Origin: Bacillus sp. FJAT-42315
GTDB taxonomy: Bacteria > Bacillota > Bacilli > Bacillales > Domibacillaceae
DNA length: 64,000 nt
Assembly (NCBI RefSeq): GCF_002797375.1
Contig: NZ_KZ454941.1
Span: forward strand, 979,974 to 1,043,973
Direction of reading: 5' to 3'
The notes beneath the pieces were generated by a model, which made no database searches, was not told the DNA's origin, and saw nothing but the letters and a program-made list of their open reading frames with translations. Below are positions 1-64,000 of this stretch, in pieces (positions within the stretch are counted from its first letter, which is position 1; every line of letters begins with the position of its first letter). Made by a program: the position numbers and the translations under genes.

Positions 1-33
1 GAAGTCGAGCTGAAAAAGGAGATTGAGCAATGA
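1..33 (+). CDS. 3' end of an upstream gene, truncated by the window edge
   Basis: The first 30 bases read without a stop as EVELKKEIEQ, followed by TGA at 31-33. The TGA overlaps the ATG of the next gene in an ATGA arrangement. This suggests an operon gene translationally coupled to the DUF6282 gene. Nothing can be said about function from ten residues, and the reading frame is inferred mainly from the overlap. Confidence 0.5.
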   Translation, partial: EVELKKEIEQ

Positions 34-902
34 ACTTTCATCCATTATTAGAAGGTGCGATTGAACTGCATTGTCATAGTTATCCAAGTATATTTGCAAG
101 AAAACAAACGGATTGGGAGCTTGTTGAAGATGTGAAGAAAGCGAAGATGGCTGGTGTCGTACTGAAGGCGCACGAGGCATCCACTGTGGATCGAGCGACG
201 CTAATTCGCTTAAAAGAACCGGAGCTACATGTATACGGAGGTCTTGTGTTAAATGAGTTTACAGGAGGATTATCACCAAGGGCTGTTGACGCAGCTATTA
301 GGCAAGGAGCCAAAATGATTTGGATGCCAACTATTTCAGCCAATCAGCATTGTTGTGAGTTCGCCAAAAAACAAACACGTTTGTTTAGTAGTGCAAGTCC
401 ACTTCCAAATGAAGAAGGATTGAAGATTTGGAATGAAAACAGGCAAATCAAACAAGAGGTTCATGAGATTTTAGCTTTGATAGGTGAGGCGGATATTGCC
501 CTGGCGACAGGACATTTATCTGCTGAAGAAGTGGCTGTTCTCGTTGATGCGGCCAAAGAACATCGTATTCAAAAAATATTGATTCAACATGCGGATCTTG
601 GGATTGCGCCAGTTCCTCTTGATATGCAGAAAGAGCTTGCGAAAAAAGGGGCGATTATTGAGAAATGTTACTTAGCATGCAGTGACGACTTCAATGATTT
701 GTCCGTCGCACAGATGGCTGAGACGATACGTGAAATCGGTGCTGAGTCGTGTGTGCTTGTCACGGATTACGGTCAAGACCATCATATTCCACCAATTGAA
801 GCATTAAGCCATTTTGTTAGTGAAATGCTTCAAGCTGGTGTGACAGAACAAGACGTAGAAACAATGATTGTTCACAATCCAAAAGTACTTCTCGGTATTT
901 AA
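30..902 (+). CDS. DUF6282 family metal-dependent hydrolase
   Basis: A 290-residue protein resembling DUF6282 proteins, a branch of the amidohydrolase/PHP-like TIM-barrel hydrolases. Candidate metal ligands are visible: H14 and H16 in ELHCHSYPS, K46 and H48 in VLKAHEAS, H162 in ATGHLS, H187 in IQHADLG and D246 in VTDYGQ. No signal peptide is seen, so it should be cytosolic. The start follows AAAAAGGAG with good spacing. It is the first complete gene of a cluster with a GlcDF-type oxidase, an OpuC-type importer and an MmgE/PrpD protein, so it probably processes the imported compound. The actual reaction is not known for this family; I infer a hydrolytic or decarboxylating step only from the superfamily. 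Confidence 0.75.
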   Translation: MNFHPLLEGAIELHCHSYPSIFARKQTDWELVEDVKKAKMAGVVLKAHEASTVDRATLIRLKEPELHVYGGLVLNEFTGGLSPRAVDAAIRQGAKMIWMPTISANQHCCEFAKKQTRLFSSASPLPNEEGLKIWNENRQIKQEVHEILALIGEADIALATGHLSAEEVAVLVDAAKEHRIQKILIQHADLGIAPVPLDMQKELAKKGAIIEKCYLACSDDFNDLSVAQMAETIREIGAESCVLVTDYGQDHHIPPIEALSHFVSEMLQAGVTEQDVETMIVHNPKVLLGI

Positions 903-920
903 AAGTGAGGGTGAAAACTG

Positions 921-2324
921 ATGAAAGAACAACTGCTTAAGAATATTCAATCAATCATTTCAGAAGATCGCATTTTAACCGATTTATCTGACCGTTATTC
1001 TTATAGTTACGATGCTTCGTTCGGAGAATATTTACCAGATGTTGTGATCCAACCGAAAAATTCGAAAGAAATTGCCAAACTTGTACAACTGGCAAATGAA
1101 TATAAAGTGCCTGTTTATCCAAGAGGTGCTGCTACTTCTTTAAGCGGAGGATCGCTTGCCGTTGAAGGTGGGATGCTTCTTGACTTGTCACAGTTTGAAA
1201 AGAAACTCATCATTGATCGTGAAAATTTGCTAGCGATTGTCTCTCCAAGCGTGATCACAGCAGACATTCATAAACGAGCGGAAGAAGTGGGGCTGTTTTA
1301 TCCGCCAGACCCGAGCAGTTCTCATGTTTCCACGATTGGTGGCAATTTGCTCGAAAATTCAAGCGGGCCGAAAGGGTTAAAATATGGCACGACAAAAGAA
1401 TATGTCATTGGTTTAGAAGTTATCACTCCGACTGGCGAGATTATTCGTACAGGAGGCCGAACGGTGAAAAATGTAACCGGCTATGATTTAACACGGCTGA
1501 TTGTCGGCTCGGAAGGTACGCTTGGGATTGTGACGGAAGCGATTTTACGGCTGATCCCAAAACCTCTTGCTAGAAAAACACTTTTAGCTTCTTTCGATCG
1601 TCTAATTGATTCAGGGCATGCGATTACGAAGATTTTGTCGTCGGGTATTTTACCGAGTGCCATGGAATTGATGGATAATGCTTGTATTCGCGCAGTTGAA
1701 AATTTTCAGCCGAGTGGGCTTCCTGTTGAGGCGGAAGCGATCGTTATCATTGAAGTAGATGGCCATCCCGCTGCCATTGAAGAAGAAATTCAAGAATGTG
1801 AAGCGATTTGTCGAAGGCAGGGGGCGACGAATATAAAGGTAGCTAGAACAGATGCTGAGCGCAATGACATTTGGAAAGCTCGAAAAATGGTCTCTCCTGC
1901 TATTACTCAGATGGGACCAACGAAGATTTCAGAAGATGCCACGGTTCCAAGAAGTCAGATCCCAGAAATGATGGAAAAGCTACATCAGATTCGTGAGAAG
2001 TACCAGCTGAATTTAGTCGTTTTTGGCCATGCAGGTGACGGCAATCTTCACCCGAATATTATTACCGATAAACGCAATTTAGAGGAAATGAAGCGGGTTG
2101 AGGATGCAGTCAGTGAAATTTTTGAAGCAGCCGTTGAGCTTGGTGGGACGCTGTCAGGAGAGCATGGAATCGGTACATTAAAAGCGCCGTATATGGAGAT
2201 GGAACTTGGAAAAGAAGGACTCTTCATGATGAAAAAAATTAAAGAAGCATGGGACCCGAATCATATTTTAAATCCGGGAAAAATTTTTCCGCAACCAGGG
2301 CAGACAAAGGTGGTGTTAACTTAG
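921..2324 (+). CDS. glcD: FAD-binding 2-hydroxy-acid oxidase subunit, GlcD family
   Basis: A 467-residue flavoprotein of the glycolate oxidase GlcD / D-lactate dehydrogenase family, which oxidises 2-hydroxy acids to 2-oxo acids and passes electrons to a partner Fe-S protein. The N-terminal FAD-binding type 4 domain (about residues 35-210) contains YPRGAATSLSGG, PPDPSSSHVSTIGGN and SGPKGLKYG. The C-terminal FAD-oxidase domain carries FGHAGDGNLHPN near residue 370 and the SGEHGIG motif near 415. It sits 18 nt after the DUF6282 gene and 1 nt before the Fe-S partner, so the two subunits should be co-translated. The substrate could be glycolate, D-lactate or another 2-hydroxy acid made from the transported compound; the sequence cannot decide. 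Confidence 0.85.
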   Translation: MKEQLLKNIQSIISEDRILTDLSDRYSYSYDASFGEYLPDVVIQPKNSKEIAKLVQLANEYKVPVYPRGAATSLSGGSLAVEGGMLLDLSQFEKKLIIDRENLLAIVSPSVITADIHKRAEEVGLFYPPDPSSSHVSTIGGNLLENSSGPKGLKYGTTKEYVIGLEVITPTGEIIRTGGRTVKNVTGYDLTRLIVGSEGTLGIVTEAILRLIPKPLARKTLLASFDRLIDSGHAITKILSSGILPSAMELMDNACIRAVENFQPSGLPVEAEAIVIIEVDGHPAAIEEEIQECEAICRRQGATNIKVARTDAERNDIWKARKMVSPAITQMGPTKISEDATVPRSQIPEMMEKLHQIREKYQLNLVVFGHAGDGNLHPNIITDKRNLEEMKRVEDAVSEIFEAAVELGGTLSGEHGIGTLKAPYMEMELGKEGLFMMKKIKEAWDPNHILNPGKIFPQPGQTKVVLT

Positions 2325-2325
2325 G

Positions 2326-3678
2326 ATGAATGAAGCGCCAACCATAAAAGAATTAAAACTAACCAATCAATATAATCAGAGATTAAGAGACCTTTCATAT
2401 GATGCAGCGAACCAATGTGTTCAATGTGGGTATTGCCTACCAGCTTGTCCGACTTATGAATCCATGGGACGAGAATCACAATCGCCACGTGGAAGGATTA
2501 ACCTTGTTAAAATGGCGGCGGAAGGAAAGATCGATATTCAACAGGATCTTGCTGAATCGATTGATTTATGTCTTGGCTGCCGTGCGTGTGAAGTAGCATG
2601 TCCAGTTAATGTGCCGTATGGTCAAATTTATGAATCGGCTAAAGAAGTGATCGCAGAACAACAAGAACATGTACAGCCTAAGAACGAAGAAAAGTTGCAA
2701 AAGAAAGTTCGTGACGCCACATTAAATCATCTGTTTCCGCATCAAACACGTTTGCGCGTAGTAGGAAACCTTACATGGTTTTATCAGAAAACAGGTTTAA
2801 ATAAGGTGGTCCAAAAAACAAACCTGATAAACAAAACTTCTCAACCAATGGGGGCATTCGAAAAGGTACTGCCACAACTTGAGTCTCCACTTAAACGTTA
2901 TAAATATGGACAAACATTTTTACCGAAAACAGAAAAAAGAATAAAAATTGCCTTTTTTCCAGGTTGTATTATGGATGCCATGATGTCTAAGATCAATCGG
3001 CTGACAATTGAACTTCTTCAGGCGGCTGGTTGTGAAGTCGTCATTCCGAAACAACAGAATTGTTGCGGAGCTCTTCATGCTCACCAAGGGTTAACGGCGG
3101 AGGCTAGGAGACTAGCAAAAGCAAACATTGTCGCATTCGAATCATCTCATGCTGACTATTACGTAAATAATGCTGGCGGTTGTGGGGCGATGCTTCGAGA
3201 ATATGACCATCTTTTTAAAAATGATCCGGAATGGAAGAACCGTGCGAGAGCATTCGTAGAAAAATCTAAAGATATTACGGAAGTTCTTGTAGGGCTTAGT
3301 CCTCTTCCTTTTAAGAAAGAATGGCAAGGCATGATTACGTATCAAGATTCATGTCACTTGCGCAATGTGCAAGGAGTAATAGATGAGCCACGAATGTTAC
3401 TTCAATCTGTTCCTGGAGCAACATACATCGAAATGGAAGGAAGCGATCGCTGTTGTGCATCGGGCGGGATTTATAACCTTCTTCATTTTGATGAATCGAT
3501 GAAAATTTTAGATGAAAAGATGAACAAAGTGAAGCAAACAAACGCCAACACCATCGTAACGACCAATCCAGGCTGTTTGCTCCAAATGCGGCTAGGTATT
3601 GAAAGAGCCGAGATAGATGAACGGGCAAAAGCCTTGCATATTGTCGAAGTATTAGCTGAAGCTTGCGGAATTACTTGA
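2326..3678 (+). CDS. glcF: Fe-S oxidase subunit, GlcF family
   Basis: A 450-residue partner of the GlcD-type flavoprotein. Two 4Fe-4S motifs lie near the N-terminus (C31, C34, C37, C41 and C82, C85, C88, C92). Two CCG domains follow, seen as the CCGALHAHQG region near residue 246 and the CCASGGIYN region near residue 380. These proteins take electrons from the flavin subunit and deliver them to the respiratory chain at the inner face of the membrane. The gene begins 1 nt after glcD stops, with AAGGTGG about 12 nt upstream of the ATG. Length is normal for the family, and no cluster cysteine appears to be missing. Confidence 0.85.
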   Translation: MNEAPTIKELKLTNQYNQRLRDLSYDAANQCVQCGYCLPACPTYESMGRESQSPRGRINLVKMAAEGKIDIQQDLAESIDLCLGCRACEVACPVNVPYGQIYESAKEVIAEQQEHVQPKNEEKLQKKVRDATLNHLFPHQTRLRVVGNLTWFYQKTGLNKVVQKTNLINKTSQPMGAFEKVLPQLESPLKRYKYGQTFLPKTEKRIKIAFFPGCIMDAMMSKINRLTIELLQAAGCEVVIPKQQNCCGALHAHQGLTAEARRLAKANIVAFESSHADYYVNNAGGCGAMLREYDHLFKNDPEWKNRARAFVEKSKDITEVLVGLSPLPFKKEWQGMITYQDSCHLRNVQGVIDEPRMLLQSVPGATYIEMEGSDRCCASGGIYNLLHFDESMKILDEKMNKVKQTNANTIVTTNPGCLLQMRLGIERAEIDERAKALHIVEVLAEACGIT

Positions 3679-3694
3679 AGGGGGGATTTGCAAG

Positions 3695-4348
3695 ATGGAA
3701 TTTATTGAGTTTATTAATTCCAACTGGAATGAAATTTTAATGATGACTTGGGAGCACGTTCGCCTAGTTGGGCTAGCTGTTGGAGTAGCTATCCTAATCG
3801 GAGTGCCATTTGGGATTTATATTACCCAGCATGAAACGCTTGCTAATTTAGTGTTAACAGTAGCCGGTATTATTATGACGGTTCCAAGTATTGCGTTGTT
3901 TGGCATCATGATCCCAATTTTATCCGTGATTAATCAGGGGATTGGTTTTTTACCAGCGTTTATTGCTTTAGTTCTGTACTCTCAGCTTCCGATTATCCGA
4001 AATACATTTATCGCTGTTAAAAATGTGGACCCCAATATGCGGGATGCCGCCATTGGAATGGGCATGACAACTTGGCAGCGACTCCGTAAAGTAGAAATCC
4101 CGATTGCGCTTCCAGTCATCATGGCAGGAATTCGTATGGCGGTTGTATTAACAATTGGAGTGGGAGCGATTGCTGCATATATCGGGGCAGGTGGATTAGG
4201 TGTTTATATAGCACGAGGCATTTCAACTAGCTATACAACTATGGTTCAAGTGGGAGCTCTTTCTGTTTCTCTCTTAGCCATTGTCGCTGATTATATCCTT
4301 GGTTTTGTGCAAAAGCGTGTATCACCAAAGACAGCTCATTCGAAGTAG
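3695..4348 (+). CDS. OpuC-type ABC transporter permease (first)
   Basis: A 217-residue binding-protein-dependent permease of the OpuCB/ProW type with about five to six membrane segments. The EAA-like cytoplasmic loop (DAAIGMGMTTWQRLRKVEIPIALP, residues about 112-135) is clear. Family members import quaternary ammonium osmolytes such as glycine betaine, choline or carnitine. It is preceded by AAGGGGGG and lies 16 nt after the Fe-S subunit gene. Unlike the classical opuC operon, the cluster mixes transporter and catabolic genes, so I infer that the substrate is used as a nutrient rather than only as an osmoprotectant. Confidence 0.85.
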   Translation: MEFIEFINSNWNEILMMTWEHVRLVGLAVGVAILIGVPFGIYITQHETLANLVLTVAGIIMTVPSIALFGIMIPILSVINQGIGFLPAFIALVLYSQLPIIRNTFIAVKNVDPNMRDAAIGMGMTTWQRLRKVEIPIALPVIMAGIRMAVVLTIGVGAIAAYIGAGGLGVYIARGISTSYTTMVQVGALSVSLLAIVADYILGFVQKRVSPKTAHSK

Positions 4349-4367
4349 AAAAGGAGAGGATGTTTCA

Positions 4368-5372
4368 ATGATCATCTTTAAAGATGTGTCCAAAGTTTAT
4401 GAAAGTGCTGATAAAAAAGTAAGAGCGGTGGACAACGTGAATATGACCGTAGAACAAGGAGAAATTTGTGTGTTTCTTGGTCCGTCAGGTTGCGGGAAAA
4501 CAACGCTTCTTCGCATGGTCAATCGCCTTGTATCCATTACGAGCGGAACGATTGAAATCGGTGGAAAAGACATTTATTCATTAGATCCGATTGAATTAAG
4601 ACGCTCCGTCGGCTATGTCATTCAGCAAAATGGACTATTTCCGAATATGACGATTTGGGAAAATATTTGTGTCGTTCCTAAAATGCTCGGCTGGGATGAG
4701 GAGAAGTTAAAGAAGCGTTATACAGAGCTGATGGAAATGATGGGGTTAAATCCAGAGGAATATAGAAAACGTTATCCTTGGGAGCTTTCCGGTGGCCAGC
4801 AGCAAAGAATTGGCGTAGCTAGAGCTTTGGCGGCAGATCCTCCCGTTATGTTAATGGATGAACCATTTGGGGCATTAGATCCGATTATCCGTGACCATTT
4901 ACAAAATGAATTTTTGCGTATCCAAAAAGATGTCAAGAAAACGATTTTATTTATTAGCCATGATATCGATGAAGCCATTCGCTTAGGGGATAAAATTGCG
5001 ATCTTCAATGGAGGGCAATTAATGCAGTATGGTACACCAGATGAAATTTTATCAGAACCGAAAAATGACTTTGTCAGGGACTTTGTTGGTAGTGATCGTG
5101 AAATTAAACGATTAACGCTTTTAACGGTAAAAGATCTATTAACTAGAGCTGAAAAATCTAATCGTAAGATGGCTATTGCCACAGAAATGAATGAATTTAT
5201 TGTCCGTCTTGATACAGATTTACGCACAGCATTAGCTGTTTTATTGTCCTCTCCAAAAGGAGAAGCCGTTGTGTTAGACCAAAAGGGGAATGTATATAAA
5301 ACGATCAATATTGCTGACTTTGGACTGTTAACTGGGGTGCATCCTTCGCAATTAAAGTCAATCGTTCAATAA
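4368..5372 (+). CDS. OpuC-type ABC transporter ATP-binding protein
   Basis: A 334-residue ATPase that energises the importer encoded on either side. Walker A is GPSGCGKTT (residues 39-47), the signature is LSGGQQQRIG, and Walker B is MLMDEPFGALDP. The C-terminal third (about 255-334) resembles a degenerate CBS region, as found in OpuCA/OpuBA. I chose ATG 4368 because AAGGAGAGG lies just upstream; an in-frame start at 4281 would overlap the previous permease by 68 nt and has no ribosome binding site. It is closest to quaternary-amine importer ATPases. Confidence 0.86.
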   Translation: MIIFKDVSKVYESADKKVRAVDNVNMTVEQGEICVFLGPSGCGKTTLLRMVNRLVSITSGTIEIGGKDIYSLDPIELRRSVGYVIQQNGLFPNMTIWENICVVPKMLGWDEEKLKKRYTELMEMMGLNPEEYRKRYPWELSGGQQQRIGVARALAADPPVMLMDEPFGALDPIIRDHLQNEFLRIQKDVKKTILFISHDIDEAIRLGDKIAIFNGGQLMQYGTPDEILSEPKNDFVRDFVGSDREIKRLTLLTVKDLLTRAEKSNRKMAIATEMNEFIVRLDTDLRTALAVLLSSPKGEAVVLDQKGNVYKTINIADFGLLTGVHPSQLKSIVQ

Positions 5373-5384
5373 GGTGGTGATCTA

Positions 5385-6125
5385 ATGAAAAGGAAAAACA
5401 AAGTAGAAGTTGTGATTCGGATCGGCTTATTTATATTCATAGTGGCATTAATTATTTATGGAATAAAATCAGGAGCTCTTCAGTTTATAAAAGAAAACCC
5501 AAGTGAAGTTGCTTATTTAACTGGTCAGCATTTAAAATTGGTAGCGGTTTCATCGCTAGCGGCTATAGTCGTCGCTGTACCGCTTGGCGTTTTTATTACA
5601 AGACCGCAGTTTAGAAAGTTTGAATTTCTTGTAGTGAATTTCGCCAATATCGGACAAACAGTTCCCAGTATTGCGATCTTAGCTCTTGTTATGAGTTATT
5701 TAGGGTTGGGGTGGCAAACCGCGGTATTCGCTTTATGGTTTAGCTCTCTTCTTCCAATTTTGCGTAATACCATTGCCGGAATTCATTCTGTTCATCCAGC
5801 TATTATTGATGCAGGGAAAGGGATGGGGATGACTCAATCACTGATCCTTTGGAAGCTGGAACTTCCTAATGCTTCCTATGCGATTTTAGCTGGCATTCGT
5901 ACAGCGATAGTGATTAATGTTGGCACGGCAGCACTGGCTTTTTTAATCGGTGGTGGTGGATTAGGCGATTTGATCTTCACAGGCATTTCTCTTTATGATC
6001 CAGGCATTATGCTTGCTGGTGCCATTCCGGTTATTACGCTGGCGGTGACGATTGATTTTCTCCTAGGGATGCTTGAAAAATTAGTTATCCCAAAAGGGTT
6101 ACAGCGTAAAGAAGAATTTATTTAA
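5385..6125 (+). CDS. OpuC-type ABC transporter permease (second)
   Basis: A 246-residue permease paralogous to the first permease of this cluster and equivalent to OpuCD. It has an N-terminal membrane anchor (about residues 10-28), further hydrophobic segments, and the conserved coupling loop DAGKGMGMTQSLILWKLELP. It ends in a basic tail. The start follows AAGGTGGTGAT. Two permeases, one ATPase and one lipoprotein make a complete importer, with the permease genes flanking the ATPase gene. Confidence 0.85.
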   Translation: MKRKNKVEVVIRIGLFIFIVALIIYGIKSGALQFIKENPSEVAYLTGQHLKLVAVSSLAAIVVAVPLGVFITRPQFRKFEFLVVNFANIGQTVPSIAILALVMSYLGLGWQTAVFALWFSSLLPILRNTIAGIHSVHPAIIDAGKGMGMTQSLILWKLELPNASYAILAGIRTAIVINVGTAALAFLIGGGGLGDLIFTGISLYDPGIMLAGAIPVITLAVTIDFLLGMLEKLVIPKGLQRKEEFI

Positions 6126-6145
6126 TCATTCAGGGGGGATAGTAA

Positions 6146-7078
6146 ATGAAAAGATTAATAGGATTAGTTTGTATGATGTTTCTTATGGCTGTGCTGGTAG
6201 CGTGCGGTTCTGAGTCAGCAGGAGGTTCCGGAGAAAGCAAAGGGAAAATTACAGTAGGTGGAAAAGACTTTACGGAACAGCATATTTTAACGAAAATGAC
6301 ATCCATTTATTTGAAAGAAAAAGGGTACAAGGTGGATGAAGCGAGTAGTATGGGAAGCACAGTTGCTCGTTCTGCACTTGAAAATGGACAGCTTGATGTG
6401 TATTGGGAGTATACAGGAACAGCATTAATGGTTTATTTAAAGCAACCAGTGGAAACAGATCCAGTGAAAGCGTATGAGAAAGTAAAAGAGCTTGATAAAG
6501 AGAATGGCCTTTCTTGGTTAAATAAGTCAGAGTTCAATAATACGTATGCCATTTTAATGCGTGAAGATCAAGCAAAAGAGTTAGGAATCAAGTCCATTTC
6601 CGATCTGGCTGAGGTTGTAAAAAAGGATGCTAGTAAACTGAAGTTTGCGACCAACTCAGAATTTTATGCGCGTGAAGATGGAATGAAAGGTCTTGAGAAA
6701 AAGTACAGTTTCTCGTTCCCTTCGAAAAATGTCGTGAAAATGGACACGGGTCTTTTATATAATTCATTGAAAGACAGTCAAGTGGATGTGACAGTAGGGT
6801 TTGCAACGGATGGGCGTATCAAAGGGTTTAATTTAGTAGTATTAGAAGATGATAAACAGTTTTTCCCAGCCTATAATGGTGTACCAGTTGTACGTCAAGA
6901 AGCAGTGGAAAAATATCCTGAATTAGAAGGGCTTTTAAATGAACTGGCTGATCGGTTAGATGGAGAAACAATGAAAGACTTAAATTATCGTGTGGACGTG
7001 AAGCATGAAGATGTAAATGAAGTAGCGAGAGAATGGTTAACAGCAGAAGGATTATTAGGAGAAGGTGAAAATGAATAA
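6146..7078 (+). CDS. OpuCC-like substrate-binding lipoprotein
   Basis: A 310-residue extracellular solute-binding lipoprotein of the OpuAC domain family. The lipobox LVAC puts the lipidated cysteine at residue 20. The mature protein opens with GGKDFTEQHIL, typical of the glycine betaine/choline/carnitine class, and contains DVYWEYTGTAL, a conserved stretch with aromatic residues. It delivers substrate to the two permeases encoded upstream. Its stop codon overlaps the start of the MmgE/PrpD gene by 8 nt, which ties transport to catabolism at the translational level. The ligand remains unknown; a quaternary amine or a related zwitterion is the best guess. Confidence 0.84.
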   Translation: MKRLIGLVCMMFLMAVLVACGSESAGGSGESKGKITVGGKDFTEQHILTKMTSIYLKEKGYKVDEASSMGSTVARSALENGQLDVYWEYTGTALMVYLKQPVETDPVKAYEKVKELDKENGLSWLNKSEFNNTYAILMREDQAKELGIKSISDLAEVVKKDASKLKFATNSEFYAREDGMKGLEKKYSFSFPSKNVVKMDTGLLYNSLKDSQVDVTVGFATDGRIKGFNLVVLEDDKQFFPAYNGVPVVRQEAVEKYPELEGLLNELADRLDGETMKDLNYRVDVKHEDVNEVAREWLTAEGLLGEGENE

Positions 7079-8393
7079 TTCTCTTTCTTCTTACATTCAC
7101 TCTGAATCGATTGACGAGCTAGATGAAAGGACTTTACTCGCATTAAAAGAAGCACTTGCTGACATTGTCGCTTGTACAATTGCAGGAAGAAAGACAGAGG
7201 CCGCAAACATTGCCAAGCAATTTGCTGTCGCACAGTGGGGAACAGGGAAAAGTTCACTAGTCCTTTTTCCTGAAAAGTTGACGGCTCCTGGTGCTGCATT
7301 TGTCAATGCGACAATGGCAAATGAATTAGATTTAGATGATGGGCACCGTTTGACAAAAGGCCATCCGGGTGCCGTTATTTTTCCAGCTGTGCTGGCTGTC
7401 GCAGAAGAAATCCATGCAAGTGGGAAGGGATTTTTAACAGCACTCCTAATAGGGTATGAAACAGGTATCCGGGCGGGGATGTTGGCTCATCAGCTTCGCC
7501 CAGAGTACCATTGTACTGGATCGTGGGGAGCGATAGGTGCAGCGGCTGGTGTTTCTCGGCTGCTGGGTCTTTCACGAGAAAGAATTGAACACGCATTAGG
7601 CAATGCTGAATACTTTGGCACTTATTCCCCGATGATGCGTTGCATTGAGCATCCGTCCATGTTGAAGGATGGGGTAAACTGGGGATGTATGACAGGGGTA
7701 AGTGCGGCTTACTTGGCGAAGTTAGGATATACGGGTATTCCTTCTCTATTTCAAATGGATGAAGCGGTCGAGTTGATTCAAGAATTGGGAAGTCATTATC
7801 GTATAAACGAGCTATACTACAAGCCATTTGCGTGCTGTCGTTGGGCACAGCCGGCGATTGAAGCGGTGAAAACGATGAAAGCTTCGCATAGATTTACAGC
7901 TGATCAAATTGAAAAAATCATTATCCATACCTTTACAGAATCAGCGGCTTTATCAAAAGAATATCCAAAATCAACAGAAGAAGCCCAATACAATTTATTT
8001 TTCCCAACAGCAGCCTATCTTGTGTATGGTGAAGTAGGTCCAAAGCAAGTATTAGATCAACTAGACGATCCAGCCATTTTAAAAATGATGGATAAAATAG
8101 AAGTGAACATCGATCAAACATTGAATCAAACTTTCCCAAAAAAAGCATTGAGTAAGGTTGAAATAATCACTAAGGATAAAAAGGTGTATCATTCCCCTGT
8201 TACTCAAGCGCGAGGAGACTATGATTTTCCGTTAACGGTAGCAGAAAAGAAAGAAAAATTCCTTCATCTCACCGTCCCACACTTAGGGACACAACAGGCA
8301 CAACAATTATTAGAGCTTATCTATCACGTTGAAAGTCTCTCGGATATTTCAGAGCTTACAGATGCATTATTGAGTGAAGAAATAAACTGTTAA
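7071..8393 (+). CDS. MmgE/PrpD family protein
   Basis: A 440-residue cytosolic protein of the MmgE/PrpD family, which includes 2-methylcitrate dehydratase, cis-aconitate decarboxylase and iminodisuccinate epimerase. Family landmarks are DIVACTIAG near the N-terminus, ANELDLDDGHRLTKGHPGAVIFPA (about residues 84-107) and the C-terminal KPFACCRWAQPAI region. Length is normal. I chose ATG 7071; it follows AGGAGAAGGTG, and a GTG two codons earlier lies inside that site. No methylcitrate-cycle genes accompany it, so 2-methylcitrate is unlikely. It probably dehydrates or epimerises an acid derived from the imported compound. Confidence 0.82.
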   Translation: MNNSLSSYIHSESIDELDERTLLALKEALADIVACTIAGRKTEAANIAKQFAVAQWGTGKSSLVLFPEKLTAPGAAFVNATMANELDLDDGHRLTKGHPGAVIFPAVLAVAEEIHASGKGFLTALLIGYETGIRAGMLAHQLRPEYHCTGSWGAIGAAAGVSRLLGLSRERIEHALGNAEYFGTYSPMMRCIEHPSMLKDGVNWGCMTGVSAAYLAKLGYTGIPSLFQMDEAVELIQELGSHYRINELYYKPFACCRWAQPAIEAVKTMKASHRFTADQIEKIIIHTFTESAALSKEYPKSTEEAQYNLFFPTAAYLVYGEVGPKQVLDQLDDPAILKMMDKIEVNIDQTLNQTFPKKALSKVEIITKDKKVYHSPVTQARGDYDFPLTVAEKKEKFLHLTVPHLGTQQAQQLLELIYHVESLSDISELTDALLSEEINC

Positions 8394-8407
8394 ATAAAGT
8401 GAAACTT

Positions 8408-8449
8408 CCACCTCCCTCCATACGTAAATGGGAGTAAAAAGAGAGGTGG
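8408..8449 (+). promoter_or_regulatory. Hairpin whose 3' arm is the next gene's ribosome binding site
   Basis: CCACCTC at 8408-8414 can pair with GAGGTGG at 8443-8449, and an inner CTCCAT/ATGGGAG pairing is possible. GAGGTGG is also the ribosome binding site of the zinc-ribbon gene that starts at 8456, and it is followed by TTTTTC. The structure could be a terminator for the upstream cluster, a translational block on the next gene, or both. Confidence 0.4.
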
Positions 8450-8455
8450 TTTTTC

Positions 8456-8683
8456 ATGGCTAGTTGTCAAAACTGTCAATGCAAATGGAAAAGGCGAGAG
8501 GTACTGCGAGTAGGCTTTTCAAAAAACGGCCTCGCTTGTCCGTATTGCGGGACGAAACAATATGTGTCAGAAGAAACGACTAATTGGCTTACGTTAACGT
8601 ATTGGAGTCCGATATTTTTGCTTATGATATTATTGCCGTCATTTGTGGAGTTAAGTAGTGAGGAGAAGCCGTATCGGTGGTAA
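8456..8683 (+). CDS. TIGR04104-type CXXC-20-CXXC zinc-ribbon membrane protein
   Basis: A 75-residue protein with C4-x2-C7, then 20 residues, then C28-x2-C31. This spacing matches the small Bacillus family named CXXC-20-CXXC (TIGR04104). The cysteine pairs should bind zinc. One hydrophobic segment (WSPIFLLMILLPSFV, about residues 51-65) suggests a membrane anchor with the zinc ribbon in the cytosol. The ribosome binding site GAGGTGG is 6 nt upstream. The function of the family is not known. It seems to stand alone between the catabolic cluster and a terminator. Confidence 0.7.
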   Translation: MASCQNCQCKWKRREVLRVGFSKNGLACPYCGTKQYVSEETTNWLTLTYWSPIFLLMILLPSFVELSSEEKPYRW

Positions 8684-8755
8684 TTTTTTGAGTTTAGCAA
8701 GCTTTTTATCATATAGTTGTCGTATCTGTACATCACAAGGCAGACAGAGTTATCA

Positions 8756-8781
8756 AAAAAGTCAGTTTTTGCTGACTTTTT
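8756..8781 (+). terminator. Rho-independent terminator
   Basis: AAAAAGTCAG, a TTTTTG loop, then CTGACTTTTT. It can act in both directions and closes the zinc-ribbon transcript. Confidence 0.75.
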
Positions 8782-8789
8782 GGATGTTT

Positions 8790-8994
8790 CTTTAATCTTG
8801 CGAGCGATTTCTTCGACGTTTTATCCATTTCTTTGACCTTACTAGTGCTTTCTTCGGCTTTCTCAGCCTTTCTTTGACCTTACTGGCACTTTCTTCGACT
8901 TTTCCAGCCTTTCTTTGACCTTACTAGTGCTTTCTTCGACCTTCTCAGCCTTTCTTTAACCTTACGAACAGGTTCTTCAACTTTTTTGCACACC
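8790..8994. repeat. 41-bp tandem repeat, five imperfect copies
   Basis: Copies start at 8790, 8831, 8872, 8913 and 8954, exactly 41 bp apart. Each opens with CTTTRAYCTT, has TTCTTC in the middle and ends with a CCATTT/CAGCCTTT-like tail. The unit length is not a multiple of three, so the tract is non-coding as it stands. The inner copies are the most alike; the outer ones have drifted. It fills most of the gap between the zinc-ribbon gene and the ABC exporter operon. Confidence 0.85.
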
Positions 8995-9025
8995 CCCATC
9001 CCTTCGCTTTTTATGCAGAAAGGAC

Positions 9026-9054
9026 CGTCTCATAAATCAGTGAGACGTTTTTTT
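9026..9054 (+). terminator. Rho-independent terminator
   Basis: Stem CGTCTCA / TGAGACG with an 8-nt loop and seven T residues. It lies directly before the promoter of the ABC exporter operon and insulates it from upstream transcription. Confidence 0.8.
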
Positions 9055-9057
9055 CTG

Positions 9058-9109
9058 TTGACATATCTGTTCATACTGTTTATGTTTAATATATACAGTA
9101 TGAACAGAT
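9058..9109 (+). promoter_or_regulatory. Promoter with large palindromic operator for the GntR regulator
   Basis: TTGACA (9058-9063), a 17-nt spacer and TATGTT (9081-9086) form a sigma-A type promoter. It is overlaid by a perfect 15-bp inverted repeat, ATCTGTTCATACTGT at 9065-9079 and ACAGTATGAACAGAT at 9095-9109, separated by 15 nt. One arm covers the spacer and the other the start-site region. The likely ligand is the YtrA-type GntR repressor encoded in the same operon at 10675. That assignment is inference from position. Confidence 0.75.
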
Positions 9110-9129
9110 TAAAAAGGAGGGAGAGGGCA

Positions 9130-9153
9130 GTGTTCAAAGCTGTCTGGATGTAA
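9130..9153 (+). CDS. Possible 7-residue leader peptide coupled to the ABC ATPase
   Basis: A strong AAGGAGGGAGAG is followed 8-9 nt later by GTG, which opens the frame MFKAVWM and stops at TAA 9151-9153. The stop overlaps the ATG of the ATPase as TAATG. The ATPase ATG has no good ribosome binding site of its own, so ribosomes ending on the leader could re-initiate on it. It may only be a chance short frame; the overlap and the strong site are the argument for it. Confidence 0.4.
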   Translation: MFKAVWM

Positions 9154-10013
9154 TGGAGCATATTTTAGAGGTGCAGCATGTATCAAAAACATTTAAAAAC
9201 TTTAATTTAGACGATGTTAGTTTATCGATAAGGAAAGGCTTTATTATGGGATTTATCGGTCCGAATGGGGCGGGGAAATCGACATTGATTAAATGCATCA
9301 TGGATTTTATTCCTTATGAGCAAGGAACAATTAAACTGTTCGGCAAAACGCATGAGGAAGCAACGAGGGAGATTAAAGATCGCATCGGTTTTGTCGCGGA
9401 TGAAAATATTTATTTCGATCATTTAACGATTGAAGGCAATAAAAAATTAGTCGCCCCGTTTTATTCACAGTGGAGTGATACAACCTTTTATCATTATTTA
9501 GAGAGATTCGGATTAGATCGGAAGCAAAAGGTGAAGAGCTTATCTAAAGGGATGAAAATGAAAATGGCGTTAGCTTTCGCTTTATCGCATGAAGCGGAAT
9601 TGATTATTATGGATGAGCCAACAGCAGGGCTCGATCCAGTCTTTCGTCGCGAGCTTTTAGATATTTTGCTTGAAGTAATTCAGGACGAAAACAAAGCGAT
9701 CTTTTTCTCGACTCATATTACGACGGACCTTGAGAGTATTGCTGATTATATTGCGATGATTAATAACGGGCGTATCGTCTTTAGTAAAGAAAAGGATGAA
9801 CTGCTTGATCATTTTCAAATCGTGAAAGGCCCGACGGAAATCGTCGATGAGGTGAAATCCCATTTGATTCATGTTAGAAAAACAGCTGTTGGCTTTGAAG
9901 CGTTAACAGAAAAAGGAGCATTATTGCGCGAACGATATGGAGATCACTTTTCATTTGAAAAGCCGACGCTCGATCAAATAATGTACTTTTTCGTGAAGGA
10001 GAAGGCGCAATGA
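9153..10013 (+). CDS. ABC transporter ATP-binding protein, YtrB-like
   Basis: A 286-residue ATPase of the ABC-2 exporter type. Walker A is GPNGAGKST (36-44), the signature region is LSKGMKMKMALA, and Walker B is LIIMDEPTAGLDP. It opens a four-gene operon with two small membrane proteins and a YtrA-type GntR regulator, the arrangement of Ytr-like exporters that respond to cell-envelope stress in Firmicutes. It overlaps the next gene by 4 nt. The C-terminal 70 residues are not conserved ATPase core and may contact the permeases. The exported substrate cannot be read from sequence. Confidence 0.85.
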   Translation: MEHILEVQHVSKTFKNFNLDDVSLSIRKGFIMGFIGPNGAGKSTLIKCIMDFIPYEQGTIKLFGKTHEEATREIKDRIGFVADENIYFDHLTIEGNKKLVAPFYSQWSDTTFYHYLERFGLDRKQKVKSLSKGMKMKMALAFALSHEAELIIMDEPTAGLDPVFRRELLDILLEVIQDENKAIFFSTHITTDLESIADYIAMINNGRIVFSKEKDELLDHFQIVKGPTEIVDEVKSHLIHVRKTAVGFEALTEKGALLRERYGDHFSFEKPTLDQIMYFFVKEKAQ

Positions 10014-10654
10014 TTCAACTTGTCATTCGAGAATTGAAGCTTATTCGACCGATTTTTTATGTCATGTATTCAGCGATGGCATTCGTATTATTGCGTTTGG
10101 CGATGACGGATGGGTACATGAATATGGGCGCGATTTTGTATGTATTTATGGTTTCTTTCTTTTGTGTTACCTCTATTAGTCAAGTAGTTCGGGAACAACC
10201 GAGCACTCGTTTTTCAGCACAGTCTTTGCCGGTGTGTAGAAAACAACTAGTAGGCGCTCGTTTTTTAGTGAGTATCCCAGTACTTATGATTAGTTTCATC
10301 ATTTATATGATCATTGCGGCTGTGATGTCTTTTGTTGATATTGGAATCGCTGCATCATTGCCCGGGTGGAAAGATATCGTCGCTATCTGCATGCTTCATT
10401 TTGTCGCTAGTTCGATTTATCACGTGATGTATTATCGGTTTGGCTATTATGTTAGTAGTTTTTTGACGATGTTTATTTTGATTTTTACTTTCAGTTTTAT
10501 GTTTGGTGCTTTAGCAGGGACTGGTTTAATAGAAGAGAGAGGGTATTGGTTTAGCCAACCGTTACCTCTATTAGGCATGTTAACGCTGACAGGGCTAATT
10601 ACTGGTGGCAGTTATTTATTGTGTGTGCATTTGTATGAAAAGCATCGCTCTTAA
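10010..10654 (+). CDS. ABC-2 type transporter permease (first)
   Basis: A 214-residue membrane protein with about six hydrophobic segments, arranged as in ABC-2 permeases of the Ytr type. Its ATG overlaps the ATPase stop (ATGA), so the two are coupled. It shares the pattern STRFSAQSLPVCRKQLVGARFL with the second permease of the operon (DSSLLIHTLPVTRAQIVVAKYI), showing that the two are paralogues that probably pair as a heterodimer. No signal peptide other than the first membrane segment is visible. Confidence 0.78.
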   Translation: MIQLVIRELKLIRPIFYVMYSAMAFVLLRLAMTDGYMNMGAILYVFMVSFFCVTSISQVVREQPSTRFSAQSLPVCRKQLVGARFLVSIPVLMISFIIYMIIAAVMSFVDIGIAASLPGWKDIVAICMLHFVASSIYHVMYYRFGYYVSSFLTMFILIFTFSFMFGALAGTGLIEERGYWFSQPLPLLGMLTLTGLITGGSYLLCVHLYEKHRS

Positions 10655-10674
10655 CGAGGAAAGGAGGGGATGGG

Positions 10675-11055
10675 ATGTCTTTGCATATTCGCATTACGAA
10701 CAGTGGAGATGAGCCGATCTATGCACAGATTCAGCGGCAAATTAAAGAGCATATTTTGCGTGGGGAGCTTCAAGAAAAAATGGCGTTGCCGTCGATTCGC
10801 AAACTAGCCAAAGAGTTGCAAATTAGTGTGATTACGACGAAAAAAGCGTATGAGGAGCTGGAGCGAGAAGGATTTATTGAAACGTATCCTGGTAAAGGCT
10901 CTTACGTATCCGCACAAAACCCGGAATTATTAAAGGAGAAGCAATTGAAGATTATAGAAGAGCAATTAACGGAAGTCGCCAAGCAAAGCAAAGCTTTTCA
11001 AATTTCTCTTTCTGAACTAACGGAGATGCTGGCACTTATTTACGAGGAGGAATGA
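10675..11055 (+). CDS. GntR family regulator, YtrA subfamily
   Basis: A 126-residue regulator with an N-terminal winged helix (PIYAQIQRQIKEHILRGEL at about 14-32, then LPSIRKLAKELQISVITTKKAYEELEREGFI) and a short helical C-terminus of about 45 residues, which is the YtrA layout. YtrA proteins repress their own ABC operons and are relieved by cell-wall-active compounds. The start follows AAAGGAGGGG. It sits third in the operon, between the two permease genes; in B. subtilis ytrA comes first. The 15-bp palindrome at 9065-9109 is its likely operator. Confidence 0.85.
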   Translation: MSLHIRITNSGDEPIYAQIQRQIKEHILRGELQEKMALPSIRKLAKELQISVITTKKAYEELEREGFIETYPGKGSYVSAQNPELLKEKQLKIIEEQLTEVAKQSKAFQISLSELTEMLALIYEEE

Positions 11056-11058
11056 ATA

Positions 11059-11673
11059 GTGATGAGACATTTAATGAGACTCAACGTTCAAAGTATGAAT
11101 CGGCTATTATTATTTATGACACCACTCATTTTTTTATCAACAATAACAACGGCTAGTCATTCCTATCAGTTTATCGTATTTGTCTTTGCGGTTTCTGGTT
11201 ATTATGTGATGATTTCTAATTTGCCGAATAAGGAAAATCCCGATAGTTCGCTGCTTATTCATACGTTGCCAGTCACTCGCGCACAAATCGTCGTTGCAAA
11301 ATATATCGGAGGCTTAAAGTGGTTTCTAATTGCGTTCACCATTTATCTTATTGTTGCCGGAGGACTCGGTGGTTTCATCGCTCCTGTTCCTAAATGGCAA
11401 GAGATCATCATCGTGTTGAGTATGCTCCTAGGCGTGATGAGCATTTTTTATCCTTTATATTATCGTTGGGGCTACTATGCGGCGATTGCTGCGAACGGAC
11501 CAATCATTCTATTGTTCTTTATGTCAAGTTCTTTCTATCCGAGTGTGCTTCCGAACTTATTTAATTTGTGGCTTACGCATCCATCATTTTTATTCACTTT
11601 TTTCGGATTAGCGATGGTGGCATGGGTGATCTCGCTTTTATCGTCAATTCGGTTGTTTGAAGCACATCGGTGA
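11059..11673 (+). CDS. ABC-2 type transporter permease (second)
   Basis: A 204-residue membrane protein with about six hydrophobic segments, similar in layout to the first permease. TLPVTRAQIVVAKYIGG is the conserved ABC-2 stretch after the second membrane segment. It begins 3 nt after the regulator stops, with GAGGAGG upstream. A second in-frame ATG lies one codon further on. It likely completes a heterodimeric exporter with the permease encoded at 10010. Confidence 0.78.
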   Translation: MMRHLMRLNVQSMNRLLLFMTPLIFLSTITTASHSYQFIVFVFAVSGYYVMISNLPNKENPDSSLLIHTLPVTRAQIVVAKYIGGLKWFLIAFTIYLIVAGGLGGFIAPVPKWQEIIIVLSMLLGVMSIFYPLYYRWGYYAAIAANGPIILLFFMSSSFYPSVLPNLFNLWLTHPSFLFTFFGLAMVAWVISLLSSIRLFEAHR

Positions 11674-11793
11674 AGAAAGATGGGATGTATTTCGTATGAA
11701 CAAACTTCTATAAATCTCCTTATTTTCTCAATAAAAGGGATAGTCATTATGTTACAATGAAAACGAATACATACATGGTAAAAGGCGGGTGTT

Positions 11794-12849
11794 ATGATGC
11801 AACGAGTAGAGACGTTAAAGCCAAAATGGATGTGGTTTTTTCTTTTAGCAGGAGTGATCATACTTGGCAATTATTTGGCTCATCATTTGTTAACCGTTCC
11901 TAGTGAGGATGTACAAGGGATGACGATTGGGTCGCTAGTCGACTTTGTGATTGTCCTTCCTTTGTTAACTTACTTCCTCATACTTCGTAAAAAACGGTCG
12001 GTTATTCCGATCATTGGTGTAACGCTTCTTGGCTATTTGACAGCTAAAGTGATGATTCCGGCTGAGCGATTAGACGGAATGGAATGGATTGGCTGGGTGT
12101 TGGCAGCTGGTGAAGTGACGCTGTTCGTAGTGGAGATTTGGCTGATAGTTAAAGTGGTGAAATTTATTAGAAGTGTTCGAGCAGAGGCGCGGCAAAGTAG
12201 TGGAAGGTTGACTCCAGCGATGGCTGTGTTGCAGCGAGCAGATGAGAGGTTTTCTGATCATCGTTTAGCGCAAATCGTGGTGTCTGAATGGGTGATGCTG
12301 AAACACGCACTCGGCAGTTGGAAGCAAAAAGCGCTGGTATCGCCCCGACATTTTACCGCTCATCAAAAGACGAGTGTGATCGCTTTTTATGTCATGATGA
12401 TCCACGCGATCGTGCTTGAGTCGGTAGGTCTGCATTGGTTGCTTCATTCAGTCAGTCCGATAGTTTCTTGGATTTTGTTAGTGATCAATATGTATGGTGT
12501 GCTCTTTTTTATCGGTGAGATTCAAGCAATTCGACTCAATCGGATCACGATCGATTCGCATGAAATCAACATTCCAATCGGGCTAATGAAACGAATCACG
12601 GTACCGCTGGAGGCGATTCATTCGATTCGCCGACCAGAACCGGGAGAATATCATCCAAAAGATAAAACTGCTTTTCACGGAATTTACGTTGATTTTGAAA
12701 AGCCTGAGCCGCAAATCGTTATTGAGTTACAAGAACCACTAACGGTGAAATACTTATACGGCTTTAGCAAGCAAGTGGATAAAGTATATTTAAAACTGGA
12801 CCAACCAGAGGAGTTTTTGGCAGCAGTGAGACATGAGTTAGCAGATTAG
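11794..12849 (+). CDS. Membrane protein of unknown function with a possible PH-like C-terminal domain
   Basis: A 351-residue protein that I do not recognise as a named family. It has about four hydrophobic segments in residues 13-120, a soluble basic stretch (about 125-190), two more membrane segments (about 195-245), and a C-terminal soluble part (about 255-351). The tail, with IRLNRITIDSHEINIPIGLMKRITVPLEAIHSIRRPE, looks like a bacterial PH-like beta domain. It lies after the ABC exporter operon but about 120 nt away and probably has its own promoter. AAAGGCGGG precedes the start. Function is unknown. Confidence 0.65.
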   Translation: MMQRVETLKPKWMWFFLLAGVIILGNYLAHHLLTVPSEDVQGMTIGSLVDFVIVLPLLTYFLILRKKRSVIPIIGVTLLGYLTAKVMIPAERLDGMEWIGWVLAAGEVTLFVVEIWLIVKVVKFIRSVRAEARQSSGRLTPAMAVLQRADERFSDHRLAQIVVSEWVMLKHALGSWKQKALVSPRHFTAHQKTSVIAFYVMMIHAIVLESVGLHWLLHSVSPIVSWILLVINMYGVLFFIGEIQAIRLNRITIDSHEINIPIGLMKRITVPLEAIHSIRRPEPGEYHPKDKTAFHGIYVDFEKPEPQIVIELQEPLTVKYLYGFSKQVDKVYLKLDQPEEFLAAVRHELAD

Positions 12850-12880
12850 ACCTTTCTTTGAGAGGGGTCTTTTCTTTTTG
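12848..12880 (+). terminator. Rho-independent terminator overlapping the stop codon
   Basis: AGACC and GGTCT form a stem that begins in the stop codon of the membrane protein gene and is followed by TTTCTTTTT. The stem is short, so efficiency is uncertain. Confidence 0.5.
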
Positions 12881-12920
12881 TTTAGTATATAATGATAGAA
12901 AGACAAAAAGGGGGGCACGG

Positions 12921-14396
12921 ATGGGGTTTTATATTGAAAATATTATTTTGATTTTTGCGGTGTTGTTATTTATCGGTGTGTTTACGGCTAAGTTTTCGAC
13001 AAGGTTAGGGTTACCGTCACTTGTCTTCTTTATTATGGTAGGGATGGTGCTCAATCGTTTTATTTTCTTTGATAATGCTTGGTTGACGCAGTTATTGGGG
13101 ACAGTGGCCTTAATTGTCATTTTGTTTGAAGGAGGATTGCAAACAAAATGGACGAATATAAAGACGGTGTACAAACCGGCTGTGTCTTTGGCAACGTTTG
13201 GAGTGCTGGTTACTACGATAGTAATTGGGGCGGCCGCAAAGTACATTTTAGGAATTAGTTGGCTAGAAGGGATGTTGTTCGGTGCGATCGTCGGTTCAAC
13301 GGATGCAGCCGCTGTTTTTGGTGTGCTAGGCAATAAAAATATTCAAACAAAACTAACCTCGATTTTAGAAGCGGAATCAGGCACGAATGATCCTATGGCT
13401 GTTTTTCTAACCATCACCCTTATTCAGCTGATACTAGCGCCGTCATTTGAGCCTTTCCATCTTCTTGCTCTCTTTATTTGGCAAATGGGAATGGGATTGT
13501 TGATGGGCGTGTTGCTTGGAAAAATGTCTATATGGGTTATTAATCATATTAATTTGGACTCATCTGGTTTGTATCCGGTGCTTTCCATTGCCCTTGCGAT
13601 ATTTACATTTAGCACGGTGACAATCATGAACGCGAGTGGTTTTTTAGCAGTTTATGTTATGGCCGTGATGCTTGGAAATGCGGATTTAACGTATCGGCGT
13701 TCCATCGTGGGGTTTAATGAAGGATTTGCTTGGATGATGCAAATTCTGATGTTTGTTTTGTTGGGGCTCCTCGTATTCCCAGGGGAATTGCTAGAGGTTG
13801 CTTGGCAAGGGATCGCGCTTTCTGTTCTATTAATGCTTGTTGCTCGTCCGATTGGAGTGTTTGTTAGTCTCATCAAGAGTCGATTAAATGTTAACGAGAA
13901 ATTATTTATTTCATGGGCTGGGTTAAAAGGAGCTGTACCCATTATTTTAGCCACCTATCCATTAGTAGAGGGCTTAGAGAATGGTCAGTTAATGTTCAAT
14001 GTGACCTTTTTCGTTGTTCTTTCCTCGGCACTCGTACAAGGAGCGACGATTTCACCTATTGCTGCTTTCCTTAGAGTGGAGGGAAAAGGCAAAAAACTTC
14101 AACCACCACATAGCCTAGAGCTCGTCTCCATCGGAAGAACAAACAGCGAAATTATTGAAATTCAAATTTCTGAAGACTCTATTGTCACTTATCAAGAAAT
14201 TCAACAACTCAACCTTCCGCAAAAAACCTTAATCACAGCTGTCATTCGCGGGGAACAATTAATCACTCCATACGGCGGAACAAAGCTACTGCCAGAGGAT
14301 GTATTATATATTTTAGTAGCAAAGGATCAGAAAAATGAAGTGAAGAACATCATTATGACCGCTAATGAAACCTCTAGGGAAGAAAAACTTCTCTAG
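12921..14396 (+). CDS. K+/H+ (or Na+/H+) antiporter, CPA1 NhaP2/CvrA type with RCK C-domain
   Basis: A 491-residue cation/proton antiporter with about 12-13 membrane segments (residues 5-390). The motifs GSTDAAAVFGVL and ESGTNDPMAVFLT, whose acidic residues are expected in ion translocation, are visible. The C-terminal 85 residues (SLELVSIGRTNSEII onward) form a TrkA-C/RCK-C domain, as in potassium/proton antiporters. I chose ATG 12921, which follows AAAAAGGGGGGC; a longer frame from 12858 would run through the preceding terminator and promoter region. A TATAAT-like -10 sits near 12887. Potassium export is the best guess from the RCK domain, but sodium cannot be excluded. Confidence 0.83.
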   Translation: MGFYIENIILIFAVLLFIGVFTAKFSTRLGLPSLVFFIMVGMVLNRFIFFDNAWLTQLLGTVALIVILFEGGLQTKWTNIKTVYKPAVSLATFGVLVTTIVIGAAAKYILGISWLEGMLFGAIVGSTDAAAVFGVLGNKNIQTKLTSILEAESGTNDPMAVFLTITLIQLILAPSFEPFHLLALFIWQMGMGLLMGVLLGKMSIWVINHINLDSSGLYPVLSIALAIFTFSTVTIMNASGFLAVYVMAVMLGNADLTYRRSIVGFNEGFAWMMQILMFVLLGLLVFPGELLEVAWQGIALSVLLMLVARPIGVFVSLIKSRLNVNEKLFISWAGLKGAVPIILATYPLVEGLENGQLMFNVTFFVVLSSALVQGATISPIAAFLRVEGKGKKLQPPHSLELVSIGRTNSEIIEIQISEDSIVTYQEIQQLNLPQKTLITAVIRGEQLITPYGGTKLLPEDVLYILVAKDQKNEVKNIIMTANETSREEKLL

Positions 14397-14405
14397 AGGT
14401 TTTTC
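14368..14405. terminator. Terminator between the convergent antiporter and lysine-rich genes
   Basis: ACCTCTAG and CTAGAGGT form a stem that starts inside the last codons of the antiporter gene and is followed by TTTTT. It also lies just beyond the stop of the opposite-strand lysine-rich gene, but the T-tract there is weaker. Confidence 0.75.
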
Positions 14406-14408
14406 TCG

Positions 14409-14600
14409 TTAGGCAGCTTTCTTGCTATTTTTCTTATTATCTTTCTTTTTAGCTACTTTCTTTTTGTCGGCCTTCTTCTCAGCTTTTTTCTTAGCTACTT
14501 TTTTTGCTAATTTCTTCTCAAGTTTCTTTTTGTCCGCCTTTTTCTTATCTTTCTTTGTTAGTACTTCTTCGATCTTGCTTTTCTTTATTTTTTTAGCCAT
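14409..14600 (-). CDS. Lysine-rich 63-residue basic protein
   Basis: A 63-residue protein in which roughly half of the residues are lysine, arranged in KKxxKK and KKAEKK-like steps after the N-terminal MAKKIKKSKIEEV. There are no aromatic residues and no hydrophobic core. It should be disordered or helical on a polyanion. I chose the ATG at 14600 because AAGGGGAG lies 7 nt upstream; a longer frame from 14693 starts without a site. It resembles histone-H1-like bacterial tails, so binding of nucleic acid, polyphosphate or teichoic acid is possible, but this is inference. The lysine codon run could also generate slippage. Confidence 0.6.
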   Translation of the reverse strand: MAKKIKKSKIEEVLTKKDKKKADKKKLEKKLAKKVAKKKAEKKADKKKVAKKKDNKKNSKKAA

Positions 14601-14633
14601 GATCATACTCCCCTTTTCCATATTTTTATAGTA

Positions 14634-14655
14634 ACGTTCTTCGCAAAAAGAACGT
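14634..14655. repeat. Inverted repeat upstream of the lysine-rich gene
   Basis: ACGTTCTT (14634-14641) and AAGAACGT (14648-14655) are separated by 6 nt and lie about 35 nt upstream of the lysine-rich start. This could be an operator or an RNA hairpin in its leader. No T-run follows on either strand. Confidence 0.4.
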
Positions 14656-14803
14656 CTGTGTACTAGGTTAACATAACCATTTATGGAATACAAATTGAAT
14701 GATTATAAAATATTTACAGAAATGAAAGTTGTATTGGATGGTTATCTCCTGTAGATATTAAATGTCAGAAATAAGGTCATTCAATCTTGCTATTCCCAAT
14801 CAA

Positions 14804-14831
14804 AAAGAGCGAGCCAAGTGGCACGCTCTTT
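14804..14831. terminator. Weak hairpin, possible terminator
   Basis: AAAGAGCG (14804-14811) and CGCTCTTT (14824-14831) make an 8-bp stem with a 12-nt loop in the gap between the divergent lysine-rich and deacetylase genes. A-rich and T-rich flanks are modest. Confidence 0.3.
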
Positions 14832-14951
14832 GGATTCATGAAAAATAATAGACTTTGTTACTATTTTGTTATTTTTGTAACATAAAAGTAATGTTAGGTG
14901 TATAATGAATAAAAATGATATATTACCAGTTTTTATGGGGAGGTAAAGGGA

Positions 14952-16091
14952 ATGAGGAAATGGGCTGCAGCAATCTTTTTTTGTATCCTTATGTTCGCAT
15001 CTGCTGGAACTGTTTCGGGAGCAGTGCAGGAAAAAGGGATCTATCTTGGACTTCATGACAAGATGCTTCCTTTTGAGGAAGGAGAATCCTTTATTGTTGA
15101 TGGTCAGGCGGTCGCACCAATGGCAAAGCTTCATCGGTATTTATATGTGAAGCAATCATTTAATCAAGCTGATGGTACATATACATTAGAGAAGCATGGG
15201 GCGAAATTAACGTTTAATGAAGTAACGAAAGAAGCTACCTTCAATGGGGAAAAGACAACACCGGCCATTCTATATACGAAAAATAATGAATTGTACATTG
15301 GGATTCGCTGGGTTGCTGAACATTTTGGGTTAAAAGTAGATTATTTAAGTGCCTATAAAACGGTGCGTATTTATTCGTCTCAAGGGGCCAAATTATCGAA
15401 TGAAGAATTTATTCAAGCGAATCAATCGTTCTTTGATCAAAGCAAGCCGAATCTGCCATCAAAGAAACCGATTGCTTATGTTACGTTTGACGATGGGCCA
15501 AATGTTTATTCAGCAAGTATTTTAAGTACATTAGCCGCTCATAACGTAAAAGCGACATTCTTTTATGTAGAGCCAAACGTTCGTAAATATGCTACTTTTG
15601 CGAAAAGAGCAGCGAAAGAAGGGCATTATCTCGGCTTGCATAGTGTCACACATCAAGCGAATCGATTGTATCGATCGCCGCAAAGCTTTATGGGGGAAAT
15701 GAATCAAACGCAACAAACCGTTAAACAAATAAGCGGGCAATCGTCTATTTTGATTCGTGCTCCATATGGAAGCAAACCTTATTTAAAACAATCTTATCGT
15801 GATGCGATGGTGAAAAAAGGGTATCGTTTATGGGATTGGGATATAGATAGTTTAGATTGGAAGTATAGTCCAAGTGCGAAGTATCGAATTTTACAAAACG
15901 TCAAAGCTGGTGTGCAGCAACAAAAGAAAAGAGGCGATCAGCATGTTGTGATTCTTCTGCATGAGAAAAAAGCGACAGCCGATATTTTGCCAGAGATCCT
16001 AACTTATTTGAAAAAAGAAGGATACGAATTGCGAGCATATGATCCAGCTGCTCATGTGATGCAAAACTTTTGGAAAGATGGAAGACTTTAA
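14952..16091 (+). CDS. Secreted polysaccharide deacetylase with N-terminal stalk domain
   Basis: A 379-residue exported protein. A signal peptide (residues 1-23, cleavage after VSG-A) is followed by a copper-amine-oxidase-N-like stalk domain (about 28-145) and a NodB deacetylase domain (about 172-370). The catalytic motifs are TFDDGPN with D180 and D181, HSVTH with H230 and H234, RAPYG (269-273), and a C-terminal LLHEK. It should remove acetyl groups from cell-wall glycan or another amino-sugar polymer at the surface. GGGGAGG precedes the start and TATAAT lies at about 14901. The exact polymer is not determinable. Confidence 0.85.
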   Translation: MRKWAAAIFFCILMFASAGTVSGAVQEKGIYLGLHDKMLPFEEGESFIVDGQAVAPMAKLHRYLYVKQSFNQADGTYTLEKHGAKLTFNEVTKEATFNGEKTTPAILYTKNNELYIGIRWVAEHFGLKVDYLSAYKTVRIYSSQGAKLSNEEFIQANQSFFDQSKPNLPSKKPIAYVTFDDGPNVYSASILSTLAAHNVKATFFYVEPNVRKYATFAKRAAKEGHYLGLHSVTHQANRLYRSPQSFMGEMNQTQQTVKQISGQSSILIRAPYGSKPYLKQSYRDAMVKKGYRLWDWDIDSLDWKYSPSAKYRILQNVKAGVQQQKKRGDQHVVILLHEKKATADILPEILTYLKKEGYELRAYDPAAHVMQNFWKDGRL

Positions 16092-16100
16092 TGAGAATAG

Positions 16101-16132
16101 AAAAAAGCTACCTTTAACAGGTAGCTTTTTTT
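16101..16132 (+). terminator. Rho-independent terminator
   Basis: AAAAAAGCTACC, loop TTTAACA, GGTAGCTTTTTTT, 9 nt after the deacetylase stop. Confidence 0.85.
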
Positions 16133-16139
16133 AGCTTCA

Positions 16140-16180
16140 AGACGTTATCAGCTAGAGGTGAGAAGCTGATAACGTCTTTT
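16140..16180. repeat. Perfect 14-bp inverted repeat (hairpin) followed by TTTT
   Basis: AGACGTTATCAGCT (16140-16153) and AGCTGATAACGTCT (16164-16177) with a 10-nt loop. It may be a second terminator or the edge of the adjacent dispersed repeat. Confidence 0.6.
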
Positions 16181-16184
16181 GCTT

Positions 16185-16455
16185 TTCATTGTCTAGCTCC
16201 AGGCGCTAGCGACTAGTGGATTTCCACGCTCCTCCTTGCGATAAGTCAACATCGATTCACTGACGTTCACCGTGTTTCCTTTATCTCGTGCGGTGCGTTC
16301 CAGTCCATACGTCGCTGAACAGCACCCTCCGCTTTTCATTGTCTAGCTTCGCCTCCTAGACACTTGAGTCAAATAACCTGTCACTTACAAGGCTACCGCC
16401 TTTCCAGTGTCAGAACATTTGCTTGTCGTGTCTAAACAGTCGGCTCCGCTTTTCT
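16185..16455. repeat. Dispersed Bacillaceae intergenic repeat, composite copy
   Basis: This stretch contains the blocks CTAGCTCCAGGCGCTAGCG, CCTTGCGATAAGTCAACATC, TTTCCTTTATCTCGTGCGG, CCAGTCCATACGTCGCTGAA and CTCCGCTTTTC. The same blocks recur at 23406-23603, 29566-29761 and, inverted, at 37703-37763. This copy continues with a second CATTGTCTAGCTTCGCC unit and further CCGCTTTTC at its end. No gene is seen in it. Confidence 0.75.
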
Positions 16456-16476
16456 TCTTATACATAAAAGAGGGGG

Positions 16477-16504
16477 GACGGTACGGGTGGGAGGCCGTAC
16501 CGTC
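16477..16504. repeat. GC-rich 10-bp inverted repeat
   Basis: GACGGTACGG (16477-16486) and CCGTACCGTC (16495-16504) with an 8-nt loop. There is no T-tract after it, so it does not look like a classical terminator on the + strand. Confidence 0.5.
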
Positions 16505-16536
16505 TTCGTGCATACTGTGTAAGATGAGATAACTAA

Positions 16537-16551
16537 TGATAATGATTATCA
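16537..16551. promoter_or_regulatory. Fur box, perfect 7-1-7 palindrome (orphan)
   Basis: TGATAATGATTATCA matches the classical Bacillus Fur consensus. It lies about 430 nt upstream of the MFS gene with no gene start nearby. It may belong to a distal promoter of the siderophore operon, to an unseen small RNA, or be left over from a lost gene. Confidence 0.7.
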
Positions 16552-16820
16552 TTACTAACTACAATTATCATATTAAACGATTTGTTCCATACTGTCAACT
16601 GAAATTGGAGAATTTTTTCAAAAAAAGATAGGAGAAGGATTTGTCTTAAAAAAACGGCTGCTTCCGCTTGAAAAAGCAGGATCCAATCAAAATACAATAG
16701 TATCGCTAAGGGTGCAATGCAAATGCTCGTTGTTTTCTTAAATTTTTGCTCCTTCTATAAAAGGATAATCTCCCGCTACAGGTAGAGAAAAAAAAAGACA
16801 TCATTGATAATTGAATTTGT

Positions 16821-16835
16821 TGATAATAATTATCA
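16821..16835 (+). promoter_or_regulatory. Fur box upstream of the siderophore operon
   Basis: TGATAATAATTATCA is a perfect 7-1-7 Fur box (extended to 8-1-8 by flanking T and A), 148 nt before the MFS gene. A partial box, TGATAATTGAA, lies just upstream at 16805. It predicts repression of the operon when iron is sufficient. Confidence 0.8.
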
Positions 16836-16983
16836 ATTAAAATTCCGATTAAGCTACATGTCGGAAGAGGATATGGACAGAGGAGTGATTCAGACGGAGG
16901 TTAGAAGCTTTATATCGTATAGACAGATTTCTATAAATTAAATTGGAACTTATCGTCAAGCAGGGAATGAAAGAGGGGGTACT

Positions 16984-18420
16984 ATGGCGACAACAGGTGA
17001 AAAGTTGGAGCAGCAGATTGACTCGCGACGCTGGTATGCGCTGGCGGTCATTCTTCTTCCGATACTGCTAATTTCTTTGAATACCTATATGATTCAGGTC
17101 GCATTGCCATTCATACAAAGTAGTTTAAACGCAAGTTTTACAGATGCTCAACTAATTATGACCTGTTTTTCGCTCAGTCTAGCCGCAACACTAGTTATAA
17201 GTGGAAAACTTGGTGATATTTATGGCAGGAAGCGAATTCTGCTTATTGGGGTGAGCGGATTCACGCTCATGTCTATGTTGGGAGGTTTTACAACCAGTTC
17301 GACAATCCTAATTGTCATTCGGATTGTGCAAGGAATTGCAGCAGCGTTAATACAACCTCAAGTGCTTTCCATGATGCAGATAAATTTTCTATCGCGTGAA
17401 AAAGGTCTTGTCTTCAGTATTTACGGTGCTTTACTAGGATTCGGATTTGCATTTGGGCTTACATTGGGAGGCATTTTAGTTAATTGGAATGTATTTTCCT
17501 TAGGGTGGAGAACTGTATTTTTCTTCAATATTCCCTTTGGTATTCTTGTTCTACTATGTTTTCCTCTGATCCAGGAATCGCATGGTAACCGCGCACAGAG
17601 AATTGATTGGACTGGTACAGCCTTCCTTATTAGCGGATTGTTTCTGCTAGTTTATCCGTTATCAGAGGGACAGAAACAGGGATGGTCATATTGGATATGG
17701 GCATGTTTGATTTTATCGTTAGTGTTCCTGCTTGCATTTATTGTCGTGGAAATTCATAAACAAAAACAAGATGATGGACCACTTGTCAATTTGATGATTT
17801 TTAAACAACGTTTATTTGGAGTGGGATTGCTTTCAGTTGTGTTTATTTATCTTAGCATGTTCTCCCTCTTTTTCATCTTGACATATTATTTACAGTTTGG
17901 CTTACATTTCGATGCTCAAGCGACCAGTTTTGTTTTTCTGCCTCTAGGTGTCGGGTTCTTCCTAACTTCTCTACTTTCATCTCGAGTGGTGGACAAATGG
18001 GGAATGGTTGTGTTGAAAATAGGTGCGTTAATTACAGCAAGTTGCTGTTTTTTACTTATTTTGTTATTACATATTGATCCCAGACATCTGTTGCATCTGC
18101 CATATATTTTGACTCTGCTAGTGTACGGGTTGGGGCTCGGACTAGTTACAACGCCACTTACTCGAGTTGTGTTAAGTACCATTCCAGCGGAAGAAGCAGG
18201 GACAGGTTCGGGCTTGTTTAATACAGTAATGTATTTAGCCAATTCATTAGGAGTAGCATTAAGTAGTATTGTATTCACTGTTGCATTAGGACACTCCTTG
18301 ACAAATGCGACCATATCCAACTATGTAGACGCATTTTCCGCCTCTTTAATGCTCTGTGGAGGACTCTCTTTGTCTGCTTATGTTTGTCTTGTTTATTTAT
18401 TTAACCGACAAAACAAATAG
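16984..18420 (+). CDS. MFS transporter, DHA2 (14-TM) family, probable siderophore exporter
   Basis: A 478-residue major facilitator with about 14 membrane segments, typical of DHA2/EmrB-QacA drug exporters. The GKLGDIYGRKRILL loop between segments 2 and 3 and RIVQGIAAALIQPQ are clear. The start follows AGAGGGGGT. It is the first gene after a Fur box and is followed closely by an iron-siderophore importer, so I infer that it exports a siderophore or recycles the stripped ligand. No siderophore biosynthesis genes are in the window. It could also be a general multidrug exporter carried in an iron operon. Confidence 0.8.
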   Translation: MATTGEKLEQQIDSRRWYALAVILLPILLISLNTYMIQVALPFIQSSLNASFTDAQLIMTCFSLSLAATLVISGKLGDIYGRKRILLIGVSGFTLMSMLGGFTTSSTILIVIRIVQGIAAALIQPQVLSMMQINFLSREKGLVFSIYGALLGFGFAFGLTLGGILVNWNVFSLGWRTVFFFNIPFGILVLLCFPLIQESHGNRAQRIDWTGTAFLISGLFLLVYPLSEGQKQGWSYWIWACLILSLVFLLAFIVVEIHKQKQDDGPLVNLMIFKQRLFGVGLLSVVFIYLSMFSLFFILTYYLQFGLHFDAQATSFVFLPLGVGFFLTSLLSSRVVDKWGMVVLKIGALITASCCFLLILLLHIDPRHLLHLPYILTLLVYGLGLGLVTTPLTRVVLSTIPAEEAGTGSGLFNTVMYLANSLGVALSSIVFTVALGHSLTNATISNYVDAFSASLMLCGGLSLSAYVCLVYLFNRQNK

Positions 18421-18454
18421 AAATCAAATTGTATAAAACCAGGAGGAAGAATAT

Positions 18455-19477
18455 ATGTTTATAAAAAAATACACCTCGATGTTTCTGATTGGCATGCTTT
18501 GCTTATTAATGCTATCTGCTTGCTCGGAAAAGACAGTTGAACAGAAAGAGCCAACCGAAGCAACTCAAAGTAACGCGATTGGAGATAGCCATTACCCGTT
18601 GAATTTAACGATTTATGATGATACAGGGAAGGAAGTACAACAAACGATTGAAAAAGAACCGAAGCGCATTGTGGTCATCGGGCAAGGTTTTGCAGAGTGG
18701 ATGCTTGCTTTCGGAGAAGAGGAACGGATCGTTGGGCTAGCTTATTTGGACAAAACTTTTTCAGAATATGAGGAACAAATTAAAACACTACCTATTATTA
18801 CGGATATGTGGCCGTCAAAAGAGGCTATTTTGGAGTTGCAGCCGGATTTGATTATCTCGATGTCCTCTGCCTTCCAAAAAGAACGGCTTGGTGATATTTC
18901 TTTTTGGAACGAGAGAGGCATACCAGTACTTGCTGGAATCAACTATACAACTGGTCGGACGATTGACAGCTTTTTTGAAGATGTTACGAATCTAGGAAAT
19001 GTACTGAACATCCAAGATAAGACGGATGCTTTTGTAGAGAAGCAAAAAGAACAGATCAACAAAATTGAGACGAAAGCTGCGCTTGCAAAGGACAAACCTA
19101 AAGTTCTGTTGCTTGGAACTAGTGGAGAAACGACTTATTATTATGGTCCATCACTTACTCTTATTGACGAAATGATTGAAGGTGCCGGAGGAGAGTATAT
19201 CCAAGTGTCTAAGGAAACATATGTAGAGATGTCCGAGGAATCGATTCTATCTGTAAATCCCGATAAAATTATTATTACTGGATTCCAAGAATCGGATAGT
19301 GAAGCGTTGATTAATCAATACTTGAACAATCCAAAATTGAAAAACGCGAAGGCAATTAAAAATGGAGATGTAAAGGTTGTCGAGTATACGACAGCTGTTC
19401 GTGGAAGTCTTGGGCTTACAGATTTGTATAAGGATGTTGCCCAATATATTCATCCTGAATTGTTTAAAGGAGAATAG
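18455..19477 (+). CDS. Iron-siderophore ABC transporter substrate-binding lipoprotein
   Basis: A 340-residue FecB/FhuD-type binding protein. The lipobox LSAC places the lipidated cysteine at residue 23. The periplasmic-binding-protein fold is shown by EKEPKRIVVIGQGFAEWMLAFG (about 65-86) and LELQPDLIISMSS (about 128-140). It captures a ferric siderophore at the outer face of the membrane for the permease encoded 2 nt downstream. AGGAGGAAG precedes the start. The siderophore type cannot be read from sequence. Confidence 0.87.
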   Translation: MFIKKYTSMFLIGMLCLLMLSACSEKTVEQKEPTEATQSNAIGDSHYPLNLTIYDDTGKEVQQTIEKEPKRIVVIGQGFAEWMLAFGEEERIVGLAYLDKTFSEYEEQIKTLPIITDMWPSKEAILELQPDLIISMSSAFQKERLGDISFWNERGIPVLAGINYTTGRTIDSFFEDVTNLGNVLNIQDKTDAFVEKQKEQINKIETKAALAKDKPKVLLLGTSGETTYYYGPSLTLIDEMIEGAGGEYIQVSKETYVEMSEESILSVNPDKIIITGFQESDSEALINQYLNNPKLKNAKAIKNGDVKVVEYTTAVRGSLGLTDLYKDVAQYIHPELFKGE

Positions 19478-19479
19478 AC

Positions 19480-20571
19480 ATGATGACCACACAAAGAAGT
19501 ATGGAAAGATGGACAGATAAACGTTATCTGTCCTCAATAATTATCGTTATATTACTCATTGCTCTTATTATATCCGTCGTTGTTTCGGTTTCTATCGGAC
19601 AAGTATCCATACCCTATAATCAATCTTTTTGGATTTTGGTGGAACATATCACAGGATTACATACTAGCCATGTCACCGAAGATGCAGATGGCATGTTTTT
19701 AGATGTGATATGGCAAATTCGCTTTCCACGAGTGTTATTGGCTATGGTCACGGGGGCAGGTTTGGCGCTATGTGGAACTATCATGCAGGCGTCAGTTCAA
19801 AATCCATTGGCTGACCCATTTATACTTGGCATATCTTCTGGCGCTTCATTGGGTGCAACGTTCTCCATTATGCTTGGCTTTGGGGTGGGGGGCATCTTAG
19901 GAGAGCTTGGCGTTGCCACGTGGGCATTTATCGGAGCTTTATGCGCAGCTGTTCTTGTTTTGGGTTTGGCTAGCATCGGCGGTAAAACCTCCTCGATGAA
20001 ACTAATTTTAGCTGGAACTGTCATTAATGCGTTATGTAGTGCATTTTCAAACTTTATTATTTATTTTGCTAAAAACGCAGAGGGTATTCGCTCAGTTTCT
20101 TTCTGGACAATGGGGAGTCTGTCTTCTGCTGAATGGGGGACACTTCCATTTGTAACAGCGGTGGTTCTTTCGGCAGGGGTGTTTTTTCTGTTCCAATTTC
20201 GAATTCTTAATACGATGCTGATGGGGGAGGAAACAGCGGTTACGTTAGGAATTAATCTAAATTATTATAGACGATTGTATATGATCATTGCCTCGATTGT
20301 CACTGGTGTTCTTGTCTCAACTTGTGGAATTATCGGGTTTGTGGGACTTATTGTTCCCCATATAGTGCGCAGTGTTGTCGGGTCCAATCATAAGCGACTT
20401 GTTCCTGTTGCACTTCTGTTTGGCTCATTATTCATGATATGGGCGGATGTATTTGCACGAACAATCATTCATAATGGAGAATTGCCACTTGGAATTGTTA
20501 CGTCGCTTTTGGGTGCACCAGTCTTTATGTACATGTTAATCAAAAAAAGTTATGGATTCGGGGGGAAATAA
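19480..20571 (+). CDS. Iron-siderophore ABC transporter permease, FecCD family
   Basis: A 363-residue FecCD-type permease with about ten membrane segments. Family motifs include RFPRVLLAMVTGAGLALCGTIMQ (about 83-105), NPLADPFILGISSGA, and CGIIGFVGLIVPHIVRS near residue 300. A single permease gene suggests a homodimer, unlike systems with separate C and D subunits. AAAGGAGAA precedes the start, which lies 2 nt after the binding-protein stop. Confidence 0.88.
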   Translation: MMTTQRSMERWTDKRYLSSIIIVILLIALIISVVVSVSIGQVSIPYNQSFWILVEHITGLHTSHVTEDADGMFLDVIWQIRFPRVLLAMVTGAGLALCGTIMQASVQNPLADPFILGISSGASLGATFSIMLGFGVGGILGELGVATWAFIGALCAAVLVLGLASIGGKTSSMKLILAGTVINALCSAFSNFIIYFAKNAEGIRSVSFWTMGSLSSAEWGTLPFVTAVVLSAGVFFLFQFRILNTMLMGEETAVTLGINLNYYRRLYMIIASIVTGVLVSTCGIIGFVGLIVPHIVRSVVGSNHKRLVPVALLFGSLFMIWADVFARTIIHNGELPLGIVTSLLGAPVFMYMLIKKSYGFGGK

Positions 20572-20572
20572 A

Positions 20573-21334
20573 TTGCATCTATCGGCAGAACATATATCAG
20601 TAATACTATCGGGAGTAGACATTGTAAAAGATATTAGTCTTCATGTGGAAAATGGCCAGTTTGTTGGACTTATTGGACCTAACGGGTGTGGGAAATCAAC
20701 GTTATTGAAAAGTATTTATAAAGTCATTAAACCGCAAAAGGGTTTTGTCTTTTTAGGACAGAAGGATGTTCTCAACTCACCCATGCGTATGATTTCAAAG
20801 GAGATGGGGGTAGTAGGGCAATTTAATGAATTAAGTTTTGATTTTACCGTTCATGAGATGGTAATGATGGGGAGAACGCCACATAAACATCTGATGGAAT
20901 CCGATAACAGAAAGGATTATGAGATTGTCGCGGATGCGCTGAAAAAAGTTAATTTGTCTGAGTATGCGGACAGAAGCTATTTGACATTATCAGGTGGAGA
21001 GAAACAACGTGTGATACTTGCAAGAGCGATAGCACAGCAACCTCAATTTTTAATTCTTGATGAGCCAACAAATCATCTAGATATTAAATATCAACTTCAG
21101 ATTTTAAAGGTTGTCAAATCGTTAAACATAGGTGTTCTTGCGGCTTTGCATGATCTTACAATGGCCGCTATGTATTGCGATATTCTTTATGTAATTAAAC
21201 AAGGTCAAATTATGGCATCAGGAAAGCCTGAGGAAATATTGACCAAGGAACTTATTGAAAGGGTCTATGAAATAGATTGTGAGATTTATTCAAATCCAAT
21301 TACGGGGGATAGGGCAATTACTTATATAACATAA
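20573..21334 (+). CDS. Iron-siderophore ABC transporter ATP-binding protein, FecE family
   Basis: A 253-residue ATPase with Walker A GPNGCGKST, signature LSGGEKQRV and Walker B FLILDEPTNHLD. I chose TTG 20573 (MHLSAEHISV) because GGGGGGAAA lies 7-8 nt upstream. An in-frame ATG at 20552 would overlap the permease by 20 nt and has no site. It completes the siderophore importer and is followed by a terminator. Confidence 0.85.
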   Translation: MHLSAEHISVILSGVDIVKDISLHVENGQFVGLIGPNGCGKSTLLKSIYKVIKPQKGFVFLGQKDVLNSPMRMISKEMGVVGQFNELSFDFTVHEMVMMGRTPHKHLMESDNRKDYEIVADALKKVNLSEYADRSYLTLSGGEKQRVILARAIAQQPQFLILDEPTNHLDIKYQLQILKVVKSLNIGVLAALHDLTMAAMYCDILYVIKQGQIMASGKPEEILTKELIERVYEIDCEIYSNPITGDRAITYIT

Positions 21335-21380
21335 AGTACAAAAAGAGTGCTCCTTGAATTTGATAATCTACACTGTATAT

Positions 21381-21416
21381 AAAAATGGCTTGACATGTAA
21401 TTGTCAAGCCATTTTA
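21381..21416. terminator. Bidirectional terminator between convergent genes
   Basis: AAAAATGGCTTGACA, loop TGTAAT, TGTCAAGCCATTTTA. It ends both the siderophore operon and the convergent AraC gene. Confidence 0.85.
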
Positions 21417-21431
21417 CCGTTCTATATAATT

Positions 21432-22460
21432 TTATGGTGTGAGGTGGTTTTTTAGCTTGGTATCCTCTACATCCGATTGACTTATCTGTTTAATAAGATC
21501 ACTAGGATTACAACCATAATGCTTACGAAAAGCCGTTGTGAAATTGCTGGCATTGCTATAGCCAACAGACGCTGCGGTTTCACCAACGTTTAAACGCCCT
21601 ACTTCTAAATACCAAAGTGCTTTTTCCATTCTTTTTTGCCGCACAAGCTCAAAGATCGTCATACCAAACAATTCACGAAATCCTTTTTTTAGCTTAAATT
21701 CATTCATTTCAATACGCTTGGACAATGCACGAATAGATAGAGGTTGTTCAAAATGCTCCTGCACTAATTCATGAGCAAGTTCTAGTTTGAAAATATCACT
21801 GCGACGAAGCATCATATTTCCTCCAACATGACCATATCCATCTGACTCTCCAAATAGTGCTAAAAATTCTAGAGCCTTACTTTCTAAATACAAACGTTTC
21901 ATAGTTCCAAAATGTTTACAATGAATCATTTCAGAAACACATTTTTGGATGGCAGGCGTGTTCGGATATTGATCGATATTTCCACGGTGATGATTCAGCC
22001 ATTTTTCCATTTTGCGTTTCTCCGTCACATCCTCAGCGTAGCGTAGCAGTTCAGCAGGAGTAAACCTGATTTCAAGAAGCTGATTTCGAATGTCTGCTTT
22101 TTTTTCCTCATAGACTCGAACGTCTTCCAAAAAAAGAACATTCCCTGTTTGGGCGAGTGTTAGGCTGTTTTTTCCACTCCAATCACAATAAATTTCTCCG
22201 TTAACACAGTAACTCAATTCAAATAATTGGCAAGATTCCTGAATGTGAAGTTTCATATCCTGCTTGAATGTGACATCTGTCAGCATAATCTCCATACCAG
22301 GACGAATCTTAATTCTAATAAGATTTCCCTTGCCAATATGAGAAGGAATGGTGAGTTGTTGCTCCCAGTTTCTTTGCTGAACGTGCCCTTCCACCATTTC
22401 CGTAAATTGATCAAATAAATCATGAATCTCAGTAACGTTTAAAGTCACTTTATCTATCAA
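21432..22460 (-). CDS. AraC family transcriptional regulator
   Basis: A 342-residue regulator with a C-terminal AraC double helix-turn-helix (about residues 232-330, LSIRALSKRIEMNEFKLKKGF and VGETAASVGYSNASNFTTAFRKHYGCNPSDL). The N-terminal 220 residues are a sensor domain not recognised further. AraC regulators beside iron-siderophore importers, such as Btr in B. subtilis, activate uptake when a siderophore is bound; position suggests the same here. The start is uncertain: TTG 22460 has AAAGGA too close, and GTG six codons later is possible. Confidence 0.8.
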   Translation of the reverse strand: MIDKVTLNVTEIHDLFDQFTEMVEGHVQQRNWEQQLTIPSHIGKGNLIRIKIRPGMEIMLTDVTFKQDMKLHIQESCQLFELSYCVNGEIYCDWSGKNSLTLAQTGNVLFLEDVRVYEEKKADIRNQLLEIRFTPAELLRYAEDVTEKRKMEKWLNHHRGNIDQYPNTPAIQKCVSEMIHCKHFGTMKRLYLESKALEFLALFGESDGYGHVGGNMMLRRSDIFKLELAHELVQEHFEQPLSIRALSKRIEMNEFKLKKGFRELFGMTIFELVRQKRMEKALWYLEVGRLNVGETAASVGYSNASNFTTAFRKHYGCNPSDLIKQISQSDVEDTKLKNHLTP

Positions 22461-22474
22461 TTCCTTTCAGCCGT

Positions 22475-22503
22475 TTGACTACCTTTATACTGAGTGTTTA
22501 AAT
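22475..22503 (+). promoter_or_regulatory. Promoter for the TetR gene
   Basis: TTGACT (22475-22480), 17-nt spacer, TTAAAT (22498-22503). It predicts a transcription start near 22510, which argues that translation begins later than 22510. Confidence 0.5.
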
Positions 22504-22524
22504 AAAGAAATGGGGGTGATGCGC

Positions 22525-23169
22525 TTGGCAAGAATCACAAAAAGTACAACAGAGCGCCGCAACGAAATATTAGATATGGCTGAAAAATTATTCAGCGAAA
22601 AAGGCTATGATAAAACATCAACAACAGATATAACGAAAAGTTTAGGAATTGCTCAAGGAACACTTTATTATCACTTTGCTTCAAAAGAAATATTGGCCCA
22701 AAAATTAGTTGATCGACAATTACAGATTTTACATAAACATTTTCGTGATGTGTTGCTACGCCCAGATTTAAATGCTTATGAAAAATTAGCATGGATTTTC
22801 ATTTATGAATTAGACGATCCGCTTAACCATGTTGACATCTTTAGCTATCTACGCAATGACCATAACTCGTTGCTACGTCAAATCGTGTATGTACAAACAA
22901 TATGTCAATTCTCACCAATCGTTACTGAAATGATTTTGCAAGGTAATCAAGAAGGGATTTTCAAAGTCGAAATCCCCCCACTCGTTGCAGAATTTTTCCT
23001 ATCTACCATTCACCACTGGGTTGATTCATCCTTATTTAATTGGACAAAAGAGGAGAAGATTGCTCGTATTATAGCGTTGCAATATACTTTTGAACATTTA
23101 TTCGGATTGAAGGAAAATCAACTCGATTTAACTACCATGCGTAAAATTGTAGCGGAAAAAATTCTATAA
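22525..23169 (+). CDS. TetR/AcrR family transcriptional regulator
   Basis: A 214-residue repressor. The N-terminal helix-turn-helix reads ILDMAEKLFSEKGYDKTSTTDITKSLGIAQGTLYYHFASKE (about 14-54). The C-terminal ligand-binding region is not assignable. I chose TTG 22525 because GGGGGTG lies 6 nt upstream; ATG 22510 coincides with the expected transcription start and ATG 22519 abuts the site. It is divergent from the AraC gene and has no obvious target next to it, so its regulon is unknown. Confidence 0.8.
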   Translation: MARITKSTTERRNEILDMAEKLFSEKGYDKTSTTDITKSLGIAQGTLYYHFASKEILAQKLVDRQLQILHKHFRDVLLRPDLNAYEKLAWIFIYELDDPLNHVDIFSYLRNDHNSLLRQIVYVQTICQFSPIVTEMILQGNQEGIFKVEIPPLVAEFFLSTIHHWVDSSLFNWTKEEKIARIIALQYTFEHLFGLKENQLDLTTMRKIVAEKIL

Positions 23170-23271
23170 ACACGCCCGTTTAAATGATAGCCATTATCAA
23201 TTAAGTTGTGTTTATTATATTAAATGACTGACAACCTGTCAATTTAAATTTTGTAGTATAAATTTAAAGAA

Positions 23272-23403
23272 GGAGCTGTCCAGTAAGTCAATTTTCGAGT
23301 AAAAAGCACCGAAAGTAAAAAGCCCAGAATATTGATTTTACGGCATTCTGGGCTTTTGCTATTTTTAATTTTCGGGCTGAAAAAGCACTTTTCGGACAAC
23401 CTC
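23272..23403. mobile_element. MITE-like element with 59-nt imperfect inverted ends
   Basis: The left end (23272-23330) and the reverse complement of the right end (23345-23403) align over their full 59 nt without gaps. Shared parts include the outer G-rich tip with TGTCC and the inner AAAAGCCCAGAAT. Only 14 nt separate the arms, and there is no coding capacity. The tips resemble insertion-sequence ends, so a non-autonomous element or IS remnant is likely. I could not see a clear target-site duplication. Confidence 0.5.
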
Positions 23404-23405
23404 TT

Positions 23406-23603
23406 TCATTTTGTGTGTTTCTTCTATCTCGTGCGGATCATTCCAGTCCATACGTCACTGAACAGCGCCCTTCGCTTTTCCACTGTCCAGCTGCAGGCGC
23501 TATCGGCTCGAGGTCAAAAGCCAAGCTCGCCAAAAGGTTAAAGAACAACCTTTCAACGAGCTCGTCTTTTGCTTGTCGCCGATGAACAGCGCCTTCCGCT
23601 TTT
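23406..23603. repeat. Dispersed intergenic repeat abutting the lutP stop codon
   Basis: It shares TCTATCTCGTGCGGATCATT, CCAGTCCATACGTCACTGAA and CCGCTTTTC blocks with the copies at 16185 and 29566. An internal hairpin (GAGCTCG... on the 3' side with CGAGG.. and AAGGTT/AACCTT) is present around 23505-23570. Read on the minus strand it starts with AAAAGCGGAAGGCGC directly after the TAG of lutP. Confidence 0.7.
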
Positions 23604-25274
23604 CTACGGCACCATCCAACTCAATACGTTGGATTGGAGGAAGGTGAGGATACCGACGATGATGACTAGGATGAAGCTGTGTTTAACGGTGAAGCGGAAT
23701 AGGTCGGATTCTTTTCCAGCTAGTCCAACAGCACCGCAGGCAACGGCGATTGATTGTGGAGAAATCATTTTTCCAGTTACTCCACCTGATGAGTTCGCCG
23801 CTACGGCAAGTAATGGGTCCATTCCGACCGATTCGGCAGTGACTTTTTGTAAGTTACCGAACAATAGGTTGGCTGATGTATCGGAACCTGTGATGAATAC
23901 GCCGAGCCAGCCGAGGAATGGCGAGAAAAACGGGAATAAGAATCCAGTTTTTGCAACGACTAATCCAAGAGTTGTTGTCATACCTGATGCATTTGTTACA
24001 TAAGCGAAAGCCACAACGCTTGCGATTGTTAAAATTGGGAATTTCAATTCATTCATTGTTTCTCCCAATGTTTTTACCCATTCAGACCAAGAGATTTTTA
24101 CAATATATTTACTGACAATCGCTGCGATTAAAATGGCTGTACCTGCTGCGCCTAGAATTTCTAGTTTATAAATAGCAGGAAGAGCCGCTCCTTCTGCATT
24201 GAAAATATGATTGTGTAAAAACGGTACTTCCGGTGTGAAAGTTAATTTGTGACCAATGGAATTAATCGCTAATAATACGCTGTTTGTCCCTTCGTAATGG
24301 CCTGTTAATGCAGCTTTAATCGATGGAATTCCCCAAACAGAAATGAAACCTGTTAGAACAAGGAATGGTGACCACGCTTTGAAAATAGCTCCAGCTGAAT
24401 GTTTCGGCACTTCCTGATGCTGTACATTTTGTTCTTCGTGAGCAAAACGATAAATTGTTTTTGGTTTCCAGAATTTCAAGAAAACAGCAAGAGCAAATAA
24501 AGATACAAGTGCGGATAAAATATCCGGAAGCTCTGGACCTAAGAAATTGGAACTTAAATATTGAGTAACCGCAAAGGAAACACCAGATACTAAAATAGCT
24601 GGCATCACTTCTTTTGCTCGCTTAAATCCAGCCATTATAATAACTAAGTAAAGCGGAATAAATAAGGATAAGAACGGTAATTGTCGTCCGACCATTTTCG
24701 ATACTTCCATTGCTGGAATTCCTGTTGGACCTTCTACGGCAATGATTGGAATTCCCACTGCACCAAAGGCAACTGGAGCGGTATTGGCAATTAAGCAAAG
24801 ACCAGCAGCATATAGCGGATTGAATCCAAGACCGACTAATAAAGCAGCTGAAATGGCAACAGGTGCCCCAAATCCGGCCGCTCCTTCAAGGAATGCACCG
24901 AAAGAGAATGCCACAAGCAAGGCTTGTAAACGACGATCCTCTGTAATACTTAAAACAGAATCACGAATGATGTCGAATTGTCCTGTTTTGACTGTTAACT
25001 TGTACAAGAAGACGGAAGTAATGATGATCCACCCGATTGGTAGTAATCCGTACACAGCTCCTTGGCTAGCAGATAATAAAGACAATCCAACTGGCATTTT
25101 GTAAGCGATTGCAGAAAGGGCAAGAGAAATGGCTAACGTAATTAAACCGGCTTTGTATCCTTTCATTCTTTTGACAGCCAGTGCCCAGAAGAAGAAAATA
25201 ATTGGAATTAAAGCCACGAGTGCAGATAAGCCCAGGCTGTCTGCAATAGGAGTGAAATGTTGTTGATACTGCAT
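23604..25274 (-). CDS. lutP: L-lactate permease
   Basis: A 556-residue membrane protein of the lactate permease (LctP) family with about 13 membrane segments. Family landmarks are VAFSFGAFLEGAAGFGAPVAISAALL (about 122-147), GLGFNPLYAAGLCLIANTAPVAFGA and the C-terminal NLLFGNLQ...AANSSGGVTGKMISPQS region. It takes up L-lactate (and possibly glycolate) with protons. AGGAGG lies upstream of the ATG. It is divergent from lutR and shares an operator with lutABC, so it is the uptake step of this lactate pathway. Confidence 0.92.
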   Translation of the reverse strand: MQYQQHFTPIADSLGLSALVALIPIIFFFWALAVKRMKGYKAGLITLAISLALSAIAYKMPVGLSLLSASQGAVYGLLPIGWIIITSVFLYKLTVKTGQFDIIRDSVLSITEDRRLQALLVAFSFGAFLEGAAGFGAPVAISAALLVGLGFNPLYAAGLCLIANTAPVAFGAVGIPIIAVEGPTGIPAMEVSKMVGRQLPFLSLFIPLYLVIIMAGFKRAKEVMPAILVSGVSFAVTQYLSSNFLGPELPDILSALVSLFALAVFLKFWKPKTIYRFAHEEQNVQHQEVPKHSAGAIFKAWSPFLVLTGFISVWGIPSIKAALTGHYEGTNSVLLAINSIGHKLTFTPEVPFLHNHIFNAEGAALPAIYKLEILGAAGTAILIAAIVSKYIVKISWSEWVKTLGETMNELKFPILTIASVVAFAYVTNASGMTTTLGLVVAKTGFLFPFFSPFLGWLGVFITGSDTSANLLFGNLQKVTAESVGMDPLLAVAANSSGGVTGKMISPQSIAVACGAVGLAGKESDLFRFTVKHSFILVIIVGILTFLQSNVLSWMVP

Positions 25275-25329
25275 AAAAAGCCTCCTAACAGTTTTTTCTT
25301 TTTTGAATAGTCAGATTAAATGAAGTGTA

Positions 25330-25344
25330 GGTCATCAGATGATC
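25330..25344. promoter_or_regulatory. LutR operator between lutP and lutR
   Basis: GGTCATCAGATGATC is one base from the perfect palindrome found before lutA (GGTCATC-A-GATGACC). It lies about 30 nt downstream of the predicted lutP -10 element, where a bound repressor would block transcription. Confidence 0.7.
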
Positions 25345-25373
25345 TAATGAAATGATCTTCTATCTGTTTATTT

Positions 25374-25402
25374 ATTATAGGAGTTGTTGTCGAAAAAGAC
25401 AA
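25374..25402 (-). promoter_or_regulatory. Promoter of lutP
   Basis: Read on the minus strand, TTGTCT (25402-25397), a 17-nt spacer and TATAAT (25379-25374). The operator lies just downstream. Confidence 0.6.
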
Positions 25403-25483
25403 TATAAATGTTACTATTTTGTGAAAATCAAAAATGATATTGATTTAGATGGGGCGATGAAAACAAATTTCTCAAGCAAAGTG

Positions 25484-25558
25484 AAAATTTTCGTTTATAA
25501 TAATTGTATTAGGACAGCGAAATTTAAATTTTCGTTTATAATGATTGTATTAGGACAG
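25484..25558 (+). repeat. 41-bp tandem duplication carrying two TATAAT elements before lutR
   Basis: The block AATTTTCGTTTATAATxATTGTATTAGGACAG occurs twice, 41 nt apart, with one internal difference. Each copy holds a TATAAT. The second copy ends 15 nt before the lutR start. This looks like a duplicated promoter. Confidence 0.65.
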
Positions 25559-25573
25559 TTAGAGGTGAAACCG

Positions 25574-26302
25574 GTGGAGTATAAAAAAATTAAACCGAAA
25601 AAAATATATGAAGAAGTCGCAGAAGCTCTTTTAGATTCAATTCGTTCTGGAGTGTTGAAGCCAGGCGACAAATTAGATTCGGTTCAACAATTAGCGGAAA
25701 ATTTTCATGTAGGTCGTTCGGCTATTCGAGAAGCATTAACATCTTTGCGAGCTATGGGGTTAATTGAAATGCGTCAAGGAGAAGGAACATATGTGAAAGA
25801 TTTTTCTCCATCAGGTATTGCGTATCCAATTCAAAACGCTCTATTAATGAATAAAGAAGATATGTTTCATTTAATGGAGGTTAGACAACTTCTTGAAGTA
25901 GGTGTCGCTTTTAGTGCAGCTCAAAAGCGTACAGAAGAAGATTTATTAAAAATTCGATGGGCACTTGAGGAAATGAAGCATCATTCTAACCCAACCGAAT
26001 TAGGGGATGAAGCGGATCTTGCTTTTCATTTAGCGATCGCCGAGGCCACTGGCAACCCGCTTTTGTTGAGCTTAATGAATCACGTATCGGATTTAGTATC
26101 AGAATCGATGAAAGAGGCGCGCCGTATTTGTCTCTATTCAGAAATGACAACATTTGATCAATTGAACGAAGAACATGAAGCTATTTTGCGAGCGATTGAA
26201 GAAGGAAATCCAGAAAAAGCTCGGCTAGAGATGCAAAATCATATTCATAATGTGGAAAATATTTTGAGAGAATATATAGAGGGAGCCGAAAAGGTAAGAT
26301 AA
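25574..26302 (+). CDS. lutR: FadR-type GntR regulator of lactate utilisation
   Basis: A 242-residue regulator with a GntR winged helix (about 8-70; VAEALLDSIRSGVLKPGDKLDSVQQLAENFHVGRSAIREALTSLRAMGLIE) and a C-terminal FCD ligand domain (about 85-230). I chose GTG 25574, 7 nt after AGAGGTG, giving MEYKKIKPKKIYEEVAEALL, the expected LutR start. An in-frame ATG at 25352 would add 74 residues read from promoter DNA. It lies between lutP and lutABC and should repress both until L-lactate is present. The palindrome GGTCATCAGATGACC is its likely site. Confidence 0.87.
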   Translation: MEYKKIKPKKIYEEVAEALLDSIRSGVLKPGDKLDSVQQLAENFHVGRSAIREALTSLRAMGLIEMRQGEGTYVKDFSPSGIAYPIQNALLMNKEDMFHLMEVRQLLEVGVAFSAAQKRTEEDLLKIRWALEEMKHHSNPTELGDEADLAFHLAIAEATGNPLLLSLMNHVSDLVSESMKEARRICLYSEMTTFDQLNEEHEAILRAIEEGNPEKARLEMQNHIHNVENILREYIEGAEKVR

Positions 26303-26412
26303 CTGAGTAGATGGAATGAGGTAGTTAGTTAACTCTGGCTACCATTTATTCCGTTTTTTTCATCTTACTAATCATTATAAATAAAAAAAATATTTCGGCA
26401 TTTGAAAAAAAC

Positions 26413-26475
26413 TTCAAAAAACGTTTTTATTGTAGTATGATACATTTTATTGGTTAATAAGGTCATCAGATGACC
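26413..26475 (+). promoter_or_regulatory. lutABC promoter and LutR operator
   Basis: TTCAAA (26413-26418), 17-nt spacer, TATGAT (26436-26441). The perfect palindrome GGTCATCAGATGACC lies at 26461-26475, just past the expected start site, in the same relative place as the lutP operator. Confidence 0.75.
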
Positions 26476-26549
26476 AGTTCTTTGGGTGGGTAATTCCTTT
26501 CGACAAAAATCGGGGAGTGCCTGTCACTTTTAAAAAAGAGGTGTTCAAC

Positions 26550-27266
26550 ATGAAAGTTGCTTTGTTTGCTACGTGTCTTGTAGATATGTTTCAGACGGAT
26601 GTGGGAAAGGCGACAGTTGAGATTTTAGAACGTTTAGGTTGTGAGGTGGATTTTCCAGAGCGTCAAGTATGCTGTGGACAGCCAGCTTTCAACAGTGGCT
26701 ATGTAGAAGAGTCTAAAGGTGCGATGAAGAAAATGATCGAAGCCTTTGAGAACTCAGAATATGTCGTATCGCCATCTGGTTCATGTATTACGATGTTTAA
26801 AGAGTATCCACATGTATTTAAAGGGGATGCTGTTTGGGAGCCGCGTGCGAAAAAATTAGCAGAAAAATCGTATGAGTTCACTCAATTTATTGTCGATGTA
26901 TTAAAAGTGGAAGACTTAGGCGCGAAATTGCCTGGAAAAGCTACGTACCATACATCTTGTCATATGACTCGTCTTCTAGGTGTAAAAGATGCACCGATGA
27001 CTCTTTTGAAAAATGTCGAAGGTTTGGAATTTGTTCCGCTACCAAATGCGCATAACTGTTGCGGTTTTGGTGGAACGTTCTCTGTGAAAATGGGACAAAT
27101 CTCTGAGCAAATGGTCGATGAAAAAGTGGCTTGTGCGGAAGAAGTAGAAGCAGACTATTTAATCGGAGCCGATTGCGGTTGCTTAATGAATATCGGTGGA
27201 CGGATAGAGCGTAAAGGCAAACCGATTCGCGTGATGCATATTGCTGAAGTGTTAAATAGCCGCTGA
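26550..27266 (+). CDS. lutA: Lactate utilisation protein LutA, Fe-S oxidoreductase
   Basis: A 238-residue protein with two CCG domains, seen as [10 protein letters not shown] (about 44-53) and [10 protein letters not shown] (about 170-179), plus further cysteines in [11 protein letters not shown] and ADCGCLMN. With LutB and LutC it oxidises L-lactate to pyruvate. I chose ATG 26550 after AAAGAGGTG; an upstream in-frame start at 26517 lacks a site. It is the first gene of the lutABC operon. Confidence 0.92.
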
Positions 27267-27313
27267 TCTTTTAACTAAGTAATAGACAAATCGAAAAAAA
27301 GAGGTGACGTTCA

Positions 27314-28747
27314 ATGGCAATGAAATTTGGAGCGGATGATTTCAAAGGACGCGTCAAAGAGAAAATGAATGACACGTTTATGAGAGGAGCCGTGGCAGGT
27401 GCGCAAGAACGTTTGCGAACTCGCCGTCTCGATGCAGCTGAAGAGCTTGGCAATTGGGAAGATTGGCGCTCTCATGGGGAAGAAATTCGTCAACATGTGC
27501 TTGAGAACTTAGATTATTATTTACATCAATTAAGTGAAAATATTTCTAAACGTGGCGGACATGTATTTTTTGCAGCAACAGCGGAAGAAGCAAATGAATA
27601 CATTACAAACGTTGCAAAACAGAAAAATGCGAAGAAAATTTTAAAAGCAAAATCAATGGTGACAGAAGAGATCGGTATGAATGGCGCGCTTGAAGATATG
27701 GGCTGTGAAGTCATCGAGACTGACCTTGGCGAGTATATCTTACAAGTCGATGATCATGATCCACCATCTCATATCGTAACGCCAGCTCTTCATAAAAATA
27801 AAGAGCAGATCCGTGATGTGTTCACCGAAAAATTAGATTATCATGAGACGTCTAAACCAGAAGAACTTGCATTGCATGCTCGTAAAACGTTACGTGAGGA
27901 CTTTTTGAAGGCAGATATCGGTGTGACAGGCTGTAACTTCGCCATCGCTGAATCTGGTTCGATCAGTTTCGTAACGAACGAAGGAAATGCTCGTCTTGTA
28001 ACGACGATTCCAAAAACACAAATTACGGTTATGGGGATGGAGCGTATCGTTCCGACTCATGAAGAATTTGAAGTACTTGTTAGCTTATTAACACGTAGTG
28101 CGGTTGGACAAAAATTAACAAGTTACGTTACAGCGTTATCAGGCCCTCGTGAAGAAGGCGATGTAGATGGACCAGAAGAGTTCCATTTAGTCGTTGTCGA
28201 TAACGGCCGTTCGAAAATTTTAGGAACAGAATTCCAATCGGTTCTTCAATGTATCCGTTGTGCCGCTTGTATTAACGTATGCCCAGTATACCGTCACATC
28301 GGCGGTCACTCGTATGGATCGATCTATTCAGGTCCAATCGGTGCGGTACTTTCTCCATTACTTGGTGGATACGATGATTTCAAGGAGCTTCCGTACGCGT
28401 CTACGTTATGTGCTGCTTGTTCCGAAGCTTGTCCGGTGAAAATCCCGTTACACGACTTGCTTCATAAGCATCGCCAAGTGATCGTTGAGAAAGAAGGTCG
28501 TGCGCCAATTTCTGAAAAGCTAGCGATGAAAGCATTTGGACTAGGAACGTCTTCTAATCCATTGTATGGCATGGGATCAAAAATGGCGTCCACAGTGATG
28601 AAACCATTTACCAAAAATGATCGTATTTCTAAAGGCCCTGGTCCATTGAAAGCTTGGACAGAGCTTCGTGAATTCCCAGCGCCAGACAAACAACGCCTGC
28701 GCGACTGGTTTAAAGAACATCAAAAAGAGAAAGGAGGCGACAAATAA
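27314..28747 (+). CDS. lutB: Lactate utilisation protein LutB
   Basis: A 477-residue protein with an N-terminal LUD domain (about 70-300) and two C-terminal 4Fe-4S motifs, [12 protein letters not shown] (about 312-323) and CAACSEACP (about 361-369). It is the Fe-S core of the LutABC L-lactate oxidase complex. AAGAGGTGAC lies before the ATG. It follows lutA by 47 nt and its TAA overlaps the start of lutC by 1 nt. Confidence 0.93.
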
Positions 28748-29463
28748 TGGCAGGAACGATTCATAACCGTGACTCATTTTTAGCCAACATCGCCTCAAAT
28801 CTTGGAAGAGAAAGAAAAGCACAAGTGGAGCGTCCAAAATGGAAGTTTCAACCTCAGCATGAAGTGTTGAAAGGTGCGACACAAGATGAGCTTGTGGAAG
28901 TATTGCGCGAGCAGTGCAAAAACATTCACACAGACTTTATCGAAACATCATCTGCCGACCTTGTAAAAACATTGTCTGAGAAAGTAGATGCTTATGGTGG
29001 TGGACCCATTTCTTTATGGAATGACGAACGTTTTGAAGAATTCGGTTTATCGAATTTAATTCAAGAAACGTGGCCGCAAGAAAATAAAGAAGTCAACGTC
29101 TGGAATCCGGAGTTAGGTCAGAAAAATATCGATGACGCGGAAAAAGCGAATATCGGTATTACATTTAGCGATATGACTTTAGCTGAATCAGGTACAGTTG
29201 TGCTACTGAGCAGTAAAGACAAAGGTCGCTCAGTGAGCCTTCTTCCACATAAATATATTGCGATTGTGCCAAAAAGTACGATCGTTCCACGCATTACCCA
29301 AGCGGCACAAGCAATTAGCCGCAAAGTACAAGCTGGTGAGCTAGCGCCATCATGCGTGAACTACATCACGGGTCCAAGTAACTCTGCCGACATCGAAATG
29401 AACCTTGTTGTTGGTGTACATGGCCCTGTGAAAGCTGCTTATATTATCGTTAATGATAAATAA
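28747..29463 (+). CDS. lutC: Lactate utilisation protein LutC
   Basis: A 238-residue LUD-domain protein and third member of the L-lactate oxidising complex. Conserved stretches are NIGITFSDMTLAESGTVVL (about 137-155) and the C-terminal CVNYITGPSNSADIEMNLVVGVHGP (about 203-227). Its start overlaps the lutB stop, and GAAAGGAGG lies upstream. A clear terminator follows. Confidence 0.93.
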   Translation: MAGTIHNRDSFLANIASNLGRERKAQVERPKWKFQPQHEVLKGATQDELVEVLREQCKNIHTDFIETSSADLVKTLSEKVDAYGGGPISLWNDERFEEFGLSNLIQETWPQENKEVNVWNPELGQKNIDDAEKANIGITFSDMTLAESGTVVLLSSKDKGRSVSLLPHKYIAIVPKSTIVPRITQAAQAISRKVQAGELAPSCVNYITGPSNSADIEMNLVVGVHGPVKAAYIIVNDK

Positions 29464-29523
29464 AGATTCGCCTCTTTTATTGATCATTTTTCCGATATAT
29501 TGATGATTCGCCGATTATCAATA

Positions 29524-29560
29524 AAAAAACGGACTCGTCTAACAAGATGAGTCCGTTTTG
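29524..29560 (+). terminator. Terminator of lutABC
   Basis: AAAAACGGACTCGTCT, loop AACAAG, ATGAGTCCGTTTT, about 60 nt after lutC. Confidence 0.85.
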
Positions 29561-29565
29561 TGCTT

Positions 29566-29761
29566 TTCATGATCCAGCTCCATACGCCGCTGAACAGCGC
29601 CTTCCGCTTTTCTTTGTCCAGCTCCAGGCGCTAGCGGCTAGTGTACTTCCGCCCTCCTCCTTGCGATAAGTCAACATCGATTCACTATCGTTCATCGTGT
29701 TTCCTTTATCTCGTGCGGATGGCTTCAGTCCATACGCCGCTGAACAGCGCCTTGCGCTTTT
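29566..29761. repeat. Dispersed intergenic repeat abutting a 58-aa gene
   Basis: It has two CCATACGCCGCTGAACAGCG units, plus CTCCAGGCGCTAGCGGCTAG, CCTTGCGATAAGTCAACATC and TTTCCTTTATCTCGTGCGG, closely matching the copy at 16185. It fills the space between the lutC terminator and the 58-aa gene. On the minus strand its AAAAGCGCAAGGCGC edge touches the TAG of that gene. Confidence 0.75.
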
Positions 29762-29938
29762 CTATTTATCTTTCAGTATCGCGTATGATCTAACCATTGA
29801 GCCGACGAACATGATGAGTGCGCCGCTTAGTAGCGTTTTTTGGAATGTTGCTTTAGTGATCATGTCTAATGGATAGAGCAGGCCGCCGAGCATAAGTGCG
29901 ACCCCGATGGCTGTTATGATCCAACTGATTTTTTTCAT
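29762..29938 (-). CDS. Small membrane protein, 58 residues
   Basis: A short frame beginning MKKISWIITAIGVALMLGG and ending in SMVRSYAILKDK. Two hydrophobic helices (about 5-22 and 35-48) are separated by a short polar stretch, and the termini are basic. GAAGGTGAAA lies 8 nt before the ATG. I do not recognise a family. It lies between lutC and fadN with no operon partner on its strand. Confidence 0.6.
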   Translation of the reverse strand: MKKISWIITAIGVALMLGGLLYPLDMITKATFQKTLLSGALIMFVGSMVRSYAILKDK

Positions 29939-30117
29939 TACATTTCACCTTCATTTCAATCGATTGTATGTCCATTATAGCATGATCGCTGAATTTTTGA
30001 CGTTTTGAATCGGTCCAAATGTGGTATGGATGAATATAATAGTTAGAAAATTTATATTTTTTAGTCTTTTTCATTGCGCCATTTTGTTAATTGGGTTATA
30101 TTAAAATTATCAATAAA

Positions 30118-30135
30118 TGAATGAGTATTCATTCA
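30118..30135 (+). promoter_or_regulatory. FadR operator upstream of fadNAE
   Basis: TGAATGAGTATTCATTCA is a 7-4-7 palindrome that matches the B. subtilis FadR (TetR-type) consensus. It lies 20 nt before fadN and predicts repression until long-chain acyl-CoA is present. Confidence 0.85.
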
Positions 30136-30154
30136 AAAGGGTGTAAAGGGGGAA

Positions 30155-32533
30155 ATGAAGTTGGTTCAGCACATTCAAAAAGCAGCTGTTCTTGGATCGG
30201 GTGTGATGGGTTCTGGGATCGCAGCACATTTAGCGAATATTGGTATACCATCGATTTTATTAGATATCGTTCCTCGTGAATTGTCGAAGGAAGAGGAAGC
30301 AAAGGGGTTAACATTGAACGATCGTCAAGTGCGCAATCGTTTTTCAGAAGGAGCGTTGAAGAAGCTATTAAAGCAAAAGCCAGCTCCGCTTACATCTAAA
30401 AAGAATCTCTCATTAATTACTGCAGGGAACTTAGAAGATGATTTAGAGCAATTGCAAGAAGTCGATTGGATTATTGAAGTCGTTGTTGAAAATCTGGACG
30501 TGAAAAAACAAGTGTTTGAAACGATTGAAAAGTACCGCAAGCCTGGTAGTATCATCAGCTCCAATACATCTGGTATTTCGATTGCAGCGATGGCAGAAGG
30601 TCGTTCGGAAGATTTTCGCAAGCATTTCTTAGGGACGCATTTCTTTAATCCACCTCGTTATTTAAAGCTACTAGAAGTGATTCCAACGAAGGACACAGAT
30701 CCTAACGTGCTTGAATATATGAAAACATTTGGAGAAGACACGCTCGGTAAAGGTGTGGTGCTGGCGAAGGATACGCCAAACTTTATCGCTAACCGCATTG
30801 GCACATATGGTTTATTGAAAACAGTGCAGGAAATGCTTGCGACAGGTTTTACGCCAGGGGAAGTGGATTCGATTACTGGTCCACTAATTGGCCGTCCGAA
30901 AAGTGCCACTTTCCGAACGTTGGATGTTGTTGGTCTCGACACGTTTATTCACGTCGCCAACAATGTGTATGAGCAAGTAGAAGGGGAAGAAAAGCAAGTA
31001 TTTGAAGTGCCAGAGTTCATGAAAACGATGCGTGACAACGGCTGGATTGGTGCGAAAAGCGGGAAAGGTTTCTTCAAGAAAGAAGGCAAGACGATTTTAG
31101 AATTACATCCAGAAACGATGAAATATAGCGACCAGAAGAAGTTAACGGCCGCTTCGATTGAAATGGCAAAGCAGCAAAAAGGCACGGGAGCAAAATTGAA
31201 AGCGCTTATTTATGCCAATGATAAAGCGGGTCAATTTTTATGGAAGATTATTGCGCCTGTACTTACGTATTCCGCTGAGCTAACAGGAGAAATCGCTGAT
31301 GACATTGTAGCGATCGACCAAGCGATGAAATGGGGGTTTGGCTGGAGCCAAGGACCGTTTGAAATGTGGGATGCAATTGGTGTCGAGAAGTCGGTCGAGA
31401 AGATGGAAGCAGAGGGGTTAAACGTGCCTGTTTGGGTGAAAAAAATGCTAGCAAGTGGCCACACCTCGTTCTATCAGGAAGCTCATTTTTACCATAAAGG
31501 GGAATATACATCGATTCCGGTCAATTCGAAAGTGATCGATTTGAAAAAGCTGAAGAAGCAAGGAAAAGTGATTAAAAGCAACAGTGGCGCTAGTTTAATT
31601 GATATTGGTGATGGGGTCGTCTTACTTGAATTTCACTCAAAAAGCAATGCAATCGGTATGGACATTGTCCAAATGATCAACTATGCCGTTGATGAAGTCG
31701 AGAAGAATTATAAAGGGCTTGTGATCGGTAACCAAGGCAAGAACTTCTGTGTCGGTGCGAACTTAGCGATGATTTTAATGGAAATACAAGACGACAATTT
31801 ATGGGATGTAGAAATGGTTGTGAAAGGCTTCCAGCAAGCGATGATGAAAATTAAATACAGCTCGAAACCGGTGGTTGCTGCACCATTTGCGATGACGCTC
31901 GGTGGTGGAGCTGAGGTTTGTTTACCAGTGGCTCACATTCAAGCAAGTACAGAAACGTATATGGGACTTGTTGAAGTGGGAGTTGGTTTAATCCCAGGCG
32001 GTGGCGGTAACAAAGAGCTTTACATCCGTCATTTAGAGCAAATGGCGAACGGGGTGCAAGTAGATTTACAAAATATCGCGAACAAAGTGTTTGAAACGAT
32101 TGCGATGGCGAAAGTGTCGACATCGGGTGAAGAGGCTCGTGAGAATAATTTCTTAATGAAAGCAGATGGCGTGAGCGTCAATCCAGACCATTTGTTACAC
32201 GATGCGAAACAAGCGGCGTTGTATTTATACGAGAGTGGTTACACTGCACCGAAAAGAAAGAAAGTTCCAGTCGTTGGAGAGTCCGGCTATGCGATGCTGC
32301 TGTTAGGTGCGCAATCGATGTTAAAGTCTGGCTATATTTCTGAGCATGACTTGAAAATCGCCCAAAAGCTCGCTTATGTGATTGCAGGTGGAAAGCTTCC
32401 ATTCGGTACGGAAGTGGATGAACAATATTTATTAGATTTAGAGCGCGAAGCCTTTTTAAGCTTATGTAAAGAGCCGAAAACGCAACAGCGGATGCAACAT
32501 ATGCTCGTTAAAGGGAAGCCATTACGTAATTAA
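30155..32533 (+). CDS. fadN: 3-hydroxyacyl-CoA dehydrogenase / enoyl-CoA hydratase FadN
   Basis: A 792-residue fused enzyme carrying the two middle steps of fatty-acid beta-oxidation. The N-terminal NAD-binding Rossmann motif is VLGSGVMGSGIAAHLANIG (about 13-31). The dehydrogenase helical domain spans about 200-410. The C-terminal crotonase domain (about 475-690) has GNQGKNFCVGANL for the acyl-CoA oxyanion region and FAMTLGGGAEVCL. The start ATG 30155 follows AAAGGGGGAA. It is first in fadN-fadA-fadE. The domain order is the FadN type, reverse of E. coli FadB. Confidence 0.93.
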   Translation: MKLVQHIQKAAVLGSGVMGSGIAAHLANIGIPSILLDIVPRELSKEEEAKGLTLNDRQVRNRFSEGALKKLLKQKPAPLTSKKNLSLITAGNLEDDLEQLQEVDWIIEVVVENLDVKKQVFETIEKYRKPGSIISSNTSGISIAAMAEGRSEDFRKHFLGTHFFNPPRYLKLLEVIPTKDTDPNVLEYMKTFGEDTLGKGVVLAKDTPNFIANRIGTYGLLKTVQEMLATGFTPGEVDSITGPLIGRPKSATFRTLDVVGLDTFIHVANNVYEQVEGEEKQVFEVPEFMKTMRDNGWIGAKSGKGFFKKEGKTILELHPETMKYSDQKKLTAASIEMAKQQKGTGAKLKALIYANDKAGQFLWKIIAPVLTYSAELTGEIADDIVAIDQAMKWGFGWSQGPFEMWDAIGVEKSVEKMEAEGLNVPVWVKKMLASGHTSFYQEAHFYHKGEYTSIPVNSKVIDLKKLKKQGKVIKSNSGASLIDIGDGVVLLEFHSKSNAIGMDIVQMINYAVDEVEKNYKGLVIGNQGKNFCVGANLAMILMEIQDDNLWDVEMVVKGFQQAMMKIKYSSKPVVAAPFAMTLGGGAEVCLPVAHIQASTETYMGLVEVGVGLIPGGGGNKELYIRHLEQMANGVQVDLQNIANKVFETIAMAKVSTSGEEARENNFLMKADGVSVNPDHLLHDAKQAALYLYESGYTAPKRKKVPVVGESGYAMLLLGAQSMLKSGYISEHDLKIAQKLAYVIAGGKLPFGTEVDEQYLLDLEREAFLSLCKEPKTQQRMQHMLVKGKPLRN

Positions 32534-32554
32534 TTTGCAAGGGGGAGAAGGAGA

Positions 32555-33730
32555 ATGAAGGAAGCGGTCATTGTAGCGGGTGCAAGAACCCCAGTCGGTC
32601 GTGCGAAAAAGGGATCGTTAGCGACTGTTCGTCCAGACGATCTCGGGGCGATTGCGGTGAAAGAAACGTTAAAACGAGCAGGAAATTACGAAGGAGAAAT
32701 TGACGATTTAATTATCGGTTGTGCGATGCCAGAAGCGGAACAAGGAATGAATATGGCGCGAAATATCGGTGCGCTTGCTGGACTTTCTTACACCGTACCA
32801 GCGATTACGATCAATCGTTACTGTTCGTCTGGTTTACAGTCAATCGCCTTTGCAGCAGAGCGAATTATGACGGGGCAAGCAGAGACGATCATTGCTGGTG
32901 GAGCCGAATCGATGAGCATGGTTCCGATGATGGGTCATGTCGTTCGCCCGAATATTTGGCTAGCTGAAAATGCGCCTGAATATTATATGAGTATGGGCCA
33001 CACAGCTGAAGAAGTTGCTAAAAAATATGGCATTTCTCGTGAAGAACAAGATGCGTTTGCTGTTCGTAGTCACGAACGTGCGGCGAAAGCGATCGCGGAA
33101 GGGAAATTTGTTGATGAAATTGTCCCGGTTGATGTGACGCTTCGCCATGTCGGAGCAGACAATAAATTAGTAGAAAAGCAGATTAAGTTTTCACAGGATG
33201 AAGGGGTACGTCTAGGAACAAATATGGACGCGTTAGCGAAGTTGCGTCCTGCTTTTTCTACAACGGGTACAGTCACAGCAGGGAATGCCTCGCAAACGAG
33301 TGACGGTGCGGCAGCTGTAATGGTAATGGAACGTGAAAAAGCCGAATCACTCGGATTACAAATGATTGCAAAATTCCGCTCGTTCGCAGTAGGTGGCGTC
33401 CCTCCAGAAATTATGGGGGTTGGGCCGGTTGTGGCGATCCCGAAAGCGTTGAAGCTCGCTGGATTAGAACTATCAGATATCGGCTTAATTGAATTAAATG
33501 AAGCCTTTGCTTCCCAATCGATTCAAGTGATTCGTGAGCTTGGTTTAGATGAAGAAAAGGTTAATGTCAACGGAGGAGCGATTGCGCTCGGTCATCCACT
33601 GGGCTGTACAGGAGCAAAGTTAACATTATCTTTAATCCATGAGATGAAGCGACGCAATGAGCAATTTGGAATTGTGACGATGTGTATCGGTGGAGGCATG
33701 GGAGCCGCTGGGGTATTTGAGCTTTTATAA
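32555..33730 (+). CDS. fadA: Acetyl-CoA acyltransferase (3-ketoacyl-CoA thiolase) FadA
   Basis: A 391-residue thiolase that performs the last cleavage of beta-oxidation. The active-site nucleophile is C90 in NRYCSSGLQS. The second catalytic region is GHPLGCTGAKL and the C-terminal base cysteine is in CIGGGMGAAGVFE. AAGGGGGAGAAGGAG precedes the start. It lies 21 nt after fadN and works as its partner. Confidence 0.94.
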   Translation: MKEAVIVAGARTPVGRAKKGSLATVRPDDLGAIAVKETLKRAGNYEGEIDDLIIGCAMPEAEQGMNMARNIGALAGLSYTVPAITINRYCSSGLQSIAFAAERIMTGQAETIIAGGAESMSMVPMMGHVVRPNIWLAENAPEYYMSMGHTAEEVAKKYGISREEQDAFAVRSHERAAKAIAEGKFVDEIVPVDVTLRHVGADNKLVEKQIKFSQDEGVRLGTNMDALAKLRPAFSTTGTVTAGNASQTSDGAAAVMVMEREKAESLGLQMIAKFRSFAVGGVPPEIMGVGPVVAIPKALKLAGLELSDIGLIELNEAFASQSIQVIRELGLDEEKVNVNGGAIALGHPLGCTGAKLTLSLIHEMKRRNEQFGIVTMCIGGGMGAAGVFELL

Positions 33731-33754
33731 TCAACGAAACAGGGGGAAAAGAAT

Positions 33755-35542
33755 ATGACGAATCAAATGGAAAAGCAAGCTGTTAAAGGTGGAGCATTTT
33801 TAATTGAGGACATTTCATATGATCGCGTATTTACGCCGGAGGACTTTTCTGATGAACAAAAAATGATTGCCAAAACAACAGAAGAGTTTGTGATGAATAG
33901 TGTCATGCCACAAGTCCCTTATTTAGAAAAGCACGAATTTGAGCGTTCCGTGAAGTTGCTTCATGAAGCTGGTGAGCTCGGACTGTTAAGCGCCGATGTC
34001 CCAGAAGAGTACGGAGGCTTAAACTTAGATAAAGTCAGTTCTGCTTTGATCGCGGAGAAACTAGCGGTAGCGGGTGGCTTCTCAATCACACACGGTGCCC
34101 ATGTCGGAATCGGTTCGTTGCCGATCGTCTTATTCGGAAATGAAGAACAAAAGCAAAAATATTTACCAGCATTAAGTACAGGGGGAAAAATCGCGGCGTA
34201 CGCTTTAACAGAGCCGGGATCAGGGTCTGATGCGCTAGGTGCGAAAACGACGGCGAAATTAAATGAAGCAGGCACGCATTATATATTAAATGGTGAAAAA
34301 CAATGGATCACAAACGCAGGATTTGCTGATGTGTTCGTTGTGTATGCAAAAATTGACGGCGATAAATTTTCTGCTTTTATTGTAGAAAGAGAATCCCCAG
34401 GTGTATCCACAGGTGCGGAAGAAGATAAAATGGGGATTAAAAGCTCGTCAACGCGGACGTTAATTTTACAAGATGCCGAAGTGCCGAAAGAAAACTTGCT
34501 TGGCGAAGTCGGTCGCGGCCATGTGATCGCGTTTAATATTTTAAATATTGGCCGTTACAAGCTCGGCGTCGGTACAGTCGGAAGCTCAAAGCGTGCGCTT
34601 GAAATTACGGTGAAATATGCAAATGAGCGCAAGCAGTTCAACACACCAATCTCTGCTTTCAACTTAACGAAAGAGAAATTCGCCACAATGGGGGCAAAAC
34701 TCTACGCTTCTGAAAGTGCGATTTACCGCACAGTCGGCTATTTTGAAGACCGCATGAGCCAATTGTCTGAAGAAGAGCAAAAAGATGGTATGGCGATTTC
34801 CCAATCGATCGCTGAATACGCGATTGAGTGCTCTTTAGGAAAATTCTTCGGCTCAGAAGTGCTTGATTATATGGTCGATGAAGGCGTGCAAATTCATGGT
34901 GGGTATGGCTTCATGGAAGAGTACGAAATCGCTAGAATGTACCGCGATTCCCGCATCAACCGCATATTTGAAGGAACGAATGAAATCAATCGCTTAATCG
35001 TGCCAGGCACTTACGTCAAAAAAGCGTTCAAAGGGGAACTTCCGTTACTGGAAAAAGCACAGCAATTACAAGGTGAATTAATGATGCTTATGCCAGAAGA
35101 AGTGGGCGAGGAAGCACTTGCACAAGAAAAATATTTAGTGAAAAATGCGAAGAAGCTTGGTTTAGTAGCCGCTGGTTTAGCGGTTCAAAAATACGGCAAA
35201 GCACTTGAGAAGGAACAAGAAGTGTTGTCCAACTTAGCGGATATCGTTAATTTAGTCTATGCGATGGAATCAGCGGTTCTGCGCACAGAAAAGGCGATCG
35301 CCAACGTAGGGGAGGAGAAGAGTAAGCAAAAATTACTATACACACAAATCTTCTGCCAAGAAGCATTTAATGAAATCGAAGCGCATGCGAAAGAAACATT
35401 GATTGCTGTAGAAGAAGGCGACAACCTCCGTATGATGCTATCCGTTTTACGCAAATTGACACGCTACACACCAGTTAACATCATCTCCAAGAAACGTGAA
35501 GCGGCTGAAAAACTAATCAGCGCCGAAAAATACATCATTTAA
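33755..35542 (+). CDS. fadE: Acyl-CoA dehydrogenase FadE
   Basis: A 595-residue flavoprotein that starts beta-oxidation by forming trans-2-enoyl-CoA. The FAD/acyl-CoA motifs are YALTEPGSGSDALGAKT (about 150-166) and KQWITNAGFADVF. The C-terminal motif GGYGFMEEYEIARMYRDSRINRIFEGTNEINR includes the region of the catalytic glutamate. An extra C-terminal helical part (about 440-595) resembles VLCAD-type enzymes. It is the third gene of the fad operon, 24 nt after fadA, with AGGGGGAAA upstream. Confidence 0.93.
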   Translation: MTNQMEKQAVKGGAFLIEDISYDRVFTPEDFSDEQKMIAKTTEEFVMNSVMPQVPYLEKHEFERSVKLLHEAGELGLLSADVPEEYGGLNLDKVSSALIAEKLAVAGGFSITHGAHVGIGSLPIVLFGNEEQKQKYLPALSTGGKIAAYALTEPGSGSDALGAKTTAKLNEAGTHYILNGEKQWITNAGFADVFVVYAKIDGDKFSAFIVERESPGVSTGAEEDKMGIKSSSTRTLILQDAEVPKENLLGEVGRGHVIAFNILNIGRYKLGVGTVGSSKRALEITVKYANERKQFNTPISAFNLTKEKFATMGAKLYASESAIYRTVGYFEDRMSQLSEEEQKDGMAISQSIAEYAIECSLGKFFGSEVLDYMVDEGVQIHGGYGFMEEYEIARMYRDSRINRIFEGTNEINRLIVPGTYVKKAFKGELPLLEKAQQLQGELMMLMPEEVGEEALAQEKYLVKNAKKLGLVAAGLAVQKYGKALEKEQEVLSNLADIVNLVYAMESAVLRTEKAIANVGEEKSKQKLLYTQIFCQEAFNEIEAHAKETLIAVEEGDNLRMMLSVLRKLTRYTPVNIISKKREAAEKLISAEKYII

Positions 35543-35551
35543 TTTAGTTAG

Positions 35552-35579
35552 CACCCGCTCAAGTGGCGGGTGTGTTTTG
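35552..35579 (+). terminator. Terminator of fadNAE
   Basis: CACCCGC, a 7-nt loop, GCGGGTG, then TGTTTTGT. Confidence 0.75.
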
Positions 35580-35698
35580 TTTGGGGAGTTCAGATCGGTC
35601 AGCAATCGTTCACCTACAAAAGAGGGTTTTATGTGGCAAACAGCGAATTTATTTGTTATAAAAGGTATAAGTTATTTGGAATGGAGGTCGACGAAGGA

Positions 35699-36061
35699 AT
35701 GGCGTTGACATTTTATTGGTATCCGAAATGCGGAACGTGCCGCAATGCGAAAAAATGGTTAGAAGAGCGCAACATCGAATTTCAAGCAGTACATATTGTA
35801 GAGAATCCTCCTTCTAAAGAGGAGTTAAAAGAGCTATACGAAAAAAGCGGATTAGAGTTGAAGAAGTTTTTTAACACGAGTGGACAGAAGTATCGTGAGT
35901 TGGGATTAAAAGACACAATTAAAACGGCTACGGAAGATGAATTGCTGACCCTTTTAGCTTCTGATGGCATGCTAATTAAACGTCCCCTTACGACAGATGG
36001 GCAGAAAGTGACAGTCGGTTTCAAGGAAGATAACTTTGAAATGAACTGGGCCCAACAATAG
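35699..36061 (+). CDS. yusI: ArsC/Spx family protein YusI
   Basis: A 120-residue thioredoxin-fold protein with C11-G-T-C14 in YWYPKCGTCRNAKKWL, the redox/arsenate reductase-type site of the ArsC/Spx superfamily. The remainder (GLELKKFFNTSGQKYRELGLKD and LIKRPLTTDGQKVTVGF) is family-typical. I chose ATG 35699 (MALTFYWYPK, matching B. subtilis YusI) with GGAGG 11 nt upstream; longer in-frame starts read through the leader. Its cellular substrate is unknown. It lies between fadE and gcvH as in B. subtilis. Confidence 0.85.
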   Translation: MALTFYWYPKCGTCRNAKKWLEERNIEFQAVHIVENPPSKEELKELYEKSGLELKKFFNTSGQKYRELGLKDTIKTATEDELLTLLASDGMLIKRPLTTDGQKVTVGFKEDNFEMNWAQQ

Positions 36062-36132
36062 AAAGAAGTTTCTTGCTTTGTTCCTGTAAAATAGGTAAAG
36101 TTTAATTGAAGTCACGCAATGGAGGGATATGT

Positions 36133-36516
36133 ATGAACGCACCAAAAGAATTACGTTATTCTGAAGAACATGAGTGGGTAAAAACAGAAGGGGAAAAAGT
36201 TCGCATCGGAATCACTGAGTTTGCACAGTCTGAACTTGGCGATATCGTATTTGTTGAACTTCCATCTGTAGGGGATGAAATTACAGCAAACGAGCCGTTC
36301 GGTAGCGTAGAATCTGTTAAAACAGTTTCTGAATTGTACGCGCCTATTAGCGGAAAAGTCGTTGAAGTGAACGAAAATTTAGACGATAGCCCAGAACTTG
36401 TGAATGAATCTCCTTATGAACAAGCTTGGATGGTCGTTGTTGAAGTATCTGACGCTTCTCAAGTAGACAGCTTAATGACAGCTGAGCAATATGAGGAAAT
36501 GGTGAAAGAAGACTAA
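36133..36516 (+). CDS. gcvH: Glycine cleavage system H protein
   Basis: A 127-residue lipoyl carrier. The lipoyl lysine is K63 in [15 protein letters not shown], and [12 protein letters not shown] near the N-terminus is characteristic. It shuttles the methylamine group in glycine cleavage; in Bacillus it is also an essential intermediate carrier for lipoylation of other E2 proteins. I chose ATG 36133 after TGGAGGGA. LipA is encoded about 26 kb downstream. A terminator follows. Confidence 0.94.
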
Positions 36517-36528
36517 TGACGAACGAGA

Positions 36529-36559
36529 GCACTTCCATGTGATGGAGGTGCTTTTCTTT
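36529..36559 (+). terminator. Terminator of gcvH
   Basis: GCACTTCCAT, loop GTG, ATGGAGGTGC, then TTTTCTTT. Confidence 0.85.
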
Positions 36560-36600
36560 AAAAATAGACAGACTGATCATCGAGGCGAAGGGTGATGACG

Positions 36601-36951
36601 ATGTTTGTGGAGAAAACTATTGTTGTTGAAGGGACTTCTGATAAAAAAAGAGTGAAAGAAATCGTGAAAGAGCCAATTGAAATCATTTGCACAAATGGTA
36701 CGATTGGTGTGAGCAAATTAGATGAAATGATCGATGAGCTTGATGGTCGGGATGTGTATATTTTAGTAGATGCCGACAAAGCAGGGGAAAAGCTGCGAAA
36801 GCTATTTATTCGCGAGTTGCCAGAGGCTCACCATTTATATATTGATCGAGTGTATAAAGAAGTGGCGACCACTCCTTATCGACATTTAGCTACGATCCTA
36901 TTAAGTGCCAACATCGATGTGCATAGTAAGTTTTTGCAAAAAGGTGGATAA
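36601..36951 (+). CDS. yusF: Toprim domain protein YusF
   Basis: A 116-residue protein that is essentially one Toprim domain. The conserved acid is in VVEGTSDKKRV and the metal-binding DxD is in ILVDADKAGEKLR. This resembles the catalytic core of RNase M5-type and OLD-type nucleases. I chose ATG 36601 after GAAGGGTG, although an ATG three codons earlier exists. Function in Bacillus is unknown. It lies 2 nt before the thioredoxin-like gene. Confidence 0.82.
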   Translation: MFVEKTIVVEGTSDKKRVKEIVKEPIEIICTNGTIGVSKLDEMIDELDGRDVYILVDADKAGEKLRKLFIRELPEAHHLYIDRVYKEVATTPYRHLATILLSANIDVHSKFLQKGG

Positions 36952-36953
36952 AC

Positions 36954-37250
36954 ATGCAACCAGAACAATTGTTAGCGATGATCGAGCAACAGCCGAAAGT
37001 AGCGGTTTACGCCTACGCTCCCATGTGTGGGACATGCCAGCTCGCTTCGAAAATGCTCGATGTCGTAGAAAAAGTAGGAACGGCTTACGAATGGGCTCGG
37101 ATCAATTTAAATTATTACGAAGATTTCGCCGAAACCTATGGCATTGAAAGTGTTCCATGCTTGCTTATTTTTCATAAAGGGCAACTCATGGAAAAGATTT
37201 ATGCATTTCAGTCTGTTCCGCATATTTATGAAAAATTGAATCAGTATTAA
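36954..37250 (+). CDS. yusE: Thioredoxin-like protein YusE
   Basis: A 98-residue thioredoxin-fold protein with the redox motif C25-G-T-C28 in APMCGTCQLA and the cis-proline region SVPCLLIFHKG. No signal peptide is seen, so it is probably a cytosolic thiol-disulfide protein. AAAGGTGG precedes the start. It appears to be co-transcribed with yusF and ends at a terminator. Confidence 0.85.
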   Translation: MQPEQLLAMIEQQPKVAVYAYAPMCGTCQLASKMLDVVEKVGTAYEWARINLNYYEDFAETYGIESVPCLLIFHKGQLMEKIYAFQSVPHIYEKLNQY

Positions 37251-37252
37251 TA

Positions 37253-37282
37253 AAAACCTGCCAGCATTTTGGCAGGTTTTTT
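37253..37282 (+). terminator. Terminator of yusFE
   Basis: AAAAACCTGCCA, short loop, TGGCAGGTTTTTT. Confidence 0.88.
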
Positions 37283-37372
37283 GGCGAAGATATTGTCGAG
37301 CGATTCTCAAAGGATTTTCGGCCCTTTTCTTTGAAATAAGTAATAATAAAGCGATTAGAGGGGGCGAGCGGA

Positions 37373-37705
37373 TTGCATAAGCAACTTTCGATGATTCAAG
37401 AGGCATGTCAAGAAAGAACGCATCTCCATTCGATGTTACCAGCCGATCCTGTTGGGGTGCTTTTAGAAGATGAACATGAACATTGGTTGTTGACGATTAG
37501 CAAAGAAGGCGTTGCTTTTTCCAACGAAGACTTTCAGCCGTGGCAGTTAAAAGTGAGTGCCAAAGAAGGTAACATGGCTCAGTGTTTGGCTGGAGAGCAA
37601 CGCCTTTTTCTGTACAATCGTATGGGGAAATTAGACATATCAGGCCTTTATCGACTGCAACTCTGGTTCGAATCCCTCCTCTGGCTTTGCCGGGCGTATG
37701 ATTAA
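37373..37705 (+). CDS. YusD-like protein of unknown function
   Basis: A 110-residue soluble protein starting at TTG 37373 (MHKQLSMIQEACQERTHLHS) with GAGGGGGCG upstream. It contains ADPVGVLLEDEHEHWLLTISKEGV and a tryptophan-rich C-terminus (LQLWFESLLWLCRAYD). Position between yusE and metN is that of yusD in B. subtilis, which is the only basis for the name. No domain or function is recognised. The dispersed repeat begins at its stop codon. Confidence 0.65.
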   Translation: MHKQLSMIQEACQERTHLHSMLPADPVGVLLEDEHEHWLLTISKEGVAFSNEDFQPWQLKVSAKEGNMAQCLAGEQRLFLYNRMGKLDISGLYRLQLWFESLLWLCRAYD

Positions 37706-37763
37706 AAGCGGAAGGCGCTGCTCAGCGGCGTATGGGCTGGAGCCATCCGCACGAGATAATAGA
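37703..37763. repeat. Dispersed repeat, inverted copy overlapping the yusD stop
   Basis: AAAAGCGGAAGGCGCTGCTC and the following GGCGTATGGGCTGGA and CATCCGCACGAGATAA are the reverse complement of blocks in the copies at 16185, 23406 and 29566. The A run starts within the TAA stop codon. Confidence 0.75.
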
Positions 37764-37778
37764 AAAATATTTTCCTTA

Positions 37779-37808
37779 TTGACAATTTTCAAATTAAGAT
37801 GATACAAT
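37779..37808 (+). promoter_or_regulatory. Promoter of metNPQ
   Basis: TTGACA (37779-37784), 18-nt spacer, TACAAT (37803-37808), about 30 nt before the SAM aptamer. Confidence 0.75.
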
Positions 37809-37837
37809 CAGTCTCAACAATTAATTGAATAGCGAAA

Positions 37838-38006
37838 CTCTTATCAAGAGAGGTGGAGGGATGTGCCCGATGAAGCCCGGCAACCTTCAACAATGATTTG
37901 TTGAAAAGGTGCCAATTCACACAAAGCGATTGCTTTGGCAGATGAGAGAAAGGAACTTAACAACTTATACCTTTCTGCTCATTGCGGCAGAAAGGTTTTT
38001 TATTTT
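37838..38006 (+). ncRNA. SAM-I riboswitch (S-box) with terminator
   Basis: The aptamer (37838-37948) has P1 arms CTCTTATC and GATGAGAG and the invariant core AGAGAGGTGGAGGGA, GCCCGATGAAGCCCGGCAAC and AAGGTGCCAATTC. The expression platform has the terminator ACCTTTCTGC / GCAGAAAGGT with a T-run (37969-38006). The GAAAGG at 37949 can pair with CCTTTC as antiterminator. High S-adenosylmethionine should end transcription before metN. Confidence 0.95.
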
Positions 38007-38027
38007 TAGAGAGGAGAGTGAGGCCAT

Positions 38028-39047
38028 ATGATTTCAATTGCAAATGTGAAAAAGATTTTTGCAACGAAGAATGGCACAGTGACAGCGGTAGATGAAATCA
38101 ATTTAAACATAGATCAAGGAGAAATCTTTGGCATCATCGGCTACAGTGGAGCGGGAAAAAGTACACTAATCCGTATGCTGAATGGGCTTGAATCTCCTTC
38201 TGAAGGGTCGGTCGTTGTTGCCGGTCGCAAAGTGTCAAATATCCGAGGAGCAGAACTAAGACAAGCACGTCAAGAGATTAGCATGATTTTTCAGCATTTT
38301 AACTTACTTTGGTCAAGAACGGTTAGGGAAAATATCGCTTTTCCACTTGAAATTGCTGGCGTTCCGAAAGAAAAACGAAGAGAGCGTGTCGACGAACTCA
38401 TTCAGCTAGTCGGGTTGGAAGGGCGTGAAGATGCTTATCCTTCTCAGCTAAGCGGTGGTCAAAAGCAGAGAGTCGGGATTGCGAGAGCATTAGCGAACAA
38501 TCCGAAAGTGCTTTTATGTGATGAAGCGACGTCCGCACTTGATCCGCAAACGACGGATTCGATTTTGGACTTGCTAGTAGATATTAATGAGCGGCTCGGG
38601 TTAACGATTGTGTTAATTACTCACGAAATGCATGTTATTCGCAAAATTTGTCATCGTGTGGCTGTGATGGAAGCGGGGAATGTTGTGGAGCTAGGACCTG
38701 TGCTTGATGTGTTTAAGCATCCGAAGCAGCCGATTACGAAGCGATTTGTTCAGCAAGTGACGGGAACAGAGGAGTCTAGAGAAACGATTGCGCATTTACT
38801 TGAACAAAAAGGGAAAGTGATTAAGCTGAGCTTTATTGGCGAATCCGCTGAACAGCCAATTATTACCGAGCTAATTCGCAATTTTCAAATATCCGTTAAT
38901 ATCGTTCAAGGAAACGTGTCACAAACGCAAGAAGGTGCCTATGGCTCGCTCTTTGTCCACCTAACGGGTACTGAAGAAGAAGTGAATCGAGCGGTTGCCT
39001 ACTTGGATCAACATCAAGTGAGTTCGGAGGTGATCACCCATGCTTGA
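38028..39047 (+). CDS. metN: Methionine ABC transporter ATP-binding protein
   Basis: A 339-residue ATPase with Walker A GYSGAGKST, signature LSGGQKQRVG and Walker B VLLCDEATSALDPQT, plus a C-terminal NIL ligand-binding domain (about 262-336) through which methionine inhibits transport in this family. AGAGAGGAGAG precedes the ATG. It follows the SAM riboswitch and overlaps metP by 8 nt. Confidence 0.93.
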   Translation: MISIANVKKIFATKNGTVTAVDEINLNIDQGEIFGIIGYSGAGKSTLIRMLNGLESPSEGSVVVAGRKVSNIRGAELRQARQEISMIFQHFNLLWSRTVRENIAFPLEIAGVPKEKRRERVDELIQLVGLEGREDAYPSQLSGGQKQRVGIARALANNPKVLLCDEATSALDPQTTDSILDLLVDINERLGLTIVLITHEMHVIRKICHRVAVMEAGNVVELGPVLDVFKHPKQPITKRFVQQVTGTEESRETIAHLLEQKGKVIKLSFIGESAEQPIITELIRNFQISVNIVQGNVSQTQEGAYGSLFVHLTGTEEEVNRAVAYLDQHQVSSEVITHA

Positions 39048-39708
39048 GCAATGGTTACCAAATGTGAAGTGGGATAAAATTTGGGAAGCAACTAGTGAAA
39101 CCCTTTATATGACGGGAATTTCAGTTGTTGCGACGTTTATTCTTGGTATTTTACTAGGTTTACTTCTGTTTTTAACATCGAAGGATCAAATATTGGAAAA
39201 TAAAGCAGTGTACTTTGTCGTATCGGCTTTCGTGAATGTATTTCGTTCGATTCCGTTTATTATTTTAATCGTATTATTAATTCCGTTTACGAAAGTACTG
39301 GTTGGTACGATGATTGGTGAAGATGCAGCATTACCTGCTTTAATTATTGGGGCATCCCCGTTTTATGCTCGGATTGTTGAGATCGGGCTAAGAGAAATTG
39401 ATAAAGGTGTCATCGAAGCGGCTCGCTCGATGGGAGCTAAAACGAGCACAATTATTTTTAAAGTGTTGTTGCCAGAGTCGATGCCGGCCATAGTTTCAGG
39501 TATTACGGTCACGGCGATCGTCTTAGTTGGCTACACAGCGATGGCAGGTGCCATTGGGGCTGGTGGACTTGGGAATTTAGCCTTTTTAGACGGCTTCCAA
39601 CGCAGTCAAAGCGACGTGACGTTTGTGGCAACAGTCATTATTGTACTCATCGTATTTGCGATTCAATTCATTGGTGACTTTTTCACTAAGAAATTAGATA
39701 AAAGATAA
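39040..39708 (+). CDS. metP: Methionine ABC transporter permease
   Basis: A 222-residue MetI/MetP-type permease with about five membrane segments. The coupling loop EAARSMGAKTSTIIFKVLLPESMP is clear, and FVNVFRSIPFIILIVLLIPFT is family-typical. It forms the membrane channel for the MetN ATPase and MetQ lipoprotein. It overlaps metN by 8 nt and precedes metQ by 15 nt. Confidence 0.92.
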   Translation: MLEQWLPNVKWDKIWEATSETLYMTGISVVATFILGILLGLLLFLTSKDQILENKAVYFVVSAFVNVFRSIPFIILIVLLIPFTKVLVGTMIGEDAALPALIIGASPFYARIVEIGLREIDKGVIEAARSMGAKTSTIIFKVLLPESMPAIVSGITVTAIVLVGYTAMAGAIGAGGLGNLAFLDGFQRSQSDVTFVATVIIVLIVFAIQFIGDFFTKKLDKR

Positions 39709-39723
39709 TGAGGAGGAAATAGA

Positions 39724-40560
39724 ATGAAAAAGTGGTTATTTGCTTTACTTACATCAGTAGTTGTATTAGCCCTTGCGGCATGCGGCGGTTCAGAAGAGAA
39801 AAAAGAAGAAGGTAAGTCAGAAGAAGATAATAAATTGGTTGTTGGGGCGTCTAACGTTCCGCATGCGATCATTTTAGAAGAAGCTAAGCCGCTGTTAAAA
39901 GAAAAGGGCTATGATTTAGAGATTGAAACATTCAATGATTATGTGTTACCGAATAAAGCGTTAGATGAAGGCGAATTAGATGCGAACTATTATCAGCATA
40001 TTCCGTTTTTGGAGTTGCAAAAGGAAGAGCATGGTTACAAGTTTGAAAATGCGAGTGGTATTCATATCGAGCCAATCGGTGTGTACTCGAAAAAATATAA
40101 AAGCTTAGACGAACTACCTAAAGGCGCAAAAGTGTTAATGAGCAGTTCTGTAGCTGACCACGGTCGTGTGTTAAGCCTGTTAGAAAAAGAAGGTCTAATT
40201 AAGCTGAAAGATGGTATTAATAAAACTGAGGCGACACTTGAAGACGTTAGCGAAAATAAAAAGGATTTACAATTTGAATATAACTATGAACCTGCTTTCC
40301 TTCCACAAGCATTTAACAATGGAGAAGGCGACGTAGTATTAATTAATTCTAACTTTGCGATTGATTCGGGATTAGACCCGTTGAAAGATCCGATTGCTAT
40401 TGAATCAAACGATTCTCCATACGTGAACATCGTGGCTGTGCGCAGTGGAGATGAGAACAGTGAAAAAATTAAAGCGTTGATCGACGTATTGCATTCACAA
40501 GAAATTCAAGACTTTATTATGAAAGAGTGGAAAGGCGCGATCGTTCCAGTAAATGAATAG
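39724..40560 (+). CDS. metQ: Methionine-binding lipoprotein
   Basis: A 278-residue NlpA-family lipoprotein. The lipobox LAAC gives the lipidated cysteine at residue 20. The mature domain opens with NKLVVGASNVPHAIILEEAKPLL and contains NYYQHIPFLE and VALINSNFAI-like YNYEPAFLPQAF...VVLINSNFAIDSG. It binds methionine (D- or L-) at the cell surface. GAGGAGGAA precedes the start. It ends the SAM-controlled operon. Confidence 0.93.
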   Translation: MKKWLFALLTSVVVLALAACGGSEEKKEEGKSEEDNKLVVGASNVPHAIILEEAKPLLKEKGYDLEIETFNDYVLPNKALDEGELDANYYQHIPFLELQKEEHGYKFENASGIHIEPIGVYSKKYKSLDELPKGAKVLMSSSVADHGRVLSLLEKEGLIKLKDGINKTEATLEDVSENKKDLQFEYNYEPAFLPQAFNNGEGDVVLINSNFAIDSGLDPLKDPIAIESNDSPYVNIVAVRSGDENSEKIKALIDVLHSQEIQDFIMKEWKGAIVPVNE

Positions 40561-40568
40561 ATAGAAAG

Positions 40569-40608
40569 AAGCTTGTCGCTTGATTATCGAGTGGCAAGCT
40601 TTTTTTTA
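40569..40608 (+). terminator. Terminator of metNPQ
   Basis: AAGCTTGTC and a pairing GGCAAGCTT around the loop, followed by TTTTTTT. Confidence 0.8.
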
Positions 40609-40691
40609 TGGACTCTTCTTCGTAAAAATTTCGTATAAGCATCTATGTCTTATCACATATTAAAAGGGAAAAACAGACAGGAGGGATGACG

Positions 40692-41054
40692 ATGGAGACA
40701 GAGATGAATAATTTTTCACAGGAAGCGTTGCGAGAATATAAGGAAGGATTAGGGACGTTTGAGAAAAAGATGCCGGAGTTAGCCAAGCATTATAAAGATT
40801 TTACTGCGGCTTGTTTTAAAGAGGGAGATGTTGCGCTAAAGGAAAAGCATTTAATTGCGCTAGCGATCAGTGTATTCGCTCAAGATGAGTATTGCATGAT
40901 TTATCATGTGAAAGGCTGTTTGGATCAAGGGTGCAGTGAAACGGAAATGTTAGAGGCGATGGGAGTGGCTGCCGCCTTTGGTGGTGGAGCAGTCATGAGT
41001 CAAGCAGTGACGTTAGTTCAGGAAGCGATTCATGATTTAAGCCAGAAACATTAG
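40692..41054 (+). CDS. yurZ: Carboxymuconolactone decarboxylase (AhpD-like) family protein YurZ
   Basis: A 120-residue helical protein of the AhpD/CMD family. The family motif is EKHLIALAISVFAQDEYCMIYHVKGCLDQG, with a CxxxH pair and a second cysteine. Such proteins form oligomers with peroxidase or decarboxylase-like activity. I chose ATG 40692, 7 nt after AGGAGG; an ATG two codons earlier abuts the site. Position between metQ and sufC is that of yurZ. The reaction is unknown. Confidence 0.83.
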   Translation: METEMNNFSQEALREYKEGLGTFEKKMPELAKHYKDFTAACFKEGDVALKEKHLIALAISVFAQDEYCMIYHVKGCLDQGCSETEMLEAMGVAAAFGGGAVMSQAVTLVQEAIHDLSQKH

Positions 41055-41063
41055 TGGGAGGAT

Positions 41064-41180
41064 ATGAAAGGATATAGTAAGAATTTTAAGAATAAGGGAA
41101 CTAATCCGGGTGTCAGTGTTGGAGAGTCGATGAGAGCCGGTGAGAGCAAGCTATATGCTTTTTGTGGAAAAAGCCAATAA
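41064..41180 (+). CDS. Possible 38-residue small protein
   Basis: An ATG frame, MKGYSKNFKNKGTNPGVSVG..., ending at TAA 41178-41180. GGAGG lies only 2 nt before the ATG, which is too close for a good start. The composition is basic and polar. I do not recognise it. It could be a chance frame. Confidence 0.22.
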   Translation: MKGYSKNFKNKGTNPGVSVGESMRAGESKLYAFCGKSQ

Positions 41181-41235
41181 TTGTTAACATATATAGTGCA
41201 AGTTAAAAAACGGAAAGGAATGATTCCCTATTAAT

Positions 41236-41433
41236 TTGTTTAACTCACTGAATTTAACGTACACAGAAGGTATGGATAAGGCGATGCATGGAGCACATGG
41301 AGTCGGATACGAGGTGTACAGTCAAAATCATGAAGTGAGGATGGATGTTGAACGCCAGCGCGAAGAAGATTATATCAATAGTCGTCGCATGGTTGCAGAT
41401 TTTAGCCGTCGATTTATCAATCATTTATCATAA
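41236..41433 (+). CDS. Hypothetical 65-residue protein
   Basis: A short frame from TTG 41236 with an alternative ATG at 41272 (MDKAMHGAHGVGYEVYSQ). It has a glycine/histidine-containing start and a charged C-terminal half (VRMDVERQREEDYINSRRMVADFSRRFINHL) likely to be helical. The TTG has AAAGGAA about 16 nt upstream, which is far; the ATG has AGAAGGT immediately before it. A good terminator follows the stop, supporting a real transcript. No family is recognised. Confidence 0.45.
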   Translation: MFNSLNLTYTEGMDKAMHGAHGVGYEVYSQNHEVRMDVERQREEDYINSRRMVADFSRRFINHLS

Positions 41434-41440
41434 TAATGAG

Positions 41441-41470
41441 AAAAACCAGTGGGTAGCCGCTGGTTTTTTT
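41441..41470 (+). terminator. Rho-independent terminator
   Basis: AAAAACCAG and CTGGTTTTTTT with a short structured loop, 8 nt after the 65-residue frame. Confidence 0.85.
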
Positions 41471-41672
41471 CGATTATAAATGAATAGAAATTTTTCATTT
41501 ATTTAGGGAAAGACTACTATATAATGAAGCGGAATTTTTGGTATAATCAAATATCTCAGCAATTCTTTTAGATTGGTTGAATATACTTTTAATTTGTTAT
41601 AAGATTGTAATGAGAATAAATTGAGAATGACAATAATTCAACAACATTTTCGATAACGACGGAGGTATAGAT

Positions 41673-42452
41673 ATGACAGCTTCTACATTAGTAATTAAAG
41701 ACTTACATGTAGCAATTGAGGGTAAAGAGATTTTAAAGGGTGTAAACCTTGAGATAAAAGGTGGAGAATTCCACGCAATCATGGGACCAAACGGAACAGG
41801 TAAATCAACATTATCTTCCGCAATCATGGGTCATCCGAAATATGAAGTGACACAAGGTAGCATTGAGCTTGACGGTGAAGACGTATTAGAAATGGAAGTA
41901 GATGAGCGCGCTCGTGCCGGTCTATTTCTTGCGATGCAATACCCAAGCGAAATTACAGGTGTAACAAATGCGGACTTCTTACGTTCTGCGATCAATAGCC
42001 GCCGTGAAGAAGGCGATGAAATTTCTTTAATGAAATTCATCCGTAAAATGGACGAAAAAATGGACTTCCTTGAAATGGATCAAGATATGGCGCAACGTTA
42101 CTTAAACGAAGGCTTCTCTGGTGGAGAGAAAAAGCGTAACGAAATCCTTCAATTAATGATGATCGAACCAAAAATTGCGATCCTTGATGAAATCGATTCT
42201 GGTCTAGATATCGACGCATTAAAAGTCGTTTCTAAAGGAATCAACGACATGCGCGGCAGTGAGTTCGGATGCCTAATGATCACTCACTATCAACGTCTTT
42301 TGAACTACATCACTCCTGATAAAGTACACGTAATGATGCAAGGTCGTATCGTGAAATCAGGTGGCCCTGAGCTTGCTCAACGCTTAGAAGCAGAAGGATA
42401 TGACTGGATTAAGCAAGAGCTTGGAATCGAAGACGAAACAGTGAGTCAATAA
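41673..42452 (+). CDS. sufC: Fe-S cluster assembly ATPase SufC
   Basis: A 259-residue ABC-type ATPase with Walker A GPNGTGKST, signature FSGGEKKRNEIL and Walker B KIAILDEIDSGLDIDALK. It is soluble and powers the SufBCD scaffold that builds Fe-S clusters. GGAGGT precedes the ATG. It is the first gene of sufCDSUB; more than 200 nt upstream is available for the promoter, with TATAAT-like boxes near 41518 and 41540. Confidence 0.95.
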   Translation: MTASTLVIKDLHVAIEGKEILKGVNLEIKGGEFHAIMGPNGTGKSTLSSAIMGHPKYEVTQGSIELDGEDVLEMEVDERARAGLFLAMQYPSEITGVTNADFLRSAINSRREEGDEISLMKFIRKMDEKMDFLEMDQDMAQRYLNEGFSGGEKKRNEILQLMMIEPKIAILDEIDSGLDIDALKVVSKGINDMRGSEFGCLMITHYQRLLNYITPDKVHVMMQGRIVKSGGPELAQRLEAEGYDWIKQELGIEDETVSQ

Positions 42453-42490
42453 GAGCCATTTTAGGAAAGCTGATCACTAGGAGGATGAAC

Positions 42491-45454
<2,964 letters not shown>

Positions 45455-45481
45455 TTATAATGACGACAGGAGGAATATAAC

Positions 45482-46879
45482 ATGGCAAAGAAAATGCCAG
45501 AAATCGGGGATTACAAATACGGTTTTAAAGATAAAGACGTATCTGTTTACCGTTCAGAGCGTGGATTAACACGTGAAATCGTGGAAGAAATCTCTAAATT
45601 AAAAGATGAACCACAATGGATGCTAGACTTTCGCTTAAAATCACTCGAACTTTTTTATGAAATGTCGATGCCACAATGGGGCGGCGACCTTTCTTCATTA
45701 AGCTTTGATGAAATCACTTACTACGTGAAGCCATCAGAGAAATCTGAGCGTTCTTGGGATGAAGTACCAGAAGAAATCAAACAAACTTTTGACAAACTTG
45801 GTATTCCAGAAGCGGAACAAAAATATCTTGCTGGTGTATCCGCACAGTATGAATCAGAGGTTGTTTACCACAACATGAAGGAAGACCTAGAAGATTTAGG
45901 GATCGTCTTCAAAGATACGGATTCTGCATTAAAAGAAAACGAAGACATCTTCCGTAAATACTGGGCAAAAGTAATCCCACCAACAGACAATAAATTCGCA
46001 GCGTTAAACTCAGCGGTATGGTCAGGTGGATCATTCATCTACGTACCACCAGGTGTAAAAGTAGATACGCCATTACAAGCGTACTTCCGCATCAACTCTG
46101 AAAACATGGGTCAGTTCGAGCGTACGCTAATCATCGTAGACGAAGGCGCAAGCGTACACTACGTAGAAGGATGTACAGCACCTGTCTACACAACGAACTC
46201 CCTTCACAGTGCGGTTGTAGAAATCTACATTAACAAAGATGCTTACTGCCGTTACACAACGATCCAAAACTGGGCAAACAACGTTTACAACCTAGTAACG
46301 AAGCGTGCCGTTTGTGAAGCGAACGCAACGATGGAATGGATCGACGGAAACATCGGATCGAAATTAACGATGAAATATCCAGCCGTTATTCTAAAAGGCG
46401 AAGGTGCTCGTGGTTTAACTCTTTCCATCGCGATTGCTGGTAAAGGCCAACACCAAGATGCCGGAGCAAAAATGATTCACCTTGCACCGAACACATCTTC
46501 AACGATCGTATCTAAATCGATCGCCAAACAAGGCGGAAAAGTAACGTACCGCGGTATCGTTCACTTCGGACGCAAAGCAGAAGGCGCGCGCTCTAATATC
46601 GAGTGCGACACGTTAATTATGGATAACCAATCCACATCGGATACGATTCCATACAACGAAATCTTAAACGACAACATCTCTTTAGAACACGAAGCAAAAG
46701 TTTCAAAAGTATCTGAAGAGCAACTATTCTACTTGATGAGCCGCGGCGTTTCTGAAGAAGAAGCAACAGAAATGATCGTCATGGGCTTCATCGAGCCATT
46801 CACAAAAGAACTTCCAATGGAATACGCGGTTGAAATGAACCGTTTGATAAAGTTTGAGATGGAAGGTAGTATCGGATAA
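45482..46879 (+). CDS. sufB: Fe-S cluster assembly protein SufB
   Basis: A 465-residue core scaffold on which Fe-S clusters are built with SufC and SufD. Family stretches are [47 protein letters not shown] and [23 protein letters not shown]. It ends in [21 protein letters not shown] precedes the start. A degenerate copy of its last nine codons lies at 50366, beyond the DNA-methylase island. Confidence 0.95.
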
Positions 46880-46882
46880 TAT
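46850..46882 (+). repeat. sufB tail, left copy of the island-flanking duplication
   Basis: The codons for KFEMEGSIG plus TAATAT at the end of sufB. The right copy is at 50366-50398. Identical blocks are ATGGAAG and GGATAATAT. Confidence 0.55.
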
Positions 46883-46886
46883 AGGT

Positions 46887-46925
46887 AAAAGCCCGCCACA
46901 ACATTGTTTGTGGCGGGCTTTCTTA
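46887..46925 (+). terminator. Terminator of sufCDSUB
   Basis: AAAAGCCCGCCACA, loop, TGTGGCGGGCTTTCTT, 8 nt after sufB. Confidence 0.88.
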
Positions 46926-46970
46926 TAAGGAAATACCTTTAAAGTATAGAAGGTTAATGCTTAATCAATA

Positions 46971-46999
46971 TTATTATAAGAAGTTGCTTATGATATAAT
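46971..46999 (+). promoter_or_regulatory. Promoter of the methylase-DUF262-HEPN island
   Basis: TTATTA (46971-46976), 17-nt spacer, TATAAT (46994-46999) with an extended TGA before the -10. The methylase ATG is 44 nt downstream. Confidence 0.6.
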
Positions 47000-47042
47000 G
47001 ACTTTGAATTAAAAGGAATATGTATTTTGAAAGGTAAATGAA

Positions 47043-48467
47043 ATGAATTTAAAACATCAAATTTTTACCCCAGTAAACATTGTGAAAAAAATGTTAGATC
47101 AAATTAATTATTGCACTAATGTATATGGGAAAAAAGTTTTAGAGAGTGCTTGTGGAGATGGAAGTATATTGATTCCTTTAGTTAAACGATATATTGATTT
47201 ATGTATAAAAGAAAACTATACCTTAAGTCAGATAAAAAAAGGATTGGAAGAAGATATATATGCTATAGAAATTGATACTTATTACTATAAAAAATGTCTT
47301 CATAATTTAAATATTCTTATTAAAAATTATGGGATAAAAAGTGTTAAATGGAATTTGTATAACCTCGATAGTCTAAGGCATAATTGGGATTTCAAATTCG
47401 ATTATATAATAGGTAATCCACCTTATATCAGATATCATGATATAAAAACAGAGGATAGAGAGTTTTTAAGACATAAATATAAGTCTTGTGCAAAAGGAAA
47501 CTTTGATTATTATTATGCTTTTATTGAAGAAAGTATAAATTGTTTAAGTGAAGAAGGAAAGATGGTTTATTTAATACCAAATAATATATTTAAAAATGTA
47601 TATGCAAGTACATTGCGAAATATAGTCAAAGAAAAATTGACGAAGATATACGATTACACTCAAGAAAAAGTTTTTTCTGACATTCTAACTTCATCAGCAA
47701 TCATCTTAATTGATAATACTGTAAATAATAAATATCTAAAGTATTACAATGTATTTGAGAATAATTCTATTTTTGTGGATAAATCTCTTTTGGGAGAGAA
47801 ATGGGTATTTTCTGGAGTTGGTGATTGCAAACAAACAAAGTATAAATTTGGAGATTATTTTGAGGCTTCAATGACTATAGCAACACTATTAAATGAAGCA
47901 TATATATTAAAAGACTCCATAGAATTAAAGGATTTTTATGTGGTGAATGAATATAAGATTGAAAAAAGTTTGGTGAGGGAAGCTGCTAGTCCTAGGAGTT
48001 TATACTATAAAAAAAATGAAAAGATAATATTTCCTTATTATTATGAGGATGGTGAGCTACGAAGGTATTCACCCAAATTGTTTGAAACACAGTTTCCATA
48101 TGCTACACAATATTTTAAAAAATTTGAAGCTAAACTTCTTAAAAGAAAAGTTAGTGCTAATGTGTATTGGTTTGAATATGGAAGAACGCAAGCGCTACAC
48201 CATTTAAATCAGCCTAAACTATTATTATCTACAGTGATTACAAAAGAAGTTAAAGTTTATGAATTAGACAAATATACCATACCCTATTCAGGGATATACA
48301 TAACCCCAAAATCTGGAGTGGGTTTGAAAGTAGCTAAAGTAGTATTAGAGTCAAATGAATTTTATGAGTATGTTAAATCTATTGGTATAAATGCTAATAG
48401 TAATTCTATGAGAATAACTGCTAAAGATATAAAAAACTTTCCTGTTGATGAAAAATATCTAATGTGA
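47043..48467 (+). CDS. N6-adenine DNA methyltransferase (Eco57I/TaqI-like class)
   Basis: A 474-residue methyltransferase. The N-terminus has HQIFTPVNIVKKML (motif X type), motif I is VLESACGDGS (residues 32-41), and motif IV is the catalytic NPPY at 125-128 in YIIGNPPYIRYHD. This indicates adenine-N6 methylation. The C-terminal half (about 270-474) should hold the target-recognition domain. GAAAGGT precedes the ATG. The gene is far richer in A+T than sufB, with many ATA, AGA and AAT codons, indicating recent acquisition. No classical restriction endonuclease is adjacent; instead DUF262 and HEPN genes follow. It may mark self DNA for them, or be an orphan methylase. Confidence 0.86.
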   Translation: MNLKHQIFTPVNIVKKMLDQINYCTNVYGKKVLESACGDGSILIPLVKRYIDLCIKENYTLSQIKKGLEEDIYAIEIDTYYYKKCLHNLNILIKNYGIKSVKWNLYNLDSLRHNWDFKFDYIIGNPPYIRYHDIKTEDREFLRHKYKSCAKGNFDYYYAFIEESINCLSEEGKMVYLIPNNIFKNVYASTLRNIVKEKLTKIYDYTQEKVFSDILTSSAIILIDNTVNNKYLKYYNVFENNSIFVDKSLLGEKWVFSGVGDCKQTKYKFGDYFEASMTIATLLNEAYILKDSIELKDFYVVNEYKIEKSLVREAASPRSLYYKKNEKIIFPYYYEDGELRRYSPKLFETQFPYATQYFKKFEAKLLKRKVSANVYWFEYGRTQALHHLNQPKLLLSTVITKEVKVYELDKYTIPYSGIYITPKSGVGLKVAKVVLESNEFYEYVKSIGINANSNSMRITAKDIKNFPVDEKYLM

Positions 48468-48480
48468 AGGAGGTTGTACA

Positions 48481-49590
48481 ATGCTTGACCAAGAAGTAAA
48501 AGAAAAATCTAAAGAAATATTTACCGATTCTTATACTATGTCAGTGGGAGAAATAGCTAGTATGTATAAAGAAGGGGAATTAGAGTTGCAGCCCGATTAT
48601 CAACGATTTTTTAGATGGTCTAATGCTCAAAAAACCAAATTTATCGAGTCTATTTTGTTAGGAATACCTATCCCACCTATTTTTGTATATCAAAAAGAGG
48701 ATGGGATATGGGCTGTAATAGATGGATTGCAAAGGTTATCCACGATATTTCAGTTTATGGATATACTAGTCGATTTAAATGAAAATCATGGTGTTAATGA
48801 CCTAGAGTTACAAGCTACTCAGTTCTTACCTTCTTTAGAAGGCAAAGAGTGGGAGGGGGAAAATCCTATATCTAAAGAACTGAAGTTGTTTTTTAAGAGA
48901 GCACGTCTAGATGTTAAGATTATAAAATATACGAGTGACGTTGATGCACAATATGAACTTTTTCAAAGGCTAAATACTGGTGGATCAACTTTAACTCCCC
49001 AGGAAATCCGAAATAGCCTTATGATTATGGAAAATAAATCATTTTATGTATGGTTTGAAGGTTTAACCAAAGATGAAAATTACATTAATTGTTTACCATT
49101 AAGTAGTAAACAAAGAGACGAAAAAGAAGATATGGAGTATTTATTAAGATTTTTTATTTATCGAGATTTAAAAACAGAAAGTATAAAAGGAAATGAAGAT
49201 ATTGCACCTTTTCTAACTGAAAAAATGCATGAATTAATAAATAAATTAGACTTTGATTATAATCATGAGAAAACAGTATTTGAAAATGTATTTTTATTCT
49301 TAAATACTGCTTTAGGGGAAGAGAGTTTTAAAAAATATGATTTTAATAAAAGCAAATTTGCCGGCGCTTTATCAATTGCTCAGTTTGAAGTGATTATTCC
49401 TGGTGTTGCAAAAGCAGTGATAAAAAGTCCGTATGATATAAATCAAACGGAAAGAACAGAAAAATTAGCGGCACTAGTAAAAGAGTTAGCGAAAGATACT
49501 TCCTTTCAGGTTAAAAAGAATCAATACCGACCTATATTGCGCATGAAAGAGCTAGTAGCATATAGTGAGGAATATTTTGATGGATTGTGA
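48481..49590 (+). CDS. DUF262 (GmrS/ParB-like) domain protein
   Basis: A 369-residue protein with an N-terminal DUF262 domain. The motifs are LELQPDYQRFFRWS (about 35-48), KFIESILLGIPIPPIFVY and VIDGLQRLSTI (79-89, a variant of the DGQQR nucleotide-site motif), followed by FQRLNTGGSTLTPQEIRNSL (161-180). The C-terminal half is helical, and I see no DUF1524 HNH motif, so it is not a full GmrSD type IV restriction enzyme. AAGGAGG lies upstream, 13 nt after the methylase. It overlaps the HEPN gene by 11 nt. DUF262 proteins bind or hydrolyse nucleotides and occur in phage-defence systems; here it may sense and control the HEPN partner. Confidence 0.85.
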   Translation: MLDQEVKEKSKEIFTDSYTMSVGEIASMYKEGELELQPDYQRFFRWSNAQKTKFIESILLGIPIPPIFVYQKEDGIWAVIDGLQRLSTIFQFMDILVDLNENHGVNDLELQATQFLPSLEGKEWEGENPISKELKLFFKRARLDVKIIKYTSDVDAQYELFQRLNTGGSTLTPQEIRNSLMIMENKSFYVWFEGLTKDENYINCLPLSSKQRDEKEDMEYLLRFFIYRDLKTESIKGNEDIAPFLTEKMHELINKLDFDYNHEKTVFENVFLFLNTALGEESFKKYDFNKSKFAGALSIAQFEVIIPGVAKAVIKSPYDINQTERTEKLAALVKELAKDTSFQVKKNQYRPILRMKELVAYSEEYFDGL

Positions 49591-50245
49591 AAGATTACAA
49601 AATAAACTTGATAGAAATTCTAGTTATAGAAAAAGAGAAATTCTAAATTTAACTATACAAATTGAGTCGGTAGAGGGAGAAGTGCAAAAATCTTTATTAA
49701 GGGCTTCTTTTATACTTTTGTACGCACATTTTGAAGGGTTTACTAAACAAGCTATACGTTTATTTTTACAACATATAAATAGTGAACAAGTTCCTGTTAA
49801 AGAGTTGAAATATCACTTACAAACTTTGTATCATACTAAAAAAATCATTGATGTAAAACAGTCTAAAAGGAAAATAAAATATAATGAGTTGACTACCGCA
49901 ATTCTATCAGGAAATGTAGAACCTTTTAAGGTTGAAGAAAGAGATCAAGATATTGTTTCAACAGAAAGTAATTTAAAATTCGATGTTATTGAAGACTTAT
50001 TATTTTTAATAGGGGTAACGACAGAAAATTTTATGATGATTTCTGATCGTAGAACCAGTATAGATACAAAACAAGAGTTTATAAATCGTAGAATTTTAGA
50101 TGCTAGAAACGCAATAGCACATGGAGAAAACACTATTATAACATTAGACGAATATAATGAAGTTAAAAACTTTATTATAGATTTTATAGATACATTGAAA
50201 GAATATCTTGTTGATATTAGTGTTAATAAATTATATTATGCATAG
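49580..50245 (+). CDS. HEPN family nuclease (MAE_28990/MAE_18760-like)
   Basis: A 221-residue helical protein with the HEPN ribonuclease motif R-x4-H, seen as RNAIAH at 176-181 in ILDARNAIAHGENT. The N-terminal part (LLRASFILLYAHFEGFTKQAIRLFLQHI) matches the MAE_28990/MAE_18760 group of HEPN proteins. It probably cleaves RNA when released from control. I chose ATG 49580, 8 nt after GAGGA; a GTG five codons earlier is possible. It overlaps the DUF262 gene, so the two are coupled. Pairing of these families is known in many genomes; a toxin-like effector role is inference. Confidence 0.8.
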   Translation: MDCERLQNKLDRNSSYRKREILNLTIQIESVEGEVQKSLLRASFILLYAHFEGFTKQAIRLFLQHINSEQVPVKELKYHLQTLYHTKKIIDVKQSKRKIKYNELTTAILSGNVEPFKVEERDQDIVSTESNLKFDVIEDLLFLIGVTTENFMMISDRRTSIDTKQEFINRRILDARNAIAHGENTIITLDEYNEVKNFIIDFIDTLKEYLVDISVNKLYYA

Positions 50246-50365
50246 ATGGGGATGTTTGGATGAAAAATATGTCAAACCGTTTTAGTTTAAATATGATAAG
50301 TTATCTTTCATAGAATGTGGATATATTAACGTTTTAATGTGTTTTATTTAACCAAAATAAACAAC

Positions 50366-50398
50366 AAGTTCAGAATGGAAGACAGTACAGGATAATAT
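50366..50398 (+). repeat. Degenerate copy of the sufB 3' end, right edge of the island
   Basis: Reads in frame as KFRMEDSTG-stop followed by TAT, against KFEMEGSIG-stop-TAT at the end of sufB. ATGGAAG and GGATAATAT are identical. A terminator hairpin follows, as after sufB. It marks where the island joined the old chromosome. Confidence 0.6.
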
Positions 50399-50401
50399 TC
50401 T

Positions 50402-50440
50402 CCCTTGCCACACCAATATTCGTGGCAAGGGTATTTTTAA
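50402..50440 (+). terminator. Terminator hairpin, copy 1
   Basis: CCCTTGCCAC, loop, GTGGCAAGGG, then TATTTTTAATTTT. It is nearly identical to the hairpin at 51365 and probably the original sufB terminator. Confidence 0.78.
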
Positions 50441-50567
50441 TTTTGTTTAATTTACGTTGATAGGAATTTCGTAATATCAACTGGTTGAGTACAGTTGACA
50501 AAGAAGTTTACTCCTTGAAATCTATGTATAATGAATGTAAGTACATGGTTCGAAAGGAGTCGAACAG

Positions 50568-50741
50568 ATGAAAAAGCTCACATTAGAATCGAAAGCATTT
50601 CAACAGATTCTTCAAAATCTTCGTTTGGAAAATCTAAACCTTCCTTTACCTTTGCAAAACAAAGTCATTGAACTAGTGAATGTGGAAGTAGAGATTGCCC
50701 CCAACCTTTTGAAGGGGATTTTACGTTATAGGGAAATATAA
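50568..50741 (+). CDS. Small hypothetical protein, 57 residues
   Basis: A short frame, MKKLTLESKAFQQILQNLRL..., with GAAAGGAG 8-9 nt upstream of the ATG. It is leucine- and asparagine-rich with two probable amphipathic helices (about 5-20 and 32-45) and a basic end, KGILRYREI. No membrane segment is seen. It lies 21 nt before the histidine phosphatase gene and may be co-transcribed with it. No family is recognised. Confidence 0.6.
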   Translation: MKKLTLESKAFQQILQNLRLENLNLPLPLQNKVIELVNVEVEIAPNLLKGILRYREI

Positions 50742-50762
50742 TACAGATCAGGAGCATACAAA

Positions 50763-51338
50763 ATGACAACACTAGGAATCATTCGCCATGGTAGTACACA
50801 TTGGAATAAAGAAGGGAGGGCACAAGGGAATGCCGATATCCCACTGGATCAAGACGGATTCTCTGATGCTCGTAAACTAGCAGAACGTTTAGCTACAGAA
50901 AATTGGGATTTGATTTATTCTAGTGATTTGCTAAGGGCAAAGCAAACGGCTGAAACAATAGGAGAAAGCATTGGAAATATAGACATTCATTTCGACTCTA
51001 GACTTCGTGAAGTGAGTGGTGGCCAAATTGAAGGAACAACGGAAGCTGAACGAATTTCAACGTGGGGAAATGACTGGAGAGAGCTCGATCTTGGAATCGA
51101 AAGTGCGGAAAGTGTTAAAGCAAGGGCATTGCCTTTTATTGAAGAAATGATAGATAAACACCCTAACAAAAACATCTTAATCGTTAGTCATGGTTCATTT
51201 ATTAAGCACCTTCTAAAAGAATTAGTGCCGCATTCGAGCATGACAGATTCTCTAAAAAATACATCCATAACTAAAGTTAAAAGTCTAGAAAACGGCTGGG
51301 ATTTAGAAGTATATAATTGCACCATCCATTTAGGTTAA
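50763..51338 (+). CDS. Histidine phosphatase family protein (phosphoglycerate mutase-like)
   Basis: A 191-residue enzyme of the histidine phosphatase superfamily. The phosphorylated histidine is in IIRHGSTHWNKEGRAQG (RHG motif, residues 8-10), and the second catalytic histidine is in IVSHGSFIKHLL. SSDLLRAKQTAETI is also typical. It is a cytosolic phosphatase of broad or unknown specificity; cofactor-dependent mutase activity is less likely. It ends before a terminator. Confidence 0.85.
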   Translation: MTTLGIIRHGSTHWNKEGRAQGNADIPLDQDGFSDARKLAERLATENWDLIYSSDLLRAKQTAETIGESIGNIDIHFDSRLREVSGGQIEGTTEAERISTWGNDWRELDLGIESAESVKARALPFIEEMIDKHPNKNILIVSHGSFIKHLLKELVPHSSMTDSLKNTSITKVKSLENGWDLEVYNCTIHLG

Positions 51339-51364
51339 CCCTTATAAGAGTGAAGCCAATTCGG

Positions 51365-51404
51365 CCCCTTGCCACACGAACATTCGTGGCAAGGGGTATT
51401 TCTG
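51365..51404 (+). terminator. Terminator hairpin, copy 2
   Basis: CCCCTTGCCAC, loop ACGAACATTC, GTGGCAAGGGG, then TATTTCTG. It is nearly the same as the hairpin at 50402. Confidence 0.75.
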
Positions 51405-51417
51405 CTCTCCTAAATCC

Positions 51418-51446
51418 TTGAAACGAATACATTTACATGCTACATT
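51418..51446 (+). promoter_or_regulatory. Promoter of the YibE/F pair
   Basis: TTGAAA (51418-51423), 17-nt spacer, TACATT (51441-51446). The TTG at 51418 opens a frame but is better read as the -35 box. Confidence 0.5.
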
Positions 51447-51477
51447 AAATTTCATCATGATGGCTGGGGGGTTTTTG

Positions 51478-52617
51478 TTGAATGTTTTTGTACATAAGTT
51501 AAAGGAAATGACTAGAGGGAAATTTATTTTTCTTATTTTGATTGCGCTTTGTTTTATTAGCTCTGTTGTGTTTGTTTATCACAATCACTTCCTCTATGAT
51601 CGTCCAATCGCTAAAGTGATTGATACGAGTGTGGAAGATACGGTGAAACTGACGGATGAGCATCATAATAAAGACCAGCTAGTTACACAGAAGGTTACGG
51701 CTGTCATCCAAAATGGAGAGGAAAAAGGAGAGCATATTGAGTTAACGAACAAGTACTCGTTGTCAGGAGTTTATGATCAAGTGTATCAAGTGGGGAACGA
51801 GTTGTTTGTGGCGATTGATACACGTACAAATGAAGAAGCGAATTTAACCGGACATATAACGAATGTCAAACGCGATAAATATATTGTCATCATTGGTTGG
51901 GTGTTTCTCTTTACTTTGCTGATCGTCGGCCAAAGGCAAGGGGTGCTCTCTATTATTAGTTTCGCTCTTAATGCTGTTTTGTTGTCCTATGCATTGGATG
52001 TTTATGTGAATAGTGCGACTCAGAGTTTACTATGGATATGTGGGATTACCGCGATTCTTTTTACGATCATTTCGCTAGTGCTCGTTAACGGGTTGAATGA
52101 AAAAACGTATGCAGCCATTGCGACAACTTTAATGGGAACATTTACTTCTTTGTTGATTACTTATCTGGCGATGTGGGTAACTGCTGAAAATGGTCTGCAC
52201 TATGAAGAGATGCAATTTTTGACTCGTCCGTATCAATTAGTGTTTATGGCAGGGCTATTGATTGGGTCTTTAGGGGCTGTCATGGATGTGGCGATTACGA
52301 TGTCTTCTTCGATCTTTGAGTTGCATGAAAAGAATCCCAATATGTCGATGAAAGCATTGAAAACGTCAGGGTTGGATATTGGAAGAAACATTATGGGAAC
52401 GATCACGAGTATTTTGTTTTTTGCCTATATTAGTGGTTCGATTCCGGTGCTTATTTTATATTTGAAAAATGGAGTCCCGTTAGGCTTCACTTTTTCCATG
52501 ACGCTTTCATTGGAAGTAGCTAGAGCTTTGGCGGGAGCAATTGGTATCGTGTTGACGATTCCGATTAGCCTATATACGTCGATGTTTTTCGTTAATCGAA
52601 AGAGGGCAAGATCATGA
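51478..52617 (+). CDS. YibE/F family membrane protein (first)
   Basis: A 379-residue membrane protein of the YibE/F family. It has an N-terminal anchor, an extracellular domain of about 110 residues (about 35-145), then about seven membrane segments. The family motif SLGAVMDVAITMSSSIFELHEKNP is present. I chose TTG 51478 with GGGGGG 7 nt upstream; longer frames would start inside the promoter. It overlaps the next gene by 4 nt, so the two form a pair. Function is unknown; a transporter is often assumed. Confidence 0.8.
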   Translation: MNVFVHKLKEMTRGKFIFLILIALCFISSVVFVYHNHFLYDRPIAKVIDTSVEDTVKLTDEHHNKDQLVTQKVTAVIQNGEEKGEHIELTNKYSLSGVYDQVYQVGNELFVAIDTRTNEEANLTGHITNVKRDKYIVIIGWVFLFTLLIVGQRQGVLSIISFALNAVLLSYALDVYVNSATQSLLWICGITAILFTIISLVLVNGLNEKTYAAIATTLMGTFTSLLITYLAMWVTAENGLHYEEMQFLTRPYQLVFMAGLLIGSLGAVMDVAITMSSSIFELHEKNPNMSMKALKTSGLDIGRNIMGTITSILFFAYISGSIPVLILYLKNGVPLGFTFSMTLSLEVARALAGAIGIVLTIPISLYTSMFFVNRKRARS

Positions 52618-53387
52618 ATGTGTTACTATTGCTGACAATTATTTTATTTATTTTAATGGTGCTTATTGGCGGGAAAAAAGGTGTGCGATCTTTTTTTTCT
52701 TTGTTTTTAAATTTTGGTGTGATTTTTCTAACGATCCTATTTATGCTTGATCCAGAAAGCAATACGGTGATCGTGACACTGATTGCATGTGTCATGATTA
52801 GTTGTATTAATCTATTTTATATTAATGAAGTGAATGGTCCAACAATCACTGCCTTCATTTCTACTCTCATTACGATTATTATTTTACTCTCGTTTATTCA
52901 CATCGTGACCGAATATACGATGATTCAAGGCTTTGGCGAAGAGGAAATTGAGGAGCTTAGCATTTTTTCCTTTTATGTTGGAGTGGATTTTGTGAAGATT
53001 GCAGCGGCGGTCATTATTATGAGTGCCATCGGGGCGATGATGGATGTGGCCATTTCGATCACTACTTCCATGCATGAAATATTTCATCATAATCCATTAC
53101 TCAGCAAGAAAGATTTATTCCGCTCAGGCTTAAGCGTTGGCAGAGATATATTGGGTACAGATACGAATACCTTATTTTTCGCCTTCTTTGGAAGCTATTT
53201 AGGCTTGCTCATCTGGTTTAAAGATTTATCCTATTCCTTTGGCGAAATCATCAATTCAAAAGTGTTTAGTGCAGAAATGATCACGATATTATGTTCTGGA
53301 ATCGGGATTGCATTGGTGATTCCCATCGCCTCATGGATGAGTGCTTATTCGTTGACGAGAAATAAAGAGAAATCACAACATATGTAA
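52614..53387 (+). CDS. YibE/F family membrane protein (second)
   Basis: A 257-residue membrane protein with about seven hydrophobic segments. Its motif SAIGAMMDVAISITTSMHEIFHHNP parallels that of the first YibE/F gene, and DLFRSGLSVGRDILGTDTNTLFFAFFG is also family-typical. It lacks the extracellular domain of its neighbour. Its ATG overlaps the upstream stop (ATGA), suggesting a heteromeric membrane complex. Confidence 0.8.
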   Translation: MNVLLLLTIILFILMVLIGGKKGVRSFFSLFLNFGVIFLTILFMLDPESNTVIVTLIACVMISCINLFYINEVNGPTITAFISTLITIIILLSFIHIVTEYTMIQGFGEEEIEELSIFSFYVGVDFVKIAAAVIIMSAIGAMMDVAISITTSMHEIFHHNPLLSKKDLFRSGLSVGRDILGTDTNTLFFAFFGSYLGLLIWFKDLSYSFGEIINSKVFSAEMITILCSGIGIALVIPIASWMSAYSLTRNKEKSQHM

Positions 53388-53414
53388 GGCTGTCCTGCGG
53401 GGCAGTCTTTTTTA
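53388..53414 (+). terminator. Terminator of the YibE/F pair
   Basis: GGCTGTCC, loop TGC, GGGGCAGTC (with G-T pairs), then TTTTTT, directly after the stop codon. Confidence 0.7.
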
Positions 53415-53547
53415 TGTGGTGTAGGGAGTCAGTAAAAAAGCAAGCCCATTCAGCAAATCACTCCCCTTGATCTAGTAAAAAATCCACGTTACTCAGCAAA
53501 CCCGAAAGCTAAACTATGATAAAATATAACTAAAAGAGGTGAGCCTT

Positions 53548-54393
53548 ATGATATATGTTGGTTTAACTGGCTGGGGCGATCATGATACGCTGTATCAGCA
53601 TGGTGTGGCCTCTCGGGATAAATTGACGGAATATGCGGCGCATTTTCCGATTGTGGAGTTGGATGCGAGCTTTTATGCGGTGCAGCCGCTGCGGAATATG
53701 GAGAAGTGGGTGGCTGGGACGCCGGAGAAGTTCAAGTTTATTGTGAAAGCATATCAAGGGATGACGGGACATCAACGCGGGGAGATTCCGTTTGATTCGA
53801 AAGAGGAGATGTTTCAACGGTTTAATGAGTCGCTTCAGCCTTTAGTCGAGTCTGATAAGCTGGCGATGGTGCTGTTTCAATTTCCACCTTGGTTTGATTG
53901 TCAGCGGAAAAATGTCAACTATTTACGTTACTGTAAAGAGCAAATGCGAGACGTACCACTCGCTCTTGAGTTTCGTCATCAATCGTGGTACTTGCCGGAA
54001 TATAGAGAACAGACGCTCACGTTTATGGAACAAGAGAAGTGGATTCATACCGTTTGCGATGAGCCACAGGCTGGCGAAGGCTCTGTGCCGATCATTTTAC
54101 AAGCAACGGATACAGTAAAAACGCTCGTCCGCTTGCATGGTCGCAACGTTCACGGTTGGCGTCAACAAAATAATCCAAATTGGCGAGAAGTAAGATATTT
54201 GTATGACTATAATGATGAAGAGCTCGGACAATGGGTGGAATATGCCAACCAATTGCAAAAGCAGAGTGAACATCTTTACGTGCTATTTAACAATAACTCT
54301 GGCGGACATGCGGCGAACAACGCGAAACGGTTTATTGAATTGGCCGATTTGACATACGAGGATTTGGCTTCTCGTCAGCTAGATTTATTTTAA
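53548..54393 (+). CDS. yunF: DUF72 domain protein YunF
   Basis: A 281-residue DUF72 protein with a predicted TIM-barrel. Typical stretches are YVGLTGWGDHDTLY, FPIVELDASFYAVQP, FIVKAYQGMTGHQRG, LALEFRHQSWY and YVLFNNNSGGHAANNAKRF. I chose ATG 53548, 6-7 nt after AGAGGTG. The biochemical role of DUF72 is not known. It is the first of the yunF-yunE-yunD run. Confidence 0.87.
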   Translation: MIYVGLTGWGDHDTLYQHGVASRDKLTEYAAHFPIVELDASFYAVQPLRNMEKWVAGTPEKFKFIVKAYQGMTGHQRGEIPFDSKEEMFQRFNESLQPLVESDKLAMVLFQFPPWFDCQRKNVNYLRYCKEQMRDVPLALEFRHQSWYLPEYREQTLTFMEQEKWIHTVCDEPQAGEGSVPIILQATDTVKTLVRLHGRNVHGWRQQNNPNWREVRYLYDYNDEELGQWVEYANQLQKQSEHLYVLFNNNSGGHAANNAKRFIELADLTYEDLASRQLDLF

Positions 54394-54409
54394 GAAGGGT
54401 GGACTTCGG

Positions 54410-55231
54410 ATGGAATGGATAATATTAGTTGCAATCGGCTTAGTGGCGGGAACGCTCGGGGCACTTGTTGGACTAGGAGGCGGGATTATTATCGTACCAG
54501 CGCTCCTGTTTTTCGGGACTTCAACAAGTCTGTTAATGGGCCTTTCTCCGCAACAAGCGGTTGGGACGTCGCTTGTCATTATGATTTTTACCGGGCTGTC
54601 TTCTACGCTTGCTTATATGAAGCATAAGACCGTCGATTATAAAAGTGGACTGATTTTCTTTATTGGGAGCGGACCGGGTGGTATTGTCGGTGCTTACGTT
54701 AACAAAGCGTTAAATATGGATTCATTCAATATTTATTTTGGGTTGTTTATGATTTTTATGGCGTTTGTGTTGATGATTCGTTCGAAGATTAAGCCGTTAG
54801 CTTCAAGCGGTAACCGTGGGATTCAACGACAATTTACTGAACTGAGTGGCGAGGTTCATACATATAGTTTTCAACCAGTAACAGCGATTCTTATTTCATT
54901 TTTTGTCGGTTTTTGTTCAGGGATCTTTGGCATCGGTGGAGGGTCACTGATGGTGCCAGCGATGATTCTCTTATTTGCTTTTCCTCCGCATGTAGCGGTG
55001 GCGACATCGATGTTTATGATCTTCTTGTCGGCCCTTGTTAGTTCGATTACACATGTCGCGTTTGGCAATGTCGTATGGTTATATGCACTCGCTTTAATTC
55101 CTGGAGCATGGATCGGGGCTAAGCTCGGTGCATACTTAAACTCAAGGCTGCAATCGAATACACTGGTGACGGTTTTACGTTTCGTTTTAATTATCGTTGG
55201 TATCCGTTTAATTTATCAGGGGCTTGTTTGA
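54410..55231 (+). CDS. yunE: TauE/SafE family membrane protein YunE
   Basis: A 273-residue membrane protein with about eight segments in two internally similar halves. Each half holds the family motif: GTLGALVGLGGGIIIVPALLFF at about 15-36 and GFCSGIFGIGGGSLMVPAMILL near 167-188. The family is linked to export or uptake of sulfite, sulfonates or organic anions. GAAGGGTGG precedes the start. The substrate is unknown. Confidence 0.87.
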   Translation: MEWIILVAIGLVAGTLGALVGLGGGIIIVPALLFFGTSTSLLMGLSPQQAVGTSLVIMIFTGLSSTLAYMKHKTVDYKSGLIFFIGSGPGGIVGAYVNKALNMDSFNIYFGLFMIFMAFVLMIRSKIKPLASSGNRGIQRQFTELSGEVHTYSFQPVTAILISFFVGFCSGIFGIGGGSLMVPAMILLFAFPPHVAVATSMFMIFLSALVSSITHVAFGNVVWLYALALIPGAWIGAKLGAYLNSRLQSNTLVTVLRFVLIIVGIRLIYQGLV

Positions 55232-55253
55232 TGCTTGAAAATGAGGTGAAAGT

Positions 55254-56636
55254 TTGAAAACAACCGTTCATATTTATCATACGAATGATTTTCATAGCCA
55301 TTTTGAAAATTGGCCTCGCATTCAGAAGTTTTTACAAGAGAGAAGAAAATGGCACGAAGAAGCAGGAGAAGACGTATTCATTTTTGATATCGGTGACCAT
55401 GTCGACCGCTCGCATCCGTTAACGGAGGGGACGCTCGGACAAGCGAATGTGGAACGATTAAATGAAGCGGGTTATGATGCGGTAACAATCGGTAATAACG
55501 AAGGGATCACATTGCCACATGAAAGCTTAGATCTTCTCTACAAGCAGGCGAAGTTTCCGGTGGTTGTTGCCAATTTATTTTACCGAGATGGAAGCCGTCC
55601 GACGTGGACACAGCCTTCGTGGACCTTTGAGTTGAAAAATGGAATGAAGCTCGGTGTCACAGGGGTGACGGCCTATTATTTGGCTTTTTATCAAGGGTTA
55701 GGCTGGCAAATTGCTGAGCCGTTTCAAGTGTTACAAACAGAGGTACAACAGCTATCGACACAGGCCGACTTCACCGTTGTGCTGTCCCATTTAGGGATGT
55801 ATGATGATGAAAAAATAGCGGAAGATTTCGCTGAAGTAGATGTCATCCTTGGTGGACATACGCACCATTTGTTTCATGAAGGGAAAACGGTCCATGATAA
55901 GCTGCTCGGTGCGGCAGGGAAATTTGGTTATTACGTTGGTCATATCCAATTAGAAGTGGATGCAGAAACGAAAATGATCCTTTCGAAAAAGGCTCGTGTG
56001 TATGAAACGAATGAAGAACTAGATGCTCCGCCGCGAGAGCAAGAGATGATCAAACAATTTGATGAGCAAGGTCGGCAAGCGTTGCAGCAGCCGGTTGTTT
56101 CGCTTCCTCGACCGTTCAGCTGTGATTGGTTTCAGCCATCTGATTTGCCGAAAGTTTTATGTGAAGCGTTAACGGAATGGTGCGAGGCGGATGGAGCGTT
56201 TTTAAATGCTGGGGTGGTGCTTGATCGTCTTGATGTTGGAATGGTCACGAAATACGATCTTCACCGTATTCTTCCTCATCCAATTAATCCTTGTCTCATT
56301 GAATTGACCGGGGCAGAGTTGAAGGAAGTGCTGAAGCAAACGTTTGATGAGAAATGGCCCCATTTAGCAATTAAAGGGTTCGGTTTTCGTGGCAAAGTCA
56401 TGGGCCGGTTTGTGTATGACAACATCGCAGTCGATCTTAAGCAGTACCAGTTTAAAATCGGCGGAAAAGACATTGAAGCAGACAAGCTGTACCGCATAGC
56501 GACATTAGATATGTTTACGTTTGGACATTTGTTTCCGATCCTTCATCGCGCTGCTCATAAAAAATATTTTATGCCTGAATTTTTGCGAGATGTGATGGAG
56601 TGGAAACTACTCCAACTCACTTCTCATGTAAAATAA
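55254..56636 (+). CDS. yunD: Metallophosphoesterase / 5'-nucleotidase YunD
   Basis: A 460-residue protein with an N-terminal calcineurin-like metallophosphoesterase domain. Metal ligands lie in YHTNDFHSH (9-16), FDIGDHVDR, IGNNEG and ILGGHTHHLF. The C-terminal 5'-nucleotidase domain spans about 285-440. There is no signal peptide, so unlike secreted UshA it should be cytosolic. The start is TTG 55254 after GAGGTGAAAG. It is expected to hydrolyse nucleotides; the physiological substrate is unknown. Confidence 0.87.
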   Translation: MKTTVHIYHTNDFHSHFENWPRIQKFLQERRKWHEEAGEDVFIFDIGDHVDRSHPLTEGTLGQANVERLNEAGYDAVTIGNNEGITLPHESLDLLYKQAKFPVVVANLFYRDGSRPTWTQPSWTFELKNGMKLGVTGVTAYYLAFYQGLGWQIAEPFQVLQTEVQQLSTQADFTVVLSHLGMYDDEKIAEDFAEVDVILGGHTHHLFHEGKTVHDKLLGAAGKFGYYVGHIQLEVDAETKMILSKKARVYETNEELDAPPREQEMIKQFDEQGRQALQQPVVSLPRPFSCDWFQPSDLPKVLCEALTEWCEADGAFLNAGVVLDRLDVGMVTKYDLHRILPHPINPCLIELTGAELKEVLKQTFDEKWPHLAIKGFGFRGKVMGRFVYDNIAVDLKQYQFKIGGKDIEADKLYRIATLDMFTFGHLFPILHRAAHKKYFMPEFLRDVMEWKLLQLTSHVK

Positions 56637-56691
56637 GTCATGATCCTTTCTTTTCTAAGCATACATATAGCTTAGAGGAGGAGGGATTTTT

Positions 56692-57444
56692 TTGGCTGCA
56701 AAAAGGAAATGGAAATCAAGAAGAGGGCCGCTCCCTTTGCAATACGTCATGTTAATTACATTGATCTTATTTTCTTTTTCCACAGCATTCAGCTTATGGG
56801 TCATTAATAAAAATATTAAGCCGACGCTCGTCGGTTATGCTAAAACAGAAACGAGAAAGATCGCCTCGATGGTGATTAGCAAAGCGATCAATAAAAAGAT
56901 CGCGAATGTGATGGATATTAATGACATTATCGAAACGGAACCAGGGGAGCCATCGACAACGAAATTGAATACGGAAATTATTAATCGTGTGCTGGCAGAG
57001 ACGACCAACCTTGTGCAATTAAACTTAAAAGAGGCTGAAAAAGGCAATTTAGACGTGCTTGAATTGATTTCTGATGTAGAAATTGAAAGGGAAGAAACGA
57101 AGGAAATGGAAGGGATCGTGTATTATATTCCGTTAGGGCAAGTGACCAATAATGCGTTGCTCGGTAACCTCGGTCCACAAATTCCGATTCGTTTTCATGC
57201 GGTAGGTGATGTCACCTCGAATGTGAAAACGAATGTGAAGCCTTATGGGATTAATAATGCGTACGTGGAAGTGTTTATTGAATTAGAAGTCAATGTGCAA
57301 ATTATCGTCCCATTTGCGACGGAATATTCCACGGTGAAGCAAGATATTCCTGTAGCGATGGGGCTAATTAAAGGAGAAGTACCGAACTTTTATAACGGTG
57401 GTGGTGATGGGGCGAATCCGTCCATCGAGTTGCCGATGGATTAA
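56692..57444 (+). CDS. yunB: Sporulation protein YunB
   Basis: A 250-residue protein with a basic N-terminus (AAKRKWKSRRGPLP) and one membrane segment (about 20-38), then a large extracytoplasmic domain with MVISKAINKKIANVMDINDII and GLIKGEVPNFYNGGG. This matches YunB, a mother-cell (sigma-E) sporulation protein needed for efficient spore formation. The start is TTG 56692 after GAGGAGGAGGG. Confidence 0.9.
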   Translation: MAAKRKWKSRRGPLPLQYVMLITLILFSFSTAFSLWVINKNIKPTLVGYAKTETRKIASMVISKAINKKIANVMDINDIIETEPGEPSTTKLNTEIINRVLAETTNLVQLNLKEAEKGNLDVLELISDVEIEREETKEMEGIVYYIPLGQVTNNALLGNLGPQIPIRFHAVGDVTSNVKTNVKPYGINNAYVEVFIELEVNVQIIVPFATEYSTVKQDIPVAMGLIKGEVPNFYNGGGDGANPSIELPMD

Positions 57445-57578
57445 GTATGTTGAGGGAATAACAAAAAATTACTTTTTGTAAAGATGAAGAGAGAATTTTC
57501 TGGATTTTTAAAATCGCTTGGCAAAAGCAAGTTTAGCTGTTAATATTTTAGTAATAAAATAATAAACCTTATCAAAAT

Positions 57579-57826
57579 CCGGTGGGGTAGAGGATGCAAA
57601 GTTAATGAGTAGTTTGCGTGAGGATGACAACGAAGATCGCAAGTGAAAGGTGAGTTTGCCGAAGTAAGTAAGATGCGTCAACGTCTTTCATACTGGGGTT
57701 ATCTTGAAGAAGGATAACACTCTCATTGTAAAGAAATTGTTTGCAATGGGGAGCTACACGATGGAGGAATGACTTACATTACACAAAAGGTAATGATAGT
57801 ATTCTCTATCATTACCTTTTTTTATT
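57579..57826 (+). ncRNA. Lysine riboswitch (L-box) with terminator
   Basis: The leader carries the conserved L-box blocks GGGGTAGAGGATGCAAAG, GTGAAAGGTGAGTTTGCCGAAG, a CTGGGG loop and GGGGAGCTACACGATGG, in order and spacing expected for the lysine aptamer (about 57579-57768). A terminator follows: GGTAATGATAG, loop TATTCT, CTATCATTACC and a T-run (57789-57826). High lysine should stop transcription before the transporter gene. Confidence 0.85.
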
Positions 57827-57887
57827 TTTTTCAACATTCCCTTCAGACCCTGTCCTCTCTTTTTCATCGGTAGGAGGAGCAAAAAAT

Positions 57888-59459
57888 ATGGAACAATCAA
57901 TCTATTCGTTACTACCGCCTGTGTTGGCCATTTTAATGGTTGTCCTCACTCGGCGAGTGTTGCTTTCTTTAGGTATCGGGATTTTGGCTTCTGCCTTGTT
58001 GCTGGCTAATTTCGATATCGGTAAGACGTTAAGTATTACGTGGGAAGCGGCATCAGCAAATATTTATACGACAGAAGATGGGTGGAGCACGTGGAATATT
58101 TATATTATCTTGTTCTTGCTTATTCTCGGAGTGATTACTGCTTTTATTAATATTTCTGGTGGAAGTCGAGCGTTTGGAGAATGGGCGATTCAACGGGTGA
58201 AAACTCGTGCTGGTGCTCAAATCCTGTCTGCTATTCTTGGGATGATTATCTTCATTGATGATTATTTCAATGCACTTGCCGTTGGCCAAATTTCACGACC
58301 GATCACAGATCGTCAACGGATTTCTAGAGCGAAACTTGCTTATATTATTGATTCGACATCTGCTCCTGTTTGTGTCGTTTCTCCGATTTCAAGTTGGGGA
58401 GCATACATTATCGGAATTGTTGGGACGGTGTTAGTGTCACACGGCCTCACAGAGATCAGTGCGTTTTCTGCGTTCATTCAAATGGTTCCGATGAATTTTT
58501 ATGTGTGGGTTGCGATAGGTCTTGTATTTTTGTCCGCAATCATGCAAGTGGATTTTGGGGCGATGAAACAGCATGAAGATCATGCGATTGAAACGGGAGA
58601 GACGACGCCATCTGGTCGCCAAGCACCAGGAGAATTGAAAGAGGATTTACCTGTTAGCTCAAACGGAACGGTCGGGGATTTAATTTGGCCGATTATTGCT
58701 TTAATTGTTAGTACGGTATCAGCAATGATGTGGACCGGTTCGCAAGCGGTGGAAGGCGATGTCACGTTATTGAAAATTTTCGAAAGCACAGATGTAGCGA
58801 AATCGTTGCTATACGGTGGATTATTTGGATTAGCTGTAGTGATTGCAATGTACTTCCGTCAAACCTTTGCTCACGGAGCTTTAGGGAAAAATGTGTTTTT
58901 TATCGGTGTATGGGAAGGGCTTAAATCGATGCTTCCTGCCGTTTATATTTTGCTCTTTGCTTGGACGATTGTCGGGTTAATCAATCAATTAGGAACAGGG
59001 AAGTATTTAGCAAGCCTTGTGGAACAATCGAATATGGACATTGCTTTTTTACCTGTTGTATTATTCTTAGTTGCGGGTGCCATGGCGTTCTCAACTGGTA
59101 CGTCATGGGGGTCTTTCGGGATCTTACTTCCGATTGCCGGAGATATCGCAGCTGCAACGGATATTTCGTTGATCTTACCAGCAATGGCTTCTGTTTTAGC
59201 CGGAGCGGTATTTGGTGATCATTGCTCACCGATTTCTGATACAACGATTTTATCCGCAACAGGTGCAGGCTGTAATCATATTGATCACGTCATCACGCAA
59301 ATTCCATATGCGATTCTGTCCGCGGTCCTTGCTTCGGTTGGCTATATGATCTTAGGCTTTACTGGAAGTACTTGGTTGTCACTAGCTGTTTCTATTGGAT
59401 TATTGCTAGTTGCCGTCTTCATTTTGAAAAATAGAAAACAAGCGAAAGTAGCCGCTTGA
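57888..59459 (+). CDS. NhaC-family transporter under lysine control, candidate lysine transporter
   Basis: A 523-residue membrane protein of the Na+/H+ antiporter NhaC superfamily with about 11-13 segments. Family stretches are ILGMIIFIDDYFNALAVGQISRPITDRQRISRAKLAYIIDSTSAPVCVVSPIS and AFSTGTSWGSFGILLPIAGDIAA...GAVFGDHCSPISDTTILSATGA. I chose ATG 57888 after GGAGGAGC; the longer in-frame start at 57741 lies inside the riboswitch. The lysine riboswitch suggests that it imports lysine, as predicted for the LysW group of this family, rather than acting as a plain sodium antiporter. Confidence 0.85.
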   Translation: MEQSIYSLLPPVLAILMVVLTRRVLLSLGIGILASALLLANFDIGKTLSITWEAASANIYTTEDGWSTWNIYIILFLLILGVITAFINISGGSRAFGEWAIQRVKTRAGAQILSAILGMIIFIDDYFNALAVGQISRPITDRQRISRAKLAYIIDSTSAPVCVVSPISSWGAYIIGIVGTVLVSHGLTEISAFSAFIQMVPMNFYVWVAIGLVFLSAIMQVDFGAMKQHEDHAIETGETTPSGRQAPGELKEDLPVSSNGTVGDLIWPIIALIVSTVSAMMWTGSQAVEGDVTLLKIFESTDVAKSLLYGGLFGLAVVIAMYFRQTFAHGALGKNVFFIGVWEGLKSMLPAVYILLFAWTIVGLINQLGTGKYLASLVEQSNMDIAFLPVVLFLVAGAMAFSTGTSWGSFGILLPIAGDIAAATDISLILPAMASVLAGAVFGDHCSPISDTTILSATGAGCNHIDHVITQIPYAILSAVLASVGYMILGFTGSTWLSLAVSIGLLLVAVFILKNRKQAKVAA

Positions 59460-59464
59460 AACGA

Positions 59465-59497
59465 AAGCTCCTAGATTTGGTCTAGGGGCTTTTTTTA
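59465..59497 (+). terminator. Rho-independent terminator
   Basis: AGCTCCTAGA, loop TTTGG, TCTAGGGGCT, then TTTTTT, after the NhaC-family gene. Confidence 0.85.
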
Positions 59498-59705
59498 TTT
59501 GCATTTATACTATTCGATATACAAGCAGCATACAAATATAGCAAGAACAAATCACTCTCCTTCTCTTGGTAGAAATTATCTTTAAAAAATATTTAAAAAG
59601 ATATTTACTAAATGAAGGTGACTGTATATAATTAAAATTAGTTATTGAAATTATCTGAAAATAAAAATTATTCAAAATGGAAAAATAACTCAAGGAGGGG
59701 TTTTT

Positions 59706-61220
59706 ATGGATCAGCAACGTCCTATTTGGGGGTCAAGAGCAGGTTTTATTTTAGCGGCTGTAGGTTCGGCGATTGGTCTCGGGAATATTTGGCGCTTTCC
59801 TGCAGTAGCGTATGAAAATGGAGGGGGCGCATTCTTCCTTCCGTATTTATTTGCCTTATTGACAGCAGGGATTCCATTGCTCATTTTAGAGTTCACGATT
59901 GGACATAAGTATCGAGGGTCGAGTCCACTTTCTTTTGCTCGATTAAATAAGAAGGCGGAATGGCTTGGCTGGTGGCAAGTGGGAATTTCCTTTATTATTG
60001 CAACATATTATTCTGTCATTATAGGATGGGCTTTATCTTATTCGGTCTTTTCGTTTAATTTATCTTGGGGAGATGATCCGAAAACGTTTTTATTAGCGGA
60101 TTATTTACAAGTCGGTGAAGCGGGAGCATTCGGAGGGTTCGTGCCACAAATTCTTATTTCCTTAATCATCGTCTGGATCGTTGTGCTTGGCGTCTTAGTT
60201 GCTGGAGTGAAAAAAGGAATTGAAAAAGTAACAAAAGTGATGATTCCTGTGCTTGTTGTGCTCTTTTTAGCGATCGTTATTCGCGCATTAACGTTAGAAG
60301 GAGCGGCTGATGGGTTGAATGCTTTCTTCAAACCGGATTGGTCGAAGTTGATGGATGGAAAGGTCTGGATTGCGGCTTACGGACAAATCTTCTTCAGCTT
60401 ATCGATCGGTTTTGCCATCATGGTCACATACTCTAGTTACTTACCGAAGAAATCAGATATTACGAACAATGCCTTTATTACTGGATTTAGTAACTCTGGT
60501 TTCGAATTACTTGCTGGATTTGGTGTCTTCTCCGCATTAGGTTTCATGGCGGCTCAGCAAGGTGTACCTGTTCAAGAAGTTGTTAGCAGTGGAGTAATTC
60601 TCGCGTTTGCGGTGTTCCCGCAGATTATTAATCAGTTTCCATTTGCGAACGAATTATTCGGTGTCTTATTTTTCGGTTCGCTTTTACTCGCAGGATTTAC
60701 CTCTTTAATATCTATTGTTGAGACGTTTGTCGCTGGTATTCAAGAAAAGTTTAAAGTGTCACGTACAGCTGCCGTTTTAATGGGAGGAGGAGCAGCCTCT
60801 CTGATCTCGTTAATTTATGCGACAAGAGGGGGATTAAACTTCCTTGATGTGGTCGATTACTTCATTAACAACTTTGGTGTTGCATTAGCTGGATTAGTCG
60901 AAGTTGTGTTAGTGGCATGGGTATTTAAGCAACTAGATCCATTAAAGAAACATGCGGATGAAGTGTCTGATATTCAGTTAGGCGCTTGGTGGAAAATCTG
61001 TTTAAGCGTGATTACGCCAGTCGTTCTCGGTTATATGATGTTCGACAACCTTCGTCAAAACTTTACAGCACCTTATGGAGACTATCCACAAAACTTCATT
61101 AACTCTTACGGTTGGACAGTTGCGATCGGAGTAATTCTCGTTGGCTTTGCTTTCATGTATATTAAGCCGTGGAAGAAAGAAATGTTGCAGACACCAACTT
61201 CGGATAAGGAGGTTAGTTGA
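59706..61220 (+). CDS. metP: Sodium-dependent methionine/alanine transporter, NSS (SNF) family
   Basis: A 504-residue neurotransmitter:sodium symporter homologue with about 12 membrane segments. The N-terminal GSAIGLGNIWRFPAVAYENGGGAFFLPYL (about 19-47) forms the sodium/substrate site. The 35-residue MetS-like frame directly downstream identifies it as the large subunit of a MetPS-type methionine and alanine importer. AAGGAGGGG precedes the start. The symbol follows the Corynebacterium system and is unrelated to the metP of metNPQ. Confidence 0.85.
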   Translation: MDQQRPIWGSRAGFILAAVGSAIGLGNIWRFPAVAYENGGGAFFLPYLFALLTAGIPLLILEFTIGHKYRGSSPLSFARLNKKAEWLGWWQVGISFIIATYYSVIIGWALSYSVFSFNLSWGDDPKTFLLADYLQVGEAGAFGGFVPQILISLIIVWIVVLGVLVAGVKKGIEKVTKVMIPVLVVLFLAIVIRALTLEGAADGLNAFFKPDWSKLMDGKVWIAAYGQIFFSLSIGFAIMVTYSSYLPKKSDITNNAFITGFSNSGFELLAGFGVFSALGFMAAQQGVPVQEVVSSGVILAFAVFPQIINQFPFANELFGVLFFGSLLLAGFTSLISIVETFVAGIQEKFKVSRTAAVLMGGGAASLISLIYATRGGLNFLDVVDYFINNFGVALAGLVEVVLVAWVFKQLDPLKKHADEVSDIQLGAWWKICLSVITPVVLGYMMFDNLRQNFTAPYGDYPQNFINSYGWTVAIGVILVGFAFMYIKPWKKEMLQTPTSDKEVS

Positions 61221-61222
61221 TT

Positions 61223-61330
61223 ATGGACGGAAGTGCAATCACAATGATGATTATTGGAGTCGTAATTATATGGGGAGGAATGACGGCTAGTATTGCCCAC
61301 GCTGTAGTCAAAGCGAAACAAGCGAAATAA
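61223..61330 (+). CDS. metS: Methionine/alanine importer small subunit MetS
   Basis: A 35-residue frame, MDGSAITMMIIGVVIIWGG..., with one membrane helix (about 6-24) and a short basic tail ending HAVVKAKQAK. It starts 2 nt after the large subunit stop with TAAGGAGGT upstream. This is the known layout of MetS, which is required for activity of the NSS partner. Confidence 0.85.
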   Translation: MDGSAITMMIIGVVIIWGGMTASIAHAVVKAKQAK

Positions 61331-61343
61331 AATATAATGAAAG

Positions 61344-61377
61344 AAGCTGGCTCTTTAATTAGTAGCCAGCTTTTTTG
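61344..61377. terminator. Bidirectional terminator between metS and lytH
   Basis: AAGCTGGCT (61344-61352), loop, AGCCAGCTT (61364-61372) and a T-run. It overlaps the last codons of the convergent lytH gene. Confidence 0.85.
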
Positions 61378-62345
61378 CTTTGTCTTTCCCAGACTTTTAA
61401 ATGAGGGTACGGATCAAAGGACCATTCTGTACGCCCGTTATCTTTATACATACCGAAATGCAGATGAGGTGGAAATTTGCCAGATGTACCAGGTGGACCG
61501 TAGCCAGTACTACCAATACCGCCAATTAACATCCCTGGCTCGACTGGTTGTCCGAGCTTTAACCCTTTCGCGAATCCATTTAAATGAGCGTAATAATGAT
61601 ACGTATTATTAATATCGCGGATGCCGATTCTCCAACCGCCATAGCGATTCCAGCCTTTCATTTCAATGATGCCATAGCTCGTTGATCGGACGGGTACACC
61701 GTAATCAGCGAAGATATCGGTCCCTTCATGAATACGTCGTCCACCCCAGCCACGAGCAGCTCCCCATGTGCTTTTGTACGTATAGTTGTAATTGGTGGGA
61801 AGAGGGAAGACTTTCTTTTGCAAATCTAGCTTTTTGTACGCTTTGTACATGTGTGCATTGCCGATAATGACACTGACGGTCTTATCGCGGCCATAATAGC
61901 GCCATAGAGCAATTTTGATGTTATCGTGGTCGGTGCCATACGTTAAAAGATAATTGCCTATTGCAGCAAGGATATCTTCATTATTCGTTCGATCAGCCCG
62001 ACCATCTCCATTGCCATCAGCCCCAATCCCTGAAAAGGCAGCGATCGAATAAGGATTCGTATCTTGCTTGTTTGGGTTAAGAAGCCCGCTCCATTTCTCC
62101 TCTGGGATATAGATGGAAATTCCATCAGTTGGCTCAGGTAAATCCTTGCGAACGAATCGCAAATTTCGTTCATATTGATCGATGGCGGCGTAGTAATACC
62201 ATGGAATCGATGTGACGGCCTCCATTTTTTTGAATAATTTCATGCGTAGATTGTAATGCTGTTGATCGTTGTTCGTTTGTTCCGCTTGTACAGGCGTGAT
62301 CATCAATAGTAAAAGGCATAAACAAATCGGGACAGTTCTTCGCAA
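61359..62345 (-). CDS. lytH: L-Ala-D-Glu endopeptidase LytH (M23 family)
   Basis: A 328-residue secreted peptidase. A signal peptide (1-21, TPVQA) is followed by a helical N-terminal domain with WYYYAAIDQYERN, and a C-terminal M23 metallopeptidase domain (about 195-320). Zinc ligands lie in RIHEGTDIF and HLHFGMY, with HYYAHLNG nearby. LytH trims the peptides of spore cortex peptidoglycan in the mother cell. The start is TTG 62345 with GGAGGGAG upstream. It is convergent to metS and divergent from lipA. Confidence 0.88.
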   Translation of the reverse strand: MRRTVPICLCLLLLMITPVQAEQTNNDQQHYNLRMKLFKKMEAVTSIPWYYYAAIDQYERNLRFVRKDLPEPTDGISIYIPEEKWSGLLNPNKQDTNPYSIAAFSGIGADGNGDGRADRTNNEDILAAIGNYLLTYGTDHDNIKIALWRYYGRDKTVSVIIGNAHMYKAYKKLDLQKKVFPLPTNYNYTYKSTWGAARGWGGRRIHEGTDIFADYGVPVRSTSYGIIEMKGWNRYGGWRIGIRDINNTYHYYAHLNGFAKGLKLGQPVEPGMLIGGIGSTGYGPPGTSGKFPPHLHFGMYKDNGRTEWSFDPYPHLKVWERQSKKAGY

Positions 62346-62538
62346 AACAACTCCCTCCTAAGTCAATTATTTACTCATTATTTTGCCATGAAGGAACCGT
62401 TTCATCCTTGTTAAATTGAGGGAATGCAGCAAGTAAGCAAGCGGTTGTATAAAAGGAGGTACTATGTTAAAGTGACATCAGAAAGGTCTGAATTCATACA
62501 CATTTATAGCTAAGGCACAATGATGGGAGATGAGAGAA

Positions 62539-63456
62539 GTGAGCAAGAAAGAGGAGCATTTACGTAAACCAGATTGGTTAAAAATAAAGTTAAATACGAA
62601 CAAAAACTATACCGGATTAAAAAAGATGATGCGTGAGAAGAATCTTCATACAGTGTGTGAGGAAGCAAAGTGCCCGAATATTCATGAGTGCTGGGCTGTT
62701 CGCCGCACAGCAACATTCATGATTCTCGGCGCCGTTTGTACACGTGCTTGCCGCTTCTGTGCAGTAAAAACAGGCTTGCCAACTGAGCTCGATTGGAAAG
62801 AACCAGAGCGCGTAGCTGATTCTGTTCAGCTAATGAACTTAAAGCACGTTGTTGTAACCGCTGTCGCTCGTGATGATCTAAAGGATGGTGGAGCGGCTGT
62901 GTTTGCAGAAACAGTGAGAGCGATTCGTCGCAACAATCCATTCACATCAATTGAAGTGCTTCCTTCTGATATGGGAGGCATCGAGGAAAACTTGAAAATG
63001 CTAATGGATGCACGTCCGGATATTTTAAATCATAATATTGAAACGGTAAAGCGACTATCTCCAAGAGTTCGTGCGCGTGCGACTTACGAGCGATCACTTG
63101 AATTTCTGCGCCGTGCGAAAGAAATGCAGCCGGATATTCCAACGAAATCAAGCATCATGATCGGTCTTGGTGAAACGAAAGAAGAGATCATTGAAGCGAT
63201 GGATGATTTGCGTGCGAACAATGTCGATATTGTAACGATCGGACAATATTTACAGCCATCTAAAAAGCATTTAAAAGTTCAAAAGTATTATCATCCAGAT
63301 GAATTTGCGGAACTTCGTGAAATCGCGATGACAAAAGGTTTTAGTCATTGTGAAGCGGGTCCACTCGTTCGTTCATCTTACCATGCCGATGAGCAAGTAA
63401 ATTCGGCAGCGAAAGCAAAGCAAGAGCTTGGAGAGCAAACAAAGCTAGAAGCGTAA
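62539..63456 (+). CDS. lipA: Lipoyl synthase
   Basis: A 305-residue radical SAM enzyme that inserts sulfur into octanoyl groups to make lipoyl. The auxiliary cluster motif is [12 protein letters not shown] and the radical SAM motif is CTRACRFC. I chose GTG 62539 ([13 protein letters not shown]), which matches the B. subtilis start; ATG 62530 is three codons earlier and nearly touches GGGAG. It depends on Fe-S supply (suf operon here), and GcvH is its first acceptor in Bacillus. Confidence 0.95.
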
Positions 63457-63463
63457 TTCGAAA

Positions 63464-63500
63464 TGGGTCTGACAAAAAAGTCAGACCCATTTTCTTTTTC
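63464..63500. terminator. Terminator between lipA and the YutC-like gene
   Basis: TGGGTCTGAC, loop AAAAAA, GTCAGACCCA, then TTTTCTTTTTC. It serves lipA and may also serve the convergent gene. Confidence 0.85.
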
Positions 63501-64000
63501 TATTTCATATTATGGTCATTCATTCCGCCTTTTGTATGGCCTTGAGGGGAATTTTTTGTCATCAATTTAATGGTGCGGTCAATTGTATCTTGTGCACCAT
63601 CCGCATTAGATTTCAATGGTGCAATGTTTTCGATGTCACGACGAAGCCCAACATCATCCGTCACATAAATATTGTACCAACGAGGGACAACGCTCATCGC
63701 TGTTTTTTTCACCTGCTCGGCCGCATCAGCACGTTCTTTTTTCGTTTTCGCGTCAGTATCATAGGCGATTAATACTTCCTCATCTGTCACGAGCACGGAG
63801 CAATCATTGACTGTTGGAAGTCCCACGCTTAATTTACTAATCGCATCGGCTGTACGTTCGCGGTCGATCGTGTACATATTTTTATATGAGACGGTTTCAC
63901 CTTGAATTGGGCTTTTTTGCTGACGAACATAACCGAAATCATTGGAACGATCGCCAGTCATCAAATCGAGGTTGCGGTTTCTGTTATCATTTGGATTGTA
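63500..64000 (-). CDS. yutC: YhcN/YlaJ family sporulation lipoprotein, YutC-like (5' truncated)
   Basis: The frame is open to the window edge, so the N-terminus with the expected lipobox is missing. The visible 166 residues contain DAISKLSVGLPTVNDCSVLVTDEEVLIAYDTD and RWYNIYVTDD, typical of YhcN/YlaJ sporulation lipoproteins of the spore. The C-terminus is NSPQGHTKGGMNDHNMK. Position after lipA is that of yutC in B. subtilis. An in-frame TTG at 63964 is not the true start, since coding continues upstream as YNPNDNRNRNLDL. Confidence 0.82.
   Translation of the reverse strand, partial: YNPNDNRNRNLDLMTGDRSNDFGYVRQQKSPIQGETVSYKNMYTIDRERTADAISKLSVGLPTVNDCSVLVTDEEVLIAYDTDAKTKKERADAAEQVKKTAMSVVPRWYNIYVTDDVGLRRDIENIAPLKSNADGAQDTIDRTIKLMTKNSPQGHTKGGMNDHNMK

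Follow-up and report, generated by a model that had tools for sequence, protein, structure and literature searches.

The genome of Bacillus sp. FJAT-42315 contains three genes in a row whose products are predicted to be an N6-adenine DNA methyltransferase, a DUF262 protein, and a HEPN protein. The question raised by this locus is whether the three form one defence system and, if so, what a DNA methylase would have to do with a putative RNase. It was analyzed within a stretch of 64,000 nucleotides, here called the window, to which all coordinates refer.

A tight A+T-rich operon

The ORF listing of the window has three consecutive ORFs, all on the + strand, at 47043-48467, 48481-49590, and 49565-50245, with 13 nt between the first two. 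The first (47043..48467) encodes a 474-aa N6-adenine DNA methyltransferase of the Eco57I/N6_Mtase type, with matches in Pfam (PF07669 Eco57I, 3.8e-25; PF02384, 1.4e-13) and PADLOC (MTase_II, 1.5e-50) and with the catalytic motif IV NPPY at residues 125-128 (47415..47426). The second (48481..49590) encodes a 369-aa DUF262 (GmrSD_N) protein, a predicted sensor for which Pfam and structure comparison indicate a ParB/Srx-like N-domain and a helical C-part; its nucleotide-pocket motif, DGLQR, was located in the sequence and the alignment at residues 81-85 (48721..48735). The third, by Pfam and alignment, encodes a 221-aa MAE_28990/MAE_18760-like (RiboL-PSP-HEPN) protein, a predicted RNase effector with the catalytic motif R-x4-H (R176-NAIA-H181) at 50105..50122. 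We place this gene at 49580..50245, the ATG at 49580 being a more likely start than the listed GTG at 49565. From this ATG, the gene shares its first 11 nt with the end of the DUF262 ORF (by eye), and since the HEPN start codon lies inside that ORF, translation of the two genes may be coupled. The DUF262 ATG is preceded by GGAGG (by eye).

The GC content of 500-nt intervals within 47000-50499 was 0.24 to 0.34, and that of the flanking intervals between 40000 and 58000 was mostly 0.37 to 0.49, with a minimum of 0.336. The ORFs, Pfam matches, and composition together bear out an earlier reading of the sequence alone (the sequence-only reading), which had described an A+T-rich island of three consecutive, partly overlapping genes with these domains. 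Methylase, DUF262, and HEPN genes therefore form a tight A+T-rich operon. No endonuclease gene was seen beside the methylase, the neighbors being sufB, the DUF262 and HEPN genes, a small ORF, and a phosphatase-like gene (by eye), and a profile search found no PstI-type endonuclease at the cassette.

The DUF262–HEPN pair

The DUF262 protein matched PF03235 (GmrSD_N, 1.2e-26) over residues 25-181 and gave no DUF1524 match at an E value of ≤1, in agreement with the earlier description of a DUF262 protein lacking the DUF1524/HNH part. Across 52 aligned homologues the invariant residues were Q41 and R42, D81, G82, Q84 and R85, F161, and N165, and the QR, DGxQR, and FxxxN motifs of GmrSD-type enzymes are all present in the window protein. 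DGLQR had been taken for a variant nucleotide site; it is instead the usual form of the subfamily, found in 64 of 80 representatives, with DGVQR and DGQQR in 8 each, so that DGxQR is kept in 80/80. The best structural matches of the DUF262 model lay among the GmrSD, BrxU, SspE, and DndI enzymes, which combine DUF262 with DUF1524, and the model resembles BrxU up to about the start of the BrxU DNase. A sequence search of solved structures returned no relative of either the DUF262 or the HEPN protein.

The HEPN protein matched PF18735 (2.6e-31) and PF18737 (MAE_28990/MAE_18760-like HEPN, 6.7e-28, positions 3-211 of 211), and Pfam detected no further domain beside HEPN. Its R-x4-H motif (RNAIAH, 176-181), pointed out before, is kept in 73/73 representatives. 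In 46 aligned HEPN proteins with a mean column identity of 21%, only E52, R176, and H181 were fully invariant, as would be expected if catalysis is the selected property. Judged from sequence, a GmrSD-type module without its DNase is paired with a HEPN protein that has intact catalytic residues and is encoded in the DNase's place, as had been proposed.

Relatives of the DUF262 protein were found in 7 of 397 genomes of the order and 11 of 398 of the phylum (E value ≤1e-30, own genome included), in 18 plasmid records (1e-20), in 17 phage records (1e-15), and at no fewer than 79 loci in viral contigs (at least 79, from the best 80 of 84 relatives). With 7 of the 18 plasmid and 3 of the 17 phage records fetched, 107 loci were scanned, namely, 106 fetched and the window. 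Eleven with a DUF262 match weaker than 1e-55 or an ORF of ≤300 aa (L049, L050, L051, L053, L060, L061, L091, L097, L125, L139, and L140) were left out of the counts; a methylase-like ORF lies within 3 kb at L050, L060, L061, L097, L139, and L140. The HEPN gene followed the DUF262 gene in 87 of the 89 loci with enough downstream sequence and in 71 of 73 representatives. The DUF262–HEPN pair is the core of the system.

The same cassette at three unrelated sites

The stretch 46884..51416 is missing from a congener (G002), in which sufB runs directly into the gene found at window position 51418. A small ORF (50569-50742) accompanies the cassette there, as does a gene at 50763-51338 that by eye is histidine-phosphatase-like, and the insert may therefore be larger than the cassette itself. 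In four genomes of the same genus, no DUF262 match reached an E value of ≤1e-20. The sufB 3' end is a variable site in the genus, with integrase-like ORFs in another congener, G004 (by eye).

Two other genomes carry these three genes in identical order and with near-identical spacing: Desemzia incerta (L018), where guaA-like and SDR-like genes flank them (by eye), and a second one (L025), where they adjoin an rlmH-like gene. Identities to the window proteins were 69% (DUF262), 57% (methylase), and 64% (HEPN) for L018 and 68%, 60%, and 61%, respectively, for L025. A genome-contig search with a single protein returned the Desemzia locus only. The same cassette at three unrelated sites means that these genes are not chance neighbors, in line with the single defence system supposed in the sequence-only reading.

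Methylase linkage in the pair family

Linkage was counted in the 60 of 80 representatives that had ≥2.5 kb of upstream and ≥3.0 kb of downstream sequence and a HEPN match. A methylase lay within 2 kb of the pair in 28 of them and none was found by profile in 32, detection being by four profiles (A to D) or a cytosine-methylase motif, which other kinds of methylase could escape. A methylase motif occurred in 28 of 79 ORFs of ≥300 aa within 1.3 kb of the pair versus 6 of 140 farther away (Fisher P = 2e-9); this motif count is the fair one, since the profile count of 28 near versus 1 far is biased by profiles built from the near enzymes. On a quick DUF262 tree, methylase labels required 21 changes versus 40.5 in shuffles (13 short-flank rows were treated as a label of their own, and without them 9 changes were left), a clade of 12 was entirely methylase linked (support 84, not starred), and a class B clade was linked in 10 of 11. 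The 36 rows without a methylase also clustered (13 changes versus 26.5), not as one clade. The neighbors of methylase-less pairs included no recurrent third gene (by eye). Linkage to a methylase is thus recurrent, exceeds what is seen in the flanks, and is no constant feature of the pair family. The proposal that the methylase is a part of the system holds insofar as the linkage recurs and does not hold as a general rule, given the 32 representatives with none within 2 kb and a 5.7-kb plasmid on which the pair is present and a methylase absent.

Methylase classes and swapped methylases

The 31 linked representatives, eligible or not, fell into class A (the window type; 3), class B (11), class C (8), and class D (9). 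By Pfam, the scanned proteins of classes A and D are Eco57I, those of class B N6_N4_Mtase, and those of class C N6_Mtase; class B proteins carry the string SPPYCTRIDY in the set inspected. Classes A, C, and D are remotely related, the D profile scoring 45 to 50 bits to A and 23 to 36 to C. Methylases of classes A and B lie upstream of the pair on the same strand and those of class C downstream and convergent, while the placement of class D varies. In P2_4B2 and a Moraxella phage, annotation or motif places a cytosine methylase with the pair. Of 5,426 E. coli genomes, 7 matched a query that included the methylase, and all 7 have such an enzyme with the pair.

Conversely, the classes were followed to their other locations; many of the class B and C loci in this comparison are near-duplicates or come from the same contigs as the DUF262 viral set. 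Class B had 13 loci in viral contigs, 2 ending at a contig edge; the pair was present at 9 of the other 11, and the remaining 2 had another DUF262 gene with a gene of no known family and neither partner, respectively. Class B relatives occurred in three plasmid records, the same three having a DUF262 match. Among 22 loci with class C relatives of ≥49% identity, 14 had the pair, 1 had a HEPN gene only, at an edge, and 7 had neither. Of those seven, five were inspected: one was cut off, and four carried GHKL-ATPase-like, receiver-like, and HNH-like Cys/His genes (by eye). Pfam, run on one of these (L175), confirmed the GHKL ATPase and matched neither of the genes beside it. One methylase class, C, is therefore found with a GHKL-ATPase operon in place of the pair as well.

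Whether homologous methylases are rarely next to the pair had been named earlier as what would refute the proposal, and the answer is one of degree. Close homologues of the window methylase were found in 2 of 397 genomes of the order (own included), both at the pair, and in Desemzia. Remote homologues are mostly elsewhere: those in three other genomes of the order (31 to 33% identity) were outside the seven DUF262-matching genomes, and four of four inspected plasmid regions (from 38 records) had no annotated DUF262 gene, nor did their annotation show an endonuclease whose site is known. A search of viral contigs with the window methylase alignment had no match. In solved structures the methylase matched other adenine methylases (best 7lni, 3.4e-15) and, weakly, TaqI, which did not give a target site.

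Closely related pairs can adjoin very different methylases. L052 and L068 share 77% identity in DUF262 and 73% in HEPN, yet L052 adjoins a PstI-type restriction–modification (R-M) system (class D) and L068 a class C methylase, the two methylases sharing 21% over 209 residues. The methylases of L088 and L090 (DUF262, 60%; HEPN, 41%) differ in the same manner. Since linkage is kept through the swaps, pairs with swaps appear to need a DNA methylase and not a particular one.

Relation to known systems

The sequence-only reading offered a sensible guess at a mechanism; its statement that it could not name a system of this composition has to be revised. PD-T4-2 is a two-gene system. It acts against T4, which plaques on ECOR65 once PD-T4-2 is deleted (PMC9519451), and it contains DUF262 and HEPN (PMC10952713). 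The window pair is kin to PD-T4-2: its DUF262 protein matched PD-T4-2_A at 3.5e-34. It differs in the added methylase. For its HEPN protein, as for that of the P2_4B2 relative, the PADLOC PD-T4-2 models gave no match; both HEPN proteins are MAE_28990-like in Pfam. The MAE_28990 row of a 2013 table describes a HEPN family 'in operon with a ParB nuclease and DNA methylase genes' (PMC3710099). This is the composition of the window cassette (HEPN, ParB-type DUF262, and methylase), entered there in one line, for which the accessible text gives no system name, test, methylase classes, or swaps.

The window DUF262 protein shares its fold and the QR, DGxQR, and FxxxN motifs with GmrSD, BrxU, SspE, and DndI; unlike them, it has no DUF1524/HNH DNase and is followed by a separate HEPN gene. 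Its best PADLOC profile was NsnA (2.9e-62), presumably the DUF262 gene of Menshen; the name NsnA was not traced in the papers searched. Menshen has an OLD nuclease as partner (PMC10952713), whereas the window has HEPN and methylase genes and no OLD-type nuclease among the neighbors (by eye). In ptuXYZ, as in the window, a DUF262 protein without DUF1524 is in an operon with an RNase, but that RNase is of the BECR fold, a P-loop ATPase is encoded by the second gene, and the accessible description names no methylase (PMC11980606). PrrC–PrrI likewise links DNA modification with a HEPN RNase, which in PrrC comes with an ABC-type NTPase and a type I R-M system (PMC3710099). The window has a DUF262 protein and a solitary methylase instead, and no hsd genes were seen among the cassette neighbors (by eye). 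A survey of the commonest enterobacterial DUF262 proteins describes DUF262–nuclease and double-DUF262 forms (PMC12373910), and other systems are described elsewhere (PMC12137116, PMC11980606, and PMC13092281). Among the matches listed by our literature search, which stopped short of most subscription papers and of all bioRxiv-only preprints, none reported experiments on a triad of DUF262, HEPN, and methylase. The composition is therefore not unprecedented; new here are the linkage in 28 of 60 representatives, the four profile classes, and their excess over the flanking background, and the family-wide, linked but swappable methylases are the part worth following.

A restriction–modification-like reading and its rivals

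Our preferred reading builds on the identified parts, on catalytic and pocket residues that do not vary, on the cassette at three sites, and on the recurrent methylase linkage. To it as a whole we give a probability of about one-half: a horizontally acquired, restriction–modification-like antiphage system with a "restriction" arm acting on RNA. The N6-adenine methylase would mark a specific sequence in the cell's own DNA. The DUF262 protein, as a BrxU/SspE/DndI-like NTP-dependent DNA sensor without a DNase, would inspect DNA and keep HEPN inactive while the mark is present. Unmarked incoming DNA, or loss of methylation during infection, would switch the DUF262 protein and activate HEPN, a dimer of which, by analogy with its family, may cleave RNA and stop phage production through dormancy or death of the infected cell. 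Both the gating by methylation and the cleavage of RNA by the pair are what we infer.

Alternatively, the pair may guard the methylase in the manner of PrrC, watching a methylase or R-M complex and being released when a phage inhibits or overwhelms that complex, with no reading of methylation by DUF262. Such a scheme was argued for HEPN genes linked to R-M systems (PMC3710099). With a guard indifferent to sequence, it would suit the far-diverged methylases beside closely related pairs, as well as the PstI-type endonucleases at L052, L062/L063 (fused to the methylase), L076, L088, and L139 and the PaeR7I-type R-M system annotated at L056. We nevertheless consider it unlikely: by a profile for the PstI type only, 27 of the 31 methylase-linked representatives, the window included, have no such endonuclease and 4 have one, and a guard on a protein complex should not readily accept four adenine-type classes as well as cytosine enzymes, some of them convergent.

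Ranked next, and somewhat more doubtful, is a type IV-like sensor, in which DUF262, like GmrSD, BrxU, and GrwAB, would recognize modifications of foreign DNA and fire HEPN, the methylase being an independent orphan that guards against another restriction system or was co-acquired. DUF262 relatives with DUF1524 do sense modified DNA (PMC10952713 and PMC12137116). Methylase-less pairs are common, and PD-T4-2 acts on T4, which has modified DNA. Against this stand the tree clustering and the excess of methylase linkage over the flanking background, as well as the recovery of the window cassette as three genes at three sites; moreover, a cell that paired its own methylase with a sensor of methylated DNA would destroy itself unless the sensor ignored that methylase's mark.

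Mere hitch-hiking, with an unrelated methylase and pair gathered at the same insertion sites, is very unlikely. The variable sufB 3' end, loci with several defence genes (L046), and class C, whose methylase distances do not track DUF262 distances, would fit it, but those of classes B and D do track them, the methylase lies 14 to 15 nt from DUF262 in the window, L018, and L025, and the distance from a class B methylase to the DUF262 gene downstream of it is -70 to 26 nt in 9 of 11 representatives (299 and 638 nt in the others; L058, a weak class B member at 8e-7, was omitted from the distance test). The simpler idea of a toxin–antitoxin pair in which DUF262 is the antitoxin leaves the methylase linkage unexplained and was set aside; pairs without a methylase may be read in this way.

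If, as in the restriction–modification-like reading, methylation gates the pair, DNA self/non-self discrimination would be wired to an RNA-cutting effector, and a single small cassette would unite restriction–modification with abortive infection. Gating is open to a direct test because closely related pairs adjoin far-diverged methylases: swapped enzymes that share a site would mean that DUF262 can read the mark, and swapped enzymes that do not would mean that the pair guards the enzyme or ignores it. As a tentative extension, possible rather than probable, DUF262–HEPN may serve as a general "restriction" cartridge that cleaves RNA, reads methylation on DNA, and takes interchangeable modification enzymes, the swapped methylases marking the same site in the clades that carry classes A, C, and D. 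The first candidate for that site would be CTGCAG, the hexamer recognized by PstI/BsuBI enzymes, given the PstI-type enzymes at five locus groups. If true, an epigenetic mark on DNA would gate a form of restriction carried out through RNA cleavage.

Genomic settings of the cassette and its relatives

The genus has a variable insertion site at the 3' end of sufB, as seen at window positions 46884-51416, the stretch that is missing after sufB from a congener of the Bacillus strain, and at locus L015. Integrase-like ORFs were found at the same end of sufB in one congener. Within the window, the cassette is separated from the phosphatase-like gene by a small ORF of about 57 aa (50569-50742). The only other match to N6_Mtase (PF02384) in this genome is outside the window, at G000:C1:1211515-1212159, within an open frame of 338 aa.

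Among the related loci, three DUF262–HEPN cassettes (L025, L028, and L030) adjoin a gene that by eye resembled rlmH, which serves SCC-type elements as their attachment gene. At L030, the methylase of the pair is followed by genes which by eye resembled type I hsdM and hsdS. A single gene run at L046 combines an AIPR protein, assigned by Pfam, with a class B methylase and the DUF262–HEPN pair, and also includes genes that were recognized by eye as cytosine-methylase-like and Vsr-like. Pairs were observed on plasmids as well. The 5.7-kb mobilizable plasmid at L054 (CP056768) carries the pair without a methylase, and on a Leptospira plasmid (L053) the HEPN gene adjoins a DUF262 reading frame that is broken into two ORFs.

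Class C methylases were also found outside the pair, in runs with GHKL-ATPase-like, receiver-like, and HNH-like genes (L175, L178, L179, and L181), with L189 and L190 as more distant examples. It is possible that these runs represent a separate restriction system in phages.
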